DNA of 64,000 bases from contig NZ_JACBZN010000001.1 of the NCBI RefSeq assembly GCF_013408555.1, positions 1,612,001 through 1,676,000 on the forward strand. The letters run 5' to 3'. Source of the DNA: Aeromicrobium tamlense. Lineage in GTDB: Bacteria > Actinomycetota > Actinomycetes > Propionibacteriales > Nocardioidaceae. Positions 1 to 64,000 of the stretch are shown here, in pieces. The notes under the pieces are model-generated. The model saw only the letters and a program-made list of their open reading frames with translations. It was not told where the DNA came from and made no database searches. How positions within the stretch are numbered: the first letter of the stretch is position 1; the number at the start of each line of letters is the position of its first letter. The position numbers were made by a program, and so were the translations under genes.

Positions 1-576
1 CTCACGTACCAGCTGCTGGCGATCGGCTTCGCGCTCGTGCCCGTCGCGCTCGCGCTCTACCTGCTGAGCCTCGAGCAGGCTCCGCCGGTGCTCCGGCGGC
101 TCGGGCTCGACCGCGGTCAGCCGTGGCGCGACCTCGGCTTCGGCGCGGCCCTCGCGGCCGTCATCGGCATCCCCGGGCTCGCGGTCTACTTCGGCGGCCG
201 TGCTCTGGGCATCACCGCCGACATCGTGACGAGCCCCGAGCAGCTGTACTGGTGGTCGGTGCCCATCCTCATCCTGTCGGCCGTGCAGAACGCACTGCTG
301 GAGGAGGTCATCGTCGTCGGTTACCTGATGACCCGGCTCAAGCAGTTCGGCTGGGGACTGCCGGCGATCATCGCCACCTCGGCCCTGCTGCGCGGCAGCT
401 ACCACCTGTACCAGGGCTTCGGCCAGTTCCTCGGCAACGCGGCGATGGGCGTCGTGTTCGCGTGGTGGTTCCACCGCACCGGACGGGTCATGCCGCTGGT
501 GATCGCACACACCATCCTCGACGTCGTCGCGTTCGTCGGGTATGCCCTCTTCGCCGACGCCATCGGCCTGCGGTGA
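1..576 (+). CDS. CPBP family intramembrane metalloprotease (5' end outside window)
   Basis: The reading frame is open from the first base, so only the last 191 codons are seen; an internal GTG at 37 is unlikely to be the true start. The protein is a string of hydrophobic helices with the three CPBP/Abi (type II CAAX protease-like) motifs. These are a Glu-Glu pair at nt 301-306 (EEVIVVGY), an Arg/His motif around nt 388-420 (LLRGSYHLYQG) and HTILD at nt 508-522. Family members are membrane proteases, some of which process prenylated proteins or confer bacteriocin self-immunity; the substrate here is unknown. hrpA starts about 11 nt after the stop, so the two are probably co-transcribed. Confidence 0.8.
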   Translation, partial: LTYQLLAIGFALVPVALALYLLSLEQAPPVLRRLGLDRGQPWRDLGFGAALAAVIGIPGLAVYFGGRALGITADIVTSPEQLYWWSVPILILSAVQNALLEEVIVVGYLMTRLKQFGWGLPAIIATSALLRGSYHLYQGFGQFLGNAAMGVVFAWWFHRTGRVMPLVIAHTILDVVAFVGYALFADAIGLR

Positions 577-587
577 AGATGGGAGCG

Positions 588-3500
588 ATGAGACTCGAGT
601 TCGACCCCGCCCTGCCGATCGCCGCCCGGCACGACGAGATCCGTGACGCCCTCCGCGACCACCAGGTGGTCGTGGTGGCCGGCGAGACCGGATCGGGCAA
701 GACGACGCAACTGCCGAAGATCCTCGCCGAGCTCGGACGGAAGCGGATCGCGCACACCCAGCCGCGCCGGATCGCCGCGCGCTCCGTGGCCGCCCGCATC
801 GCACAGGAGGTCGACGTCGAGCTGGGCGCCGAGGTCGGCTACGCCGTGCGCTTCGACGACCGCTCCGGCCCCGACACGGTCATCCGGCTGGTCACCGACG
901 GCCTGCTGCTCACCGAGCTGCAGCACGACCGCCGCCTGCAGCGCTACGACACGATCGTCATCGACGAGGCTCACGAGCGGTCACTCTCGATCGACTTCCT
1001 GCTGGGCTACCTGCGCGAGCTGCTCCCCCGCCGCCCCGACCTCAAGGTCGTCGTCACGTCGGCCACGATCGACGTCGAGCGGTTCGCCCAGCTGTTCAGC
1101 ACCCCCGAGCGACCCGTGCCGGTCATCGAGGTCAGCGGCCGCACGTACCCGGTCGAGGTCCGCTACCGCCCGCTCGAGCGCGACGACGACGTCATCGACG
1201 GGATCGTCAGCGCCGTCCGCGAGCTGCCGCGCGAGGGCGACGTCCTCGTGTTCCTGCCCGGTGAGCGCGACATCCGCGACACCGCCGAGGTCCTCGAAGG
1301 CACGTCGCTCGGCGACGTCGTGCCCCTCTACGGCCGCCTCTCCGCCCATGAGCAGCAGCGCGTGTTCCAGACGGGTCCGCGACGACGGATCGTGCTGGCC
1401 ACCAACGTCGCCGAGACCTCGATCACCGTCCCCGGCATCCGGTACGTCGTCGACCCGGGCCTCGCGCGCATCTCCCGCTTCAGCGCCCGCCTGAAGGTGC
1501 AGCGGCTGCCCATCGAGCGGATCTCGCAGGCCAGCGCCGCCCAGCGCGCCGGCCGCTGCGGCCGCGTCGCCGACGGCATCTGCATCCGCCTCTACGACGA
1601 GGAGGACTTCGAGTCCCGGCCGGAGTTCACCGACCCCGAGATCCAGCGGACCAACCTCGCCAGCGTCATCCTGCAGATGGCCGCGCTCGACCTCGGCGAC
1701 ATCCGGGAGTTCGGCTTCCTCGACGCGCCCGACCACCGTGCCGTCGCCGACGGCCTCACGCTGCTGCGCGAGCTCGACGCGCTCGCTCCGCGGCTCGACG
1801 GCGGCGATCGACTGACGAGGATCGGTCGCACGATGTCCCGGCTGCCGCTCGACCCCCGTCACGCGCGCATGGTGCTGGCCGCCGACCGGCTGGGCGTCCT
1901 GCCCGAGGTGCTCGTCATCGTGGCGGGACTCTCGATCCAGGACGTGCGCGAGCGCCCGCTCGACAAGCAGCAGGCCGCCGACACGATGCACGCGCGCTTC
2001 CGACAGCCCGACTCGGACTTCCTGAGCCTGCTGAAGCTCTGGGGCTACCTGCAGGAGCAGCGTGACGAGCTCTCGCACACGAAGTTCCGCCGGATGTGCC
2101 ACGACGAGTTCCTGCACTACCTGCGCGTGCGCGAGTGGGCCGACGTGAACTCCCAGCTGCGCCGCACGGTGCGCGAGCTCGGCCTCAAGCCGGGCAAGGT
2201 CCGCAGCGAGCCCGACGCCGACGCGATCCACCGCGCCCTCCTGCACGGCCTGCTGTCGCACGTGGGCCTGCGCGACGCCGAGACCCGCGAGTACCTCGGC
2301 GCCCGTGGTGCGCGCTTCATGGTCTTCCCCGGCTCGGGCCTGGCGAAGAAGCCGCCACGCTGGCTGATGGCCGGCGAGCTGGTCGAGACCTCGCGCCTCT
2401 TCGCGCGCGACAACGCCCGCATCGACCCGGCGTGGATCGAGAAGGCCGGCGGCCACCTGCTGAAGCACCAGTACTCCGAGCCGCGCTGGTCGGCGAAGCG
2501 CGGCGCGGCCGTGGCCACCCAGCGGTCCACGCTCTACGGCCTGCCCGTCGTGGTCGACCGCACGGTGATGCTCGCCCAGCACGACGCCCCGCTGGCCCGC
2601 GAGCTGTTCATCCGGCACGCGCTCGTGGGCGGCGAGTGGCGCACCCATCACCGCTTCTGGCAGCGCAACCAGGACCGGCTCGCGACGATCGAGGAGCTCG
2701 AGGAGCGCGTCCGCACCCGCGGCATCCGGGTCGAGGACGAGACCCTCGTGGACTTCTACGACGCTCGCGTCCCCGCCGACGTCGTCTCGGTGCGCCACTT
2801 CGACGCGTGGTGGAAGAAGCAGCCCGACAAGCGCATCCTCGACTTCACCGACGACCTGTTCCGCACCGACGTGGACGCGGAGGCGTTCCCGACGTCCTGG
2901 ACCTCGCAGAGCGCCGACTTCGACGCCGTGCTCGACGTGTCCTACCGCTTCGACCCGCAGGCCGCCGACGACGGCATCACGATCACGGTGCCGGTCGACG
3001 ACCTGCTGACGATCGACGGCGACGAGTTCGCGTGGGGCGTGCCCGGCCGGCGTCTCGAGCTGGTCACCGAGCTGATCCGTGGACTTCCCAAGTCCGAGCG
3101 ACGGCGGTTCGCGCCGGCCGCGCAGTCCGCCGAGCGCGTGCTGCCGTCGCTGGACACGTCGCGCGACCTGCGCGGTGAGCTGGGGCGCGCCCTCGAGGTG
3201 GACCCCTCGCTCATCGACCCCGCGGCGCTGCCGGCGCACCTGCGCCCCACGTTCCGCGTGGTCGACGGCGAGAAGGAGCTGGCCTCGGGCAAGGACCTGG
3301 AGGCGCTGCGGCGGGAGCTGGAGCCGCGCCTGCGCCGCGACCTCCAGCAGCGCGCCCGGCGCGAGGAGCGCACGGGCATCAAGGACTGGGACTTCGGCGA
3401 GCTGCCCGTCAGCATCACCGCCGGTCAGGTCACCGGCTACCCCGCGATCGTCGACGAGGGAGACAGCGTGGCGCTGCGGGTGCTGCGCACCGAGGCGGAG

Positions 3501-4166
3501 CAGCGCGTCGCCACCGTGCGCGGCACGGCGCGGCTCATCGCGCTGTCCACCGGCTCACCGCTCAGCACGGTCGGGCGGGCGCTGTCGCTGCAGGACAAGC
3601 TGCTGCTGTCCACGTCGCCGCAGGGCGACGCGGCGGCCGTCATCGAGGAGTCGTGGCTGACGGCGCTGGACCACCTCGTGGTGCAGCACGGCGGTCCGGT
3701 GCGCGACGAGGCCGCCTACCGCGCCCTGCGCGATCTCGTGCGCGCCGATGCGGTGCCGCTGACGGAGCGGATCGTGCGCCAGGTGATCACGGCGTTCCAG
3801 GCGCTCGGCGACCTGAACCCCGGTACCGGCGAGGCCGCCGAGGACGTGCGCGTGCAGGTCTCGTGGCTCGTCCACCCCGGGTTCATCCGCGACATGGGCG
3901 CCGACCAGGTGGGCCGGCTCGCGGTCTACCTGCGGGCCGCGGCCAAGCGCCTGACGTCCACGAAGGACGCCGGCGAGATCTGGGACCTCGAGGCACGGTT
4001 CCACGAGCGCACGAAGGACCTGCGCCCGTGGCAGCGCCTCACGCCGCCGGTGCGACGCGTGCGCTGGATGCTCGAGGAGCTGCGGGTGAGCACCTTCGCG
4101 CAGGAGCTGCGGGCCGTCGGGCCGATCTCGCCCCAACGGGTGGCGAAGGCGCTCGCCGAGATCTAG
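588..4166 (+). CDS. hrpA: ATP-dependent RNA helicase HrpA (DEAH box, DUF3418)
   Basis: The 1192-residue protein is close to the ~1300 aa of E. coli HrpA. Visible motifs in order: Walker A GETGSGKT at residues 32-39, DEAH at 126-129, SAT about 30 residues later, and motif VI QRAGRCGR at 319-326. The long C-terminal half is typical of HrpA (OB-fold region plus DUF3418). HrpA-type helicases unwind RNA and help rescue collided ribosomes, a role known from E. coli and only inferred here. I start at ATG 588; an in-frame ATG at 579 (MGAM) is the alternative. The gene follows the CPBP gene and converges on the FKBP gene with a single base between stops. Confidence 0.93.
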   Translation: MRLEFDPALPIAARHDEIRDALRDHQVVVVAGETGSGKTTQLPKILAELGRKRIAHTQPRRIAARSVAARIAQEVDVELGAEVGYAVRFDDRSGPDTVIRLVTDGLLLTELQHDRRLQRYDTIVIDEAHERSLSIDFLLGYLRELLPRRPDLKVVVTSATIDVERFAQLFSTPERPVPVIEVSGRTYPVEVRYRPLERDDDVIDGIVSAVRELPREGDVLVFLPGERDIRDTAEVLEGTSLGDVVPLYGRLSAHEQQRVFQTGPRRRIVLATNVAETSITVPGIRYVVDPGLARISRFSARLKVQRLPIERISQASAAQRAGRCGRVADGICIRLYDEEDFESRPEFTDPEIQRTNLASVILQMAALDLGDIREFGFLDAPDHRAVADGLTLLRELDALAPRLDGGDRLTRIGRTMSRLPLDPRHARMVLAADRLGVLPEVLVIVAGLSIQDVRERPLDKQQAADTMHARFRQPDSDFLSLLKLWGYLQEQRDELSHTKFRRMCHDEFLHYLRVREWADVNSQLRRTVRELGLKPGKVRSEPDADAIHRALLHGLLSHVGLRDAETREYLGARGARFMVFPGSGLAKKPPRWLMAGELVETSRLFARDNARIDPAWIEKAGGHLLKHQYSEPRWSAKRGAAVATQRSTLYGLPVVVDRTVMLAQHDAPLARELFIRHALVGGEWRTHHRFWQRNQDRLATIEELEERVRTRGIRVEDETLVDFYDARVPADVVSVRHFDAWWKKQPDKRILDFTDDLFRTDVDAEAFPTSWTSQSADFDAVLDVSYRFDPQAADDGITITVPVDDLLTIDGDEFAWGVPGRRLELVTELIRGLPKSERRRFAPAAQSAERVLPSLDTSRDLRGELGRALEVDPSLIDPAALPAHLRPTFRVVDGEKELASGKDLEALRRELEPRLRRDLQQRARREERTGIKDWDFGELPVSITAGQVTGYPAIVDEGDSVALRVLRTEAEQRVATVRGTARLIALSTGSPLSTVGRALSLQDKLLLSTSPQGDAAAVIEESWLTALDHLVVQHGGPVRDEAAYRALRDLVRADAVPLTERIVRQVITAFQALGDLNPGTGEAAEDVRVQVSWLVHPGFIRDMGADQVGRLAVYLRAAAKRLTSTKDAGEIWDLEARFHERTKDLRPWQRLTPPVRRVRWMLEELRVSTFAQELRAVGPISPQRVAKALAEI

Positions 4167-4167
4167 C

Positions 4168-4530
4168 TCAGCCGACGCCGAGCAGGTCGATCACGAAGAC
4201 CAGCGTGCGACCCGAGAGGCGGTGTCCGCCGCCGGCGGGGCCGTAGGCCAGCTCCGGCGGGGCGATGAGCTTGCGACGGCCGCCGACCTTCATGCCGGGG
4301 ATGCCCTGCTGCCAGGCGCCGATCAGCTGGGGCAGCGGGAAGCGGGCCGACTGGCCACGGTCCCAGGAGGAGTCGAACTGCTCGCCGGTCTCGAAGTCCA
4401 CGCCCACGTAGTGGACGTCGACGACGCCGCCGTTGACCGCCTCGTCGCCGTCACCGATGGTGATGTCCTCGATCACGAGGTCGGTCGGGGCGGGGCCGGG
4501 GGTGAAATCGACTTCGGGCTTTTCACTCAT
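4168..4530 (-). CDS. FKBP-type peptidyl-prolyl cis-trans isomerase
   Basis: This 120-residue single-domain FKBP has the signature VDVHYVGVDFETGEQFDSSW, then the pocket segments GAWQQGIPGMKVGG and LIAPPELAYGP, and the C-terminal strand LVFVIDLL. Such proteins catalyse prolyl isomerisation in the cytoplasm; no signal peptide is visible. I start at ATG 4530 because an AAGGA element lies 9 nt upstream; the in-frame ATG at 4539 sits directly against that element. The start codon is only 19 bp from the ATG of the divergent alcohol dehydrogenase gene, so the two promoters must overlap each other's 5' ends. Confidence 0.92.
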   Translation of the reverse strand: MSEKPEVDFTPGPAPTDLVIEDITIGDGDEAVNGGVVDVHYVGVDFETGEQFDSSWDRGQSARFPLPQLIGAWQQGIPGMKVGGRRKLIAPPELAYGPAGGGHRLSGRTLVFVIDLLGVG

Positions 4531-4549
4531 GTCTGCCATCCTTGCACGC

Positions 4550-5569
4550 ATGCGCGCGACAGTCCTTCACTCCCCCGGCGACATCCGACTCGACACTCTC
4601 CCCGATCCCGACCTCGAGGCCGACACCGACGCGATCGTGCGCGTCGTGGCCGCGTGCGTGTGCGGCAGCGACCTGTGGCCCTACCGTGGGCTCAACAAGC
4701 CGCAGACCGAACCGCACCAGATCGGCCACGAGCACGTGGGCGTCGTGGAGCGGGTCGGCAGCGACGTCTCCGCGCTCTCGGTGGGCGACTTCGTCATCGC
4801 GCCCTTCATGTACAGCGACAACACGTGCGTCCACTGCCGCAACGGCGTGCAGACCTCGTGCGTCAACGGCGGCGGCTACACCGGCTGCCAGGCCGAGCTG
4901 GTCCGCGTCCCGCAGGCCGACGGCACCCTCGTCACCGTCCCGGGCGAGGTCGGCGACGACCTCCTGCCCCACGTCCTGGCGCTGACCGACGTGTTCCCCA
5001 CGGGCCACCATGCGGCCGTCAGCGCCGGCGTCACCGCCGGCTCCACCGTCGTGGTCGTCGGTGACGGCGCGGTCGGCCTCTCGGCGGTGCTGGCCGCGAA
5101 GCGCCTCGGTGCCTCCACCGTGGTGGCGATGTCGCGCCACGCCGACCGGCAGGCGCTCGCCACCGAGTTCGGCGCCGACCACATCGTGGAGAAGCGCGAC
5201 AAGGAAGGCGCCGCCGAGGTGCGCGAGATCCTCGACGGCATCGGCGCCGACGCCGTGCTGGAGTGCGTGGGCACGAAGGAGTCGATGAAGCAGGCGTTCC
5301 TGTCGCTGCGTCCCGGCGGCACGGTCGGCTACGTGGGCGTTCCCCACGGCGTCGAGCTCAACGTCCCGGCGATGTTCGGCCGCAACCAGGGCCTCGCCGG
5401 CGGCGTCGCGCCGGTGCGCGCGTACCTCGACGAACTGCTGCCCGAGGTGCTCTCGGGCGACCTGCGGCCCGGCGCGGTCTTCGACCACACGTTCGCCCTC
5501 GACGAGGTCGCCGACGCCTACACGGCGATGGACGAGCGGACCGCGATCAAGGCGCTGCTGCGTCCCTGA
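4550..5569 (+). CDS. zinc-dependent alcohol dehydrogenase family protein (MDR superfamily)
   Basis: A 339-aa medium-chain dehydrogenase. The catalytic zinc site is visible as Cys38 (VCGSD) and His60-Glu61 (GHEHVG). The nucleotide-binding Rossmann motif GDGAVGLSAVLAAKRLG lies near residues 170-186. The structural-zinc lobe is CVHCRNGVQTSC (Cys93, Cys96, Cys104); a Gly stands where the third of the four usual cysteines would be, so this site may be degenerate. It presumably oxidises an alcohol with NAD(P); the substrate cannot be told. The start at 4550 gives the normal N-terminus; there is no Shine-Dalgarno, and a weak CATCCT box 7 nt upstream suggests a leaderless mRNA. It ends 15 bp from the convergent fadE23. 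Confidence 0.88.
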   Translation: MRATVLHSPGDIRLDTLPDPDLEADTDAIVRVVAACVCGSDLWPYRGLNKPQTEPHQIGHEHVGVVERVGSDVSALSVGDFVIAPFMYSDNTCVHCRNGVQTSCVNGGGYTGCQAELVRVPQADGTLVTVPGEVGDDLLPHVLALTDVFPTGHHAAVSAGVTAGSTVVVVGDGAVGLSAVLAAKRLGASTVVAMSRHADRQALATEFGADHIVEKRDKEGAAEVREILDGIGADAVLECVGTKESMKQAFLSLRPGGTVGYVGVPHGVELNVPAMFGRNQGLAGGVAPVRAYLDELLPEVLSGDLRPGAVFDHTFALDEVADAYTAMDERTAIKALLRP

Positions 5570-5584
5570 TCGCGGCCCGTCGGG

Positions 5585-6802
5585 TCACCGCAGCTGCGAG
5601 CTGCTCAGGCCCAGCAGTCGTCGCGCGACGATGAGCTGCTGGATCTGCTGCGTGCCCTCGAAGATGTCGAGGATCTTGGAGTCGCGCGCCCACTTCTCGA
5701 GGAACTCGGTCTCGCTGTAGCCCAGCGAGCCCGCGAGCTCGACGCACTTGAGCGTGATCTGGTTGCCCGCGCGGCCGGCCTTCGCCTTGGCCATCGAGGC
5801 CTGCAGCGAGTTGGCCTGCCGGTTGTCGGCCATCCAGGCGGCCTCGAGGGTCAGCAGCAGCGCGGCCTCCCAGTCGGCCTCCATCTGGAGGAACTCGGCC
5901 ACGACGTGCGGCTGGAGGGCCGGCGCGCGGTCGTAATCCACCACGAGACCCGACTGCTCGATGAGGTCGCGCATGACCTCCAGCGAGGCGCGGGCGCAGC
6001 CCACGGCCATGCCGGCGACGAGCGGCCGGGTGTTGTCGAACGTGGCCATCGCGCCCGCAAAGCCCTGCTTCGTGTCGATCTCGGGACTGCCGAGCAGGTT
6101 CTCGGCGGGCACGCGGCAGTTCTCGAGCACGATCACGGCAGTGTCCGAGGCGCGGATGCCGAGCTTGTGCTCGAGGCGCTCGACCCGGATGCCGGGCAGC
6201 GACTTCGGCACCACGAACGACTTGACCGCGGCGCGGCCGAGCGACTTGTCGAGGGTGGCCCACACGACCACCGAGTCCGACCGCTCGCCCGACGTGACGA
6301 AGATCTTCTCGCCGTTGAGGATGTAGTGGTCGCCGTCCTTGATGGCCGTGGTCTTGATGGCCGCCGAGTCCGAGCCGAAGCTGGGCTCGGTGATGGCCAT
6401 CGAGGCCCACGTGCCCTTGAAGCGCTCGGCCTGCTCGTCGGTGGCGACCGAGGCGATCGCCGAGTTGCCCAGCCCCTGGCGGGGCATCGACAGCAGCAGG
6501 CCGACGTCGCCCCAGCACATCTCGATGACCGAGAGCACCGATGCCATGTTCGTGGCGTTGCGGACGCCCTGGTCCTTCTTCTTCGTGTCGTCCTTGACGC
6601 GCACGCCGGCGGCACCGGCGCCCGTGCTGTTGCCCGACTCGTTGAGGCCGTCGATCAGCGAGGCCAGGAGGTCGAGCTCCTTGGGGTAGCTGTGCTCGGC
6701 CAGGTCGTACTTGCGCGAGTTGGCGCGCAGGAACTCGTTCGCGACGTCGTGCGCCTGCTGGACGAAGCCGCGGAACTTCTTGGGGGTCTCGAGGTAGATC
6801 AT
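5585..6802 (-). CDS. fadE23: acyl-CoA dehydrogenase, FadE23-like
   Basis: A 405-aa acyl-CoA dehydrogenase closely resembling, from memory, M. tuberculosis FadE23 along its whole length. Shared stretches include WGDVGLLLSMPRQGLGNSAI, AITEPSFGSDSAA and RDSKILDIFEGTQQIQQL. Glu382 in the FEGTQQIQ motif corresponds to the usual catalytic base of the superfamily. The enzyme would introduce the alpha-beta double bond into a fatty or steroid side-chain acyl-CoA using FAD. It starts at ATG 6802 with GAGG 11 nt upstream and lies 13 nt downstream of fadE24. The two are probably co-transcribed and may form a heteromeric enzyme, as other paired actinobacterial FadEs do; that is inference. Confidence 0.93.
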   Translation of the reverse strand: MIYLETPKKFRGFVQQAHDVANEFLRANSRKYDLAEHSYPKELDLLASLIDGLNESGNSTGAGAAGVRVKDDTKKKDQGVRNATNMASVLSVIEMCWGDVGLLLSMPRQGLGNSAIASVATDEQAERFKGTWASMAITEPSFGSDSAAIKTTAIKDGDHYILNGEKIFVTSGERSDSVVVWATLDKSLGRAAVKSFVVPKSLPGIRVERLEHKLGIRASDTAVIVLENCRVPAENLLGSPEIDTKQGFAGAMATFDNTRPLVAGMAVGCARASLEVMRDLIEQSGLVVDYDRAPALQPHVVAEFLQMEADWEAALLLTLEAAWMADNRQANSLQASMAKAKAGRAGNQITLKCVELAGSLGYSETEFLEKWARDSKILDIFEGTQQIQQLIVARRLLGLSSSQLR

Positions 6803-6815
6803 GATCGCTGCGCCC

Positions 6816-8123
6816 TCAGACGAGGACTGCTCCTTCCATCACGCCGACGGCACGCAGGTCGCGGTACCACCGTTCGACCGGGTGCTCCTTGACGAACCCG
6901 TGGCCACCGAGCATCTGCACGCCGTCGGTGCCGATCTTCATGCCGTATTCGGCCGCCAGCCGGCGGGCCAGCGCGGTCTCACGGGCGAAGTCGGCGCCGC
7001 GCTCGGCGCGCGACGCGGCCTTGAGGGTGACCAAGCGCATTCCCTCGAGCTCGATCGCCATGTCGGCGACCGTGAAGGCCACGGCCTGGCGGTGGGCGAT
7101 CGGCTCGCCGAACGCCTCACGGGTCTTCACGTACTCGCTGACGTACTCCAGCACCGCGCGGCCGGTGCCGAGCGCGAGGCCGGCCCAGGCGATCCGCGAG
7201 AGGCGGACCATCTCGCGGTAGTCGTCGGCCGAGCCGAGGATCGCGTCCTCGGCCACGTGGACGTCCGTGAGCTGGATCCGCGAGAGGCCGGCGGCCCGCA
7301 GGCCCATGCCCGGGTCGGCCGCGACGGCGACGCCGTCGGTGCCGGTCTCGACGATGACCATCGACGGGCCACGGCCCTCGACGTCGGCCGCGACGACCAG
7401 CAGCTCGGCCTCGGCGCCGCGGACCGCTCCGGACTTCACGCCGTTGAGGACGTAGCCGGACTCGGCGCGCTTCGCGACCGTGGCGAGCGTGAACGGATCG
7501 AACATCGGGACCGGCTCGGTCACGACGAGTGCGGCGGCCGGGACGTCGCCGTCGGTGAACGACGGCAGGTAGGTCTGCTGCTGTCCCTCGGTGCCCCACA
7601 GCGAGATCGCGGTGGCGACGGCCGACGGCGCCAGGCACGCGACGGCCTGGCCCATGTCGCCGTGCGCGAGCGCCTCCGCGACGAGGACGCCGGTGACGGC
7701 GGAGCGCTGCTCGGCCAGTCCGCCGAGAGCCTCGGAGATGTTGACGAGGCTGAGCCCGAACTCGGAGGTCTGCGCCAGCACCTCCTTGGGCGTGTCGTCG
7801 GCGGACTCGGCCTGCTCGGCACCGGGGCGCAGCACCTCGGCGGCGAACTCGCCGATGACGTCGACCATCATCTGCTGGTCCTCGGTGGGCGTCAGGTCGA
7901 ACACGCCGGACGGCTGCGCCGACTCGACACGACTGCCCTGCGAGCTGCCGGAGACCTTGGTGAACGTGCGCTGTGCCGCGCCGATCGCCTGGAATCCTGC
8001 CTTCGTCGATCCGTGGACCGCCCGCTCGGCGAACTTGCGCAGACCGATGCGATCCAGCGTCTCGGAGGCCGCCAGCTTGTTCAGTGCGCGAAGTCCGTAG
8101 GCCATGGGGTCTCTACCCGCCAC
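6816..8123 (-). CDS. fadE24: acyl-CoA dehydrogenase, FadE24-like
   Basis: An acyl-CoA dehydrogenase of about 435 aa resembling M. tuberculosis FadE24. It has the same ~60-residue N-terminal extension before FDLTPTEDQQMMV, the core segments VAEALAHGDMGQA and GGHGFVKEHPVERWYRDLRA, and the same short C-terminus ending in MEGAVLV. The C-terminus looks truncated against ordinary ACADs but is normal for this family. I chose GTG 8123, which has AAGGGA about 6 nt upstream; ATG 8105 and GTG 8129 are alternatives. It heads the operon with fadE23. The upstream region carries an inverted repeat and a tandem repeat that look regulatory (see 8136-8190). Confidence 0.92.
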   Translation of the reverse strand: MAGRDPMAYGLRALNKLAASETLDRIGLRKFAERAVHGSTKAGFQAIGAAQRTFTKVSGSSQGSRVESAQPSGVFDLTPTEDQQMMVDVIGEFAAEVLRPGAEQAESADDTPKEVLAQTSEFGLSLVNISEALGGLAEQRSAVTGVLVAEALAHGDMGQAVACLAPSAVATAISLWGTEGQQQTYLPSFTDGDVPAAALVVTEPVPMFDPFTLATVAKRAESGYVLNGVKSGAVRGAEAELLVVAADVEGRGPSMVIVETGTDGVAVAADPGMGLRAAGLSRIQLTDVHVAEDAILGSADDYREMVRLSRIAWAGLALGTGRAVLEYVSEYVKTREAFGEPIAHRQAVAFTVADMAIELEGMRLVTLKAASRAERGADFARETALARRLAAEYGMKIGTDGVQMLGGHGFVKEHPVERWYRDLRAVGVMEGAVLV

Positions 8124-8135
8124 GTTCACTCCCTT

Positions 8136-8165
8136 GGTGATTGAAGACTCGGTGATTGGAGACTC
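8136..8165. repeat. 15-bp tandem direct repeat upstream of fadE24
   Basis: GGTGATTGAAGACTC (8136-8150) is followed at once by GGTGATTGGAGACTC (8151-8165), differing at one base. The copies lie between the fadE24 start region and the inverted repeat at 8170-8190, so in the 5' untranslated region or promoter of the fadE24-fadE23 operon. They may be a second regulator site or a slippage duplication. Confidence 0.8.
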
Positions 8166-8169
8166 AGTG

Positions 8170-8190
8170 GAAACTGTCGTTTACAGTTTC
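8170..8190. promoter_or_regulatory. candidate operator of the fadE24-fadE23 operon
   Basis: GAAACTGT-cgttt-ACAGTTTC is a perfect inverted repeat with 8-bp arms and a 5-bp spacer, the size of a TetR-family operator. It lies 47-67 bp upstream of the fadE24 start, where a promoter is expected, in the divergent region shared with def. Fatty-acid degradation genes of actinobacteria are commonly repressed by TetR proteins that sense acyl-CoA; which regulator acts here is unknown. Confidence 0.65.
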
Positions 8191-8252
8191 ACATACCGAG
8201 AGTATCTGAAACACGAGTCAGTTGCCAGCGTTTGCGCGTGTCGGCCAGTCGA

Positions 8253-8258
8253 TAGGCT
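8253..8258 (+). promoter_or_regulatory. -10 box of def (TAGGCT), leaderless start
   Basis: TAGGCT ends 5 nt before the def GTG at 8264 and no Shine-Dalgarno precedes that codon. The spacing is one or two bases shorter than at the other leaderless starts in this window, so it is somewhat less certain. Confidence 0.5.
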
Positions 8259-8263
8259 GAGGC

Positions 8264-8869
8264 GTGCCCGAAACGCCCTCCGCCGACCAGTCCCGCCCGC
8301 TGCCCACCGGTGGCTCCGTCCGCCCCATCACCCGCTGGGGAACGCCGGTCATGCACCACGAGCTGCGCGACGTCACCGCGTTCGACGACGAGCTCGCCAC
8401 CCTCGTGGCCGACATGGTGGCCACCATGTACGCCGCCGAGGGCGTCGGCCTCGCCGCGAACCAGGTCGGCGAGGACCTGAAGGTCTTCGTCTTCGACTGC
8501 CCCGACGCCGACCACCAGCGCATCACGGGCGTCGTGTGCAACCCCGTGCTCCGCCTCCCCGACGGTACCGACCGCAAGCTCGACGTCGCCGACGAGGGCT
8601 GCCTCTCGCTGCCCGGCGCGTTCACCGAGTGCGGCCGCCCCGACCACGCCTGGGTCACGGGCGTCGACCACACCGGCGAGCCCGTCGCGTTCGAGGGCAC
8701 CGGCCTCCTGGCCCGCTGCCTCCAGCACGAGACTGACCATCTCTTCGGCACGGTCTTCGGCGACCGGGTGCCCGAGAAGGCGCGCAAGAAGCTCTACAAG
8801 CAGCACAAGTCGCTCGCCGAGGACTACCCCGACGACTGGCCCGTGGGCGAGGGCCCTAGCGACGACTGA
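8264..8869 (+). CDS. def: peptide deformylase
   Basis: This 201-aa protein carries all three deformylase motifs: GVGLAANQ at residues 60-67, EGCLS at 111-115 (Cys113 metal ligand) and QHETDH at 154-159 (His155 and His159 metal ligands, Glu156 catalytic). It removes the formyl group from the N-terminal methionine of nascent proteins in the cytoplasm. The acidic C-terminal tail past residue 185 is a small extension. The start is GTG 8264 with a TAGGCT box just upstream. The last 14 bp overlap the 3' end of the convergent methyltransferase gene. Confidence 0.95.
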   Translation: MPETPSADQSRPLPTGGSVRPITRWGTPVMHHELRDVTAFDDELATLVADMVATMYAAEGVGLAANQVGEDLKVFVFDCPDADHQRITGVVCNPVLRLPDGTDRKLDVADEGCLSLPGAFTECGRPDHAWVTGVDHTGEPVAFEGTGLLARCLQHETDHLFGTVFGDRVPEKARKKLYKQHKSLAEDYPDDWPVGEGPSDD

Positions 8870-9656
8870 AGTGCCAGCAGGCGATCGCCGTCGACGCCGC
8901 CACGTTGAGCGAGTCGATGCCGGCCGCCATCGGGATGATCACCCGGTGGTCAGCCTCGCGCTGCCAGTGCTCGGTCAGTCCCGGCCCCTCGGAGCCGACG
9001 ATCACCGCCGCGCGCTCCGCCGGCTCGACGTCCTCGAGGCTGACCGCGTCGTCGGCCAGCGTCATCGCGTAGGTCGTGAAGCCCAGCTCCCGCAGCAGCG
9101 CGGGCGCGCCGTACCAGTCGTCGAGACGGGCCCACGGCAGCGAGAACACCGCACCCATCGCCACCTTGATCGAGCGCCGGTACAGCGGGTCGGCGCAGCG
9201 CGGTGAGAGCAGCACGGCGTCGAATCCCAGCGCCGCCGCGTTGCGCATGATCGCGCCGATGTTCGTGTGGTCGACGAGGTCCTCGGCCACGAGCACGCGG
9301 CGGGCCGCGGCCAGCACCTCGCGGGGCTCACGCTCCTGCGGCCGCTGCATCGCCGCGAGCGCCCCGCGGTGCACGTGGAAGCCGGTGACCTGCTCGATCG
9401 CCTTCTCGGTCAGCACGTAGGCGGGCGCGTCGGTCGCCTCGAGGACGTCGGACAGGTTGTCCAGCCAGCGCGGGGCGAGCAGCAGGGACTTCGGCGTGTG
9501 CCCGGCGGCGACCGCACGGTGGATCACCTTCTCGCCCTCGGCGATGTAGATCCCCCGCTCCTGCTCGACGGTCGTTCGCAGCTGCACGTCGCGCAGGTCG
9601 GTGTAGTCGCGGAGCCGCTCGTCGCGGGCGTCATCGAGTGCGATCAGGTCGGCCAC
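8856..9656 (-). CDS. SpoU/TrmH family RNA 2'-O-methyltransferase
   Basis: A 266-aa SPOUT methyltransferase. The knotted SAM-binding domain shows motif 1 DHTNIGAIMRNAAALGF, motif 2 AVIVGSEGPGL and motif 3 IDSLNVAASTAIACWHF. The N-terminal ~110 residues form the substrate-binding domain seen in TrmH/RlmB relatives. It should methylate a ribose in rRNA or tRNA; the target cannot be assigned from sequence. It starts at GTG 9656 without a Shine-Dalgarno, 6 nt after a TAACCT box, so it is probably leaderless. Its 3' end overlaps def by 14 bp, and its promoter is fused back to back with that of the YbhB-like gene. Confidence 0.9.
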   Translation of the reverse strand: MADLIALDDARDERLRDYTDLRDVQLRTTVEQERGIYIAEGEKVIHRAVAAGHTPKSLLLAPRWLDNLSDVLEATDAPAYVLTEKAIEQVTGFHVHRGALAAMQRPQEREPREVLAAARRVLVAEDLVDHTNIGAIMRNAAALGFDAVLLSPRCADPLYRRSIKVAMGAVFSLPWARLDDWYGAPALLRELGFTTYAMTLADDAVSLEDVEPAERAAVIVGSEGPGLTEHWQREADHRVIIPMAAGIDSLNVAASTAIACWHFSRR

Positions 9657-9674
9657 CGCACTAGGTTAGGTGGC
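9657..9674. promoter_or_regulatory. bidirectional overlapping -10 boxes (methyltransferase / YbhB-like gene)
   Basis: The whole intergenic space is 18 bp. On the plus strand TAGGTT (9662-9667) lies 7 nt before ATG 9675. On the minus strand TAACCT (9668-9663) lies 6 nt before GTG 9656. The two -10 boxes overlap by five bases and neither gene has a Shine-Dalgarno, so both mRNAs should be leaderless and polymerase can probably serve only one direction at a time. Confidence 0.65.
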
Positions 9675-10202
9675 ATGAGCCTCGACCGACCCGTGACTCC
9701 CGATCCGTACCCGCTGCTGCCCGCCGCCGAGTCCTTCACCGTCACCAGCGACGACGTGACCGACGGCGCCTCCCTCAAGGAGGACCAGGTCAACGCGCAC
9801 GGCGACACCTCGCCGCAGTTGGCGTGGAGCGGAGCCCCCGAAGGCACGAAGTCCTTCGTCGTCACGTGCTTCGATCCCGACGCGCCGATCGTGTCGGGCT
9901 TCTGGCACTGGGTGGCCGTCGACATCCCGGCCGACGTCACCGAACTGGCCACCGGCGCCGGCGCGAGCGACGAGACGCTGCCCGGCGGCGCCTTCCACGT
10001 GCGCAACGACGGCGGCGGCCTCAACTTCATGGGCGCGGCCCCGCCGGAGGGCGACCAGCCCCACCGCTACTACTTCGTGGTGCACGCCGTCGGCGAGGAG
10101 ACGCTGGGCGTGGACCCGTCGGCCTCCCCCGCCGTCGTCGGCTTCAACCTGGCGTTCAAGACGCTGGGTCGCGCCATCATCCACGGCACCTGGCAGTGGT
10201 GA
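9675..10202 (+). CDS. YbhB/YbcL family (PEBP-like) protein
   Basis: This 175-aa protein belongs to the phosphatidylethanolamine-binding/Raf-kinase-inhibitor-like family. Family segments are visible: SPQLAWSGAPEGTKSFVVTC, FDPDAP, FWHWVAVDIP and the C-terminal PHRYYFVVHA. There is no signal peptide, so it is cytoplasmic. Bacterial members have no well-defined job; binding of small anionic ligands is the usual guess. The start at ATG 9675 is supported by the TAGGTT box 7 nt upstream. It ends 16 bp from the stop of the convergent lytic transglycosylase gene. Confidence 0.9.
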   Translation: MSLDRPVTPDPYPLLPAAESFTVTSDDVTDGASLKEDQVNAHGDTSPQLAWSGAPEGTKSFVVTCFDPDAPIVSGFWHWVAVDIPADVTELATGAGASDETLPGGAFHVRNDGGGLNFMGAAPPEGDQPHRYYFVVHAVGEETLGVDPSASPAVVGFNLAFKTLGRAIIHGTWQW

Positions 10203-10218
10203 ACCCGGGTCGCCGGCG

Positions 10219-10929
10219 CTACTTCGCGTAGCTGTCGGCGATGCCGCGGACCTTCTTCACGTAGGCCATCGAGTTGTTGTAGGCGAACACCGCCGGCACC
10301 CAGCCCTCGCCGGCGAGGTCGCGCTCGCGGTCGCACAGGTGGTTCGCGGCGCCCAGGGCCGCGTCGTCGATGTCGTGCGGGTCGGCGCGGCCGTCACCGT
10401 CCGCGTCGGCCCCGTACTGCTCCCACGACGAGGTGAGGAACTGGAACGGGCCGACCGCGCGGTCCCACTCCTCGTCACCGTGCAGGGCCGTGGACTCCTT
10501 CGTCGCCTCGATGGCCCGCGTGCCGTTCTCGCCGTTGAGCGGCGGACCGATGATCCGCTTGCTCGGCACGCCGGCCGCGTCGAGGCCGGCGCCACCCAGC
10601 GTGCCGTGCGCCGACTCGACCGAGCCGACGCCCGCGAGGGTGTTCCAGCGGAGGTTGCACTCGGGCGCCGCCTCGCGTTGACTGATCTCGGTGCGCGCGT
10701 AGGCCTGCATCGCGCGCACCGGGATCTGCCGGTCGGCGGCCGTCTCGGTGACCCAGTCCGCGTCGGGCTCGGTGGTCGAGCCCTCGGCGAGGGGCACCTC
10801 CTCGGCCTGCTGCGCCGCCGGCCCGCTGATGGGGTCGTCCTCGCCGCCGCGGCCCACCACGAGCCACGCGACGAGGATGCCCACCGTGGCGAGCACGGCG
10901 GCACCGAGCAGCAGGATCCGTGAGGTCAT
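10219..10929 (-). CDS. membrane-anchored lytic transglycosylase-like protein
   Basis: A 236-aa protein with an N-terminal signal-anchor (residues 4-25), a short linker and a transglycosylase domain. Glu105 in the motif GSVESAHG is the expected catalytic acid, followed by the lysozyme-fold segment AVGPFQFLTSSWEQYG and a calcium-loop-like acidic stretch (DADGDGRADPHD). Cys91 and the Cys near the C-terminus could form a disulfide. It should cleave peptidoglycan glycan strands outside the membrane. Its ATG overlaps the stop of the SPFH gene as ATGA (10926-10929), so the two are translationally coupled. Confidence 0.85.
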   Translation of the reverse strand: MTSRILLLGAAVLATVGILVAWLVVGRGGEDDPISGPAAQQAEEVPLAEGSTTEPDADWVTETAADRQIPVRAMQAYARTEISQREAAPECNLRWNTLAGVGSVESAHGTLGGAGLDAAGVPSKRIIGPPLNGENGTRAIEATKESTALHGDEEWDRAVGPFQFLTSSWEQYGADADGDGRADPHDIDDAALGAANHLCDRERDLAGEGWVPAVFAYNNSMAYVKKVRGIADSYAK

Positions 10930-12011
10930 GCCCCCGGCGGCTGGTCCGTCGGCGGCACGTCCTGCGTGGAGACCGGCGACTCCGCCTGCTTGGCGGCCCG
11001 GATGGCCTCCTCGACCGCGCTGGACGTCTCGGCCGGGCCGGACGACGCCGTCTCGACGGGCTCGTCGAGGTCGACCCGCTTCTGCGAGCCGCCACCGTCG
11101 ACCGGGATCGACCCGACGACGTTGCCGATCGAGCTGAGCGCGGCGGTGACCTCGGCCGGGATGATCCACGTGGAGGCGTTGTGCCCCTGGGCGATCTTCG
11201 GCAGCGTCTGCAGGTACTGGTAGGACAGCAGCTTCTGGTCGGGGTTGCCGTCGTGGATCGCCTGGAAGACGGTCTCGATGGCGCGGCCCTCGCCCTGCGC
11301 GGTCAGGATCGCGGCGGTCTTCTCGCCCTCGGCGGTGAGGATCGCCGACTGCTTCTGGCCCTCGGCGGTGAGGATCGCGGCCTGCTTCTGGCCCTCGGCG
11401 CTCAGGATGGCCGACTGGCGCTCGCCCTCGGCCGTGAGGATCGCGGCGCGCTTGTCACGCTCGGCGCGCATCTGCTTCTCCATGGCGTCGATGATGGTCG
11501 GCGGCGGATCGATGCTCTTGAGCTCGACCCGGCTGACCTTGATGCCCCAGCGGCCCGTGGCCGCGTCGAGCTCGGCGCTCAGCGTGCGGTTGATCTGGTC
11601 GCGGCTGGTGAGCGCGTGCTCCAGCGTCATGCCACCGATGATGTTGCGCAGCGTGGTGGTCGTGAGCTGGTGGATGCCCTCGATGTAGTTGACGATCTCG
11701 TACGTGGCCGCCACCGGGTTGTTGACCGTGTAGAGGATGACCGTGTCGATCTCGACCGTCAGGTTGTCCTCGGTGATGACGCCCTGCGGCGGGAAGGAGA
11801 CAACCTGCTCACGCTGGTCGACGCGGTACTTCACGCGGTCGAGGAACGGCACGATCAGGTGCGGCCCGGGGGTCAGGGTGGTGCGGTACTTGCCGAGTCG
11901 CTCGACGATCCCCGCGAAGTTCTGCGGGATGATCTTCAGGCTCATCGCTGCGGTGACGATCAGCAGGACCACCAGCAGGACGAAGAAGATCACGAGGGCG
12001 GATTCGAACAT
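10926..12011 (-). CDS. SPFH/Band 7 membrane protein (slipin/stomatin-like)
   Basis: This 361-aa protein has one N-terminal membrane segment (about residues 4-25) and an SPFH domain starting at LKIIPQNFAGIVERLGKYR. A coiled-coil stalk of repeated 11-residue units with core AILTAEGxxxx covers about residues 187-242. The C-terminal tail is acidic and Ser/Thr-rich. Prokaryotic members form oligomeric cages or microdomains and usually pair with an NfeD protein, as here. A good Shine-Dalgarno (AAGGAG) lies in the end of nfeD, which abuts this gene with no gap. Order nfeD - SPFH - transglycosylase suggests a membrane-quality or cell-wall unit; that is inference. Confidence 0.92.
   Translation of the reverse strand: MFESALVIFFVLLVVLLIVTAAMSLKIIPQNFAGIVERLGKYRTTLTPGPHLIVPFLDRVKYRVDQREQVVSFPPQGVITEDNLTVEIDTVILYTVNNPVAATYEIVNYIEGIHQLTTTTLRNIIGGMTLEHALTSRDQINRTLSAELDAATGRWGIKVSRVELKSIDPPPTIIDAMEKQMRAERDKRAAILTAEGERQSAILSAEGQKQAAILTAEGQKQSAILTAEGEKTAAILTAQGEGRAIETVFQAIHDGNPDQKLLSYQYLQTLPKIAQGHNASTWIIPAEVTAALSSIGNVVGSIPVDGGGSQKRVDLDEPVETASSGPAETSSAVEEAIRAAKQAESPVSTQDVPPTDQPPGA
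11307..11450 (-). repeat. 33-bp tandem repeats encoding an 11-residue coiled-coil unit
   Basis: Four full 33-bp units (11307-11339, 11340-11372, 11373-11405, 11406-11438) and a partial fifth lie inside the SPFH gene. Each encodes an 11-residue unit with core AILTAEG followed by four polar residues, fitting a hendecad coiled coil. The copies are near-identical at the DNA level, so unit number could vary by recombination. Confidence 0.85.
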
Positions 12012-12461
12012 TCAGCTCTCCTTCCGGACGACGCGGGCCACCGCACCGTCGATGTCGGCGACGAGGAGCTCGTCGCCAGGTTCGTAGGTCGCCTCGGGGT
12101 CGATCGGGCGAGCGGTCCACAGGACGTCGTTGATGACGACGCGGCCGGCGTGGCGGCTCACCCGCTCGTCGACGATCGCCAGCTGCCCGACGAGGCCGTG
12201 CTGGCCCAGGGGCAGCGAGGGACCGTCGTGGACCCGGGCGGCGATGCGCGGGCGGACGAGCGCCAGGAGCGCGACCGAGAGGATGCCGAAGAGCGCCATC
12301 TGCAGCACGATCGGTGCCCCGAAGCCGGCGGCGAGGGCGGCCGAGAAGGCCGCGATGCCGAACATGAGGAAGATCAGCTCGCCACTGGCGAGCTCGATGA
12401 GGCCCATGAGCACGCCGAGCGCAGCCCACGTGAGCCAGATGTCGTCCCCGAACCAGTCCAT
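12012..12461 (-). CDS. NfeD family membrane protein
   Basis: A 149-aa protein with membrane segments at about residues 10-30, 33-50 and 53-67, followed by the soluble NfeD OB-fold. The OB-fold segments are LGQHGLVGQLAIVDERV, GRVVINDVLWTARP and EPGDELLVADIDG. NfeD proteins associate with SPFH/stomatin-like partners in membrane microdomains; the SPFH gene follows directly with 0 nt between stop and ATG. The start ATG 12461 has AGGAGGG about 4 nt upstream. No protease domain is fused, so this is the short type. It follows the ABC ATPase gene by 8 nt, so all four genes may share one transcript. Confidence 0.88.
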   Translation of the reverse strand: MDWFGDDIWLTWAALGVLMGLIELASGELIFLMFGIAAFSAALAAGFGAPIVLQMALFGILSVALLALVRPRIAARVHDGPSLPLGQHGLVGQLAIVDERVSRHAGRVVINDVLWTARPIDPEATYEPGDELLVADIDGAVARVVRKES

Positions 12462-12469
12462 GTGCCCTC

Positions 12470-13273
12470 CTAGTTCGCCCGCCGGCGCACCGGGGGGCGT
12501 CGTGCCGAGAATCGTCCCGCGTCGTGCGTGACATCGAGGCGCTGGCGGAACGCCGTCGACAGGTTCTGCGAGGTCAGGACGTCGGCGATGGGGCCCGAGG
12601 CCACGACGCCGCCGCCGGCCAGCAGCAGCGCATGGGTGAAGCCGGGCGCGATCTCCTCGAGATGGTGCGACACCATCACGAGCGACGGGCCGAGCTCGTC
12701 GGAGGCCAGCGCCTCCAGGCTCTCGACGAGGTCCTCGCGGGCGCCGACGTCCATGCCGGCCGCGGGCTCGTCGAGCAGCACGACCTCGGGATCGGTCATC
12801 AGGGAGCGCGCCAGCAGGACGCGCTTCTTCTCGCCCTCGGACAGCGTGCCGAAGGTGCGGTCGGCCAGCGGGGCGATCCCCAGCTCGGCCAGCATCGACA
12901 TGGCCCGGCGGTGGTCCTCGTCGTCGTACTCCTCGTTCCAGCGACCCAGGACCGCGTAGGCCGCGGAGAGGATGAGGTTGCGGACGCTCTCCCCGGCGGG
13001 GACGCGCTCGGCGATCGCGGCGCTGGTGTGGCCGATCCGGGGGCGCAGCTCGAACACGTCGACCGCGCCGAGGCGCTCACCGAGGATCTCCGCCGACCCG
13101 GACGTGGGGTGCATGTTCGCAGAGGCCACCTGCAGGAGGGTGGTCTTGCCCGCACCGTTGGGCCCCACGATGACCCAGTGCTCCCCCGGTTCCACGCGCC
13201 ACGAGACGCGGTCGAGGAGAGTCTTGCCCGAGCGCACGATGGTGACGTCGGTCAGGTCGAACACGGCGGTCAC
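12470..13273 (-). CDS. ABC transporter ATP-binding protein
   Basis: This 267-aa single nucleotide-binding domain has Walker A GPNGAGKTT at residues 37-45, a variant signature motif LSEGEKKR, Walker B VVLLDEPA and the H-loop VSHHLEE. No permease gene is adjacent, so its partner is unknown. The location divergent from serB matches M. tuberculosis, where an ABC ATPase (Rv3041c) lies beside serB2. The start is GTG 13273 with a TAGGTT box 6 nt upstream and no Shine-Dalgarno. It precedes nfeD by 8 nt. Confidence 0.88.
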   Translation of the reverse strand: MTAVFDLTDVTIVRSGKTLLDRVSWRVEPGEHWVIVGPNGAGKTTLLQVASANMHPTSGSAEILGERLGAVDVFELRPRIGHTSAAIAERVPAGESVRNLILSAAYAVLGRWNEEYDDEDHRRAMSMLAELGIAPLADRTFGTLSEGEKKRVLLARSLMTDPEVVLLDEPAAGMDVGAREDLVESLEALASDELGPSLVMVSHHLEEIAPGFTHALLLAGGGVVASGPIADVLTSQNLSTAFRQRLDVTHDAGRFSARRPPVRRRAN

Positions 13274-13279
13274 ACCACC

Positions 13280-13285
13280 AACCTA
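13280..13285 (-). promoter_or_regulatory. -10 box of the ABC ATPase gene (TAGGTT), leaderless start
   Basis: On the minus strand TAGGTT ends 6 nt before GTG 13273 and no Shine-Dalgarno is present. It shares a 50-bp intergenic region with the divergent serB promoter. Confidence 0.6.
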
Positions 13286-13310
13286 TCGGTTGGGCTCAAC
13301 GTTCTGCCGA

Positions 13311-13316
13311 TACCCT
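13311..13316 (+). promoter_or_regulatory. -10 box of serB (TACCCT), leaderless start
   Basis: TACCCT ends 7 nt before ATG 13324 and no Shine-Dalgarno is present. It faces away from the TAGGTT box of the ABC ATPase gene 25 bp away. Confidence 0.6.
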
Positions 13317-13323
13317 CGACACG

Positions 13324-14556
13324 ATGAGCACGCCTGACTCGGGACACGTCCCCACGCTGCACCTGACCGAGCCCACGGTGCTGGTGACCTTCAGCGGTCC
13401 CGACCGCTCCGGCGTCTCCGGTCGCGTCTTCTCCGCCCTGGCCGCCCACGACGTCGAGGTCATCGACGTCGAGCAGCTGGTCGTGCGCGGCCGGCTCGTG
13501 CTGAGCGTCCTCGTGACCACCCCGGGCGAGCTCCCGGGCTTCCAGTCCGATCTCGACGCAGTGGGCGCCGACCTGGGACTCGAGGTCGAGGTCGTCCACG
13601 GCACGGGCGACAACCGCCCCCGGCGGGTGGGCCGCTCGCAGGTGGTCGTGCTGGGCGCCCCGCTGCGACCCGAGGCGATGGCCGCGCTGACCAAGGGCAT
13701 CAACGCCCTCGGCGGCAACATCGACCGCATCGTCCGGATGGCCCGCTACCCCGTCACCGCGATCCGCATGGAGGTCTCGGGCGCCGATCCCGACGCGCTC
13801 CAGTCCGAGCTGGCCTCGATCGCCCACGACCACGGCACCGACGTGGCCGTGCAGGAGCACGGCATCCTGCGGCACGCGCAGCGGCTCGTGGTGATGGACG
13901 TCGACTCCACCCTCATCCAGGGCGAGGTCATCGAGATGCTCGCCGCCCACGCCGGCTGCGAGGAGGCCGTCGCCGAGGTCACCGAGCGGGCCATGCGCGG
14001 CGAGCTCGACTTCGCCGAGTCGCTGCACGAGCGCGTCGCCCAGCTGCAGGGGGTGCCCGCCGCGGCGCTCGACGAGGTCTACGAGAACCTCTCCTACACC
14101 CCCGGCGCGCGCACGATGATCCGCACGCTCAAGCGTCTGGGATACCGCTTCGCGCTGGTCAGCGGCGGCTTCACGCAGATCATCGAGCGGATCGCCGCCG
14201 ACCTCGGCATCGACTACTTCGCCGCCAACGACCTCGAGGTGGTCGACGGCGCACTCACCGGCCGCGTCCTGGGCCGCGTGGTCGACCGCGCGGGCAAGGC
14301 CGAGGCCCTGCGCGACTTCGCGGCGCAGGCCGGCATCAACGTGCGCAACACCGTGGCCATCGGCGACGGCGCCAACGACCTCGACATGCTGGCCGCCGCG
14401 GGGCTCGGCATCGCGTTCAACGCCAAGCCGCTCGTGCGCGACCAGGCGCAGACCTCGGTGAACGTCCCCTACCTCGACGCGATCGTGTACCTCATGGGCA
14501 TCACGCGCGAGGAGGTCGAGGCGGCCGACGCCGCCGACGTGACGACGGCGCCGTAG
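13324..14556 (+). CDS. serB: phosphoserine phosphatase SerB (ACT-HAD)
   Basis: A 410-aa enzyme with an N-terminal ~180-residue regulatory region (ACT domain from about residue 17, second ACT-like region from about 104) followed by a HAD phosphatase domain. Asp192 is the nucleophile and Asp194 the acid/base in MDVDSTLIQGE; the HAD motif II Ser lies in ALVSGGF and the metal-binding Asp pair in AIGDGANDLDML. It makes L-serine from phosphoserine, the last step of serine synthesis. The two-ACT layout is that of mycobacterial SerB2. It is transcribed alone and ends 6 bp from the convergent dodecin gene. Confidence 0.95.
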   Translation: MSTPDSGHVPTLHLTEPTVLVTFSGPDRSGVSGRVFSALAAHDVEVIDVEQLVVRGRLVLSVLVTTPGELPGFQSDLDAVGADLGLEVEVVHGTGDNRPRRVGRSQVVVLGAPLRPEAMAALTKGINALGGNIDRIVRMARYPVTAIRMEVSGADPDALQSELASIAHDHGTDVAVQEHGILRHAQRLVVMDVDSTLIQGEVIEMLAAHAGCEEAVAEVTERAMRGELDFAESLHERVAQLQGVPAAALDEVYENLSYTPGARTMIRTLKRLGYRFALVSGGFTQIIERIAADLGIDYFAANDLEVVDGALTGRVLGRVVDRAGKAEALRDFAAQAGINVRNTVAIGDGANDLDMLAAAGLGIAFNAKPLVRDQAQTSVNVPYLDAIVYLMGITREEVEAADAADVTTAP

Positions 14557-14562
14557 CCGTTC

Positions 14563-14778
14563 CTACTCGTCGTCCTCGAGGCGGAAGCCGATCTTGAGGG
14601 TGACCTGGTAGTGCTCGACCTCGTCGTCGACGATCTGGCCGCGGATGCCCACGACCTCGAACCAGTCCAGGTGCCGCAGGGTCTGCGACGCTCGCGCGAT
14701 GCCGCTGTCGATGGCCTCGCTGACGCCCGCCGGGGAGGTGCCGACGATCTCGGTGACTCGATAGGTGCGGTTGCTCAT
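14563..14778 (-). CDS. dodecin (flavin-binding)
   Basis: A 71-aa protein with the whole dodecin fold: VTEIVGTSPAGVSEAIDSGI, then the helix and HLDWFEVVGIRG with the flavin-stacking Trp39, and the last strand VEHYQVTLKIGF. Dodecins form hollow dodecamers that store and protect FMN, FAD or CoA. I start at ATG 14778; upstream in-frame codons would add residues with no family match. There is no clear Shine-Dalgarno. It converges on serB and is divergent from the DUF3099 gene. Confidence 0.93.
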   Translation of the reverse strand: MSNRTYRVTEIVGTSPAGVSEAIDSGIARASQTLRHLDWFEVVGIRGQIVDDEVEHYQVTLKIGFRLEDDE

Positions 14779-14826
14779 GGGCTCATCGTCCCACCCGGCG
14801 GCGGGTGCCGTGCAGGACCCACGGCG

Positions 14827-14832
14827 TAGACT
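14827..14832 (+). promoter_or_regulatory. -10 box of DUF3099-SURF1 (TAGACT), leaderless start
   Basis: TAGACT ends 6 nt before ATG 14839; no Shine-Dalgarno precedes the start codon. Confidence 0.6.
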
Positions 14833-14838
14833 CGGGAC

Positions 14839-15120
14839 ATGGCCCGGCGCGAACCCGAAGAGGTGCACTCGATCACGAGTGCGCGCGAGCCCTACAGCTC
14901 CCAGGTCGACCATCGCGAGCGCAACTACCTGATCTCGATGGCCGTCCGCGTCGCCTGCTTCATCGGCTTCGTCGCGGTCGATCACTGGACCCGTTGGATC
15001 CTGCTCGTCGGCGCCGTGTTCCTGCCGTACGTCGCCGTCGTGATCGGCAACTCCGCCATCCGGAGCTCCGGCGACGGGCCGTCACCGTTCGGCGTCGACC
15101 GCAAGCAACTGGACCAGTAG
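14839..15120 (+). CDS. DUF3099 domain-containing membrane protein
   Basis: This 93-aa protein has a polar N-terminus (EEVHSITSAREPYSSQ, typical of DUF3099) and two membrane helices at about residues 32-48 and 50-70. DUF3099 proteins are small, actinobacterial and of unknown function. Here the gene is joined to the SURF1 gene: its TAG stop is followed at once by the SURF1 GTG, so the two are probably translated together. A link to cytochrome oxidase assembly is possible but rests only on position. Confidence 0.85.
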   Translation: MARREPEEVHSITSAREPYSSQVDHRERNYLISMAVRVACFIGFVAVDHWTRWILLVGAVFLPYVAVVIGNSAIRSSGDGPSPFGVDRKQLDQ

Positions 15121-15850
15121 GTGCTGCGCTTCCTGGTGAGCCCGCGCTGGATCGGGCTCGCGATCTTCGTCGTGCTGATGGCCGTCACGTGCTACGTCCT
15201 GGGCGGCTGGCAGTACGACCGCTGGGAGCAGCGCAAGGCCGACAACGCGATCGTCGAGGCGAACGTCGCCGGCGACCCCGCTCCGGTCGAGGACGTCCTC
15301 GCCGACGGCTGGGACCCCGACCTCGAGTACCGCACGGTCACCGCCACGGGCACGTTCGACAGCTCGCGCGAGATCACCGTCCGGTTCGCCCACCGCGACG
15401 GCGCCCCGGGCGTCCAGGTCATCACTCCCCTGCGGCTCACCGACGGTCAGGTCGTCCTGGTCGACCGCGGCTGGATCGCGGGACCGCGCGACGGCACGGC
15501 TCCGGACGACGTGCCGGCCGCCGCCCAGGATCCCGTGACGATCACCGGCTGGCTGCAGCGCGCGAGCACCGCCGACCAGGCCGCCACCACGCCGCGCGAC
15601 GGCCAGGTCCGTGCCGTGAGCGGCGAGCGCTGGACCGACTTCCTCGGTGCCGAGCCGCTGCCCGGCTACGTCGCACTGACCTCGCCGGAGCAGGAGGGCC
15701 TGACCGGCCCGCCGCAGCCCGACCTCGGCACCGGACCCCACCTGTTCTACGCGATCCAGTGGTGGTTCTTCTCCGGCCTCGCGGTCGTCGGCTACTTCCT
15801 GTTCGTCCGCGCCGAGCTGCGCGAGCGCCGCCCGAAGGCGTCCGCCGAGA

Positions 15851-15864
<14 letters not shown>
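15121..15864 (+). CDS. SURF1 family cytochrome oxidase assembly protein
   Basis: A 247-aa protein with the SURF1 layout: an N-terminal membrane helix (residues 9-28) followed by GGWQYDRWEQRKADN, a periplasmic beta-rich domain (GXFD-like ATGTFD, VDRGWIAG) and a C-terminal membrane helix (about 218-236). SURF1 aids heme a insertion into aa3-type cytochrome oxidase, fitting the heme A genes ctaA and ctaB elsewhere in the window. The start is GTG 15121, directly after the stop of the DUF3099 gene, with no own Shine-Dalgarno. Its last 14 bp overlap the convergent ABC-F gene. Confidence 0.9.
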
Positions 15865-17452
<1,588 letters not shown>

Positions 17453-17606
17453 GGAAGAGCCTTCGTGAGGGGTGAACGGGGCGAGGACGCGGGGTCGAGC
17501 AGGTGCTCGTGCGTCACTCCAGCCGGATCATGTCCACCGAGCCAGTCTACGGACCCAGCACCGGTGGCGCGAAATCCCGCCGAGCGTGGCTCGCCCGTTC
17601 CCACCT

Positions 17607-17657
17607 TTGGAACGCGATGCACGCTTTCAGGGGCGCGGACGGTGCAACGCGTTCCAA
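17607..17657 (-). terminator. long hairpin between sufT and the ABC-F gene
   Basis: TTGGAACGCGATGCAC (17607-17622) pairs with GTGCAACGCGTTCCAA (17642-17657): 16-base arms with one mismatch and a 19-base loop, starting 24 nt after the sufT stop. No U-tract follows on the minus strand, so it is either a U-less terminator/RNA stabiliser of the suf transcript or part of a leader controlling the ABC-F gene. The rest of the 17453-17680 gap shows nothing else I recognise. Confidence 0.55.
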
Positions 17658-17680
17658 GAGTGTCGGGATGCGGTGGCGCG

Positions 17681-18037
17681 TCAGCCGATGTTGAAGCCGA
17701 GGGCGCGCAGCATCTCGCGGCCGTCGTCGGTGATCTTGTCCGGGCCCCACGGCGGCATCCAGACCCACTCGATCCGGAAGTCGTTGACCAGGCCGTCGAG
17801 CGCGGCGCGGGTCTGGTCCTCGATGACGTCGGTCAGCGGGCAGGCCGCGGACGTCAGCGTCATCTGCAGGATCGCGTTGCTGTGCTCGTCGACGTGGACG
17901 CCGTACACGAGGCCGAGGTCGACGACGTTGATGCCCAGCTCGGGGTCGACGACGTCCTTCATGGCCTCCTCGACGTCCTCCTGCGTGGTGGCGCCGGGGG
18001 CGACGGCGACGTCGGGCAGATCGCTGTGATCGGTCAT
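17681..18037 (-). CDS. sufT: SufT-like DUF59 metal-sulfur cluster assembly protein
   Basis: A 118-aa MIP18/DUF59 protein with family segments VVDPELGINVVDLGLVY and MTLTSAACPLTDVIEDQ (the conserved Cys lies in AACPL) and the C-terminal WVWMPPWGPDKITDDGREML. Such proteins act in Fe-S cluster maturation or delivery. It is the last gene of the suf operon. Start ATG 18037 is preceded by a perfect AAGGAGG and overlaps the sufU stop as ATGA. Confidence 0.92.
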   Translation of the reverse strand: MTDHSDLPDVAVAPGATTQEDVEEAMKDVVDPELGINVVDLGLVYGVHVDEHSNAILQMTLTSAACPLTDVIEDQTRAALDGLVNDFRIEWVWMPPWGPDKITDDGREMLRALGFNIG

Positions 18038-18489
18038 GCTTCCTCCTTGGCCGAAGCCTGGGCGACGGCGTCCTTCCAGGCCATCCAGGACAGCAGGGCG
18101 CACTTGACGCGCGCCGGGAACTGGGCGACGCCCGCGAAGGCGATGCCGTCCTCCAGCACGTCCTCGTCAGGCTCGACCTGTCCGCGGCCCTGCATGAGCT
18201 CCTGGAAGGCGTCGAGTGTGGTCAGGGCGTGGTCGACCTGCTGGCCGACCACGAGGTCGTTCAGGACCGAGGCCGAGGCCTGGCTGATCGAGCAGCCGGC
18301 CGCGTCGTAGGACACGTCGGCCACCCGGCCGCCCTCGAGGTGCACGCGCAGCGTGATCTCGTCGCCGCACGTGGGGTTCACGTGGTGCACCTCGGCCTCG
18401 AAGGGCTCGCGCAGGCCCGCACCGTGCGGGTTCTTGTAGTGATCCAGGATGATCTCCTGGTACAGGGCGTCGACGTTCGATGCGTTCAT
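18034..18489 (-). CDS. sufU: Fe-S cluster assembly sulfur-transfer protein SufU
   Basis: A 151-aa SufU with the zinc/sulfur site complete: Cys41 and Asp43 in NPTCGDEI, Cys66 in AAGCSIS and Cys130 in VKCALL. SufU takes persulfide sulfur from SufS and passes it to the SufBCD scaffold. Start ATG 18489 lies 2 nt after the sufS stop; its stop overlaps the sufT start. Confidence 0.95.
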   Translation of the reverse strand: MNASNVDALYQEIILDHYKNPHGAGLREPFEAEVHHVNPTCGDEITLRVHLEGGRVADVSYDAAGCSISQASASVLNDLVVGQQVDHALTTLDAFQELMQGRGQVEPDEDVLEDGIAFAGVAQFPARVKCALLSWMAWKDAVAQASAKEEA

Positions 18490-18491
18490 GG

Positions 18492-19724
18492 TCAGGCTCC
18501 GAAGTACGACTGGGTGTGCCGGATCCCCGCGACGAGCGCGTCGATCTCGGCCTCGGTCGTGTAGAGGTAGAACGAGGCACGGGTCGTGGACTGCACCCCG
18601 AAGCACGCGTGCAACGGCTTGGCGCAGTGGTGACCCGCGCGCACGGCGACGCCCTGCGAGTCGAGCAGCTGCGCCACGTCGTGCGGGTGCACCCCGTCGA
18701 TCGTGAAGCTGATCGCTCCCCCGCGGTCGACCGGCTCCTTGGGGCCGACGATCGTCACGCCGGGCAGGTCGTTCATCGCCTCGAGCGCGTACGCCGTGAT
18801 CTGCTGCTCGTGCGCGGCGACGTTCTCCATGCCGATCGCCGAGAGGTAGTCCACGGCGGCGCCGAGTCCGACCGACTGCGCGATCGGCGGCGTGCCCGCC
18901 TCGAAGCGGTGCGGCGGCGCGGCGAAGGTCGTGGCCTCCATCGACACCGTCTCGATCATCTCGCCGCCGCCGAGGAACGGCGGCAGCTCGGCGAGCAGGT
19001 CGTAGCGACCCCACAGGACGCCGATGCCCGTCGGGCCGACCATCTTGTGACCCGTGAAGGCCACGAAGTCGGCACCGAGCGCGGCCACGTCGACCGGAAG
19101 CTGCGGCACGGCCTGCGACGCGTCGATGACGACGAGCGCGCCGACCTCGTGCGCGCGGCGGACGATCTCCGCGACCGGGTTGATCGTGCCGAGCATGTTC
19201 GAGACCCACGTGACCGAGACGACCTTCGTCCTCTCCGTCAGCGTGAGCGAGTCGAGGTCGAGACGGCCCTCGGGCGTGACGCCGTACCAGCGCAGGTCGG
19301 CACCCGTGCGCTGCGTGAGCAGCTGCCACGGCACCAGGTTGGAGTGGTGCTCCATCTGGGTGACGACGACCTCGTCGCCGGCGCCCACGCGTCCCGCGTC
19401 ACCGAGGACGCGAGCCACGAGGTTGAGCGCCTCGGACGCGTTCTTGGTGAACACGACCTCCTCGCGCCGCGGCGCGCCGATGAACGACGCCACCTTGTCG
19501 CGACCGAGCTCGAACGCCTCGCTCGCCTCCGCACCGAGCTGGTGCATCGCCCGCGCGACGTTGGCGTTGTGCTCGAGGTAGTGACGCTCGATGGCCTCGA
19601 CGACCTGACGCGGCTTCTGCGACGTGTTGGCGCTGTCCAGGTACACCAGAGGGCGGTCCCCCGCCATCGTCCTGGACAGGATGGGGAAGTCCTTGCGGAT
19701 CGCCTCGACGTCGTAGCCGGCCAT
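18492..19724 (-). CDS. sufS: cysteine desulfurase SufS
   Basis: This 410-aa group II cysteine desulfurase has the PLP-binding Lys227 in FTGHKMVGPTGIG, His127 in QMEHHSNLVPW, and the persulfide-carrying Cys367 in RAGHHCAKPLH. It draws sulfur from L-cysteine for Fe-S cluster synthesis. Start ATG 19724 lies 2 nt after the sufC stop and gives the normal N-terminus (IRKDFPIL). Confidence 0.96.
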   Translation of the reverse strand: MAGYDVEAIRKDFPILSRTMAGDRPLVYLDSANTSQKPRQVVEAIERHYLEHNANVARAMHQLGAEASEAFELGRDKVASFIGAPRREEVVFTKNASEALNLVARVLGDAGRVGAGDEVVVTQMEHHSNLVPWQLLTQRTGADLRWYGVTPEGRLDLDSLTLTERTKVVSVTWVSNMLGTINPVAEIVRRAHEVGALVVIDASQAVPQLPVDVAALGADFVAFTGHKMVGPTGIGVLWGRYDLLAELPPFLGGGEMIETVSMEATTFAAPPHRFEAGTPPIAQSVGLGAAVDYLSAIGMENVAAHEQQITAYALEAMNDLPGVTIVGPKEPVDRGGAISFTIDGVHPHDVAQLLDSQGVAVRAGHHCAKPLHACFGVQSTTRASFYLYTTEAEIDALVAGIRHTQSYFGA

Positions 19725-19726
19725 GA

Positions 19727-20485
19727 TCAGACGGCCGCCTTGGTGAACTTGTCGTAGCCCTCGGCCTCGAGCAGCTCCGCGAGCTCGCGGCCGCCGGTCT
19801 CGGCGAGCTTGCCCGCGACGAAGACGTGCACGTAGTCGGGCTGGATGTAGTTCAGGATGCGCGTGTAGTGCGTGATCAGCAGCACGCCACGATCGCCCTG
19901 GCCCGAGTAGCGGTTGACGCCGTCGGAGACGACGCGCAGGGCGTCGATGTCCAGACCGGAGTCCGTCTCGTCGAGGACCGCGAACTTCGGGTTGAGCAGC
20001 TCGAGCTGGGCGATCTCGTGGCGCTTCTTCTCGCCGCCGGAGAAGCCCTCGTTGACCGAGCGGGAGGCGAACGACGGGTCGAGCGTCATCCGCTCGAGCG
20101 CGGCGTTGACGTCCTTGACCCACGTGCGCAGCTTGGGCGCCTCACCGTCGATGGCGGTCTTCGCGGTGCGCAGGAAGTTCGCGACCGAGACGCCGGGGAT
20201 CTCGACGGGGTACTGCATCGCCAGGAACAGGCCGGCGCGGGCACGCTCGTCGACGCTCAGCTCCAGGATGTTCTCGCCGTCGAGCAGCACCTCACCCTCG
20301 GTGACCTGGTACTTGGGGTGGCCGGCGATCGAGTAGGCCAGCGTGGACTTGCCCGAGCCGTTCGGGCCCATGATGGCGTGGACCTCGCCGGAGTTGATGG
20401 TCAGGTCGACGCCGCGGAGGATCTCCTTCGCGCCGTCCTCGGTGTCGACGGACACGTGGAGGTTCTTGATCTCCAGAGTGCTCAT
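19727..20485 (-). CDS. sufC: Fe-S cluster assembly ATPase SufC
   Basis: A 252-aa ABC-type ATPase: Walker A GPNGSGKST at residues 40-48, signature FSGGEKKR, Walker B FAVLDETDSGLD (Glu then Thr in place of the usual Glu-Pro, normal for SufC). It binds SufB and SufD and powers cluster building. Start ATG 20485 has AAGGAGA upstream and overlaps the stop of the Rieske gene as ATGA. Confidence 0.96.
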   Translation of the reverse strand: MSTLEIKNLHVSVDTEDGAKEILRGVDLTINSGEVHAIMGPNGSGKSTLAYSIAGHPKYQVTEGEVLLDGENILELSVDERARAGLFLAMQYPVEIPGVSVANFLRTAKTAIDGEAPKLRTWVKDVNAALERMTLDPSFASRSVNEGFSGGEKKRHEIAQLELLNPKFAVLDETDSGLDIDALRVVSDGVNRYSGQGDRGVLLITHYTRILNYIQPDYVHVFVAGKLAETGGRELAELLEAEGYDKFTKAAV

Positions 20486-20808
20486 GCGTTCTCTCCTTGG
20501 TTGGGGAGGTCGACCCAGACGGTCTCTCCCTCGATCTTGGTCTGGTAGACGGGGACCGGTTCGGTGGCCGGCAGGCCCAGCGGCTTGCCGGTGCGCAGGT
20601 CGAAGCGCGACCCGTGCAGGAAGCACTCGATCTCGCAGCCCTCGACGTCGCCGTCGGACAGCGGGATCTCGGCGTGCGAGCACCAGTCCTGGATGCAGTA
20701 GACGGTGTCACCGTCACGCACCAGGGCCAGGTCGTGGCCCTCGAACTCGATGCCGAGCGCCGCGCCCTCGGGGACGTCGGCGAGCTTCGCGACCTCCTGG
20801 AAGGTCAT
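20482..20808 (-). CDS. Rieske [2Fe-2S] ferredoxin-type protein of the suf operon
   Basis: A 108-aa Rieske protein resembling the ferredoxin subunit of non-heme dioxygenases. The cluster ligands are Cys43-x-His45 and Cys62-x2-His65 (CSHAEIP and CFLHGS). No signal peptide or membrane anchor is present, so it is a soluble electron carrier. It is locked into the operon by ATGA overlaps with both sufD and sufC. Many actinobacterial suf operons have such a gene; it may supply electrons to cluster assembly, but this is inference. Confidence 0.93.
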   Translation of the reverse strand: MTFQEVAKLADVPEGAALGIEFEGHDLALVRDGDTVYCIQDWCSHAEIPLSDGDVEGCEIECFLHGSRFDLRTGKPLGLPATEPVPVYQTKIEGETVWVDLPNQGENA

Positions 20809-21992
20809 GCCGACACCGCAGACGGGTTGCCGACCACGGCGGCCAGCTCGTCCTCGATGGCGGACATGAGGCGCTCCTGCAGGTCCGCGACACCGATCCG
20901 GCGGATGATGTCGTTGAAGAAGCCGTGCACGACGAGGCGCTTGGCCTCGGTGGGGTCGATGCCGCGGCTCTGCAGGTAGAACAGGTGCTCGTCGTCGAAT
21001 CGACCGGTCGTGGACGCGTGGCCCGCGCCGGCGATGTCGCCGGTCTCGATCTCCAGGTTCGGCACCGAGTCGGCGCGCGCGCCGTCGGTGAGGACGAGGT
21101 TGTCGTTCTGCTCGAACGTCTCGATGCCCTCGGCGACCTTGCGGATCAACACGTTGCCGATCCAGACGGTGTGCGCGTCCTGGCCCTGCAGCGCGCCCTT
21201 GTACTCGACGTTGCTGCGGGTCTTCGGGGCCGTGTGGTCGACGAACTGGCGGTGCTCGAGGTGCTGGCCCGCGTCGGCGAAGTAGATGCCGAGCAGGTCG
21301 ACGCTGCCGCCGGATCCGCGGTAGTCGACGTTGGTCGACGAGCGGACGAGGTCGCCACCGAGCGTGAACTCGAAGAAGCGCACCGTGGCGTCGCGACCGA
21401 CGCTGATGCCGTTCTGCACGGCGTGGACGGCGTCGTCCTCCCAGTCGGCCAGGTTGACGACGTCGAGCTGGGCACCGTCGCCCACCACGTAGGTGACGTT
21501 CGTGGCATAGGTGGCCGAGCCGACGTGGTCGAACGCGATCGTGGCCTTCGAGAACGGCGCGACCTTGACCACGATGTGACCCCACACGGTCTCGTCGACC
21601 GAGGGGCCGGTGAGCCGGATGCGCGCCGGGGCGTCGAGCTCGCCGTCGATCGACAGCAGCGTGGCACCGCCGGCGTTCTGCACGGCCAGCGCGGCGAGGC
21701 GGTCGAGCGGCGCGATGCCGCCGAGGGCCTTGGCCTCGTCGGTGGTGATCGTGGAGAGCGAGGCGCCCGCGGGCAGCTCGTCCTTCCACTCCAGGCAGGC
21801 GTCGGACGGTGTGCCGTCGAGCAGGCCACGCAGGCGCTTGAGCGGCGTGAAGCGCCAGATCTCCTCCAGGCCCGTGGGCTTGGGGTGGGCCTCGACGTCG
21901 TACGACGGCTCGGGGTGCAGGTGGGACTGGACGTGGTCCAGCTCCAGCGCCGCGGCCAGGCCGTTGTCGGTTCCCTCGATGGTTGCGGTCAT
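20805..21992 (-). CDS. sufD: Fe-S cluster assembly protein SufD
   Basis: A 395-aa SufD: the N-terminal region includes [18 protein letters not shown], and the right-handed beta-helix core is followed by a C-terminal SufB/D signature ([20 protein letters not shown]). It pairs with SufB and SufC in the scaffold complex. Start ATG 21992 overlaps the sufB stop as ATGA. The SufB-like Cys of the core is absent, as expected for SufD. Confidence 0.94.
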
Positions 21993-23425
21993 CCGACAGC
22001 ACCCTCCATCTGCAGCTCGATGAGTCGGTTCAGTTCCAGCGCGTACTCCATGGGCAGCTCGCGAGCGATGGGCTCGACGAAGCCGCGCACGATCATCGCC
22101 ATGGCCTCGTCCTCCTCCATGCCGCGCTGCATGAAGTAGAAGAGCTGGTCGTCGCTGACCTTGGAGACGGTGGCCTCGTGGCCGAGGGTCACGTCGTCCT
22201 CGCGCACGTCGACGTACGGGTACGTGTCCGAGCGGCTGATCTGGTCGACCAGGAGCGCGTCGCACTTGACCGTGCTGGCCGAGCCGTAGGCGCCCTCGTT
22301 GACCTGGAGCAGGCCGCGGTAGGACGTGCGGCCGCCGCCTCGGGCGACGGACTTGCTCAGGATCGAGCTGGACGTGTTCGGCGCGACGTGCACCATCTTG
22401 GCGCCGGTGTCCTGGTACTGGCCCTCGCCGGCGAACGCGATCGACAGCGTCTCGCCCTTGGCCTGCTCACCCATGAGGTAGACGGCCGGGTACTTCATCG
22501 TGACCTTGGAGCCGATGTTGCCGTCGACCCACTCCATGGTGGCGCCGGCCTCGCACGTGGCGCGCTTGGTCACCAGGTTGTAGACGTTGTTCGACCAGTT
22601 CTGGATCGTCGTGTAGCGGACGCGAGCGCCCTTCTTCACGATGATCTCGACGACCGCGGAGTGCAGCGAGTCGGTCTTGTAGATCGGGGCGGTGCAGCCC
22701 TCGACGTAGTGGACGTAGGAGTCCTCGTCGGCGATGATCAGCGTCCGCTCGAACTGACCCATGTTCTCGGTGTTGATGCGGAAGTACGCCTGCAGCGGGA
22801 TGTCCACGTGGACGCCCTTGGGCACGTAGATGAACGAGCCGCCCGACCACACGGCCGTGTTCAGTGCGGCGAACTTGTTGTCGCCGACCGGGATGACCGT
22901 GCCGAAGTACTCCTCGAAGATCTCGGGGTGCTCCTTGAGCGCCGTGTCGGTGTCGAGGAAGATGACGCCCTGCTGCTCGAGGTCCTCACGGATCGAGTGG
23001 TAGACGACCTCGGACTCGTACTGCGCGGCGACACCGGCGACGAGGCGCTGCTTCTCGGCCTCGGGGATGCCCAGCCGGTCGTACGTGTTCTTGATGTCCT
23101 CGGGCAGGTCCTCCCACGACTGGGCCTGCTTCTCCGACGAGCGGACGAAGTACTTGATGTTGTCGAAGTCGATCTCGTCGAGGTCGGCGCCCCACGTCGG
23201 CATCGGCTTGCGATCGAAGAGCTTGAGGCCCTTCAGGCGCAGGTCGAGCATCCACTGGGGCTCGCTCTTCTTGCCCGAGATGTCGCGGACGACGGCATCG
23301 TTCAGGCCGCGCTGGGCGCTGGCGCCGGCGACGTCGGCGTCGTGCCAGCCGAACTCGTAGTTGCCGACCTCCTTCAGTCCCGGGTTCAGGTCCTCGATCG
23401 AGGTCGTGTCGTTCGTGGTCGTCAT
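21989..23425 (-). CDS. sufB: Fe-S cluster assembly scaffold SufB
   Basis: This 478-aa SufB is complete and uninterrupted; the M. tuberculosis homologue carries an intein, but none is present here. Visible family segments are [33 protein letters not shown], the Cys in VKCDALLVD and [20 protein letters not shown]. It is the site where clusters form with SufC and SufD. Start ATG 23425 overlaps the sufR stop as ATGA. Confidence 0.96.
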
Positions 23426-24135
23426 GACGACTCCCCTTCAGTTGGAGACACAGCGTTGGTGGTGGTCTGGGTGGCGCGGGGCAGGTGAGTGGTGCACACC
23501 CCGTCGCCGTGGGCAATGGTGGCGAGACGCTGGACGTGCGATCCCAGCAGCTCGCCGAAGATCTCGGTCTCGGCCTCGCACAGCTGCGGGAACTCCTCGG
23601 CGACGTGGGCCACCGGGCAGTGGTGCTGACAGATCTGCTCGCCGAGCGGGGTGGTGCTGGCGGAGGCGGCGAAGCCGTCGTCGGTGAGCGCCCGGGCGAG
23701 CACCGCGGCCTGGTCCTCGACCGGGACCCCGTGCAGCAGTCGCTCGTAGCGCTGGCGGAAATCGGCGAGTCGGTGTCGCGCGAACTCCATGACGGCCGTG
23801 TCGCCACCCGTGGCGCGCAGGAAGCGCAGCGCCTCGGCGGCCAGGTCGTCGTAGGAGTGGGCGAAGGTGTCGCGACCGGCGGCGGTCAGCCCGAACACGC
23901 GGGCCGGACGGCCACGGCGGCGCTGGCCCCGGACCCGCTCCTCGCGCGACTCGACGAGACCCTGCTCGACGAGGTGCTCGAGGTGGCGGCGGACGGCCGC
24001 GGGAGTGAGTCCGAGCCGCGTCGCGAGGGTCGTGGCGGTGCTGGGACCGTTCTCCAGGATGCTCTCGGCGACGCGCTCGCGCGTGGAGAGGTCGTCGACG
24101 GACGACACCTCATGATTCACGCGCATGCTTTTCAC
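23422..24135 (-). CDS. sufR: SufR-type iron-sulfur transcriptional repressor
   Basis: A 237-aa ArsR/DeoR-like regulator with an N-terminal winged helix ([20 protein letters not shown]) and a C-terminal cluster-binding region, [21 protein letters not shown]. The cysteines are Cys169, Cys173, Cys186 and Cys214; Cys173-x12-Cys186 is the SufR spacing. It should repress the suf operon while its cluster is intact. I choose GTG 24135: an inverted repeat that fits a SufR site begins at this codon and extends upstream, and a CACAAT box lies 6 nt away, so the message may be leaderless. ATG 24126 is the alternative. Confidence 0.9.
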
Positions 24136-24148
24136 AACACCATTGTGA
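24132..24148 (-). promoter_or_regulatory. candidate SufR operator and suf promoter
   Basis: TCACAA-caCCA-TTGTGA is a perfect inverted repeat with 6-bp arms and a 5-bp spacer. It overlaps the sufR start codon and a possible -10 box (CACAAT, minus strand 24147-24142) whose -35 partner would be TTGAAC 18 bp further upstream. SufR sites described in other bacteria are similar short inverted repeats at the suf promoter, so autorepression is likely. Confidence 0.65.
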
Positions 24149-24217
24149 CGTTAATGATTCCCCCCGTTCAACGAAGGCTCGCCTCAGTGAGCCGCGCCTC
24201 ACCACGCCGTTTGGCCA

Positions 24218-24223
24218 TAAGGT
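24218..24223 (+). promoter_or_regulatory. -10 box of the polymerase gene (TAAGGT), leaderless start
   Basis: TAAGGT ends 6 nt before ATG 24230 with no Shine-Dalgarno. It is divergent from the suf promoter about 70 bp away. Confidence 0.55.
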
Positions 24224-24229
24224 CGGCCC

Positions 24230-25285
24230 ATGGGGGCATCCGCAGCGGAGGTCGAGGCCGGAGGGCGCACCGTGCGCGTCTCCAGTCCCGACCGCGTGAT
24301 CTTCGAGAAGACCGACCACACGCCGGACATCACGAAGCTCGAGGTGGTCGAGTTCTACGTCGCCGTCGGCGACGGGCTGATGCGCGCGCTGCGCGAGCGG
24401 CCGACCACCCTGGAGCGCTGGCCCAAGGGCGTGCGCGAGGACATGGTGATGGCCACGCGCGCCGACGGGCACGGCGACGCGTTCTACCAGAAGCGCGTGC
24501 CCAAGGGCGCTCCCCCATACCTGGAGACCGTGCGCATCCACTTCCCCTCGGGGCGTCGCGCCGACGAGATCTGCCCCACCGAGATCGCCGTGCCCGCCTG
24601 GGCTGCCCACATGGGGACGATCACGTTCCACCCCTGGCCCGTGCGCCGTGCCGACGTGGACCATCCCGACGAGATCCGCATCGACCTGGACCCGCAGCCC
24701 GGCACCGACTTCCACGACGCGCAGCGCGTCGCCCGGGTTGCCAAGGAGCTGCTCGAGGAGATCGGCATCCGCGGCTTCGCCAAGACCAGCGGCAACCGCG
24801 GGGTCCACATCTTCGCGCGCATCGAGCCGAAGTGGACGTTCACGGACGTGCGCCATGCCGCGCTGGCGTTCGGACGCGAGCTGGAGCGCCGCGACGACGG
24901 CGTCACCACGGCCTGGTGGAAGGAGGAGCGCGGCGAGAAGATCTTCGTCGACTTCAACCAGAACGCCCGCGACCGCACGATCGCCAGCGCGTACAGCCTG
25001 CGACCGAAGCCCGGCGCGCCCGTGTCCACTCCCCTGACCTGGGACGAGCTGTTCGACGTCGACGACCCGCGCACGCTCAACCTCACGACCGTGCCCGGCC
25101 TGCTCGAGCAACGTACGGACCCGTGGAGCGAGATCGACGACGTCCACCACTCCATCCAGACGCTGCTCGACTGGTACGACCGCGACGAGGAGAACGGCCT
25201 CGGCGAGATGCCGTACCCCCCGGACTACCCGAAGATGCCCGGCGAGCCCCGCCGCGTGCAGCCCTCGCGCAAGAGGACCGACTGA
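24230..25285 (+). CDS. LigD-type Prim-Pol DNA polymerase (PolD-like)
   Basis: A 351-aa stand-alone polymerase of the archaeo-eukaryotic primase fold found in LigD. Catalytic Asp152 and Asp154 lie in IDLDPQPG, the nucleotide-binding segment TSGNRGVHIF at 186-195, and the third Asp241 in IFVDFNQNARDRT. No ligase or nuclease domain is fused. Free-standing mycobacterial relatives (PolD1/Prim-PolC and PolD2) fill short gaps, and Prim-PolC works with LigC in base-excision repair. A LigC gene lies 4 kb away here. No Ku gene is in the window. A strong hairpin follows the stop. Confidence 0.9.
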   Translation: MGASAAEVEAGGRTVRVSSPDRVIFEKTDHTPDITKLEVVEFYVAVGDGLMRALRERPTTLERWPKGVREDMVMATRADGHGDAFYQKRVPKGAPPYLETVRIHFPSGRRADEICPTEIAVPAWAAHMGTITFHPWPVRRADVDHPDEIRIDLDPQPGTDFHDAQRVARVAKELLEEIGIRGFAKTSGNRGVHIFARIEPKWTFTDVRHAALAFGRELERRDDGVTTAWWKEERGEKIFVDFNQNARDRTIASAYSLRPKPGAPVSTPLTWDELFDVDDPRTLNLTTVPGLLEQRTDPWSEIDDVHHSIQTLLDWYDRDEENGLGEMPYPPDYPKMPGEPRRVQPSRKRTD

Positions 25286-25291
25286 GCACGC

Positions 25292-25330
25292 GGAACGGGG
25301 GCCGACCGCCGCGCGGCCGACCCCCGTTCC
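25292..25330. terminator. bidirectional terminator hairpin (polymerase / M14 peptidase)
   Basis: GGAACGGGGG (25292-25301) pairs with CCCCCGTTCC (25321-25330), with further GC pairing inside. It sits in the 54-bp gap between two convergent genes and can serve both. No long U-tract is present, as is common in high-GC genomes. Confidence 0.8.
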
Positions 25331-25339
25331 TGCGTCACC

Positions 25340-28300
25340 TCAGCGGCGGACGGTGAGCCTCACCGCCTTCTTCGCGGACTTCACGTGCGCGTTGCCCAGG
25401 TAGGACACCGTCACGCGCTTCGTGCCGCTGCTCAGCCGCGGCAGCTTGACCGAGCCGCGGCCCTTCGCGTCGATCGTGACCACGTAGGAGCGCGATCCGA
25501 CCTTGACGAGCGCCTTGCCGCGGACGTGGGCGCCCGGGGCCTTGACCGTGACCGTGACCCGCGCGCGCGTGCCAGTCGTGACCTTGCGCGGCGTGATCTT
25601 CACGCCGACCTTCGAGGACGCCTTCGTGACGCGCAGGACCACGGGGCTCGACGAGCTCGCGCCGACGTCCTGGGTGCCCCGGTAGGTCGCCGTGACGACC
25701 CGGGCACCGCTCGTGGCGAACGGTCCGAGAGGCGCCGTGGCGCGGCCGTTGCGGTCGAGCGAGACCGTCCGGTGCCGGACGCCGTCGACGAAGACGTCCA
25801 CGACGCCCTTGCCGGCCGTCACGTCGCCGTCACGGTCGACCTTCACCGCGATGCTCGACGTCGCCCGCTTGCCCGCCGTGATGCTCTTCGGCGAGACCGT
25901 CAGGGCCACCGCGGCGCTCGGGACACCCGGCGCGGCCACGACCTTGAGCGCGACCGGCAGCGATGTGCTGCCCGCCAGCTCGGCACTGCCGCCGTAGCGC
26001 GCTGTCACCAGCTGGCTGCCGACCGCGCTGAGCGCGGGGAGGGCGACCTGCGCCCGCCCGCTGCCGTCGAGCTCGGCCGAGCCGACCGGCTCGTCGCCGA
26101 CGTAGACCGTGACGACGCCCTCGGGATCCGGCTGGGCGCCGGCGCCCGTGGCCGCCACCTCGATGGCGGCGGTGACGCCGGTCTGGCCGGCGCGGATCTC
26201 GTCGCGATCGAGCGTCAGGGTCGTGGAGGACGCCGGGAGCGGCTCCTCGTACCCGACCTCGGCCACCCACGTGCGGTAGTTGCCCTCACGGCCCGGGACG
26301 AAGCCACGCTCCACGTTGCCGCGGGCGTCCACCGTGATCCAGCGGACCTCGGTGCCCTCGGCCACGCGGAGGCGCTCGCCGCCCTCGCGCAGACCCGCTG
26401 CGGCGTACATCGTCGACCGCAGGTTCGGGACCGTGCCGTCGGTCGTGTAGAACACGCTCGCCGGCTCGCTCGTGGCGAACTCCACGTTGACCTGGCCCTC
26501 TGTCGCGCTGGACGTGACCTTGACCTCGCTGGTGGGCGCGACCGTGTCGGTGTCGTGGTCGCGAGCGATCCGCAGCATCTCGACGAGGCCGTTGGAGAAC
26601 TCCATCGCCTCCTGGTGGGCGCCGGCGCCCGTGGGCGTCTCGGCCTCGAACGGCGGCTGGAAGGTCGAGCCGACCTCGAAGTCCCAGGCGTAGATGCCGT
26701 ACTTGTACCAGAGCATGTCGCCGGAGTTGCCGGCCGCCGAGTACAGGGTGTCCACGACGCGACCGGTGCGCGCCGGGGTCACCGACAGGCCGCGGTGCCG
26801 CTTGATCGCGGTGAGGATGCGCGACGAGGCGCCCTGGAACAGCGACTCCTCCTCGAGCGTGGGCTCGGGCGCGGTGATGCGTCCGGGCGTCCGGTAGGCG
26901 GCGGGCGACCACATGAAGTAGTTGCCCGAGCTGTGCACGTTCATCGACCACTTCATGTTCGGGTGCGCGGCGACCCAGTCGACGTTCTTGGCCTCGGGCT
27001 CGCTCAGCTCGGACGGACCCGCGTAGGTGTCGCCGTTGCAGTTGTTGGAGGCGCCCGAGTAGCCGTCGAAGAAGCTGTACTCGTCGTAGTTGCGGTTGAC
27101 GTCGACGCCCCACTGGTTGCGCGCGTTCGCGTCGGTGTTGCCGCCCGCCGTCGTCCCGCAGTGCATCGTCATGTTCCGGCGCTGCGAGTTGAAGTCGTAG
27201 AACGAGTAGTGACCGCCGTCGGGGTTGACCGACGGGAGCACCCAGATCTCCAGGTTGTCGACGAGGTCACGCGTGGCCGCGTGCGAGTCGTAGTTGCGCA
27301 GCAGGCGCTCGGCCGTCTCGATCGTGACCAGCGGCGGCACCCACTCACGGGCGTGCTCCTGCGCGTAGAAGAAGACGCCCGGCTTGGACCCGTCGCGGAC
27401 CTTGCCGATCTTGATCGCGTAGACCGCGTGCGGGTCGCGCGAGACGTTGGCCGGCGCGTTCAGGAAGTCCGAGAGCGCCACGGTCGCCGCGGGGACGACC
27501 CCGGCTCCCGCGTTCCCGCGGTAGGTCGCGGCCGACACCAGCGTGCTGGCCTCGGGGTGCGCGTTGATCGCCGCGGCGATCTGGGCCGCCGTGCTGGTGG
27601 CCGCACCGGAGCCGTCCGTCGCGGACGTCACCACGACGAGCGAGCCGTCGACCGCGACGGTCAGGGCCTGGTCGGCCGCCGTCGGGTGGTCGACCCGGAC
27701 CGAGAGGGCGTTGCCGCCGTCCGAGCCGTAGGCCTTCGAGGTGATCGCGAGGCGGCGCGGGTTGTCGGCCGTCGCGGTGCCGGCGGGGATGACGGCCTGC
27801 GAGTGACGGCGGTAGCCGTTCGTCTTGTTCGGCAGCTCGACGATCTCGGCGAGGTCCGGGTGGTCGGTCGCCAGCTGGCGGATGCGGTCGTACAGCTGCG
27901 TCGGGTCGAGGTAGGACGTGATGAAGTCCTCTTGGTAGCCCGCGCCCTTGAACGGGTCGGCCTCGTCGCCGGTGGGCAGCCAGTCGGTGACCTTCGCGAT
28001 CGCGACGTCTCCCGTCGGGCTGGTGATCCGGATGCGGTCGGGACGGCTGGTCAGCGCGGCGGCGCCCGTCGTGGGGCTGGCGCCGCGGTGGTAGAGGTAG
28101 ACGCTCGCGTCGACGAAGCGCGAGATCGTCTGGGTGCCGCCGCTGCCGAACGCGGTGCCGGGACCGCTGTCGCGCTCCACGGTGAGCGTGGTGGTCGCGG
28201 TCTGGCCCTCGGCCCACTTGGCCTCCACCGAGAGGATCGGCACGCCGAACGACGTGAAGTACTCGGCGCGGGTGATCTTGACGTCCGACACGTCGGGGTG

Positions 28301-28732
28301 CGTCGCCTCGTCCGCGAACTCGGCGTTCTCGGCCTTCGCGGCGCGGATCGTCGCGGCGCGCTGCTCGAGCGCGTCCTCGGTGTCCTCGGCCGTGTAGAGG
28401 GTCTCGCCCGTCTCGAAGCCGGCCTGGCGCAGGGCCTTGGCCTCCGTGGGCGTGATGATCGCGCGCACCTCGAGGCCGTCGGGCCGCTGCTCCACGCCGT
28501 GGTCGAGGTCGACCCCGGTCGCCACGAGACGATCGAGCTCCTTCGTCCCCGGGACGGTGATCTCGACGACGTCGGGGACCTCGTCGGGCAGGCGCTCGAG
28601 GACCACGTCGGTGGGCGTCGAGGAGGACGAGGCGAGGGCGCTGGGCACGGCGGACACGGCGAGCAGACCGGGTGCCGCCAACGCGAGCGTCACGACCACC
28701 GCCTTCCTCCGCATCGAGAGGGATGAGGGCAT
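25340..28732 (-). CDS. secreted M14 family zinc carboxypeptidase with Ig-like repeats
   Basis: The 1130-aa exported protein has a signal peptide at residues 1-35 (MRRK, hydrophobic core, ASALAS-like end). The M14 catalytic domain has zinc ligands His460 and Glu463 in HAREW and His600 in NVHSSGNY; the general base is Glu686 in FEVGSTF. About 115 residues (roughly 315-430) are inserted between the first strands of the domain and HAREW, an unusual place. After residue ~850 come three Ig-like repeats and a basic C-terminus ending RLTVRR. It should trim C-terminal residues from peptides outside the cell. Start ATG 28732 has AGGAA 9 nt upstream. Confidence 0.9.
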   Translation of the reverse strand: MPSSLSMRRKAVVVTLALAAPGLLAVSAVPSALASSSSTPTDVVLERLPDEVPDVVEITVPGTKELDRLVATGVDLDHGVEQRPDGLEVRAIITPTEAKALRQAGFETGETLYTAEDTEDALEQRAATIRAAKAENAEFADEATHPDVSDVKITRAEYFTSFGVPILSVEAKWAEGQTATTTLTVERDSGPGTAFGSGGTQTISRFVDASVYLYHRGASPTTGAAALTSRPDRIRITSPTGDVAIAKVTDWLPTGDEADPFKGAGYQEDFITSYLDPTQLYDRIRQLATDHPDLAEIVELPNKTNGYRRHSQAVIPAGTATADNPRRLAITSKAYGSDGGNALSVRVDHPTAADQALTVAVDGSLVVVTSATDGSGAATSTAAQIAAAINAHPEASTLVSAATYRGNAGAGVVPAATVALSDFLNAPANVSRDPHAVYAIKIGKVRDGSKPGVFFYAQEHAREWVPPLVTIETAERLLRNYDSHAATRDLVDNLEIWVLPSVNPDGGHYSFYDFNSQRRNMTMHCGTTAGGNTDANARNQWGVDVNRNYDEYSFFDGYSGASNNCNGDTYAGPSELSEPEAKNVDWVAAHPNMKWSMNVHSSGNYFMWSPAAYRTPGRITAPEPTLEEESLFQGASSRILTAIKRHRGLSVTPARTGRVVDTLYSAAGNSGDMLWYKYGIYAWDFEVGSTFQPPFEAETPTGAGAHQEAMEFSNGLVEMLRIARDHDTDTVAPTSEVKVTSSATEGQVNVEFATSEPASVFYTTDGTVPNLRSTMYAAAGLREGGERLRVAEGTEVRWITVDARGNVERGFVPGREGNYRTWVAEVGYEEPLPASSTTLTLDRDEIRAGQTGVTAAIEVAATGAGAQPDPEGVVTVYVGDEPVGSAELDGSGRAQVALPALSAVGSQLVTARYGGSAELAGSTSLPVALKVVAAPGVPSAAVALTVSPKSITAGKRATSSIAVKVDRDGDVTAGKGVVDVFVDGVRHRTVSLDRNGRATAPLGPFATSGARVVTATYRGTQDVGASSSSPVVLRVTKASSKVGVKITPRKVTTGTRARVTVTVKAPGAHVRGKALVKVGSRSYVVTIDAKGRGSVKLPRLSSGTKRVTVSYLGNAHVKSAKKAVRLTVRR

Positions 28733-28770
28733 GTGGCTTGTTCCTGTTCGTGTAGGACGTGTCAGGCGTC

Positions 28771-28776
28771 ACACTA
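28771..28776 (-). promoter_or_regulatory. -10 box of the M14 peptidase gene (TAGTGT)
   Basis: TAGTGT on the minus strand would start transcription about 30 nt before ATG 28732, leaving a short leader with the AGGAA Shine-Dalgarno. The rest of the 28733-28961 gap shows nothing else that I recognise. Confidence 0.4.
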
Positions 28777-28949
28777 GGCCCAGCGAACAGCGCTGCACCA
28801 GCATCAGTTTTTCTTGCGGCTCCGGGCCGTGTCGCGCTTCGGGGCGGAAAGTGGGACAGAGCAACTGAGGGTTACGTCATGTTTTCCCACGAACCCCGTT
28901 CCACTGTCACGGGCCGTCCCGTCGGGCTCCCTCCGGCGGGGCGGTTCGC

Positions 28950-28955
28950 TACGCT
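28950..28955 (+). promoter_or_regulatory. -10 box of the DUF2510 gene (TACGCT), leaderless start
   Basis: TACGCT ends 6 nt before GTG 28962; no Shine-Dalgarno is present. Confidence 0.55.
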
Positions 28956-28961
28956 CGGCGC

Positions 28962-29357
28962 GTGAATCAGCAGCAGCCGCCCGCGGGCTGGTACGACGAT
29001 CCCGCCGGCAGCGGCGGACGTCGCTACTGGAACGGCTCGGCCTGGACCGAGCAGGTGCAGGGGGTCCCCACGCCCAGCAGCACCGATCGGCGCGAGCGCG
29101 TCCCGGAGGGGTGGATGCTGCTCAACGGGCAGCGCGTGCCGCTCGGGCAGACCCAGCCGGTTGCCCAGCGGCGACCCTCCGGCATCGGCGGCAACGCCGT
29201 CGCCGCGCTCGTCGTCCTGACCGTCGCCGTGCTCGCGCTCGTCACCGCGGGCCTCCTGGCCTCCGTCGACACCGACCCCACGCCGGTCGAGCAGCCGACC
29301 TTCGAGGTCGAGGAGCTCGATGACTACCAGGACTTCGAGGACCTCGAGCCCTGGTGA
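28962..29357 (+). CDS. DUF2510 domain-containing membrane protein
   Basis: This 131-aa protein has an N-terminal DUF2510 motif (PAGWYDDPAG..RRYWNGSAWTEQ, residues 6-30), a proline/basic linker, one membrane helix at about residues 81-103 and a short acidic tail. DUF2510 is common at the N-terminus of actinobacterial membrane proteins and its function is unknown. The DUF2510 part should face the cytoplasm and the acidic tail the outside. The stop is one base from the convergent ligC stop. Confidence 0.85.
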   Translation: MNQQQPPAGWYDDPAGSGGRRYWNGSAWTEQVQGVPTPSSTDRRERVPEGWMLLNGQRVPLGQTQPVAQRRPSGIGGNAVAALVVLTVAVLALVTAGLLASVDTDPTPVEQPTFEVEELDDYQDFEDLEPW

Positions 29358-29358
29358 G

Positions 29359-30447
29359 TCACTGCAGCACGTCGCCGAGGTCGTAGCGGGCGACCTCCTC
29401 GAGCTGGGCGTACGTGCACGACTCGGGCTCGCGGTCCGGGCGCCAGCGCTGGAACCGGCCCATGTGGCGGAACCGGGCCTGGTCGCCCTCGCCCTCCATG
29501 TGCTCGTACGCGACCTCGAGCACTCGCTCGGGGCGCAGCGGCACGAACGACAGGTCCTTGGTGCCGGTCCAGCGGCTCTGCCCGCCGGGCAGTCGGCCCG
29601 AGGCCTGCGCCGCCTCGTCCTGCCAACGGTCCCACGGGTGGCTCTCCCCCTCCGCCAGCCGCAGCGGCTCGAGCTCGTCGACGAGCTCGGCCCGACGCGC
29701 CTCGGTGAACGACGCCGCCACGCCCACGTGCTGGAGCCGGCCGTCGTCGGCGTAGATCCCGAGCAGCATCGACCCGAGCAGCGGGCGCTCGGCCGTGGAG
29801 TTCTTGTGCAGCCGGTAGCCGGCCAGGACGACGTCGGCGGTGCGCGCGTGCTTGATCTTCAGCATCGTGCGGCCGTTCGGCGCATAGGCGCCCTCCAGCC
29901 GCTTCGCGATGACCCCGTCGAGCCCCGCGCCCTCGAACGTGGTGAACCAGTGCTCGGCCTCGTCGGGGTCCTCCGTGACCCGCGTGACGTGCACCGGCGG
30001 CTGCGCGGGCGCCAAGGCCTCCACGAGCGCCGGCCGACGGACCGAGAGCGGCTCGTCGACGTACGAGCGGTCGCCCAGCGCCAGGAGGTCGAACGCCACG
30101 AACGACGCAGGCGTCTCGCGGGCCAGCATCGTCACCCGTGAATCGGCGGGGTGGATGCGGTTCGACAGCAGGTCGAAGCTCAGCCGGCCATCCTGGGCGA
30201 TGACGATCTCGCCGTCGAGCACGCACCGGTCGGGCGTGTGCGCGCGGATCGCCTCGACCACGTCGGGGAAGTACCGCGTCAGCGACTTCGTCGACCGGCT
30301 GGCGATCTCGACCTCGTCGCCGTCGCGGAACACGATGGCCCGGAACCCGTCCCACTTCGGCTCGTAGAGGTGGCCGTCGTCGTGCGGCACCTTCTTCGCG
30401 GACTTGGCGAGCATCGGCGCCAGCGGCGGCATCACGGGCAGGTCCAT
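29359..30447 (-). CDS. ligC: ATP-dependent DNA ligase LigC
   Basis: A 362-aa ATP-dependent ligase with the adenylated Lys31 in EPKWDGFR, motif III FDLLAL, motif IV DGVIAKR and motif V MLKIKH, then an OB domain ending near RPERVLEVAYEHMEG. The N-terminus MDLPVMPPLAPMLAK matches mycobacterial LigC nearly word for word, which fixes the start at ATG 30447; GTG 30465 would add six residues. LigC seals single-strand nicks and, with Prim-PolC, serves base-excision repair in mycobacteria. The polymerase gene at 24230 is the likely partner. It is divergent from the ABC exporter. Confidence 0.92.
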   Translation of the reverse strand: MDLPVMPPLAPMLAKSAKKVPHDDGHLYEPKWDGFRAIVFRDGDEVEIASRSTKSLTRYFPDVVEAIRAHTPDRCVLDGEIVIAQDGRLSFDLLSNRIHPADSRVTMLARETPASFVAFDLLALGDRSYVDEPLSVRRPALVEALAPAQPPVHVTRVTEDPDEAEHWFTTFEGAGLDGVIAKRLEGAYAPNGRTMLKIKHARTADVVLAGYRLHKNSTAERPLLGSMLLGIYADDGRLQHVGVAASFTEARRAELVDELEPLRLAEGESHPWDRWQDEAAQASGRLPGGQSRWTGTKDLSFVPLRPERVLEVAYEHMEGEGDQARFRHMGRFQRWRPDREPESCTYAQLEEVARYDLGDVLQ

Positions 30448-30466
30448 GGCCTCAACCTGCCACACC

Positions 30467-30472
30467 TAGAAT
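30467..30472 (+). promoter_or_regulatory. -10 box of the ABC exporter-ctaA operon (TAGAAT), leaderless start
   Basis: TAGAAT ends 6 nt before GTG 30479, and no Shine-Dalgarno precedes that codon. Confidence 0.65.
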
Positions 30473-30478
30473 GTTCTG

Positions 30479-31423
30479 GTGCCCTCGACGACGATGACTC
30501 CCGCCGTGGAGGTTCGCGACCTCGCCATGCGGTACGGGCGCGGCGACGCCGAGGTGCGCGCCGTCGACGGCCTGAGCCTGAGGGTCGAGACGGGCACCGT
30601 CACCTCGATCTTGGGACCCAACGGTGCGGGCAAGACCACCACCATCGAGACGTGCGAGGGCTTCCGCCGTCCGCAGTCCGGGCAGGTGCGCGTCCTGGGC
30701 CTCGATCCCGTCGCGCAGGCGGCCGAGCTGCGCCCTCGCGTGGGCGTCATGCTGCAGTCCGGCGGGGCCTGGCTGGGCGTCCGAGCCGGCGAGATGCTGC
30801 ACCACATGGCGTCGCTCTACGCGAACCCGATGCCGGTCGACGCCCTCGTGGAGCGCCTCGGGATGGCGTCGTTCGCCCGCACGTCCTACCGGCGTCTGTC
30901 GGGCGGCCAGAAGCAGCGGCTCTCGCTCGCCATGGCGATCGTCGGCCGGCCCGAGCTGGTCTTCCTCGACGAGCCCACCGCCGGTCTCGACCCGCAGTCG
31001 CGCCGCGCCACGTGGGACCTCGTCGACGAGCTGCGTCGCCACGGCGTGACCACCGTGCTCACGACGCACTACATGGACGAGGCGCAGGAGCTCTCCGACC
31101 ACGTCCACATCATCGACGCCGGCCGGGTGATCGCCTCGGGCACGCCCGACGAGCTCGTCGCCGCCGGCGCCCAGAACACGATCCGGCTGCGCACCCGCGC
31201 GGGCCTCGACACCGACTCGCTCGTCAAGGAGCTGCCCGAGGGCGCCGTCGTCGTCGAGACCGAGCCCGGCCAGTACGTCCTCTCGACCGAGGTCGACCCG
31301 GGCGTCCTGCACCGCATCACCGGGTGGTGCGCGGCGCACGACGTGCTGGTCGAGTCCGTCCTCGTCGAGCACCAGACCCTCGAGGACCGGTTCCTCGAGC
31401 TGACCGGCCGGGAGCTGCGATGA
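30479..31423 (+). CDS. ABC exporter ATP-binding protein
   Basis: A 314-aa nucleotide-binding subunit with Walker A GPNGAGKTT, signature LSGGQKQRLSLAMAI, Walker B LVFLDEPTAGLD and the H-loop TTHYMDEA. A ~90-residue C-terminal domain follows, as in drug/polyketide exporters of the DrrA/CcmA type. The next gene encodes the permease (ATGA overlap). The same ABC pair next to ctaA is found in mycobacteria (Rv1458c-Rv1456c), suggesting a tie to heme or cytochrome biogenesis; the substrate is unknown. Confidence 0.92.
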   Translation: MPSTTMTPAVEVRDLAMRYGRGDAEVRAVDGLSLRVETGTVTSILGPNGAGKTTTIETCEGFRRPQSGQVRVLGLDPVAQAAELRPRVGVMLQSGGAWLGVRAGEMLHHMASLYANPMPVDALVERLGMASFARTSYRRLSGGQKQRLSLAMAIVGRPELVFLDEPTAGLDPQSRRATWDLVDELRRHGVTTVLTTHYMDEAQELSDHVHIIDAGRVIASGTPDELVAAGAQNTIRLRTRAGLDTDSLVKELPEGAVVVETEPGQYVLSTEVDPGVLHRITGWCAAHDVLVESVLVEHQTLEDRFLELTGRELR

Positions 31424-32190
31424 CCGCCCTCGACCTCTCCCCCGCGCCCGGCGCCGCGTCGCGCCTGCGCCGCGTGTGGGCCCAGACCGCGATGGAGTTC
31501 CGGCTGACGGTGCGCAACGGAGAGCAGATGGTGGTCACGTTCGTGATCCCGGTCCTGCTGCTCGTGGTGGGCTCGCGCTCCGACCGCTTCTTCGACGGCG
31601 ACGATCCGCTCGACGTGCTCGCGCCGGGCGTGCTTGCTCTGGCGATCGTCTCGACCTCGTTCACTTCCCTGGCGATCGCGACGGCGTTCGAGCGCCGCTA
31701 CGGCGTGCTCAAGCGCCTCGGCGCCACTCCCCTGTCGCGCGGCGGACTGCTCGCGGGCAAGGTCGGCGCCGTGGCGATCCTGCAGGTCGCCCAGTTCGCC
31801 GTGCTCGGCGGCCTCGCGGTCGCGCTCGGCTGGCGGCCCGAGGCACCCGTCGCGGGCACGCTGTGGCTGCTCGTGCTGGGTCTGCTCGGCACGATCGCGT
31901 TCGGCGGGCTGGGTCTGCTGCTGGCCGGCACGCTACGGGCAGAGGCCACGCTCGCGCTGGCCAACCTCGTCTACGTCCTGCTGCTCGTCGGCGGCGGCCT
32001 CCTGCTGCCGCTGGCCCAGTACCCCGAGGCCGTCCGCGACCTCCTCTCCGTGCTGCCCTCGGCGGCGCTCGGCGAAAGTCTGCGGGAGGCCTTCATGACC
32101 GGATCGCCCGGTACGTTCGCTGTGGTGGTGCTCGCCGTGTGGTCCGTCGTGGCCGCGGCCGCCGCCGGAAGGTGGTTCCGATGGGAGTGA
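31420..32190 (+). CDS. ABC-2 type transporter permease
   Basis: A 256-aa membrane protein with about six helices and the ABC-2 permease pattern (ERRYGVLKRLGATPLSR coupling helix, residues ~89-105, and the last cytoplasm-proximal segment with PSAALGESLREAF). It works with the preceding ATPase as an exporter. Start ATG 31420 overlaps the ATPase stop (ATGA). Its end overlaps the ctaA start by 10 bp, so all three are co-translated. Confidence 0.9.
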   Translation: MTALDLSPAPGAASRLRRVWAQTAMEFRLTVRNGEQMVVTFVIPVLLLVVGSRSDRFFDGDDPLDVLAPGVLALAIVSTSFTSLAIATAFERRYGVLKRLGATPLSRGGLLAGKVGAVAILQVAQFAVLGGLAVALGWRPEAPVAGTLWLLVLGLLGTIAFGGLGLLLAGTLRAEATLALANLVYVLLLVGGGLLLPLAQYPEAVRDLLSVLPSAALGESLREAFMTGSPGTFAVVVLAVWSVVAAAAAGRWFRWE

Positions 32191-33053
32191 GCGCTGTCTC
32201 GCGGCGCACCGTGTCGCGCGCGACGGTCGAGAAGTGGGCCTGGGCCAACCTCGTCGCCAACACGCTGATCATCCTCACGGGCGGTGCCGTCCGCCTCACC
32301 GGCTCCGGCCTGGGCTGCCCCACGTGGCCGCGGTGCACCGACGAGTCCTTCGTCCCGCACGGCGCGCTCGGCTGGCACGGCGTCATCGAGTTCGGCAACC
32401 GCACGCTGACCTACGTGCTGATCGTCATCGCGATCGGCACCGTGATCGCCACGTGGCGCTGGGCCGACGCGACGCGGACGCAGCTGCGCCTCGTGCTCGG
32501 CATCGCCCTCGGCATCCCGTTCCAGGGCGTCATCGGTGGCATCACCGTGCTCACCGACCTCAACCCGTGGGTCGTCTCGCTGCACCTGATCCTGTCCATG
32601 GCGCTGGTCGTGGCGGCCACGGTCTTCCTGGTGAGCCTGCGTCCCGACGAGGGCACCGCCTCGCCGCGCGCCGCCTGGGTCGTGCGGATCGCCTACGGGG
32701 TGCTGCTCGTGGCGATCTACCTCGGCACGATCGTCACGGGAAGCGGCCCGCACGCCGGCGACGCCGATGCACCGCGCAACGACCTCGACCCCGTGTGGTG
32801 GAGCCGCGTGCACGCGCTGAGCGTGTGGACGTTCATCATCCTCACGGTCGTCGCGATCGTGCTGCTGCGTGGCCAGGCGCGCAAGGTCGGCCTGCTCGTG
32901 CTCGGGGCCGGACTCGCGCAGGGCCTGATCGGCTACGTGCAGTACTTCACTGATCTGCCGATCCTGCTCGTGGCGGCCCACCTCGTGGGTGCGGCCGTGC
33001 TGCTGGCGCTGGCCACGCGCTGGTGGATCGTGGCACGTCCCGTCGCATCGTGA
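32181..33053 (+). CDS. ctaA: heme A synthase CtaA
   Basis: A 290-aa membrane protein with eight predicted helices. The CtaA-type first loop has the cysteine pair in GLGCPTWPRC, and His residues for heme lie in LGWHGVIEFGNR, SLHLILS, RVHALS and VAAHLVG. It oxidises heme O to heme A for cytochrome oxidase; ctaB (heme O synthase) lies just beyond. Start ATG 32181 has GGAAGG about 9 nt upstream inside the permease gene. The last 107 bp overlap, in antisense, the tail of the GNAT gene. Confidence 0.93.
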   Translation: MGVSAVSRRTVSRATVEKWAWANLVANTLIILTGGAVRLTGSGLGCPTWPRCTDESFVPHGALGWHGVIEFGNRTLTYVLIVIAIGTVIATWRWADATRTQLRLVLGIALGIPFQGVIGGITVLTDLNPWVVSLHLILSMALVVAATVFLVSLRPDEGTASPRAAWVVRIAYGVLLVAIYLGTIVTGSGPHAGDADAPRNDLDPVWWSRVHALSVWTFIILTVVAIVLLRGQARKVGLLVLGAGLAQGLIGYVQYFTDLPILLVAAHLVGAAVLLALATRWWIVARPVAS

Positions 33054-33486
33054 GGGTGCCCTCGGCGTCCGGCGGAGCACCCGTCAGCGCGAACCCGCAG
33101 CCCTCGTAGAACGCGATCGCGGCGGCGTTGTCCGCCATGACCCGCAGCCGCAGTGGCCGTCCTCCGGCCTCGGCGACGACCGTCTCGACGAGCGCTCGCC
33201 CGACCCCGCCGCGGCGCGCCTCGGGCGCCACCCACATCGAGATCAGCTCGGGCTCGTCGCCGGGCGCCAGCCCGATCATGGCGACGTCGTGGTCCTTCTC
33301 GGCGGCCAGGTAGAGGCGGCCCGGCGCGGCGATCCGCTCACGCCACCGCTGCTCGGTGTCGCCGCCCTCGAGCCAGGCATGGGCGCTGCAGGCGAAGGCC
33401 GCAGCGTCCTCGGTGAGGGCACGCAGGCGAACGGCACGCCACCGCTCCCAGTCGTCGGGCTCGACGACCTCGATCCGGGCGCTCAC
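32947..33486 (-). CDS. GNAT family N-acetyltransferase
   Basis: A 179-aa acetyltransferase with motif A VAPEARRGGVGRALVE, motif B NAAAIAFYEGCGF and an N-terminal GNAT strand (IEVVEPDDWERWRAVRLRAL). The GNAT fold ends at about residue 147 (LTMRRDV). The last ~35 residues are Pro/Arg/Ala-rich, lie antisense to the 3' end of ctaA, and look like read-through after loss of the original stop. The start is GTG 33486, overlapping the upstream membrane protein stop as GTGA. The substrate is unknown. Confidence 0.82.
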   Translation of the reverse strand: MSARIEVVEPDDWERWRAVRLRALTEDAAAFACSAHAWLEGGDTEQRWRERIAAPGRLYLAAEKDHDVAMIGLAPGDEPELISMWVAPEARRGGVGRALVETVVAEAGGRPLRLRVMADNAAAIAFYEGCGFALTGAPPDAEGTLTMRRDVPRSTSAWPAPAARPHPRGGPPRAGSADQ

Positions 33487-33848
33487 GGCGCGGGGCGACG
33501 GCCCTCACGCCGCTGGCGAGCGGCGGCCGTGACCGTGACGACGACGACCGCGCCCACGATCGTCCCGAAGACCACCATGATCCAGCCGACGGCGAACATG
33601 CCGCTGTCGTCGTCGGACCAGCTGGTCCAGCACGCGGCGGCCACACCGACGACCGCGGAGACGATCACGCCCAGCAGCTCGGTGCGACGGGCCAGCCAGC
33701 CGCAGGCGACGCCGATGGCGACCAGGACGACGACGAGACCCGCGACCTGCAGCACCGTGTACTGGTCGTCCTCGTCCGTCCCGAGGAAGACCCACCACGC
33801 GGCGAACGTGGCGGCGGCGGGAAGGATCCAGGCGAGGAAGGCGCGCAT
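33483..33848 (-). CDS. small four-helix membrane protein, function unknown
   Basis: A 121-aa hydrophobic protein with four likely helices (residues ~3-22, 33-52, 58-77 and 87-110) and a basic C-terminus. I recognise no family. It lies between ctaB and the GNAT gene, with a 4-nt overlap to the latter. The leaderless-type TAGGCT box 6 nt before ATG 33848 suggests it heads its own short transcript. Confidence 0.75.
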   Translation of the reverse strand: MRAFLAWILPAAATFAAWWVFLGTDEDDQYTVLQVAGLVVVLVAIGVACGWLARRTELLGVIVSAVVGVAAACWTSWSDDDSGMFAVGWIMVVFGTIVGAVVVVTVTAAARQRREGRRPAP

Positions 33849-33854
33849 GTGCCG

Positions 33855-33860
33855 AGCCTA
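33855..33860 (-). promoter_or_regulatory. -10 box of the small membrane protein (TAGGCT), leaderless start
   Basis: TAGGCT on the minus strand ends 6 nt before ATG 33848; no Shine-Dalgarno is visible. Confidence 0.55.
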
Positions 33861-33875
33861 CGGCGCGTGGGTCGC

Positions 33876-34811
33876 TCAGCCGATGAACGGATCGATCGCG
33901 GCGGCGACGAACAGCAGCGCCAGGTACGCGTTCGAGAAGTGGAACAGCCGCATCGGCTTGATGACCGAGAGCTCCTCGGTCTCGCGGGCACGGGAGCGCA
34001 GGTCGTACGCCTCCAGCAGGAAGACGATGCCCAGCAGGATCGCGATCGACGGGTAGAACCAGCCCGTGTCGGCGACCGGCCACACGAGCACCGAGGTCAG
34101 CACGGTGGCCCACGTGTAGCGGACGATCTGGCGACCGACCTCGGCCGAGGTGGTCACCGACGGCAGCATCGGGACCTCGGCGGCGGCGTAGTCCTCGCGG
34201 TAGCGCATGGCGAGCGCCCAGAAGTGCGGCGGCGTCCAGAAGAAGACGACGAGGAACAGCAGGACCGGGGTCCACGCCAGCTCGTTGGTGACCGCGGTCC
34301 AGCCGATGAGCGGCGGGAAGCAGCCGGCGGCGCCGCCCCACACGATGTTCTGCGTGGTGCGTCGCTTGAGGATCATCGTGTAGCCCACGACGTAGAAGAC
34401 GTTGGCGGCCAGCGCGAGCGCCGACGACAGCCAGTTGACCGTGAGGCCGAGCCAGAGCGTCGACAGCACGCCCAGGACGAGGCCGAATCGCAGCGCGTCC
34501 TGGGTGCCGACCTGGTGGCGCGGCAGCGGCCGGCGCGACGTGCGGCGCATCTTCTGGTCGATGTCGGCGTCGACCACGCAGTTCAGCGCGTTGGCCGATC
34601 CGGCCGACAGGGAGCCGCCGATCAGGGTGGCCACGACGAGCCACAGGTCGGGGACGCCCTTCTGCGCCAGGAACATCACCGGAACCGTCGTCAGCAGGAG
34701 CAGTTCGATGATGCGAGGCTTGGTGAGAGCCACGTAGGCGAGCACCACATCACGGCGGCTGGGCCGATCGATACGGGTGTGCTCGTCGGAGGCATGCGGG
34801 AGGACGGTCAC
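33876..34811 (-). CDS. ctaB: heme O synthase (protoheme IX farnesyltransferase)
   Basis: A 311-aa UbiA-type prenyltransferase with the two Asp-rich sites, [15 protein letters not shown] after the second helix and [14 protein letters not shown] later, and about nine helices. It adds a farnesyl group to heme B to make heme O, the substrate of CtaA. I choose GTG 34811 because TAGACT lies exactly 7 nt before it and the protein then begins VTVLPHAS, with the conserved [12 protein letters not shown] near residue 30. The gene is divergent from tkt. Confidence 0.92.
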
Positions 34812-34818
34812 GTGGCAC

Positions 34819-34824
34819 AGTCTA
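34819..34824 (-). promoter_or_regulatory. -10 box of ctaB (TAGACT), leaderless start
   Basis: TAGACT on the minus strand ends 7 nt before GTG 34811; no Shine-Dalgarno is present. This is among the cleaner leaderless starts in the window. Confidence 0.65.
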
Positions 34825-34893
34825 ATGCCCGACGGATAGGCTCGAGACGCAGACCTCGCTCGACCAACCTCGTGACGACCCAGGAGTGCCGCG

Positions 34894-37077
<2,184 letters not shown>

Positions 37078-37101
37078 CACACCATCACAGGAGTGATCGA
37101 C

Positions 37102-38190
37102 ATGACCGAACGACTGAAGGCACTCAGCGACGCGGGGGTGTCGATCTGGCTCGACGACCTCTCCCGCGAGCGGATCGAGACCGGCAACCTCGCCGACCTG
37201 GTCAAGGAGCGCAGCGTCGTCGGCGTCACGACGAACCCGACGATCTTCGCCTCGGCGCTGGCCAAGGGCGAGCGCTACGAGAAGCAGGTCGCCGAGCTCA
37301 AGGCCTCCGGCGCGGACATCGACGCCACGGTCTTCGCGCTCACCACGACCGACGTCCGTGACGCCTGCGACGTGCTCAAGCCCGTCTACGACGCCACCGG
37401 CGGCTTCGACGGCCGCGTCTCGATCGAGGTCGAGCCGGGCCTGGCCCGCGACACCGACGGCACCGTCGAGATGGCCGAGCGGCTCTGGAGCGAGATCGAC
37501 CGCGAGAACCTGCTCATCAAGATCCCCGCCACGCGCGAGGGCCTGCCGGCCATCGCGGCCGCGATCGCGAAGGGCATCAGCGTGAACGTGACGCTGATCT
37601 TCTCGCTCGAGCGCTACCGCGGCGTGATGGACGCCTACCTCTACGGACTGGAGCAGGCCGCGGCAGAGGGTCGCGACCTGTCGAAGATCCACTCGGTGGC
37701 CTCCTTCTTCGTCAGCCGCGTCGACGCCGAGGTCGACGGGCGCCTCCCCGAGGACAGCCCGCTGCGCGGCAAGGCCGCCCTGGCGAACGCCTGGCTCGCC
37801 TACGCGGCGTACCAGGAGGTCTTCGGCTCCGACCGCGCGAAGGAGCTGCTCGCGAAGGGCGCCCACCCGCAGCGCCCGCTGTGGGCCTCCACGGGTGTCA
37901 AGGACCCGGCCTACCCCGACACGATGTACGTCACCGAGCTCGTCGTCGACGGCACCGTCAACACGATGCCCGAGAAGACGCTCGAGGCCTTCGCCGACCA
38001 CGGTGAGGTTCGCGGCGACACGGTCACCGGACGCGCGGCCGAGGCCCAGCAGGTGATCGACGACCTCGAGGCCCAGGGCATCTCGTACGACGAGGTGGTC
38101 GAGAAGCTCGAGGACGAAGGACTCCAGAAGTTCGACGACTCGTGGGCCGAGCTCCTCGAGACCGTCAAGGCCGAGCTCCACAAGGACTGA
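37102..38190 (+). CDS. tal: transaldolase
   Basis: A 362-aa transaldolase of the long actinobacterial type, with Schiff-base Lys140 in [21 protein letters not shown] near residue 41 and [13 protein letters not shown]. It moves three-carbon units in the non-oxidative pentose phosphate branch. I start at ATG 37102 (AGGAG 7-8 nt upstream) rather than GTG 37093. It lies 24 nt after tkt. Confidence 0.96.
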
Positions 38191-38192
38191 CG

Positions 38193-39752
38193 ATGACGAA
38201 CCGGCTCCGCATCCAGACACCCCAGCACGAGTCGGTCGAGAGTGCCGTCGAGGCTCTCGTCGCGGAGCGGTTCGCGTCACGGCTCTTCGCCGAGGACCCC
38301 ACCCTGTGGGGTCCCGAGGCGGAGTCGGAGGCGGCGATCCGCCTGTCGTGGGTGACCCTGCACGAGTCCTCGCGCGCGCTCGTCCCCGACATCGTCGCCC
38401 TGCGCGACGAGCTGCGCGGGCGCGGCGTGAGCCGTGTGGTCCTGTGCGGCATGGGAGGCTCGTCCCTGGCCCCCGAGGTCATCTGCGCGGCCGAGGGCGT
38501 CGAGCTCGACGTGCTCGACTCCTCCCAGCCCGACATGGTGCGGTCGGCGATCCACGACCTCGAGTCGACCGTCGTGGTGGTGTCGAGCAAGTCCGGCGGC
38601 ACGGTCGAGACCGACAGCCAGCGCCGGATCTTCGAGCAGGCGTTCACCGACGCCGGCCTCGACCCGTCCGCCCACATCGTCGTGGTCACCGACCCGGGCT
38701 CCCCGCTCGACGAGCAGGCCACGGCCGCGGGCTACCGCGTCTTCCGGGCCGATCCGCACGTCGGCGGCCGCTACTCGGCGCTCACCGCGTTCGGTCTCGT
38801 GCCGAGCGGTCTGGCCGGCGCCGACATCGCGGCGCTGCTCGACCAGGCCGGCCAGGTCGTCGCCGATCTCGAGGACGACGCGGCCTCCAACGACGGACTG
38901 CGGCTCGGCGCCCTGCTCGGCGTCGCCGCGCGCGAGGGCGTCGACAAGGTCGTCCTGTTCGACCACGACGGCCGGGGGCTCGGCGACTGGATCGAGCAGC
39001 TCGTCGCGGAGTCGACCGGCAAGGACGAGACCGGCATCCTGCCCGTCGTCGCCCTCTCCCCCGGCGACCCCGTCACGTCCGACGAGATCGTCGTCCACCT
39101 CGGCACCGAGGACCTGCCGTCCCAGCCGTGGTCGGCCGCCGTGCAGGGCTCGCTGGGTGGTCAGTTCCTCATCTGGGAGGTCGCCACGGCCGTCGCCGGG
39201 CGGATCCTCTCGATCGACCCGTTCGACCAGCCCGACGTCGAGAGCGCCAAGGCCGCCGCGCGCGAGCTGCTGGGCGGAGACGCCTCGCTGCCCGAGCCCG
39301 ACCACCGTGGCGACGTCGCCGACGTCTACGGCTCGTCCGCCACGAGCGTGGCCGACGCGATCGGCGAGCTGCTGCAGCAGGTCGGCGACCGCGAGTACCT
39401 CGCCCTGCAGCTGTACCTCGACCGCTGGGCGCTCCAGGGCCTCGAGTCCCTCGCGCCGCGGCTGGCCGCCCGCCTCTCCCGGCCGGTGACGTTCGGCTGG
39501 GGCCCGCGCTTCCTCCACTCCACCGGCCAGTACCACAAGGGCGGGACACCGGTCGGCGTCTTCCTGCAGGTCACGTGCGACCCGGCCGAGGACCTGCCGG
39601 TGCCCGGACGCGACTTCACACTCGGCCAGTTCATCGAGTCGCAGGCCGCGGGCGACGCCCAGGTGCTGCGCGACAAGGGCCGACCCGTGCTGCGCCTGCA
39701 CCTGCACGACCTCGAGGCCGGACTCGCCGCGATCAAGGACGCCCTGGCATGA
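38193..39752 (+). CDS. pgi: glucose-6-phosphate isomerase
   Basis: A 519-aa isomerase with sugar-isomerase domains: VVLCGMGGSSLAPEV near residues 82-96, the phosphate-binding VVSSKSGGTVET near 129-140, and GWGPRFLHSTGQYHKGG towards the end. It converts glucose 6-phosphate and fructose 6-phosphate into each other, linking the two pathways of the window. Its presence between tal and zwf resembles Streptomyces rather than Mycobacterium. Start ATG 38193 is 2 nt after the tal stop; the stop overlaps zwf as ATGA. Confidence 0.94.
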   Translation: MTNRLRIQTPQHESVESAVEALVAERFASRLFAEDPTLWGPEAESEAAIRLSWVTLHESSRALVPDIVALRDELRGRGVSRVVLCGMGGSSLAPEVICAAEGVELDVLDSSQPDMVRSAIHDLESTVVVVSSKSGGTVETDSQRRIFEQAFTDAGLDPSAHIVVVTDPGSPLDEQATAAGYRVFRADPHVGGRYSALTAFGLVPSGLAGADIAALLDQAGQVVADLEDDAASNDGLRLGALLGVAAREGVDKVVLFDHDGRGLGDWIEQLVAESTGKDETGILPVVALSPGDPVTSDEIVVHLGTEDLPSQPWSAAVQGSLGGQFLIWEVATAVAGRILSIDPFDQPDVESAKAAARELLGGDASLPEPDHRGDVADVYGSSATSVADAIGELLQQVGDREYLALQLYLDRWALQGLESLAPRLAARLSRPVTFGWGPRFLHSTGQYHKGGTPVGVFLQVTCDPAEDLPVPGRDFTLGQFIESQAAGDAQVLRDKGRPVLRLHLHDLEAGLAAIKDALA

Positions 39753-41266
39753 GCCCCAACCCACTGCGCGACCCGCGCGACCGCCGCCTTCCCCGGATCG
39801 CCGGACCCTGCACCGTCGTGATGTTCGGCGTCACGGGCGACCTCGCGCGCAAGAAGCTGATCCCCGCGATCTACGACCTGGCCAACCGCGGCCTGCTGCC
39901 GCCGGGCTTCGGCCTCGTCGGCTTCGCCCGTCGCGACTGGGGCGACGGAACGTTCGCCGCGCTGCTGAAGAAGGCCGCCAAGGCCGGCGCCCGCACCGAG
40001 TGGAGCGAGACCGTCTGGAAGCAGCTGGCCGCCGGCATCAAGTTCGTCCCGGGGCAATTCGACGACGACGACGCGTGGGAGGAGCTGGCCAAGACCCTCA
40101 CGAAGCTCGACGAGCGCCAGGGCACGGGCGGCAACCACGCCTTCTACCTGTCGATCCCGCCGGGCCTGTTCCCCACCGTCGTGTCCAAGATCGACGAGCA
40201 CGGACTGGCCAAGCCCGGCACGGGCTGGCGCCGCGTGGTCATCGAGAAGCCCTTCGGGCACGACCTCGAGTCCGCCAAGGAGCTCAACCAGCTGATCGGC
40301 AACGTCTTCGAGTCCGAGTCGGTCTTCCGGATCGACCACTACCTGGGCAAGGAGACGGTGCAGAACATCCTCGCGCTGCGGTTCGCGAACCAGATGTTCG
40401 AGCCCGTCTGGAACGCCCAGTACGTCGACCACGTGCAGATCACGATGGCCGAGGACATCGGCATCGGCTCGCGCGCGGGCTACTACGACGGCATCGGCGC
40501 CGCCCGCGACGTCATCCAGAACCACCTGCTCCAGCTGCTGGCCCTCGTGGCGATGGAGGAGCCCGTCGCGTTCGACGCCTCCAGCCTGCGGGTCGAGAAG
40601 CAGAAGGTCCTGCGCAGCCTGCGGCTTCCCGCCGACCTCGACAAGCACTCGGCGCACGCGCAGTACGTCGAGGGCTGGGCGGGCGGTCAGCCCGTCGTCG
40701 GGTACCTCGAGGAGGAGGGCACCGATCCGAAGTCCCTCACCGAGACCTATGCCGCGCTGCGCCTCGACATCGAGACGCGCCGCTGGGCCGGCGTCCCGTT
40801 CTACCTGCGCACCGGGAAGCGACTGGGCCGGCGGGTCACCGAGGTCGCGGTCGTGTTCAAGAAGGCGCCGCACCTGCCCTTCGAGAGCAACGACGTGACC
40901 GAGCTCGGGCACAACGCCCTCGTGATGCGCATCCAGCCCGACGAGGGCGTCACGATGCGGTTCGGGGCCAAGGTGCCCGGCACCACGATGGAGATCCGCG
41001 ACGTCAACATGGACTTCGTCTACGGCGGCTCGTTCGTCGAGAGCAGCCCCGAGGCGTACGAGCGGCTCATCCTCGACGTGCTGCTCGGCGACCCGCCGCT
41101 GTTCCCGCAGCACCGGGAGGTCGAGCTGTCCTGGAAGATCCTCGATCCGGTGATCGAGCATTGGTCGCGCAAGCGCACGATCGACACCTACCAGGCCGGC
41201 ACGTGGGGCCCGCAGTCCGCGGTCGACATGCTGGCTCGCGACGGCCGCGTCTGGAGGCGACCCTGA
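39749..41266 (+). CDS. zwf: glucose-6-phosphate 1-dehydrogenase
   Basis: A 505-aa G6PD with the cofactor-binding GVTGDLARKKLIPAIYDLA at residues ~29-47, the catalytic motif RIDHYLGKET and EKPFGHDLESA. It starts the oxidative pentose phosphate branch and makes NADPH. It is coupled to pgi (ATGA) and to opcA (TGATG), whose product activates or assembles it in actinobacteria. Confidence 0.96.
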   Translation: MSPNPLRDPRDRRLPRIAGPCTVVMFGVTGDLARKKLIPAIYDLANRGLLPPGFGLVGFARRDWGDGTFAALLKKAAKAGARTEWSETVWKQLAAGIKFVPGQFDDDDAWEELAKTLTKLDERQGTGGNHAFYLSIPPGLFPTVVSKIDEHGLAKPGTGWRRVVIEKPFGHDLESAKELNQLIGNVFESESVFRIDHYLGKETVQNILALRFANQMFEPVWNAQYVDHVQITMAEDIGIGSRAGYYDGIGAARDVIQNHLLQLLALVAMEEPVAFDASSLRVEKQKVLRSLRLPADLDKHSAHAQYVEGWAGGQPVVGYLEEEGTDPKSLTETYAALRLDIETRRWAGVPFYLRTGKRLGRRVTEVAVVFKKAPHLPFESNDVTELGHNALVMRIQPDEGVTMRFGAKVPGTTMEIRDVNMDFVYGGSFVESSPEAYERLILDVLLGDPPLFPQHREVELSWKILDPVIEHWSRKRTIDTYQAGTWGPQSAVDMLARDGRVWRRP

Positions 41267-42177
41267 TGGACCTGACCCTCGAGGACACCAACGCCGCGTC
41301 GGTGGCCAAGGCCCTGACCAAGGGACGCTCGCTCGCGGGCAGTCCCGCGATGGACATGGTGCTCACGTTCCTCATCGTCACCGACGACGAGAACGTCGCT
41401 GAGGCGATGAAGGCCGCGAACGTGCTGCAGCACGAGCACCCCTCCCGCGTCCTGGGCGTGATCCTGGGCGACGGGCGGGGCAAGCCGCGCCTCAACGCTC
41501 GCGTGCGCGTCGGCGCCGGGTCCCCGGGCGAGTCCGTGCTCCTGCGCATGTCCGGCCCGCTCGTGAAGCACGCGGAGTCCGCCGTGCTCCCCCTGCTGCT
41601 GCCCGACTCCCCCGTGGTCGTCTGGTGGCCCGGCGTGGGCCCGCTGGAGCCGTCGCTCGATCCGATCGGCCGCCTGGCTCGACGCCGGCTCACCGACTCC
41701 GAGCGCACGCCGGCGCCGGTGCAGTGGCTGCACAAGCTCGCGCCCGGCTACGACCCGGGCGACACCGACCTCGCGTGGACCCGTCTCACCCTGTGGCGCG
41801 CCCTGCTGGCCGCCGCGCTCGACCAGACCTCGGGGTCGGCCACCGGTGGCCGCATCCTGGCCGACGACATCAACCCCGTCGCCGTGCTCCTGCAGGCCTG
41901 GCTCGAGTGCCGCCTCGGCGTGCCGATCGAGTTCGTCGACGACGACTCCGGCTCGCAGATCCAGCGCGTCACGCTCTTCACCGACGTGGGCGACATCGAC
42001 ATCCGGCGCACCGACGAGATGGCCTGCGAGTTCAGCGTGCCGGGATCGTCGCCGCGCATCGTGCCGATCCGACGCCGCACGATCCCCGAGCTGCTCGCCG
42101 AGGACCTGCGCCGCCTCGACGCCGACGAGATCTACGGCGAGACCCTGCAGCACCTGGTCACCGGAAAGGACCGATGA
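41266..42177 (+). CDS. opcA: glucose-6-phosphate dehydrogenase assembly protein OpcA
   Basis: A 303-aa OpcA: N-terminal LTFLIVTDDENVAEAMKAA, central VVVWWPGVGP and PGYDPGDTDLAWTRLT, and C-terminal RRTIPELLAEDLRRLDADE. OpcA binds Zwf and is needed for its full activity, a role worked out in cyanobacteria and corynebacteria. It starts at ATG 41266, sharing one base with the zwf stop. Confidence 0.95.
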   Translation: MDLTLEDTNAASVAKALTKGRSLAGSPAMDMVLTFLIVTDDENVAEAMKAANVLQHEHPSRVLGVILGDGRGKPRLNARVRVGAGSPGESVLLRMSGPLVKHAESAVLPLLLPDSPVVVWWPGVGPLEPSLDPIGRLARRRLTDSERTPAPVQWLHKLAPGYDPGDTDLAWTRLTLWRALLAAALDQTSGSATGGRILADDINPVAVLLQAWLECRLGVPIEFVDDDSGSQIQRVTLFTDVGDIDIRRTDEMACEFSVPGSSPRIVPIRRRTIPELLAEDLRRLDADEIYGETLQHLVTGKDR

Positions 42178-42181
42178 GCCG

Positions 42182-42883
42182 ATGACGATCCAGATCTTCG
42201 ACAGCGCGAACGACCTCGCCCTCGCGGTGTCACGCCAGCTGGCCGCACGCGTGCAGTCGGTCACCGCCGCCGGCCGGCCGCCGCGGATCGTGCTCACTGG
42301 CGGCACCATCGCCGGGAGGATCTACGGCCGATTGTCCGGCGAGAACGCCGACTGGACCCGCGCCGAGTACTGGTGGGGCGACGAGCGCTTCGTCCCCGAG
42401 GGCCACGAGGACCGCAACGACCGCCAGGCGCGCGAGGGCTTCCTCGACCGCCTCGGCGTCCCGGCCGACCACGTGCACGCCATGCCCGCGCACGGCTGCG
42501 ACCTGTCGATGGCCGACGCCGCCGACGCCTACGCGAAGACGCTGCCCGAGGACCCGTTCGACGTCGTGCTGCTCGGCGTCGGGCCGGACGCCCACATCGC
42601 CTCGCTCTTCCCCGGCCACCCCCAGGTGCACGAGACCGAGCGTCGCGCCGTCGAGGTCCTCGACTCCCCCAAGCCGCCGCCGCAGCGCATCACGCTGACC
42701 TACCCGGCGCTCAACCACACGCGGGCGACCTGGTTCGTCGTGTCGGGCGCCGACAAGGCCGAGGCCGTCGCGAGGGCGATGAGCGGCACCCCGATCGACG
42801 AGGCGCCCGCCGCCGGCGCCCGCGGCCTCGAGGAGACCCTGTGGTTCCTCGACACCGCCGCGGCCTCGAAGCTGCCGCGCTGA
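42182..42883 (+). CDS. pgl: 6-phosphogluconolactonase
   Basis: A 233-aa DevB/Pgl-type lactonase with VLTGGTIAG near residues 38-46, the active-site strand YWWGDERFVPEGHEDRN, and VVLLGVGPDAHIASLFPG. It hydrolyses 6-phosphogluconolactone, the step after Zwf. It starts 4 nt after opcA and is the last gene of the operon. A structured region and a strong terminator follow. The next enzyme, 6-phosphogluconate dehydrogenase, is not encoded in the window. Confidence 0.95.
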   Translation: MTIQIFDSANDLALAVSRQLAARVQSVTAAGRPPRIVLTGGTIAGRIYGRLSGENADWTRAEYWWGDERFVPEGHEDRNDRQAREGFLDRLGVPADHVHAMPAHGCDLSMADAADAYAKTLPEDPFDVVLLGVGPDAHIASLFPGHPQVHETERRAVEVLDSPKPPPQRITLTYPALNHTRATWFVVSGADKAEAVARAMSGTPIDEAPAAGARGLEETLWFLDTAAASKLPR

Positions 42884-42900
42884 GCCGGGACGCTGAGGGC

Positions 42901-42982
42901 GCGGTGAGTCCTCAACCCTTCCCCGCGCTCCCCGGTTGGCCGTCAACCGCATGGGGCACCGTTGAGGTTGACAGCTCACCGC
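42901..42982 (+). repeat. nested inverted repeats between pgl and the terminator
   Basis: Outer arms GCGGTGAG (42901-42908) and CTCACCGC (42975-42982) enclose CCTCAAC (42910-42916) with GTTGAGG (42961-42967) and an inner hairpin CGGTTG (42933-42938) with CAACCG (42944-42949). A competing pairing joins GTCAACC (42942-42948) to GGTTGAC (42966-42972), which excludes the last two. No reading frame covers it. It lies in the pgl 3' UTR, 24 bp before the terminator. Confidence 0.6.
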
Positions 42983-43005
42983 CTCCTCCGGCGGCCCGCC
43001 ATGAC

Positions 43006-43037
43006 GAAGGCCCGTCACCGCAGGGTGACGGGCCTTC
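43006..43037. terminator. strong terminator between pgl and rbpA operons
   Basis: GAAGGCCCGTCACC (43006-43019) and GGTGACGGGCCTTC (43024-43037) form a perfect 14-bp stem with a 4-base loop between two convergent operons. T/A-rich bases follow in both directions (CTTC-TC and its complement), so it likely stops both. Confidence 0.88.
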
Positions 43038-43048
43038 TCAGATGGTGC

Positions 43049-43402
43049 TCAGAAGATGATCTCGCCGGTCTTGCGCTTGCTGCGCAGGGTGTCGAGGGCT
43101 TCCTTGAGGATGTCGGCGGCCTCGGTCTCGGAGCGGCGCTCCTTCACGTAGGCCAGGTGCGTCTTGTAGGGCTCGGTCTTCGGCGCGTCGGGCCGGTTGT
43201 CCGAGTCCATGCTGGCGGGCATGCCGCACTTCGGGCAGTCCCACTCCACCGGCACCTCGGCCTCGATGGCGAAGTTCAGCGTGACCGCGTGGTCGTTCGT
43301 GCAGAAGTACGAGACGGCCTGGCGCGGTGCGGCCTCGCCACGCTCGGCCTCGCCCATGGGGCCGGCGCCGATGCGGCTGCCGCGAATCGCTCCGGCGGCC
43401 AT
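43049..43402 (-). CDS. rbpA: RNA polymerase-binding protein RbpA
   Basis: A 117-aa RbpA with a zinc-binding core: Cys34 and His38 (FCTNDH) and Cys56, Cys59 (WDCPKCG), then the basic linker and C-terminal sigma-interacting domain (EPYKTHLAYVKERRS...ADILKEAL). RbpA is an actinobacterial transcription activator that binds RNA polymerase and group I sigma factors. It is the last gene of the minus-strand glycolysis operon; its start overlaps the secG stop by one base (TGATG). Confidence 0.95.
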   Translation of the reverse strand: MAAGAIRGSRIGAGPMGEAERGEAAPRQAVSYFCTNDHAVTLNFAIEAEVPVEWDCPKCGMPASMDSDNRPDAPKTEPYKTHLAYVKERRSETEAADILKEALDTLRSKRKTGEIIF

Positions 43403-43638
43403 CAGTTGCTGACCTTCAGCAGCAGGCCGAGCGCGAAGACGCACACGACCCACACGACGGCGACGCCGATGGTGATCCGGTCGAGGTTGCGCTCGGCGAC
43501 CGACGACCCGCTGAGCGAGCTCGAGACGCCGCCGCCGAACATGTCGGAGAGACCGCCGCCTCGGCCCTTGTGCATCAGCACGAGGACGATCATGAGCAGG
43601 CTGCTCAGGGCGAGCAGCACGGAGAACGCGATGACCAC
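43402..43638 (-). CDS. secG: preprotein translocase subunit SecG
   Basis: A 78-aa SecG with two membrane helices (about residues 3-22 and 54-74), the loop KGRGGGLSDMFGGG and the conserved NLDRITIG. It is part of the SecYEG channel. The start is GTG 43638. Its position after tpiA and before rbpA is the usual actinobacterial one. Confidence 0.94.
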   Translation of the reverse strand: MVIAFSVLLALSSLLMIVLVLMHKGRGGGLSDMFGGGVSSSLSGSSVAERNLDRITIGVAVVWVVCVFALGLLLKVSN

Positions 43639-43653
43639 GTCGCTCCCTTTCGG

Positions 43654-44451
43654 TCAGGACCCCTGGAGGTCTGGCATGTCGTAGAACCGGGCGATCCCGG
43701 CGAACTCCTCCGCGACCAGACTCGCCCCGCCGACCAACGCTCCGTCGACATCGGGCTTCGCCATGATCGCGGCCACATTCGCCGCCTTGACCGATCCGCC
43801 GTAAAGGATACGTGTCTGCTGGGCCGCCTCGGTACCCCAGGTCTCCGCGAGTCGTCCACGGATGGCCGAGCAGACCTCCTGGGCGTCCTCGGGAGTGGCG
43901 ACCTCGCCCGTGCCGATGGCCCAGACCGGCTCGTACGCGATGACGAGACCGGCGACCTGCTCGGCCGTGAAGCCGGCCAGCGAGCCGTCGACCTGGGCCA
44001 GCGTGTACGCCACGTGCTCGCCGGCCTGACGGACCTCGAGGCCCTCGCCCACGCACACGATGGGCGTCATGCCCGCCGCGAGCGTCTTGGCGGCCTTCGC
44101 GTTCACGAGCTCGTCCGACTCACCGTGGTACTCACGACGCTCGGAGTGGCCGACGACGACGTACGAGCAGCCCAGCTTGGCCAGCATGGCCGCCGAGATC
44201 TCGCCCGTGTACGCGCCGCCGTCGTGCGCCGAGACGTCCTGGGCGCCGTAGCCGATCGGTAGCTTGTCGCCGTCGATCAGCGTCTGCACGCTGCGCAGGT
44301 CGGTGAACGGCGGGATCACGACGACCTCGCTCTTGGCGTGGTCGTGCTTCTTGTCCGACAGGGTCCACGCCAGCTTCTGGACCAGGACCACCGCCTCCTG
44401 GTGGTTCAGGTTGGACTTCCAGTTGCCCGCCATCAGGGGCGTACGGCTCAT
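43654..44451 (-). CDS. tpiA: triosephosphate isomerase
   Basis: A 265-aa TIM barrel with Lys12 (MAGNWKSNL), the catalytic His in VVVGHSERR and the catalytic Glu in [11 protein letters not shown]. It interconverts dihydroxyacetone phosphate and glyceraldehyde 3-phosphate. Start ATG 44451 gives the standard N-terminus and is 76 nt after pgk, the widest gap between the genes from gap to rbpA; nothing recognisable is in that gap. Confidence 0.96.
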
Positions 44452-44527
44452 GACGCCACCGCCTTGGGAGAAGTGCAGTGTGGCAGTGCCGTCATTCGTG
44501 TCCTCATGTTCGCTCGCTGGCGCTCGC

Positions 44528-45724
<1,197 letters not shown>

Positions 45725-45732
45725 GGAGGACC

Positions 45733-46764
<1,032 letters not shown>

Positions 46765-46774
46765 TTACGTCCTC

Positions 46775-46780
46775 ACCCTA
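46775..46780 (-). promoter_or_regulatory. -10 box upstream of gap (TAGGGT)
   Basis: TAGGGT on the minus strand would start transcription about 37 nt before GTG 46731, giving a leader with its own AGGAG. It lies in the 96-bp gap after whiA, so gap-pgk-tpiA-secG-rbpA may be expressed apart from uvrC-whiA. Confidence 0.45.
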
Positions 46781-46827
46781 CCGAGAGCGCCCGTCACATC
46801 GCACCGGGCGTCGCCGCTCGCGAGATC

Positions 46828-47811
46828 TCAACCGTCGGCGTACTGATCGGGGTTGAGCCCCGCCTCGGTGTCGTCGATCCCGAGGTCGTGCGCCCGCTTG
46901 TCGGCCATCGCCAGCAGGCGGCGGATCCGGCCCGCGATCGCGTCCTTGGTCAGCGGCGGCTCGTGCAGCTGGCCGAGCTCCTCCAGACTGGCCTCGCGGT
47001 GCTGCACCCGCAGCTCGCCGGCGAGGCGCAGATGGTCGGGCACCTCCTCCGCCAGGATGTCGAGCGCGCGCTGGGCGCGAGCGCCGGCGGCGACGGCCGC
47101 GCGGGCCGAGCGGCGCTGGTTGGCGTCGTCGAAGTTGGCGAGACGGTTGGCGGTGGCGCGCACCTCGCGGCGCATCCGACGCTCCTCCCACGCCAGCAGC
47201 GTCTCGTGGGCGCCCAGTCGGGTGAGGAGCGCGCCGATGGCCTCGCCGTCGCGGATGACGACACGGTCGCCACCGCGGACCTCGCGGGCCTTGGCCGAGA
47301 CGCCGACGCGCCGGGCGGCGCCCACCATCGCGAGGGCGGCCTCGGGGCCGGGGCAGCCGATCTCGAGCGCGGACGATCGACCCGGCTCGGTGAGGGAGCC
47401 GCGGGCCAGGAACGCGCCGCGCCACGCGGCGACGGCGTCGCACGAGGGACCCGAGACGACCTGGGGAGGGAGGCCGCGGACGGGGCGGCCGCCACCGTCG
47501 ACGAGGCCGGTCTGGCGGGCGAGCAGCTCGCCTCCGCGCGCGATGCGCACGACGTAGAGCGTGGTCTTCCGGACCCCGGCGCCCTGCTGGACGATGATCT
47601 CGCTCTCGTGGCCGTAGACCTCGGCGATCTCCTGACGCAGGCGACGCGCGGCGGCGGCGGTGTCGAGCTCGGCCTCGATCACGATCCGGCCCGAGACGAT
47701 GTGCAGGCCCCCGGAGAAGCGCAGCGTCGTCGAGACCTCGGCCTTGCGGCAGCACGCCTTCGTCACGGGGATGCGGGCCACTTCCGCCTTCACCTGAGCC
47801 GTCATCGCCAT
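46828..47811 (-). CDS. whiA: sporulation/division regulator WhiA
   Basis: A 327-aa WhiA: an N-terminal LAGLIDADG-like domain ([20 protein letters not shown] at ~17-36 and [15 protein letters not shown]) and a C-terminal helix-turn-helix ([25 protein letters not shown]). WhiA regulates sporulation septation in Streptomyces and is found in all Gram-positives. Start ATG 47811 shares its A with the stop of a two-codon frame (see findings); ATG 47805 is a second possible start. Confidence 0.94.
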
Positions 47812-47862
47812 TACGTCATCAGCCTCCAGTCCAGCGGTCCCGAGTAGCCCGCTCGGGCCACT

Positions 47863-48828
47863 CTATGCCCGGGCTGGTGACGCGGGGGCGAACGTGGTGG
47901 CAAAGACCTCGGCCAGCGCGGCCGGATCGTGCTGGTCGGCCTGCTCGGTGGAGCGGACGTCGGCCGTGACGAGGCGCGCGCCCAGTTGCGCGGCGGCCCG
48001 CGTGAGGGCGTCCACGTCGCGCGCGGCGCGGGTGTCGGCCACGACGACGTCGAGGCGCAGGTCGGGCGCGTGCGCCGCGAGCACCTCGAGGTGCTCCTCG
48101 GGCGTCAGGTGCTCGGTCTCCCCCGGCTGCGCCACGAGGTTGAGCACGAGGGCGCGCTTCGCGGGCGTGCGCAGCAGCGCCTGGCGCAGCTGAGGCACGA
48201 GGAGGGTGGGCATGACGCTGGTGAACCAGGAGCCGGGCCCGATCGTGACCCAGTCGGCGGCCTCGAGCGCCGCGACGGCCTGCGGGCACGCCGGCGGGTC
48301 GCCGGGCTCCAGGCGGACGGCCTGGATGCGTCCGGGCGTCGTGGCGACCTCGGCCTGGCCGCGCACGACCTCGATCCGGGCGGGCGGGCCGAAGTCGACG
48401 TCGGCCTCGATGTCGAGCGGGACGTTGGCCATCGGCAGCACGCGGCCGCGCGCGCCGAGGAGCTCGGCCACGAGATCGAGGCCGGCGACCTGGTCGCGCT
48501 CCATGTCCCACAGCGCCGCGAGCAGCAGGTTGCCGACGGGGTGGCCGGCGAGCGGGCCCGCTCCCCCGAACCGGTGCTGCAGGATCTCGGCCCACGCCCG
48601 GCCCCAGTCGTCGTCGCCGCACAGGGCCGCCAGCGCCATGCGCAGGTCGCCGGGCGGAAGGATGCCGAACTCGGTGCGCAGGCGCCCCGACGAGCCGCCG
48701 TTGTCGGCGACCGTGACGATGCCGGTGAGCCGACTCGTGACGTGCCGCAGCGCCGACAGCGTGGCCGCCAGGCCGTGCCCTCCCCCGAGCGCGACCACGG
48801 CGGGCCCCCCGGCCCGCTCGGTGGTCAC
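47863..48828 (-). CDS. yvcK: YvcK/CofD family gluconeogenesis factor
   Basis: A 321-aa protein with the Rossmann-like GGGHGLAATL near residues 15-24, VADNGGSSGRLRTEFG and the ending typical of YvcK. In Bacillus and Mycobacterium, YvcK-type proteins control carbon use and cell-wall synthesis and bind UDP-sugars. The start GTG 48828 overlaps the rapZ stop as GTGA. It lies between rapZ and whiA in the order conserved across Gram-positives. Confidence 0.93.
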   Translation of the reverse strand: MTTERAGGPAVVALGGGHGLAATLSALRHVTSRLTGIVTVADNGGSSGRLRTEFGILPPGDLRMALAALCGDDDWGRAWAEILQHRFGGAGPLAGHPVGNLLLAALWDMERDQVAGLDLVAELLGARGRVLPMANVPLDIEADVDFGPPARIEVVRGQAEVATTPGRIQAVRLEPGDPPACPQAVAALEAADWVTIGPGSWFTSVMPTLLVPQLRQALLRTPAKRALVLNLVAQPGETEHLTPEEHLEVLAAHAPDLRLDVVVADTRAARDVDALTRAAAQLGARLVTADVRSTEQADQHDPAALAEVFATTFAPASPARA

Positions 48829-49688
48829 TCGCGTCCCAGGTCGCGGTGGACGACGAGCGTCCGGACGTCGCGCGTGCGAAGTCGCTCCGAGAGGGCCTCG
48901 GCCATCGCGACGCTGCGGTGGCGGCCGCCGGTGCAGCCGATGCCGACCGTGAGGAAGAGCTTGTCCTCCTGCAGGAAGCCGTTGGTGATCATCGAGAGCA
49001 GCTCGACGTAGCGGTCGAGGAACTCCTGCGACCGCTCCTGCTTGTAGACGTACTCGCGCACGGGCTCGTCCTGGCCGCTGAGGGGACGCAGGTCGTCGAC
49101 CCAGAACGGGTTGGGCAGGAAGCGCATGTCGGCGACCATGTCGGCGTCGATCGGGATGCCGTACTTGAAGCCGAACGACACGATCGTGACGTGCAGGCCG
49201 CGCTCGTCCTCCACCTCGAAGGCCTGGCGGACCCGGTGGGCCAGCTGGTGCACGTTGAGCCGGCTGGTGTCGATGACGAGGTCGGCACGGCCGCGGATCG
49301 TGCGCAGCAGCTCGCGCTCGCGGACGAGGCCGTCCATGAGGCGGCCCTGGCGGCTCAGCGGGTGGGGCCGGCGCGCCGCCTCCTGGCGGCGGACGAGCAC
49401 CTCGTCGGCGGCCTCGAGGTAGAGCGTGCGCACGCGGACACCGAGGTCGTGGACGGACTCGATCGCGTCGACGAGGCCGAAGAAGAACGTCCGGGAGCGC
49501 GAGTCGACGACGACGGCGAGCCGGTCGATGTCCTCGGCCGCGTCGACCGAGCTGACGAGGTCGTTGAGCATGCCCGGGGGCAGGTTGTCGACCACGTAGT
49601 AGCCGAGCTTCTCGAGCGCCTTGGCCGCGGTGCTGCGGCCGGCGCCGGTCATCCCGGTGACGAGGACGAACTCGGTGAGCTTGGTCAT
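48825..49688 (-). CDS. rapZ: RNase adapter/P-loop nucleotide-binding protein RapZ
   Basis: A 287-aa protein with P-loop GMTGAGRS at residues 12-19, VVDNLPPG, and the C-terminal phosphate-binding region [16 protein letters not shown]. The E. coli protein controls glucosamine-6-phosphate synthase through RNase E; the actinobacterial role is unclear. It overlaps uvrC (ATGA) and yvcK (GTGA), so the three are tightly coupled. Confidence 0.94.
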
Positions 49689-51643
49689 GGTCGGGTCTCG
49701 TCCTCCAGGATCTCGCCGGTGGCCATGTTGACGGCCGGGGCCGGCGACTCCCCCTCGTGGAGTGCCGCCACGATGGATTCTGCCGTAGCCGGGCCGATCC
49801 CGGGGACGATGGTGATCTCCTCCGCGGTCGCGGCGCGCAGCTTCTTCACCGAGCCGAAGTGCTTCATGAGCGCGCGGCGGCGGGTCTCGCCGAGTCCGGG
49901 GACGGGATCGAGCAGGCTCTCGACCATCGACTTGCTGCGGCGCTGGCGGTGGTGCGTGATCGCGAACCGGTGCGCCTCGTCGCGCACGCGCTGGAGCAGG
50001 TAGAGGCCCTCGCTGGTGCGCGGCAGGATCACGGGGTCCTCGTCGTCGGGCAGCCAGACCTCCTCGAGGCGCTTCGCCAGGCCGCACAGCGCGACGCCGG
50101 TGATGCCGAGGGCGTCCATGGCCTGCTGGGCCGCCGCGACCTGCGGCGGGCCACCGTCGACCACGACCAGCGACGGGGCGTAGGCGAACCGGCGCGGCTT
50201 GCCGGTCTCGGGGTCGATCCCCGGCTCGGCGTCCTCGCCCTGGCGCTCGACCGCGCGCAGGTGGTGGGCGAACCGGCGGGTGATGACCTCGTGCATGGCG
50301 GCGACGTCGCTCTGGCCCTCGTGACGCACGGTGAACCGGCGGTACTCGGACTTGCGCGGCAGGCCGTCCTCGAAGACGACCATCGACGCGACGATCTCGG
50401 TGCCCTGCAGGTTCGAGACGTCGAAGCACTCGATCCGCAGCGGCGGCGTGGGCAGGTCGAGCGCCAGCTGGATCTCCTCCAGGGCGCGGCTCCGGGTGGT
50501 GAGGTCGCCGGAGCGCTTGAGCTTGTGGCGGGCGATGGCCTGCTTGGCGTTCTGCTCGACCGTCTCGAGCAGGGCGCGCTTGTCGCCGCGTTGCGGGACT
50601 CGCACCGTGACCTTCGCCCCGCGTCGCTCGGTGAGCAGCTCGGCGACGGCGTCGTGGTCGGCCGGCAGCTCGGGCACGAGCACCTCGCGCGGGATCGCCG
50701 ACGGCGTGACATCGGCGTAGAGGGTCATGAGGGCGTTCTGCACGAGCTCGGGCAGGCCGGCGTCGTCCCCCTTGTCGGCCACCCAGCCGCGCTGCCCGCG
50801 GATGCGGCCCCCGCGGACGTTGAAGATCTGGACGGCGACCTCGAGCGGATCGTCGACGAAGCCGAGGACGTCGGCGTCGGTGCCGTCGCGCAGCACGACC
50901 GACTGCTTCTCCAGGACGCGCCGCATCGCCATGAGGTCGTCGCGGTACTTGGCGGCGAGCTCGTACTCCTGATCGGCCGCGGCGTCGCGCATGCGCTGCT
51001 CGATGCCGCGCTCGAACCCGGCGGTCTGGCCGCCCATGAACGACAGGAAGTCGTTGACGATGTCGCGGTGCTCGTCGGGCGAGACGCGACCGACGCAGGG
51101 CGCCGAGCACTTGCCGATGTCGCCGAGCAGGCACGGACGCCCGGCGGCCTTGGCGCGCTTGAAGACGCCGGCGCTGCACGAGCGCATGGGGAACACGCGC
51201 AGCAGCGTGTCGACGGTGTCGCGGATCGCCCACGCGTGGCCGTACGGGCCGAAGTACCGCACGCCCTTCTTCTGGGCGCCGCGCATCACCAGGACGCGCG
51301 GGATCTCCTCGCCCACCGTGACCGCGAGCCACGGGTAGGACTTGTCGTCGCGGTACTTGACGTTGAACCGCGGGTCGAACTCCTTGATCCAGGAGTACTC
51401 GAGCGCGAGCGCCTCGACCTCGGTGTTGACGACCGTCCAGTCGACCGAGGCGGCCGTGGTGACCATCTGGTGCGTGCGCGGGTGGAGGTTCCCGAGGTCC
51501 TGGAAGTACGAGCTCAGCCGCGGCCGCAGGCTCTTGGCCTTGCCGACGTAGATGACGCGGCCCTGCTCATCGCGGAACCGGTAGACCCCCGGGTCGGTGG
51601 GGATCTCACCGGGCCGCGGACGGTAGGTGGACGGGTCAGCCAT
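49685..51643 (-). CDS. uvrC: excinuclease ABC subunit UvrC
   Basis: A 652-aa nuclease with an N-terminal GIY-YIG domain ([21 protein letters not shown]), a Cys cluster CSAPCVG, a UVR domain near residues 213-248, an RNase H-like endonuclease domain ([29 protein letters not shown]) and C-terminal HhH motifs ([16 protein letters not shown]). It cuts both sides of damaged DNA with UvrA and UvrB. ATG 51643 follows GGAGGG by 9 nt. It starts 21 bp after uvrA. Confidence 0.95.
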
Positions 51644-51664
51644 GACTCGGGCCCTCCCCCGCCG

Positions 51665-54523
<2,859 letters not shown>

Positions 54524-54529
54524 CCGACA

Positions 54530-54535
54530 AGCCTA
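54530..54535 (-). promoter_or_regulatory. -10 box of uvrA (TAGGCT), leaderless start
   Basis: TAGGCT on the minus strand ends 6 nt before GTG 54523; no Shine-Dalgarno. It faces away from the TAGGGT box of the MBL gene 33 bp away. Confidence 0.6.
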
Positions 54536-54567
54536 CTGAGGAGCCCTGACAGAAACCTCTCGACGAG

Positions 54568-54573
54568 TAGGGT
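54568..54573 (+). promoter_or_regulatory. -10 box of the MBL hydrolase gene (TAGGGT), leaderless start
   Basis: TAGGGT ends 7 nt before ATG 54581. The GGGAG in between is only 2 nt from the ATG, too close to act well as a Shine-Dalgarno. Confidence 0.55.
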
Positions 54574-54580
54574 CGGGAGC

Positions 54581-55234
54581 ATGACGTACACGGGAGAGGT
54601 CACGGTCGGCGGCGCGCCCGACACCCGCGAGGCCGGCGACCTGGTGATCACGAAGATCGCCGTGGGACCGATGGCCAACAACGCCTACCTGCTGCGCTGC
54701 GCGCTCACCGGCGAGCAGGTGCTGATCGACGCCGCCGCCGAGGCGCCACGCCTGCTGGAGCTCATCGGCGACGGTGGCCTGGCCCGCGTCATCACGACCC
54801 ACCGGCACGCCGACCACTGGGGAGCTCTCGAGGAGGTCGTCCGCGCGACCGGTGCCGAGACGGTGGCCGGCGAGGACGACGCCGACGAGCTGCCGGTCGA
54901 CGTCGACGTCCGGGTCCGCACCGGCGCCCGCGTTCGCGTCGGCTCGTGCGAGCTCGAGGTCATCGAGGTCGTGGGCCACACGCCCGGCTCGATCGTGCTG
55001 GTCTACGACGATCCCGACGGCGTGACCCACCTGTTCACCGGCGACTCCCTGTTCCCCGGCGGCGTCGGTCGCACGTGGTCCCCCGACGACTTCATGCGGC
55101 TGTGCGGCGACGTCGAGTCGAAGATCTTCGCGCGCTTCGACGACGACACGTGGTTCTACCCGGGCCACGGCGACGACTCCACGCTGGGCGCCGAGCGCCC
55201 GAGCCTTCCGGACTGGCGCGCCCGCGGCTGGTGA
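54581..55234 (+). CDS. MBL-fold metallo-hydrolase (glyoxalase II-like)
   Basis: A 217-aa metallo-beta-lactamase fold protein with metal ligands His74, His76, Asp78 and His79 (THRHADHW), Asp in TGDSLFPGGVG and the last His in YPGHGDDSTL. Members act on thioesters such as S-lactoyl conjugates; the substrate here is open. Its place beside uvrA is conserved in mycobacteria (Rv1637c next to uvrA). It ends 3 bp from the convergent P450 gene. Confidence 0.92.
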   Translation: MTYTGEVTVGGAPDTREAGDLVITKIAVGPMANNAYLLRCALTGEQVLIDAAAEAPRLLELIGDGGLARVITTHRHADHWGALEEVVRATGAETVAGEDDADELPVDVDVRVRTGARVRVGSCELEVIEVVGHTPGSIVLVYDDPDGVTHLFTGDSLFPGGVGRTWSPDDFMRLCGDVESKIFARFDDDTWFYPGHGDDSTLGAERPSLPDWRARGW

Positions 55235-55237
55235 CCG

Positions 55238-56557
55238 TCAGAGGGTGACGGGCAGGGACTCGATCCCGAACACGAAGCTGAGCTGGCGGAACTCCAGCTC
55301 GGACTCCGGCACCGCGAGGCGCAGGTCGGGGAACCGCCGCAGCAGCTTCGGCAGGGCGATGCGCAGCTCCATGCGAGCCAGCTCGGCGCCGATGCAGCGG
55401 TGGATGCCGTGGCCGAAGGCCAGGTGTCCGCTCGACGGGATCCGCAGCGGGTCGAACGTGTCGGGGGCCAGGCCGGCGTTGGCCTCGTCGCGGTTGGCCG
55501 CGCTGAGCGACACGAGGAGCACGTCGCCGGCCTTGACCTGCGTCCCGAACAGCTCCATGTCCTGCTTCGCGAAGCGCGGGAACGCGACCTGGACCACCGA
55601 GAAGTAGCGCAGCAGCTCCTCTATCACACGGTCGAGCGTCTCGCGGTTGCCCGAGCGGACGAGGTCGGCGTAGGCCGGGTCGCGCGACAGCATGATCGTG
55701 CTGAGCGCGATCATGCCGGCGGTGGTCTCGTAGCCGCCGGTGAAGACCCCGTCGGCGAGACCCGCGAGGTCGCGGTCGCTGATGAGCTCGCCCTCGTCGC
55801 GGATGATCTGCCCGATCAGGCCGGGGCCGGGCTCCTTGCGCTGGCGGGCCACCGCCTCGAACAGGAACTCGCGCTGCTCGGAGACGGCGCCGAAGGCCGC
55901 CGCTCCCCCGTTCGTGGCGTCGAAGCGGGCGCTGCCGAGCTTGGAGAACGCCTGCGTGTCCTCGTAGTCGAGTCCCAGCAGGGCGCAGATCGTGTTGAAC
56001 GGGATCGGGAACGCGAAGACCTCCGCCAGGTCGGCCTCGGGACCGGCCGCTTCGAGGTCGTCGAGGGCGCGGTCGACGATCTGCTCGATCAGCGGCTCCA
56101 GCCGCGCGAGGCGGCGCATCGTGAACTCGGGCGTGATGATCTTGCGCAGCCGCGTGTGCACCGGCGGGTCGGTGAAGCCGAGTCCCCCGATGTCGTCCGA
56201 CGTGGCCGGGCCGTCCCCGGAGAACAGGTGCCGGATGTCGGTGGAGTAGGTGTCGCGCGCCGTGAGCACCTGGCGCGCCTGCTCGTGGCCCGTGACGAGG
56301 TAGGCGGTGAAGTCGAACGGCAGGTCGAGCCGGTGCAGCGGCTCCTCTCGGCGGATGCGGGCCATCTCGGGCACGGGGTCCAGACCGATGCGCTGCAGCG
56401 GCGCCTTCGTGGGCTCGGGGATGAAGGAGAAGCTCGCGAGGTCGATCCCGCGCTTGGCGACGTGCCGTCGGGCCACCGACGACAACACCTTGGAGCGGAT
56501 TCCCCGCAGCAACTTCACCCGCACACGATAGTCCGTCGAGGGGTCCGGATCCGGCAT
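55238..56557 (-). CDS. cytochrome P450 (bacterial class)
   Basis: A 439-aa soluble P450 with the I-helix motif GGYETTAG, the ExxR motif (EELLRYF) and the heme-ligand Cys388 in FGHGIHRCIGAELARMELR. No membrane anchor is visible. It should hydroxylate a small hydrophobic compound with an external ferredoxin; none is adjacent. I start at ATG 56557 (MPDPDPSTDYRV); it has no Shine-Dalgarno and lies inside a palindrome, so a GTG at about 56524 is possible. It is divergent from an amino-acid permease. Confidence 0.88.
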   Translation of the reverse strand: MPDPDPSTDYRVRVKLLRGIRSKVLSSVARRHVAKRGIDLASFSFIPEPTKAPLQRIGLDPVPEMARIRREEPLHRLDLPFDFTAYLVTGHEQARQVLTARDTYSTDIRHLFSGDGPATSDDIGGLGFTDPPVHTRLRKIITPEFTMRRLARLEPLIEQIVDRALDDLEAAGPEADLAEVFAFPIPFNTICALLGLDYEDTQAFSKLGSARFDATNGGAAAFGAVSEQREFLFEAVARQRKEPGPGLIGQIIRDEGELISDRDLAGLADGVFTGGYETTAGMIALSTIMLSRDPAYADLVRSGNRETLDRVIEELLRYFSVVQVAFPRFAKQDMELFGTQVKAGDVLLVSLSAANRDEANAGLAPDTFDPLRIPSSGHLAFGHGIHRCIGAELARMELRIALPKLLRRFPDLRLAVPESELEFRQLSFVFGIESLPVTL

Positions 56558-56570
56558 GGGTTGCCGGATC
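56548..56570. promoter_or_regulatory. palindrome across the P450 start codon
   Basis: GATCCGGCA-tgggt-TGCCGGATC: perfect 9-bp arms with a 5-bp spacer. The P450 ATG lies across the first arm and the spacer, and the permease ATG is 43 bp to the right. A regulator bound here would block both divergent genes; alternatively the P450 mRNA start forms a hairpin. Confidence 0.55.
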
Positions 56571-56612
56571 GGGCCCACGGGTCGACCCTGTAGGGAACTA
56601 CGAGGGGGAGAC

Positions 56613-58022
56613 ATGGCGACCAGCACCGACGACCAGCCCACCGAGCTCAGGAGGGTCCTCGGACCCAAGCTGCTGCTGCTCTTCATCATCGGCGACATCC
56701 TCGGCACGGGCGTCTACGCCCTCACCGGACAGGTCGCGGCCGAGGTCGGCGGCGCCGCGTGGCTGCCCTTCCTCGTCGCGTTCGGCGTCGCGCTGCTGAC
56801 CGCACTGTCCTACCTCGAGCTGGTCACCAAGTACCCGCAGGCCGCCGGTGCCGCGCTCTACGTCCACAAGGCGTTCGGCATCCACCTGTTCACGTTCATG
56901 GTGGCCTTCACGGTCATGTGCTCCGGCATCACGTCGGCCTCGACGGCCGCCCGCGCGTTCGCCTCGAACCTCGCCGTCGGCATCGACTGGAAGGCCTCGA
57001 ACTTCGAGATCATGCTGATCGCGCTGGGCTTCATGCTGCTCGTGGCCGCGATCAACCTGCGTGGTGTGAGCGAGGGCGTCAAGACCAACGTCGTGCTGAC
57101 GCTGATCGAGCTCTCGGGCCTGCTGCTGGTCATCCTCGTCGGCCTGTGGGCGATCGCCGGTGGCGACGCCGACTGGGGCCGCGTCGTCGCCTTCGAGACG
57201 CCCGACGACAAGAACGTCTTCCTCGCCGTCACCACGGCGACCTCGCTGGCCTTCTTCGCGATGGTCGGCTTCGAGGACGCGGTGAACATGGCCGAGGAGT
57301 GCCACGAGCCCAACCGCATCTTTCCCAAGATCATGCTGACCGGCCTGGGCGTCACCGGAGTGATCTACCTGCTGGTGTCCATCTGCGCCGTGGCGATCGT
57401 GCCCGTGGGCGAGCTGGCCGGCAACGACACCCCGCTGGTCACCGTGGTCGAGCGCGGCGCCCCCGACATCCCGATCGACCAGATCCTGCCGTTCATCTCG
57501 ATGTTCGCCGTCGCGAACTCGGCGCTCATCAACATGCTGATGGCCAGCCGCCTGCTGTACGGCATGTCGAAGCAGGGCATCATCCCGCGCAGCATCTCCA
57601 AGGTGAGCAGCCGCCAGACCCCGTGGGCCGCCATCGTGCTCACGACGGCCCTCGCGCTGGGCCTGATCACGTACGTCTCGAACGCCAGCACCGAGGCCGT
57701 CGCGATCCTCGGCGGCACCACGAGCCTGCTGCTGCTGGCCGTCTTCGCGGTGGTGAACACCGCTGTGCTGGTGCTGCGCAAGGACCACGTGGAGCACTCG
57801 CACTTCTCGACCGCGGCGCCGATCGCCATCCTCGGCGTCATCACCTGCGTCTACCTGGTGACTCCCCTGTCGGGCCGTCCCGCGGAGCAGTACGAGATCG
57901 CCGGCGTGCTGCTGGTCATCGGCCTCGTGCTGTCGGTGCCGATGTACCTGCTGAGCCGCCGCCGGGGCGAGCGGCTGGAGGTGGGCTCGCCGGACGACCT
58001 GCCGCCCCACGACATCCCCTGA
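56613..58022 (+). CDS. APC superfamily amino acid permease
   Basis: A 469-aa transporter with about 12 membrane helices. The unwound helix 1 motif is GDILGTGVYALTGQVA (residues ~26-41), and the TM6 region is SLAFFAMVGFEDAVNMAEE, both typical of the amino acid-polyamine-organocation family. It most resembles cationic amino acid transporter-like members; the substrate is unknown. Start ATG 56613 has GGGGGAG about 2-4 nt upstream. A hairpin follows the stop. Confidence 0.9.
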   Translation: MATSTDDQPTELRRVLGPKLLLLFIIGDILGTGVYALTGQVAAEVGGAAWLPFLVAFGVALLTALSYLELVTKYPQAAGAALYVHKAFGIHLFTFMVAFTVMCSGITSASTAARAFASNLAVGIDWKASNFEIMLIALGFMLLVAAINLRGVSEGVKTNVVLTLIELSGLLLVILVGLWAIAGGDADWGRVVAFETPDDKNVFLAVTTATSLAFFAMVGFEDAVNMAEECHEPNRIFPKIMLTGLGVTGVIYLLVSICAVAIVPVGELAGNDTPLVTVVERGAPDIPIDQILPFISMFAVANSALINMLMASRLLYGMSKQGIIPRSISKVSSRQTPWAAIVLTTALALGLITYVSNASTEAVAILGGTTSLLLLAVFAVVNTAVLVLRKDHVEHSHFSTAAPIAILGVITCVYLVTPLSGRPAEQYEIAGVLLVIGLVLSVPMYLLSRRRGERLEVGSPDDLPPHDIP

Positions 58023-58025
58023 CCC

Positions 58026-58044
58026 CCAGCCGCTCGGCGGCTGG
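58026..58044. terminator. terminator hairpin between the permease and TerC genes
   Basis: CCAGCCGC (58026-58033) and GCGGCTGG (58037-58044) form an 8-bp stem with a 3-base loop in the 30-bp gap between two convergent genes. No U-tract. Confidence 0.7.
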
Positions 58045-58052
58045 CTCGCTTC

Positions 58053-59054
58053 CTAGTGGCCGCCGCCGACGCGCTCGGGGTACTTCTTGGAGTACCAGAG
58101 GCTGGCCACGGCCGTGATCGTCAGCGTCGCGATGATGACGCCCAGGCTGAGCAGCGTGGGCACCTCGGGCACCGGGACCGGGCCGATGTGGTGCACCGGC
58201 TCGCCGCCGTTGATGAACGGCAGCTCGTTCTCGTGCAGCGCGTGCAGCACCAGCTTGATGCCGATGTAGAACAGCAGGAACGCCAGGCCGTACGACAGGA
58301 ACACGAGGCGCTGCAGCAGGTCGCCCAGCAGGAAGTACAGCTGGCGCAGACCCATCAGTGCGAACACGTTCGCGGTAAAGACGATGTAGGGCTCCTGCGT
58401 GAGCCCGAAGATCGCCGGGATCGAGTCGAGCGCGAACAGGATGTCGGTGGTGCCGAGCGCGATGATGACCAGCGCCATCGGCGTGATCGCACGACGGCCG
58501 TTCTCGCGGACGACCAGCTTCAGGCCGTCCCACGTGTCGCTCAGGTTGAAGCGCTTGCGCGCGAAGCGGACGACGGCGTTCTCGACGTCCTCGTCCTCGT
58601 CGTCGTTCTTGGCCAGCTTGATCGCGGTGTAGATCAGGAAGGCGCCGAAGATGTAGAACACCCACGAGAACTCGTTGATCGCCACGGCGCCGAGCGCGAT
58701 GAAGATGCCGCGGAACACCAGCGCCAGGATGATGCCGACGAGCAGCGCCTCCTGCTGGTACTTCCGCGGGACGGCGAAGCTGCTCATGATGATGATGAAG
58801 ATGAACAGGTTGTCGATCGACAGGCTGTACTCGGTGAGCCAGCCCGCGTAGAACTCGATGCCGTACTGGTGGCCGTGGAACGACCAGACCCAGGCGCCGA
58901 AGGCGACGGCCAGGCCGATGTAGAACGACAGGTAGAGCGCGCACTCCTTGGTGGTGGGCTCGTGCGGCTTGCGGGCGATGACGATGATGTCGAACAGCAA
59001 GATGGCGATGGTCACCCCGATGGTGACACCCCACTCGAGCGTGCTGACGTTCAC
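58053..59054 (-). CDS. TerC family integral membrane protein
   Basis: A 333-aa membrane protein with about eight helices and the TerC signatures EYSLSIDNLFIFIIIMSSF and ALDSIPAIFGLTQEP (acidic residues in the membrane, as in Mn2+ exporters), and an acidic loop KNDDEDEDVENA. TerC/Alx relatives export manganese or help load metal into secreted proteins. The start is GTG 59054 with AGAGGA about 7 nt upstream. The leader holds a probable manganese riboswitch, which fits this role. Confidence 0.92.
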   Translation of the reverse strand: MNVSTLEWGVTIGVTIAILLFDIIVIARKPHEPTTKECALYLSFYIGLAVAFGAWVWSFHGHQYGIEFYAGWLTEYSLSIDNLFIFIIIMSSFAVPRKYQQEALLVGIILALVFRGIFIALGAVAINEFSWVFYIFGAFLIYTAIKLAKNDDEDEDVENAVVRFARKRFNLSDTWDGLKLVVRENGRRAITPMALVIIALGTTDILFALDSIPAIFGLTQEPYIVFTANVFALMGLRQLYFLLGDLLQRLVFLSYGLAFLLFYIGIKLVLHALHENELPFINGGEPVHHIGPVPVPEVPTLLSLGVIIATLTITAVASLWYSKKYPERVGGGH

Positions 59055-59091
59055 AGGCGGTCCTCTGTTCTCTCCGGGTCGGCTACGACTC

Positions 59092-59200
59092 GGAGGTCTC
59101 TTCCACCGGGCTGTGCAGCGAGCCGGTCCGGCGTCCCGGGGTGGTCGACGATGACCCCCGTGCTGACGAGACGCCGGTGATGGGAATACTCCCCTCCGCC
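59092..59200 (-). ncRNA. yybP-ykoY manganese riboswitch (candidate)
   Basis: In the leader of the TerC gene, the minus strand reads GGAGGGGAGTATTCCC at its 5' end and GGTGGAAGAGACCTCC at its 3' end. CGGAGG pairs with CCTCCG as P1, and CCGGCGTC pairs with GACGCCGG as an inner stem. GGGGAGUA and a 3' purine-rich GA-loop are what I recall of the yybP-ykoY family, whose commonest target is TerC/Alx. The 3' P1 strand (CCTCC) could also pair with the GAGG of the ribosome site, so control may act on translation. The 59055-59236 gap holds nothing else I recognise. Confidence 0.75.
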
Positions 59201-59236
59201 GGAACAGTCTCGCAGCACGGTGGTGACAGCGCCAAT

Positions 59237-61321
59237 TCAGGTGCCGGCGCCGAGCATGCCGCGCAGCTCGCGCTTGAGCTCGCCGATCTCGTCGCGCAGG
59301 CGCGCGGCCACCTCGAACTGCAGGTCGGCCGCGGCCTGGTGCATCTGGTCGGACAGCTGGTCGATGAGCGCCGCGAGCTCGCCCGAGGGCAGGTCGGCGA
59401 GGTCCTTGGTGTGCTGGCCCAGCGGCACCGCCGCGCCCTTGCGCTTGTGGTCGCCGGTGGCGGCGAGCAGCGCGCGGGTGTCCTCGTCCTCGCGGGCGAG
59501 CATGTCGGTGATGTCGCCGATCTTCTTGCGCAGCGGCTGCGGGTCGATGCCGTTCGCCGTGTTGTAGGCGACCTGCTTCTCGCGGCGGCGGTTGGTCTCG
59601 TCGATCGCCGAGGCCATCGAGTCGGTGATCCGGTCGGCGTACATGATGACCTGGCCCGACACGTTGCGCGCCGCGCGGCCGATCGTCTGGATGAGCGAGC
59701 GGCCCGACCGCAGGAAGCCCTCCTTGTCGGCGTCGAGGATCGCCACGAGGCTGACCTCGGGCAGGTCGAGGCCCTCGCGCAGGAGGTTGATGCCGACGAG
59801 GACGTCGTACTCCCCCATCCGCAGCTCGCGCAGCAGCTCGACGCGGCGCAGCGTGTCGACCTCGCTGTGGAGGTAGCGGGTGCGGATGCCGGCCTCGAGC
59901 AGGTAGTCGGTGAGGTCCTCGGACATCTTCTTGGTCAGCGTGGTGACCAGGACGCGCTCGTTGCGCTCGACACGGTCGTTGATCTCGCCGATGAGGTCGT
60001 CGATCTGGCCCTTCGTGGGCTTGACGATGACCTCGGGGTCGATCAGGCCGGTGGGGCGGATGACCTGCTCGACGACGTCGCCCTCGACCTTGTTCATCTC
60101 GTAGTCGCCCGGTGTGGCCGAGAGGTAGACGGTCTGGCCGATCCGCTGGAGGAACTCGGGCCACTTCAGCGGCCGGTTGTCCATCGCGCTGGGCAGCCGG
60201 AAGCCGTGCTCGACGAGCGAGCGCTTGCGGCTCATGTCGCCCTCGTACATCGCGCCGATCTGCGGGATCGTCACGTGCGACTCGTCGACGACGAGCACGA
60301 AGTCCTGCGGGAAGTAGTCGAGGAGGCAGTTCGGGGCCGAGCCCGGAGGGCGGCCGTCCATGTGCAGCGAGTAGTTCTCGATGCCGGAGCAGGTGCCGAC
60401 CTGCTCCATCATCTCGAGGTCGTACGTGGTGCGCATGCGCAGGCGCTGGGCCTCGAGCAGCTTGTTCTCGCGCTCGAGCACCTCGAGGCGCTCCTCGAGC
60501 TCGAGCTTGATCCGCTCGATCGCCCGGGCCATCACCTCGGGGCCGGCGGCGTAGTGCGTGGCGGCGCCGACGTAGAGCTCCTGGTCGTCGCTGAGCACCT
60601 CGCCCGTGAGCGGGTGCAGGGTCATGAGGCGCTCGATCTCGTCGCCGAAGAACTCGACCCGCACCGCCATCTCCTGGTAGACGGGGAAGATCTCGACGGT
60701 GTCGCCCTTCACGCGGAACGTGCCGCGGGTGGAGCTGACGTCGTTGCGCACGTACTGCGCCTGGACGAGCGTGCGCAGCAGGTGGTCGCGACCCATCTCG
60801 TCGCCGACCTTGAACCCGATCATGCGGTTCAGGTACTCCTGCGCCGAGCCGAGGCCGTAGATGCACGACACGGTGGCGACCACGATGACGTCGCGCCGCG
60901 TGAGCAGCGACCACGTGGCCGAGTGGCGCAGCCGCTCGACCTCCTCGTTGATCGAGGAGTCCTTCTCGATGTAGGTGTCGCTCTGCGCGATGTACGCCTC
61001 GGGCTGGTAGTAGTCGTAGTACGACACGAAGTACTCGACGGCGTTGTTCGGCAGCAGCTCGCGCAGCTCGTTGGCGAACTGCGCGGCGAGGGTCTTGTTG
61101 GGCAGCATGACGAGCATCGGGCGCTGGAGCTGCTCGGCCAGCCAGGCCGTGGTGGCGGTCTTGCCGGTGCCGGTGGCGCCCATGAGGACGACGTCGTTCG
61201 TCCCGCCCTGGATGCGCTGCGTGATCTCGGCAATCGCGGCGGGCTGGTCGCCGGCGGGCTGGTACTCGGAGACGACCTCGAACGGCGCCACCTGCCGCGT
61301 GAGCTCGGAGACAGGTCTCAT
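59237..61321 (-). CDS. uvrB: excinuclease ABC subunit UvrB
   Basis: A 694-aa UvrB with Walker A GATGTGKT at residues 48-55, the beta-hairpin [15 protein letters not shown]-like VVDESHV, helicase motif VI region QTIGRAARN and a C-terminal UVR domain. It verifies damage and loads UvrC. Start ATG 61321 has TAGGCT 6 nt upstream; no SOS box is seen. Confidence 0.97.
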
Positions 61322-61327
61322 GCGTCG

Positions 61328-61333
61328 AGCCTA
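61328..61333 (-). promoter_or_regulatory. -10 box of uvrB (TAGGCT), leaderless start
   Basis: TAGGCT on the minus strand ends 6 nt before ATG 61321 with no Shine-Dalgarno, the same arrangement as uvrA. Confidence 0.6.
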
Positions 61334-61376
61334 CGGGCGAGGTCCGACATTTCGCGCGTCGGCGAGAGAGGACCGG

Positions 61377-61949
61377 TCAGCGCCTGACGCGGTACCGCAG
61401 GTACATCAGCCCGGCGGCGCACTCGCGGCTCTCGACGAGGTCGAGGTCGACCCGCCGGCGACCGTGCGAGAAGAAGGGGATGCCCCCGCCGACCAGGACC
61501 GGACTCACCCGCAGCCGGTACTCGTCGATGAGGTCGAGGTCGGCTGCCTGCGCGGCCAGCGTGGCGCCCCCGATCGCGATGTCACCGTCGCCCGGCTCGG
61601 CCTTGAGCCGCTCGATCTCCTCCTGCAGCGTCCCGGTGGCCAGCCGCGCGGCGCCCTGCACCTCGGTGAGCGAGCGCGAGAGGACGACCTTCGGCAGCGG
61701 GTTCCACCGCTCGGTCCACCGACGCTCCAGGTCGCTCAGGTCGGGGTCCTCAGCAGCCGTCTCCCAGTAGAGCATCGTCTCGTAGACCCGCCGGCCCATG
61801 AGGTGCGTGGAGACGCCCGCGATCTCGTCGAGCGAGATCTCCATGATCTCGGTGATCGTCTCGTCGGTCGCGCCCCAGTCGAAGGAGCCGTCGGGCCCGA
61901 CGATGTAGCCGTCGAGCGTCAGTCCCATCGAGTACGTCACGTCGTGCAT
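61377..61949 (-). CDS. dihydrofolate reductase family (RibD C-terminal-like) protein
   Basis: This 190-aa protein has the RibD_C/DHFR-like fold: SMGLTLDGYIVGPDG near the N-terminus, LMGRRVYETM near residue 50, and DIAIGGATLAAQAADLDLIDEYRL. It binds NAD(P)H in relatives; few members have a known role. Start ATG 61949 has GGGGAG about 6 nt upstream. It may be co-transcribed with uvrB 55 bp downstream, although uvrB has its own box. Confidence 0.88.
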   Translation of the reverse strand: MHDVTYSMGLTLDGYIVGPDGSFDWGATDETITEIMEISLDEIAGVSTHLMGRRVYETMLYWETAAEDPDLSDLERRWTERWNPLPKVVLSRSLTEVQGAARLATGTLQEEIERLKAEPGDGDIAIGGATLAAQAADLDLIDEYRLRVSPVLVGGGIPFFSHGRRRVDLDLVESRECAAGLMYLRYRVRR

Positions 61950-61994
61950 CGCGTCTCCCCTGCCGTCGGTCGTCCGAACGTACGACGCCGGGTC

Positions 61995-62534
61995 TCAGTC
62001 CGTCGAGGGGTCGGGCGCGATCCCGAGCGTGCGGATCGTGGTGGCCAGGCCCCGGTACTGACCGACGAGCAGCGTGAGCTCGATCGCCTGCGCCTCGTCC
62101 CAGTAGGCGCGCAGCCGAGCCCAGGTGGCGTCGTCGATGCCCTCGTGCGCGATCAGCTGGTCGGTGGCGGCGAGCAGCACGGCGTCCGAGGGCCTCCAGC
62201 CCTCGAGGCCGTCGGCACGCGTGCGCTCGATCTCCTCGGTCGTCAGTCCGGCGCGCCGGCCGAGCCGCACGTGGTGACGGCGCTCGTAGTCGCTGTCGCA
62301 GTGGTGCGCGACGCGCAGGATCACGACCTCGGTCTCGCGCCGCGGCAGGCGGCCGCGCAGCATGAGGGCCCCCGAGTAGAGGAGCCAGGCCCGGAACAGC
62401 GAGCGGTTGCGGCCGAGCGTGGTGAACAGGTGGGCCTCGCGCACGCCGGCCCCGCGGGACAGCGCCTTGCCGAGCAGGAAGTTCACGAGCCCGAGCTGGC
62501 GGCGGCCGCCCGGGGCGACGCGGGGCGCCCTCAT
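61995..62534 (-). CDS. carboxymuconolactone decarboxylase family protein
   Basis: A 179-aa AhpD-like all-helical protein with the family core EVVILRVAHHCDSDYERRHHVRLGR in two parts (residues ~70-94) and GLTTEEIER. One Cys in HHCDSDYE remains instead of an AhpD CxxC, so peroxidase activity is not implied. Start ATG 62534 overlaps the SDR stop (ATGA), so the two are coupled and may act in one degradation pathway. Confidence 0.85.
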   Translation of the reverse strand: MRAPRVAPGGRRQLGLVNFLLGKALSRGAGVREAHLFTTLGRNRSLFRAWLLYSGALMLRGRLPRRETEVVILRVAHHCDSDYERRHHVRLGRRAGLTTEEIERTRADGLEGWRPSDAVLLAATDQLIAHEGIDDATWARLRAYWDEAQAIELTLLVGQYRGLATTIRTLGIAPDPSTD

Positions 62535-63391
62535 CGGCCCGCCCCGGCCTTCGCCTTGGCCCGCGTGAGGCTGCGGTTGAGAAGCCGCATCACCGCCTCG
62601 TACCCCCACGGGAACCAGCGCTGCGCGTAGTGGCCGAGGCGGATGTCGCGCGAGGTGTAGACCCAGTAGCGCCGACGCTCGAGCCCCTTCACGATCGCGG
62701 CCGCGGCCTCGTCGGGCCTGATCGCGTGCCGCAGGAACCGGCGCTCGACGGCTTGCATCGACGGCGCCGAGCGGTCGACGCCGACCACCTCGAGACCCTC
62801 GACGAGCGGCGTCGCCACCGCGCCCGGGCACACGAGGCTCACGCCGATCCCGTGGCGGCGCAGGTCGAACCGCAGCACCTCGGAGACGCCCCGGAGGCCG
62901 AACTTGCTGGCGCTGTAGGCCGCGTGCCACGGCAGGCCGAAGATCCCCGCCGCGCTCGAGACGTTGACCACGTGTCCCCCGCGGCGCGCCTCGATCATGG
63001 CGGGCAGGAACGACGACATCACGTGCACCGGTCCCATGAGGTTCACGTCGATGAGCCGGCGCCAGTGCTCCTCCTGGAGCCGGTCGATGGTCCCCCAGAT
63101 CGAGATGCCGGCGATGTTGAGCAGCACGTCGAGCGCGCCCACCTCCGACCCGACCTCGGCGGCGAGGGCGCGCACGGCGTCGGCGTCGGTGAGGTCGACG
63201 GCACGCACCATGAGCACGCGTCCGCCCGCGGCACGCACCTCCTCAGCCGTCCGCTCGAGTCCCGCGGAATGGAGATCGGTGAGCACCAGGTGGGCCCCCT
63301 CCCGGCCGAGTGCGACCGCGGTGGCGGCGCCGATGCCCCCGGCCGCTCCCGTGACGAGGCACCGCTTCGTACGAATGTCCAACTTCCCCAT
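62531..63391 (-). CDS. short-chain dehydrogenase/reductase (SDR)
   Basis: A 286-aa SDR with the cofactor motif TGAAGGIG (residues 14-21), NIAG (92-95), Ser145/146 and YSASK with Tyr159 and Lys163. Asp39 after the second strand suggests NAD over NADP. Its C-terminal ~60 residues (WVYTSRDIRLGHYAQRWFP) resemble the extended SDRs of lipid metabolism. Start ATG 63391 has TAGGGT 6 nt upstream. It is divergent from the TetR gene. Confidence 0.9.
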   Translation of the reverse strand: MGKLDIRTKRCLVTGAAGGIGAATAVALGREGAHLVLTDLHSAGLERTAEEVRAAGGRVLMVRAVDLTDADAVRALAAEVGSEVGALDVLLNIAGISIWGTIDRLQEEHWRRLIDVNLMGPVHVMSSFLPAMIEARRGGHVVNVSSAAGIFGLPWHAAYSASKFGLRGVSEVLRFDLRRHGIGVSLVCPGAVATPLVEGLEVVGVDRSAPSMQAVERRFLRHAIRPDEAAAAIVKGLERRRYWVYTSRDIRLGHYAQRWFPWGYEAVMRLLNRSLTRAKAKAGAGR

Positions 63392-63397
63392 GCCGTC

Positions 63398-63403
63398 ACC
63401 CTA
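63398..63403 (-). promoter_or_regulatory. -10 box of the SDR operon (TAGGGT), leaderless start
   Basis: TAGGGT on the minus strand ends 6 nt before ATG 63391; no Shine-Dalgarno. It faces away from the TetR promoter. Confidence 0.6.
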
Positions 63404-63467
63404 GCGGTGTCCTGCCTCACAGTTTCTGCCTCGGCGGGCCGACGCGGCCGGTGCAAACGCGGACCAG

Positions 63468-63482
63468 ACCGATAGGGTCGGT
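63468..63482. promoter_or_regulatory. -10 box and palindrome at the TetR gene
   Basis: TAGGGT (63473-63478) ends 7 nt before ATG 63486 with no Shine-Dalgarno, another leaderless start. It lies inside ACCGA-taggg-TCGGT (63468-63482), a 5-bp-arm inverted repeat that could be the TetR protein's own operator. Confidence 0.5.
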
Positions 63483-63485
63483 GTC

Positions 63486-64000
63486 ATGGCCATCGTCGAG
63501 CGCAGGGCGCAACGCACGCGCGAGATCCTCGATGCGACCCGCGCGCTCTTCGACGAGCGACGCATGCGGGACGCGCAGATCGAGGACATCGCCCGGGCGG
63601 TCGGCATCAACCGCGCGATCATCTACCGCCACTTCACCACGAAGGAAGAGCTCTTCGCGATGACGCTGGTGGACTACCTCAACCAGCTCGAGTCGCGGCT
63701 GGCCAAGTCCGACGACCCCGAGCTGACCCCGGGCCAGCGGATCGACACCATCACCGTGGAGTTCCTCTCCTACGGCACCGAGTACCCGGCCTTCGTCGAC
63801 TGCGCGCAGTCCCTGCTGCGCCACCGCGGCTCCGAGCTGCTGGAGCAGATCAGCCTCGAGCGGCTCACCGAGCTGGGCGCGGCGATCAACCGCTGCTTCG
63901 ACCACATCACGTCGGCGATCGAGGCGGGCAACGCCACCGGCGAGTTCGACGTCAAGGACCCCGAGCTCATCGCGAACATCATGTACACGCAGGGCCTGGG
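63486..64000 (+). CDS. TetR/AcrR family regulator (3' end outside window)
   Basis: The first 171 codons of a TetR-type regulator. The N-terminal helix-turn-helix is clear: REILDATRALFDERR, then IEDIARAVGINRAIIYRHF and TTKEELFA (residues ~12-59). The ligand domain runs off the window. It is divergent from the SDR gene and probably controls it and itself. The frame stays open to the last base. Confidence 0.88.
   Translation, partial: MAIVERRAQRTREILDATRALFDERRMRDAQIEDIARAVGINRAIIYRHFTTKEELFAMTLVDYLNQLESRLAKSDDPELTPGQRIDTITVEFLSYGTEYPAFVDCAQSLLRHRGSELLEQISLERLTELGAAINRCFDHITSAIEAGNATGEFDVKDPELIANIMYTQGL

Follow-up and report, generated by a model that had tools for sequence, protein, structure and literature searches.

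The window, the whole analysed stretch of 64,000 nucleotides, comes from the 3.37 Mb, single-contig genome of Aeromicrobium tamlense. On its minus strand uvrB is followed by terC, and the leader at 59055-59236 is the entire gap between the two genes: uvrB ends, stop codon included, at 59237, and terC begins with the GTG at 59054-59052. The TerC protein scores 381.6 bits against TIGR03718 ("TerC/Alx family metal homeostasis membrane protein"; cut-off 246.4), and the closest TerC in a named genome, that of an Aeromicrobium choanae bin, is 87% identical. TerC proteins are described as thought to export Mn2+ or to load secreted proteins with Mn2+ (PMC10550928). A uvrB match is seen upstream of the riboswitch described below in at least 25 of 147 leaders, the window included, upstream DNA being short at many loci; the uvrB end is at most 115 nt from the aptamer in 22 of those 25. 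The features, in the direction of transcription, are:

59237..61321, minus strand: uvrB (TIGR00631), upstream neighbour of the terC leader
59206..59211, minus strand: candidate -10 element GAGACT, directly before the aptamer; its position, -12, falls within the TANNNT cluster of other leaders
59090..59199, minus strand: putative Mn2+ riboswitch aptamer, whole model match (R1 90.7 bits, R2 90.8 bits)
59193..59198, minus strand: switch helix P1.1, 5' strand CGGAGG, paired with 59096-59091 (model and covariation)
59187..59192, minus strand: 5' side of L1, GGAGUA; A59190, invariant in 100/100 rows, is the equivalent of the docking (A-minor) adenosine, a role taken from the description in PMC6754395
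59183..59186, minus strand: P1.2, 5' strand UUCC, paired with GGAA at 59104-59101
59170..59177, minus strand: P3, 5' strand CCGGCGUC, paired with GACGCCGG at 59135-59128
59159..59169, minus strand: loop L3, UCGUCAGCACG; A59164 is the predicted Mn2+-contacting adenosine, equivalent of A41/A48 as described in PMC6754395 (CA invariant, 100/100)
59138..59159, minus strand: P4 hairpin GGGGGUCAUCGUCGACCACCCC (fold and covariation)
59128..59135, minus strand: P3, 3' strand GACGCCGG, paired with the P3 5' strand
59105..59127, minus strand: junction hairpin (third arm) ACCGG...CCGGU, helix 5 of the model, with both-side changes in 5/5 pairs
59101..59104, minus strand: P1.2, 3' strand GGAA, paired with UUCC at 59183..59186
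59097..59100, minus strand: 3' side of L1, GAGA (conserved columns)
59091..59096, minus strand: switch helix P1.1, 3' strand CCUCCG, paired with 59193..59198 and common to the alternative hairpin
59072..59095, minus strand: putative alternative (OFF) hairpin CUCCGAGUCG-UAGC-CGACCCGGAG, mutually exclusive with P1.1 (CUCCG/CGGAG pairing)
59061..59066, minus strand: Shine-Dalgarno-like AGAGGA, 6 nt before GTG, outside the alternative hairpin
58053..59054, minus strand: terC (TerC/Alx family, 333 aa, GTG start; PF03741, TIGR03718)

The original prediction placed a yybP-ykoY (Mn2+) riboswitch in front of terC, and the three hallmarks on which it relied are all present: GGGGAGUA at 59194-59187, the closing helix P1.1, and the 3' purine stretch GGAAGAGACC at 59104-59095. 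Chance does not account for them, because the aptamer stands upstream of terC in 60 of 80 TerC relatives from named genomes (E 7.6e-12 or better). The relatives that carry it include Aeromicrobium, Mycolicibacterium, Cellulomonas, Corynebacterium, and Thermomicrobiales and Chloroflexia bins. It is missing from the upstream DNA examined in the other 20, among them Salinisphaera, Endozoicomonas, Nocardia, three Rhodococcus and three Williamsia loci; one locus, L074, came without upstream DNA. A search of plasmid DNA with the terC leader gave no match.

The standard covariance model does not see this element. No Rfam family reached its gathering score anywhere in the window, and RF00080 on 58950-59400 gave no match even at E 10, let alone at its 45-bit cut-off; the best Rfam matches in the leader region were miRNA families far under their own cut-offs. 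Absence of an RF00080 hit had been named in advance as grounds for dropping the prediction. That absence was found, but it is put down to the model and not to the class, for the E. coli alx leader, which is reported to respond to Mn (PMC9603457), is missed too, being unlisted by RF00080 at E 0.1. By direct cmscan, RF00080 gave one sub-threshold match in 17 loci.

Two covariance models built from the leaders themselves give a different picture. Model R1 was made from 38 leaders, the window among them, and model R2 from 32 leaders (actinobacterial, Chloroflexota and one labelled Acidobacteria) with the window and all sequences of Aeromicrobium, its nearest named relatives, excluded. The window scores 90.7 bits against R1, of whose training set it is part, and 90.8 bits against R2 (E 3.6e-19 in a 102,594-base search). 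The alx leader, outside the R1 training set, scores 53.1 bits (E 1.8e-10) with R1 and 55.3 bits (E 9.3e-11) with R2. Since both the window and alx are absent from R2 training, their R2 matches do not arise by construction, and the homology to alx provides a statistical link to a proven member of the class. The E. coli mntP leader is matched by neither R1 nor R2, and the models therefore fall short of the whole class; against RF00080 it scores 41.6 bits, below that model's own cut-off of 45.

The predicted fold is borne out by paired changes. In the R1 alignment, 93.3% of cells are paired and both-side changes occur in 27 of 29 pairs (shuffle mean 19.2; reached in 0 of 500 shuffles). In 100 further sites aligned with R2, 93.6% of cells are paired and both-side changes occur in 26 of 29 pairs, a count that is weak by itself (shuffle mean 23.1; reached in 3 of 500). 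Two-sided cells in this set number 633 against 194 in shuffles (0/500 reach 633), and the covariation score of 0.617 falls to 0.209 on shuffling and to at most 0.118 with slid partners. These controls outweigh the raw pair counts because both alignments were fitted to the model. P1.1 has six pairs in the window; across the 100 further sites 94.3% of its cells are paired, with both-side changes in 4 of 6 pairs. In P1.2, UUCC/GGAA, UCCC/GGGA and CCCC/GGGG exchange jointly across leaders, and in 10 of 64 rows the helix has one broken pair out of four. The 100 sites came from model-score searches and were drawn from a set of 116 (see below); the own genome's three sites and 13 low-scoring or truncated loci (L194-L206) stand outside this alignment. 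A first sequence set was picked by exact GGGGAGTA plus GAGACC, so that conservation there is partly selected, and the first R1-based alignment also contained two weak matches (L080, E 0.0018; a second one at L041, E 0.33) that are uncounted as elements. The first MAFFT alignment put L3 and the P3 3' strand of the window off by one column, and model-based alignments were used for the pair counts.

It is scarcely credible, in view of these exchanges, that the leader holds no riboswitch but a conserved DNA feature, such as a promoter or the site of a repressor like MntR, or simply a stable hairpin that resembles the aptamer by chance. A promoter-like region does lie just upstream of the aptamer in other leaders, the unconstrained fold is built mainly on an imperfect inverted repeat (59220-59207 with 59172-59158), and the best Rfam matches are to miRNA families. 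Yet compensatory pair changes are found in all helices, and this covariation already contradicts such an explanation, as does the homology to alx; nor is the repeat exceptional, its longest unbroken pairing of 8 being exceeded in 13 of 147 leaders by the same measure.

The promoter-like region itself points to where the transcript would begin. The 60 nt preceding the aptamer were scanned for TANNNT in 132 TerC leaders: 69 matches lie 11-18 nt from the aptamer, and the rest of the stretch has 26. Transcription thus likely starts near the 5' end of the aptamer, a placement suggested by this clustering and in agreement with the start reported for Corynebacterium glutamicum terC (PMC3890552). The candidate -10 element of the window, GAGACT, itself differs from TANNNT, and a sigma-70 promoter scan of the leader region found nothing. 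The inverted repeat, with 14 pairs and one bulge, connects P3/L3 with this presumed -10 region; in a read-through transcript from uvrB the predicted fold is dominated by it, and the aptamer would be broken. As a working fold, the unconstrained minimum-energy structure built on this repeat was rejected; its 5' arm lies upstream of the aptamer, at the inferred promoter.

Homology to alx, covariation, the conservation of the Mn-binding core and the cation exporters that follow related sites all point the same way: the terC leader is almost certainly a yybP-ykoY (Mn2+) riboswitch aptamer on the minus strand, and the prediction of such an element before TerC is upheld. The L1 docking A is identical in 100/100 rows of the 100-site alignment, the GAGA columns on the 3' side of L1 are conserved in 97, 100, 99 and 100 of 100, and the "CA" of L3, mapped from UCA41 and ACA48 of PMC6754395, is again identical in 100/100. 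In the solved members as described there, Mn2+ is contacted by an adenosine of L3, A41 in the L. lactis and A48 in the X. oryzae RNA, and the adenosine that docks is A10 of L1. The model gives the window a junction of three arms without P2, and this three-arm form would be its version of the multi-way junction that places P1-L1 beside P3-L3.

The genes behind related sites form the company expected for Mn2+ sensing. A gene-context set of 116 sites was made up of the 90 phylum-sample matches listed, 25 of the best class-sample matches and the GDT1 copy of the host genome. Searches by tblastn placed TerC behind 72 sites and GDT1 behind 15; 29 were left unassigned, some of them cut off by the end of a contig. 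Pfam on eight first reading frames of the 29 identified two P-type cation ATPases, two Na/Ca exchangers, one further GDT1, and one each of peptidase M50, peptidase M48 and chromate transporter; among the remaining sites, ten more P-type ATPases and three more exchangers were recognized by eye. More unusual company is found at L163, L195 and L204, where the sites precede a site-2-type protease (M50 plus CBS), an HtpX-like M48 protease and a chromate transporter.

The same fold could serve a natural signal other than chiefly Mn2+, such as alkaline pH, Ca2+ or another metal. E. coli alx is reported to be responsive to pH as well (PMC9603457), a streptococcal relative is described as tighter for Ca2+ than for Mn2+ (PMC9495176), and sites in the phylum also stand before Na/Ca exchangers and P-type cation ATPases. 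Such a signal is nevertheless improbable: the Mn-contacting and L1 docking adenosines are invariant in 100/100 rows, and Vibrio parahaemolyticus mneA and terC, both behind a yybP-ykoY riboswitch, are reported to be specifically Mn-induced (PMC13274385).

The host genome has three copies of the aptamer: the one in the window, C1:833422-833513 (62.7 bits) and C1:2239745-2239832 (59.5 bits); the next R1 match has E 0.15. The gene after C1:833422-833513, on the minus strand, encodes a GDT1 divalent cation/proton antiporter (PF01169), and that after C1:2239745-2239832 a second TerC. All three genes are thus of Mn/cation export type, the window copy standing before TerC/Alx (TIGR03718) and its paralogues before TerC and GDT1. 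In the second TerC copy the start, as chosen, is 148 nt behind the aptamer, and a reading frame leading into terC begins at an ATG within the alternative hairpin, a possible upstream start or leader peptide. In the GDT1 copy the P1-strand hairpin is followed by a second strong hairpin containing the Shine-Dalgarno sequence and then by a U run at the ATG, a platform that by eye resembles a terminator or a three-state platform.

How the aptamer would act on terC is suggested by the parts between P1.1 and the start codon. The P1 strand had been expected to pair with the ribosome-binding site. It does pair nearby: the P1.1 3' strand (59095-59091) is complementary to CGGAG at 59076-59072, which ends 17 nt before GTG; the AGGA at 59064-59061 lies outside this helix, and that part of the expectation did not hold. 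The alternative hairpin stops 5 nt before AGAGGA, and its CUCCG/CGGAG pairing is kept in the close relatives L003 and L130. Helices of the P1.1 3' strand were compared across leaders, start codons being assigned for 147 of 168 by a script favouring a strong Shine-Dalgarno sequence. In 88 of 132 TerC leaders, alx being among the 132, the best helix that this strand can form takes in 4 nt or more of the Shine-Dalgarno sequence; the same is true of 0 of 15 GDT1 leaders. Of those 88 helices, 63 have at least 7 unbroken pairs and 21 only 4. Of 116 distinct TerC leaders, 78 can form an alternative helix of at least 7 pairs; in mononucleotide shuffles the share is 8.0%. When the P1.1 and Shine-Dalgarno strands are swapped between leaders, however, 50% still reach at least 7 pairs; the complementarity is therefore partly a common motif, and the case for anti-Shine-Dalgarno covariation is weakened.

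Shine-Dalgarno access was calculated by folding for 122 TerC leaders, a set restricted to those with a Shine-Dalgarno match and excluding long leaders, E. coli alx and the GDT1 leaders. With P1.1 forced, predicted access rose by over 0.2 in 72 of the 122 and fell in 8; mean access was 0.16 free, 0.39 with P1.1 forced and 0.35 with the P1.1 3' strand alone blocked. In free folding P1.1 is nearly absent (mean probability 0.0008 over the 122 leaders), folding programs ignoring both metal and docking. In the window, predicted access was unchanged upon forcing P1.1 (0.34 to 0.35) since AGGA and GTG are bound up in a local hairpin whether or not P1.1 forms, whereas the relatives do shift: L003 from 0.25 to 0.75 and L130 from 0.00 to 0.40.

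These features suggest the following mechanism, modelled on the solved members for the aptamer and on the anatomy of the leader for the platform. Mn2+ would dock L1 onto L3, and the docking would stabilize the switch helix P1.1 (59198-59193 with 59096-59091). When Mn2+ is scarce, the P1.1 3' strand would depart and build the hairpin at 59095-59072, which, ending 5 nt before the Shine-Dalgarno sequence, may hinder ribosome loading. With Mn2+ bound, the OFF hairpin would be prevented, the terC start region freed and TerC made. That the leader is a yybP-ykoY (Mn2+) riboswitch turning terC on at high Mn2+ is given a probability of roughly 0.82. Control at the level of translation in the window copy is a less secure part of the scheme, though still fairly likely; the output step is its weakest link because the alternative hairpin lies just upstream of the Shine-Dalgarno sequence.

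An aptamer of the same kind could act mainly on transcription, through Rho-dependent termination or RNA decay, with ribosome access playing little part. The Shine-Dalgarno sequence of the window does lie outside the alternative hairpin, with its predicted access unchanged, and control of E. coli mntP that depends on both Rho and the riboswitch has been reported (PMC11647493). We consider such an output unlikely here, given that no intrinsic terminator-like site was found in 58900-59500 and that the Shine-Dalgarno coverage in 88 of 132 TerC leaders points to translation.

Unexpectedly, the type of L3 loop goes with the gene behind it. In the 100-site alignment, ACA-type L3 (CGACANNCUG) is found in 14/14 GDT1 leaders and in 0/65 TerC leaders; none of the 11 P-type ATPase (mostly classed by eye), 2 exchanger, 1 M50 and 7 unassigned leaders has it. 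The host genome repeats the pattern, its GDT1 copy being ACA-type and both TerC copies UCA-type. In E. coli, alx is UCA-type and mntP has ACAUACU. Common descent of leader with gene could explain this segregation without functional tuning. A bolder proposal is that Actinobacteria hold a large population of alx-like Mn2+ riboswitches, uncalled by Rfam, in which L3 is matched to the exporter: UCA-type for TerC and P-type ATPases, ACA-type for GDT1. It is speculative and, on present evidence, rather doubtful. If true, two versions of the sensor would work in one cell, differing in Mn2+ set point or in metal selectivity, and TerC and GDT1 would come under staged control. With two loop types that segregate with the gene, a single genome provides a natural experiment on the setting of the metal response by L3.

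Surveys of larger samples show how the two kinds of model differ. Among 197 genomes of the class, at least 131 have R1 matches; RF00080 matches at least five at E 0.001, none above its cut-off. All five are also R1-matched, four at or overlapping the same place and one (G296) elsewhere. Among 296 genomes of the phylum, at least 67 have R1 matches and at least 11 have RF00080 matches at E 0.001, one of them above cut-off. Since 10 of these 11 are without an R1 match, the two models see different populations. All of these genome counts are lower bounds because candidates were pre-filtered, with stricter filters on the large samples. The contrast between 131 and 0 of 197 genomes (R1 versus RF00080 above cut-off) suggests that standard annotation overlooks most alx-like Mn riboswitches in the class, and Mn2+ control of TerC, GDT1 and P-type ATPases may be general there.

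Leaders of this class have been predicted in actinobacteria before, in C. glutamicum (PMC3890552, PMC4046766) and C. pseudotuberculosis (PMC3890534), and yybP-ykoY is mentioned for Corynebacterium and Streptomyces (PMC8164766). One published parallel is the yybP-ykoY leader of C. glutamicum cg2157 (terC), likewise an actinobacterial terC leader. It is reported to have had an Rfam score of 49.13 in 2013, and its transcript was mapped as starting 6 nt within the 5' end that had been predicted (PMC3890552); against RF00080 of Rfam 15, C. glutamicum as a control gave a match at E 10 and none at E 0.001 under stricter filters. The remark in the original prediction that Mn2+ control is rarely shown directly in this group fits: the C. 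glutamicum leader was predicted and its start mapped (PMC3890552), and the open-licence literature, in the parts consulted, yielded no direct Mn2+ test of yybP-ykoY in actinobacteria.

RF00080 (Manganese, yybP-ykoY, release 15) describes the same class of RNA as that of the window, but its structure line leaves the P1.1 part of the GGGGAGUA strand unpaired, unlike the window model. A Cellulomonas relative (L029) scores below its cut-off, with 24.9 bits over 1-177 and 27.2 bits over 12-177. The crystallised Mn2+ riboswitches of L. lactis and X. oryzae share with the window P1.1, L1, P1.2, P3, L3 and the invariant Mn-contacting adenosine; they are described as having four-way junctions (PMC6754395), whereas the window has three arms and a 5-nt linker between P1.2 and P3. 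A three-way junction form is described for a streptococcal member (PMC9495176). The mntP leader of E. coli is of the same Mn riboswitch class as the window but differs in its ACAUACU type of L3. A close known system is E. coli alx, whose yybP-ykoY riboswitch is called the PRE element. Both leaders have the core order GGGGAGUA - UCGUCANNACG - CCGG - GAGACCU, a TerC/Alx-type gene downstream and no P2 arm in the model alignment. The window leader is GC-rich and shorter, its start codon lying 40 nt beyond the last C of GAGACC as against 84 nt in alx, and its expression platform differs. The window copy is thus very probably an additional, alx-like member of a known riboswitch class.
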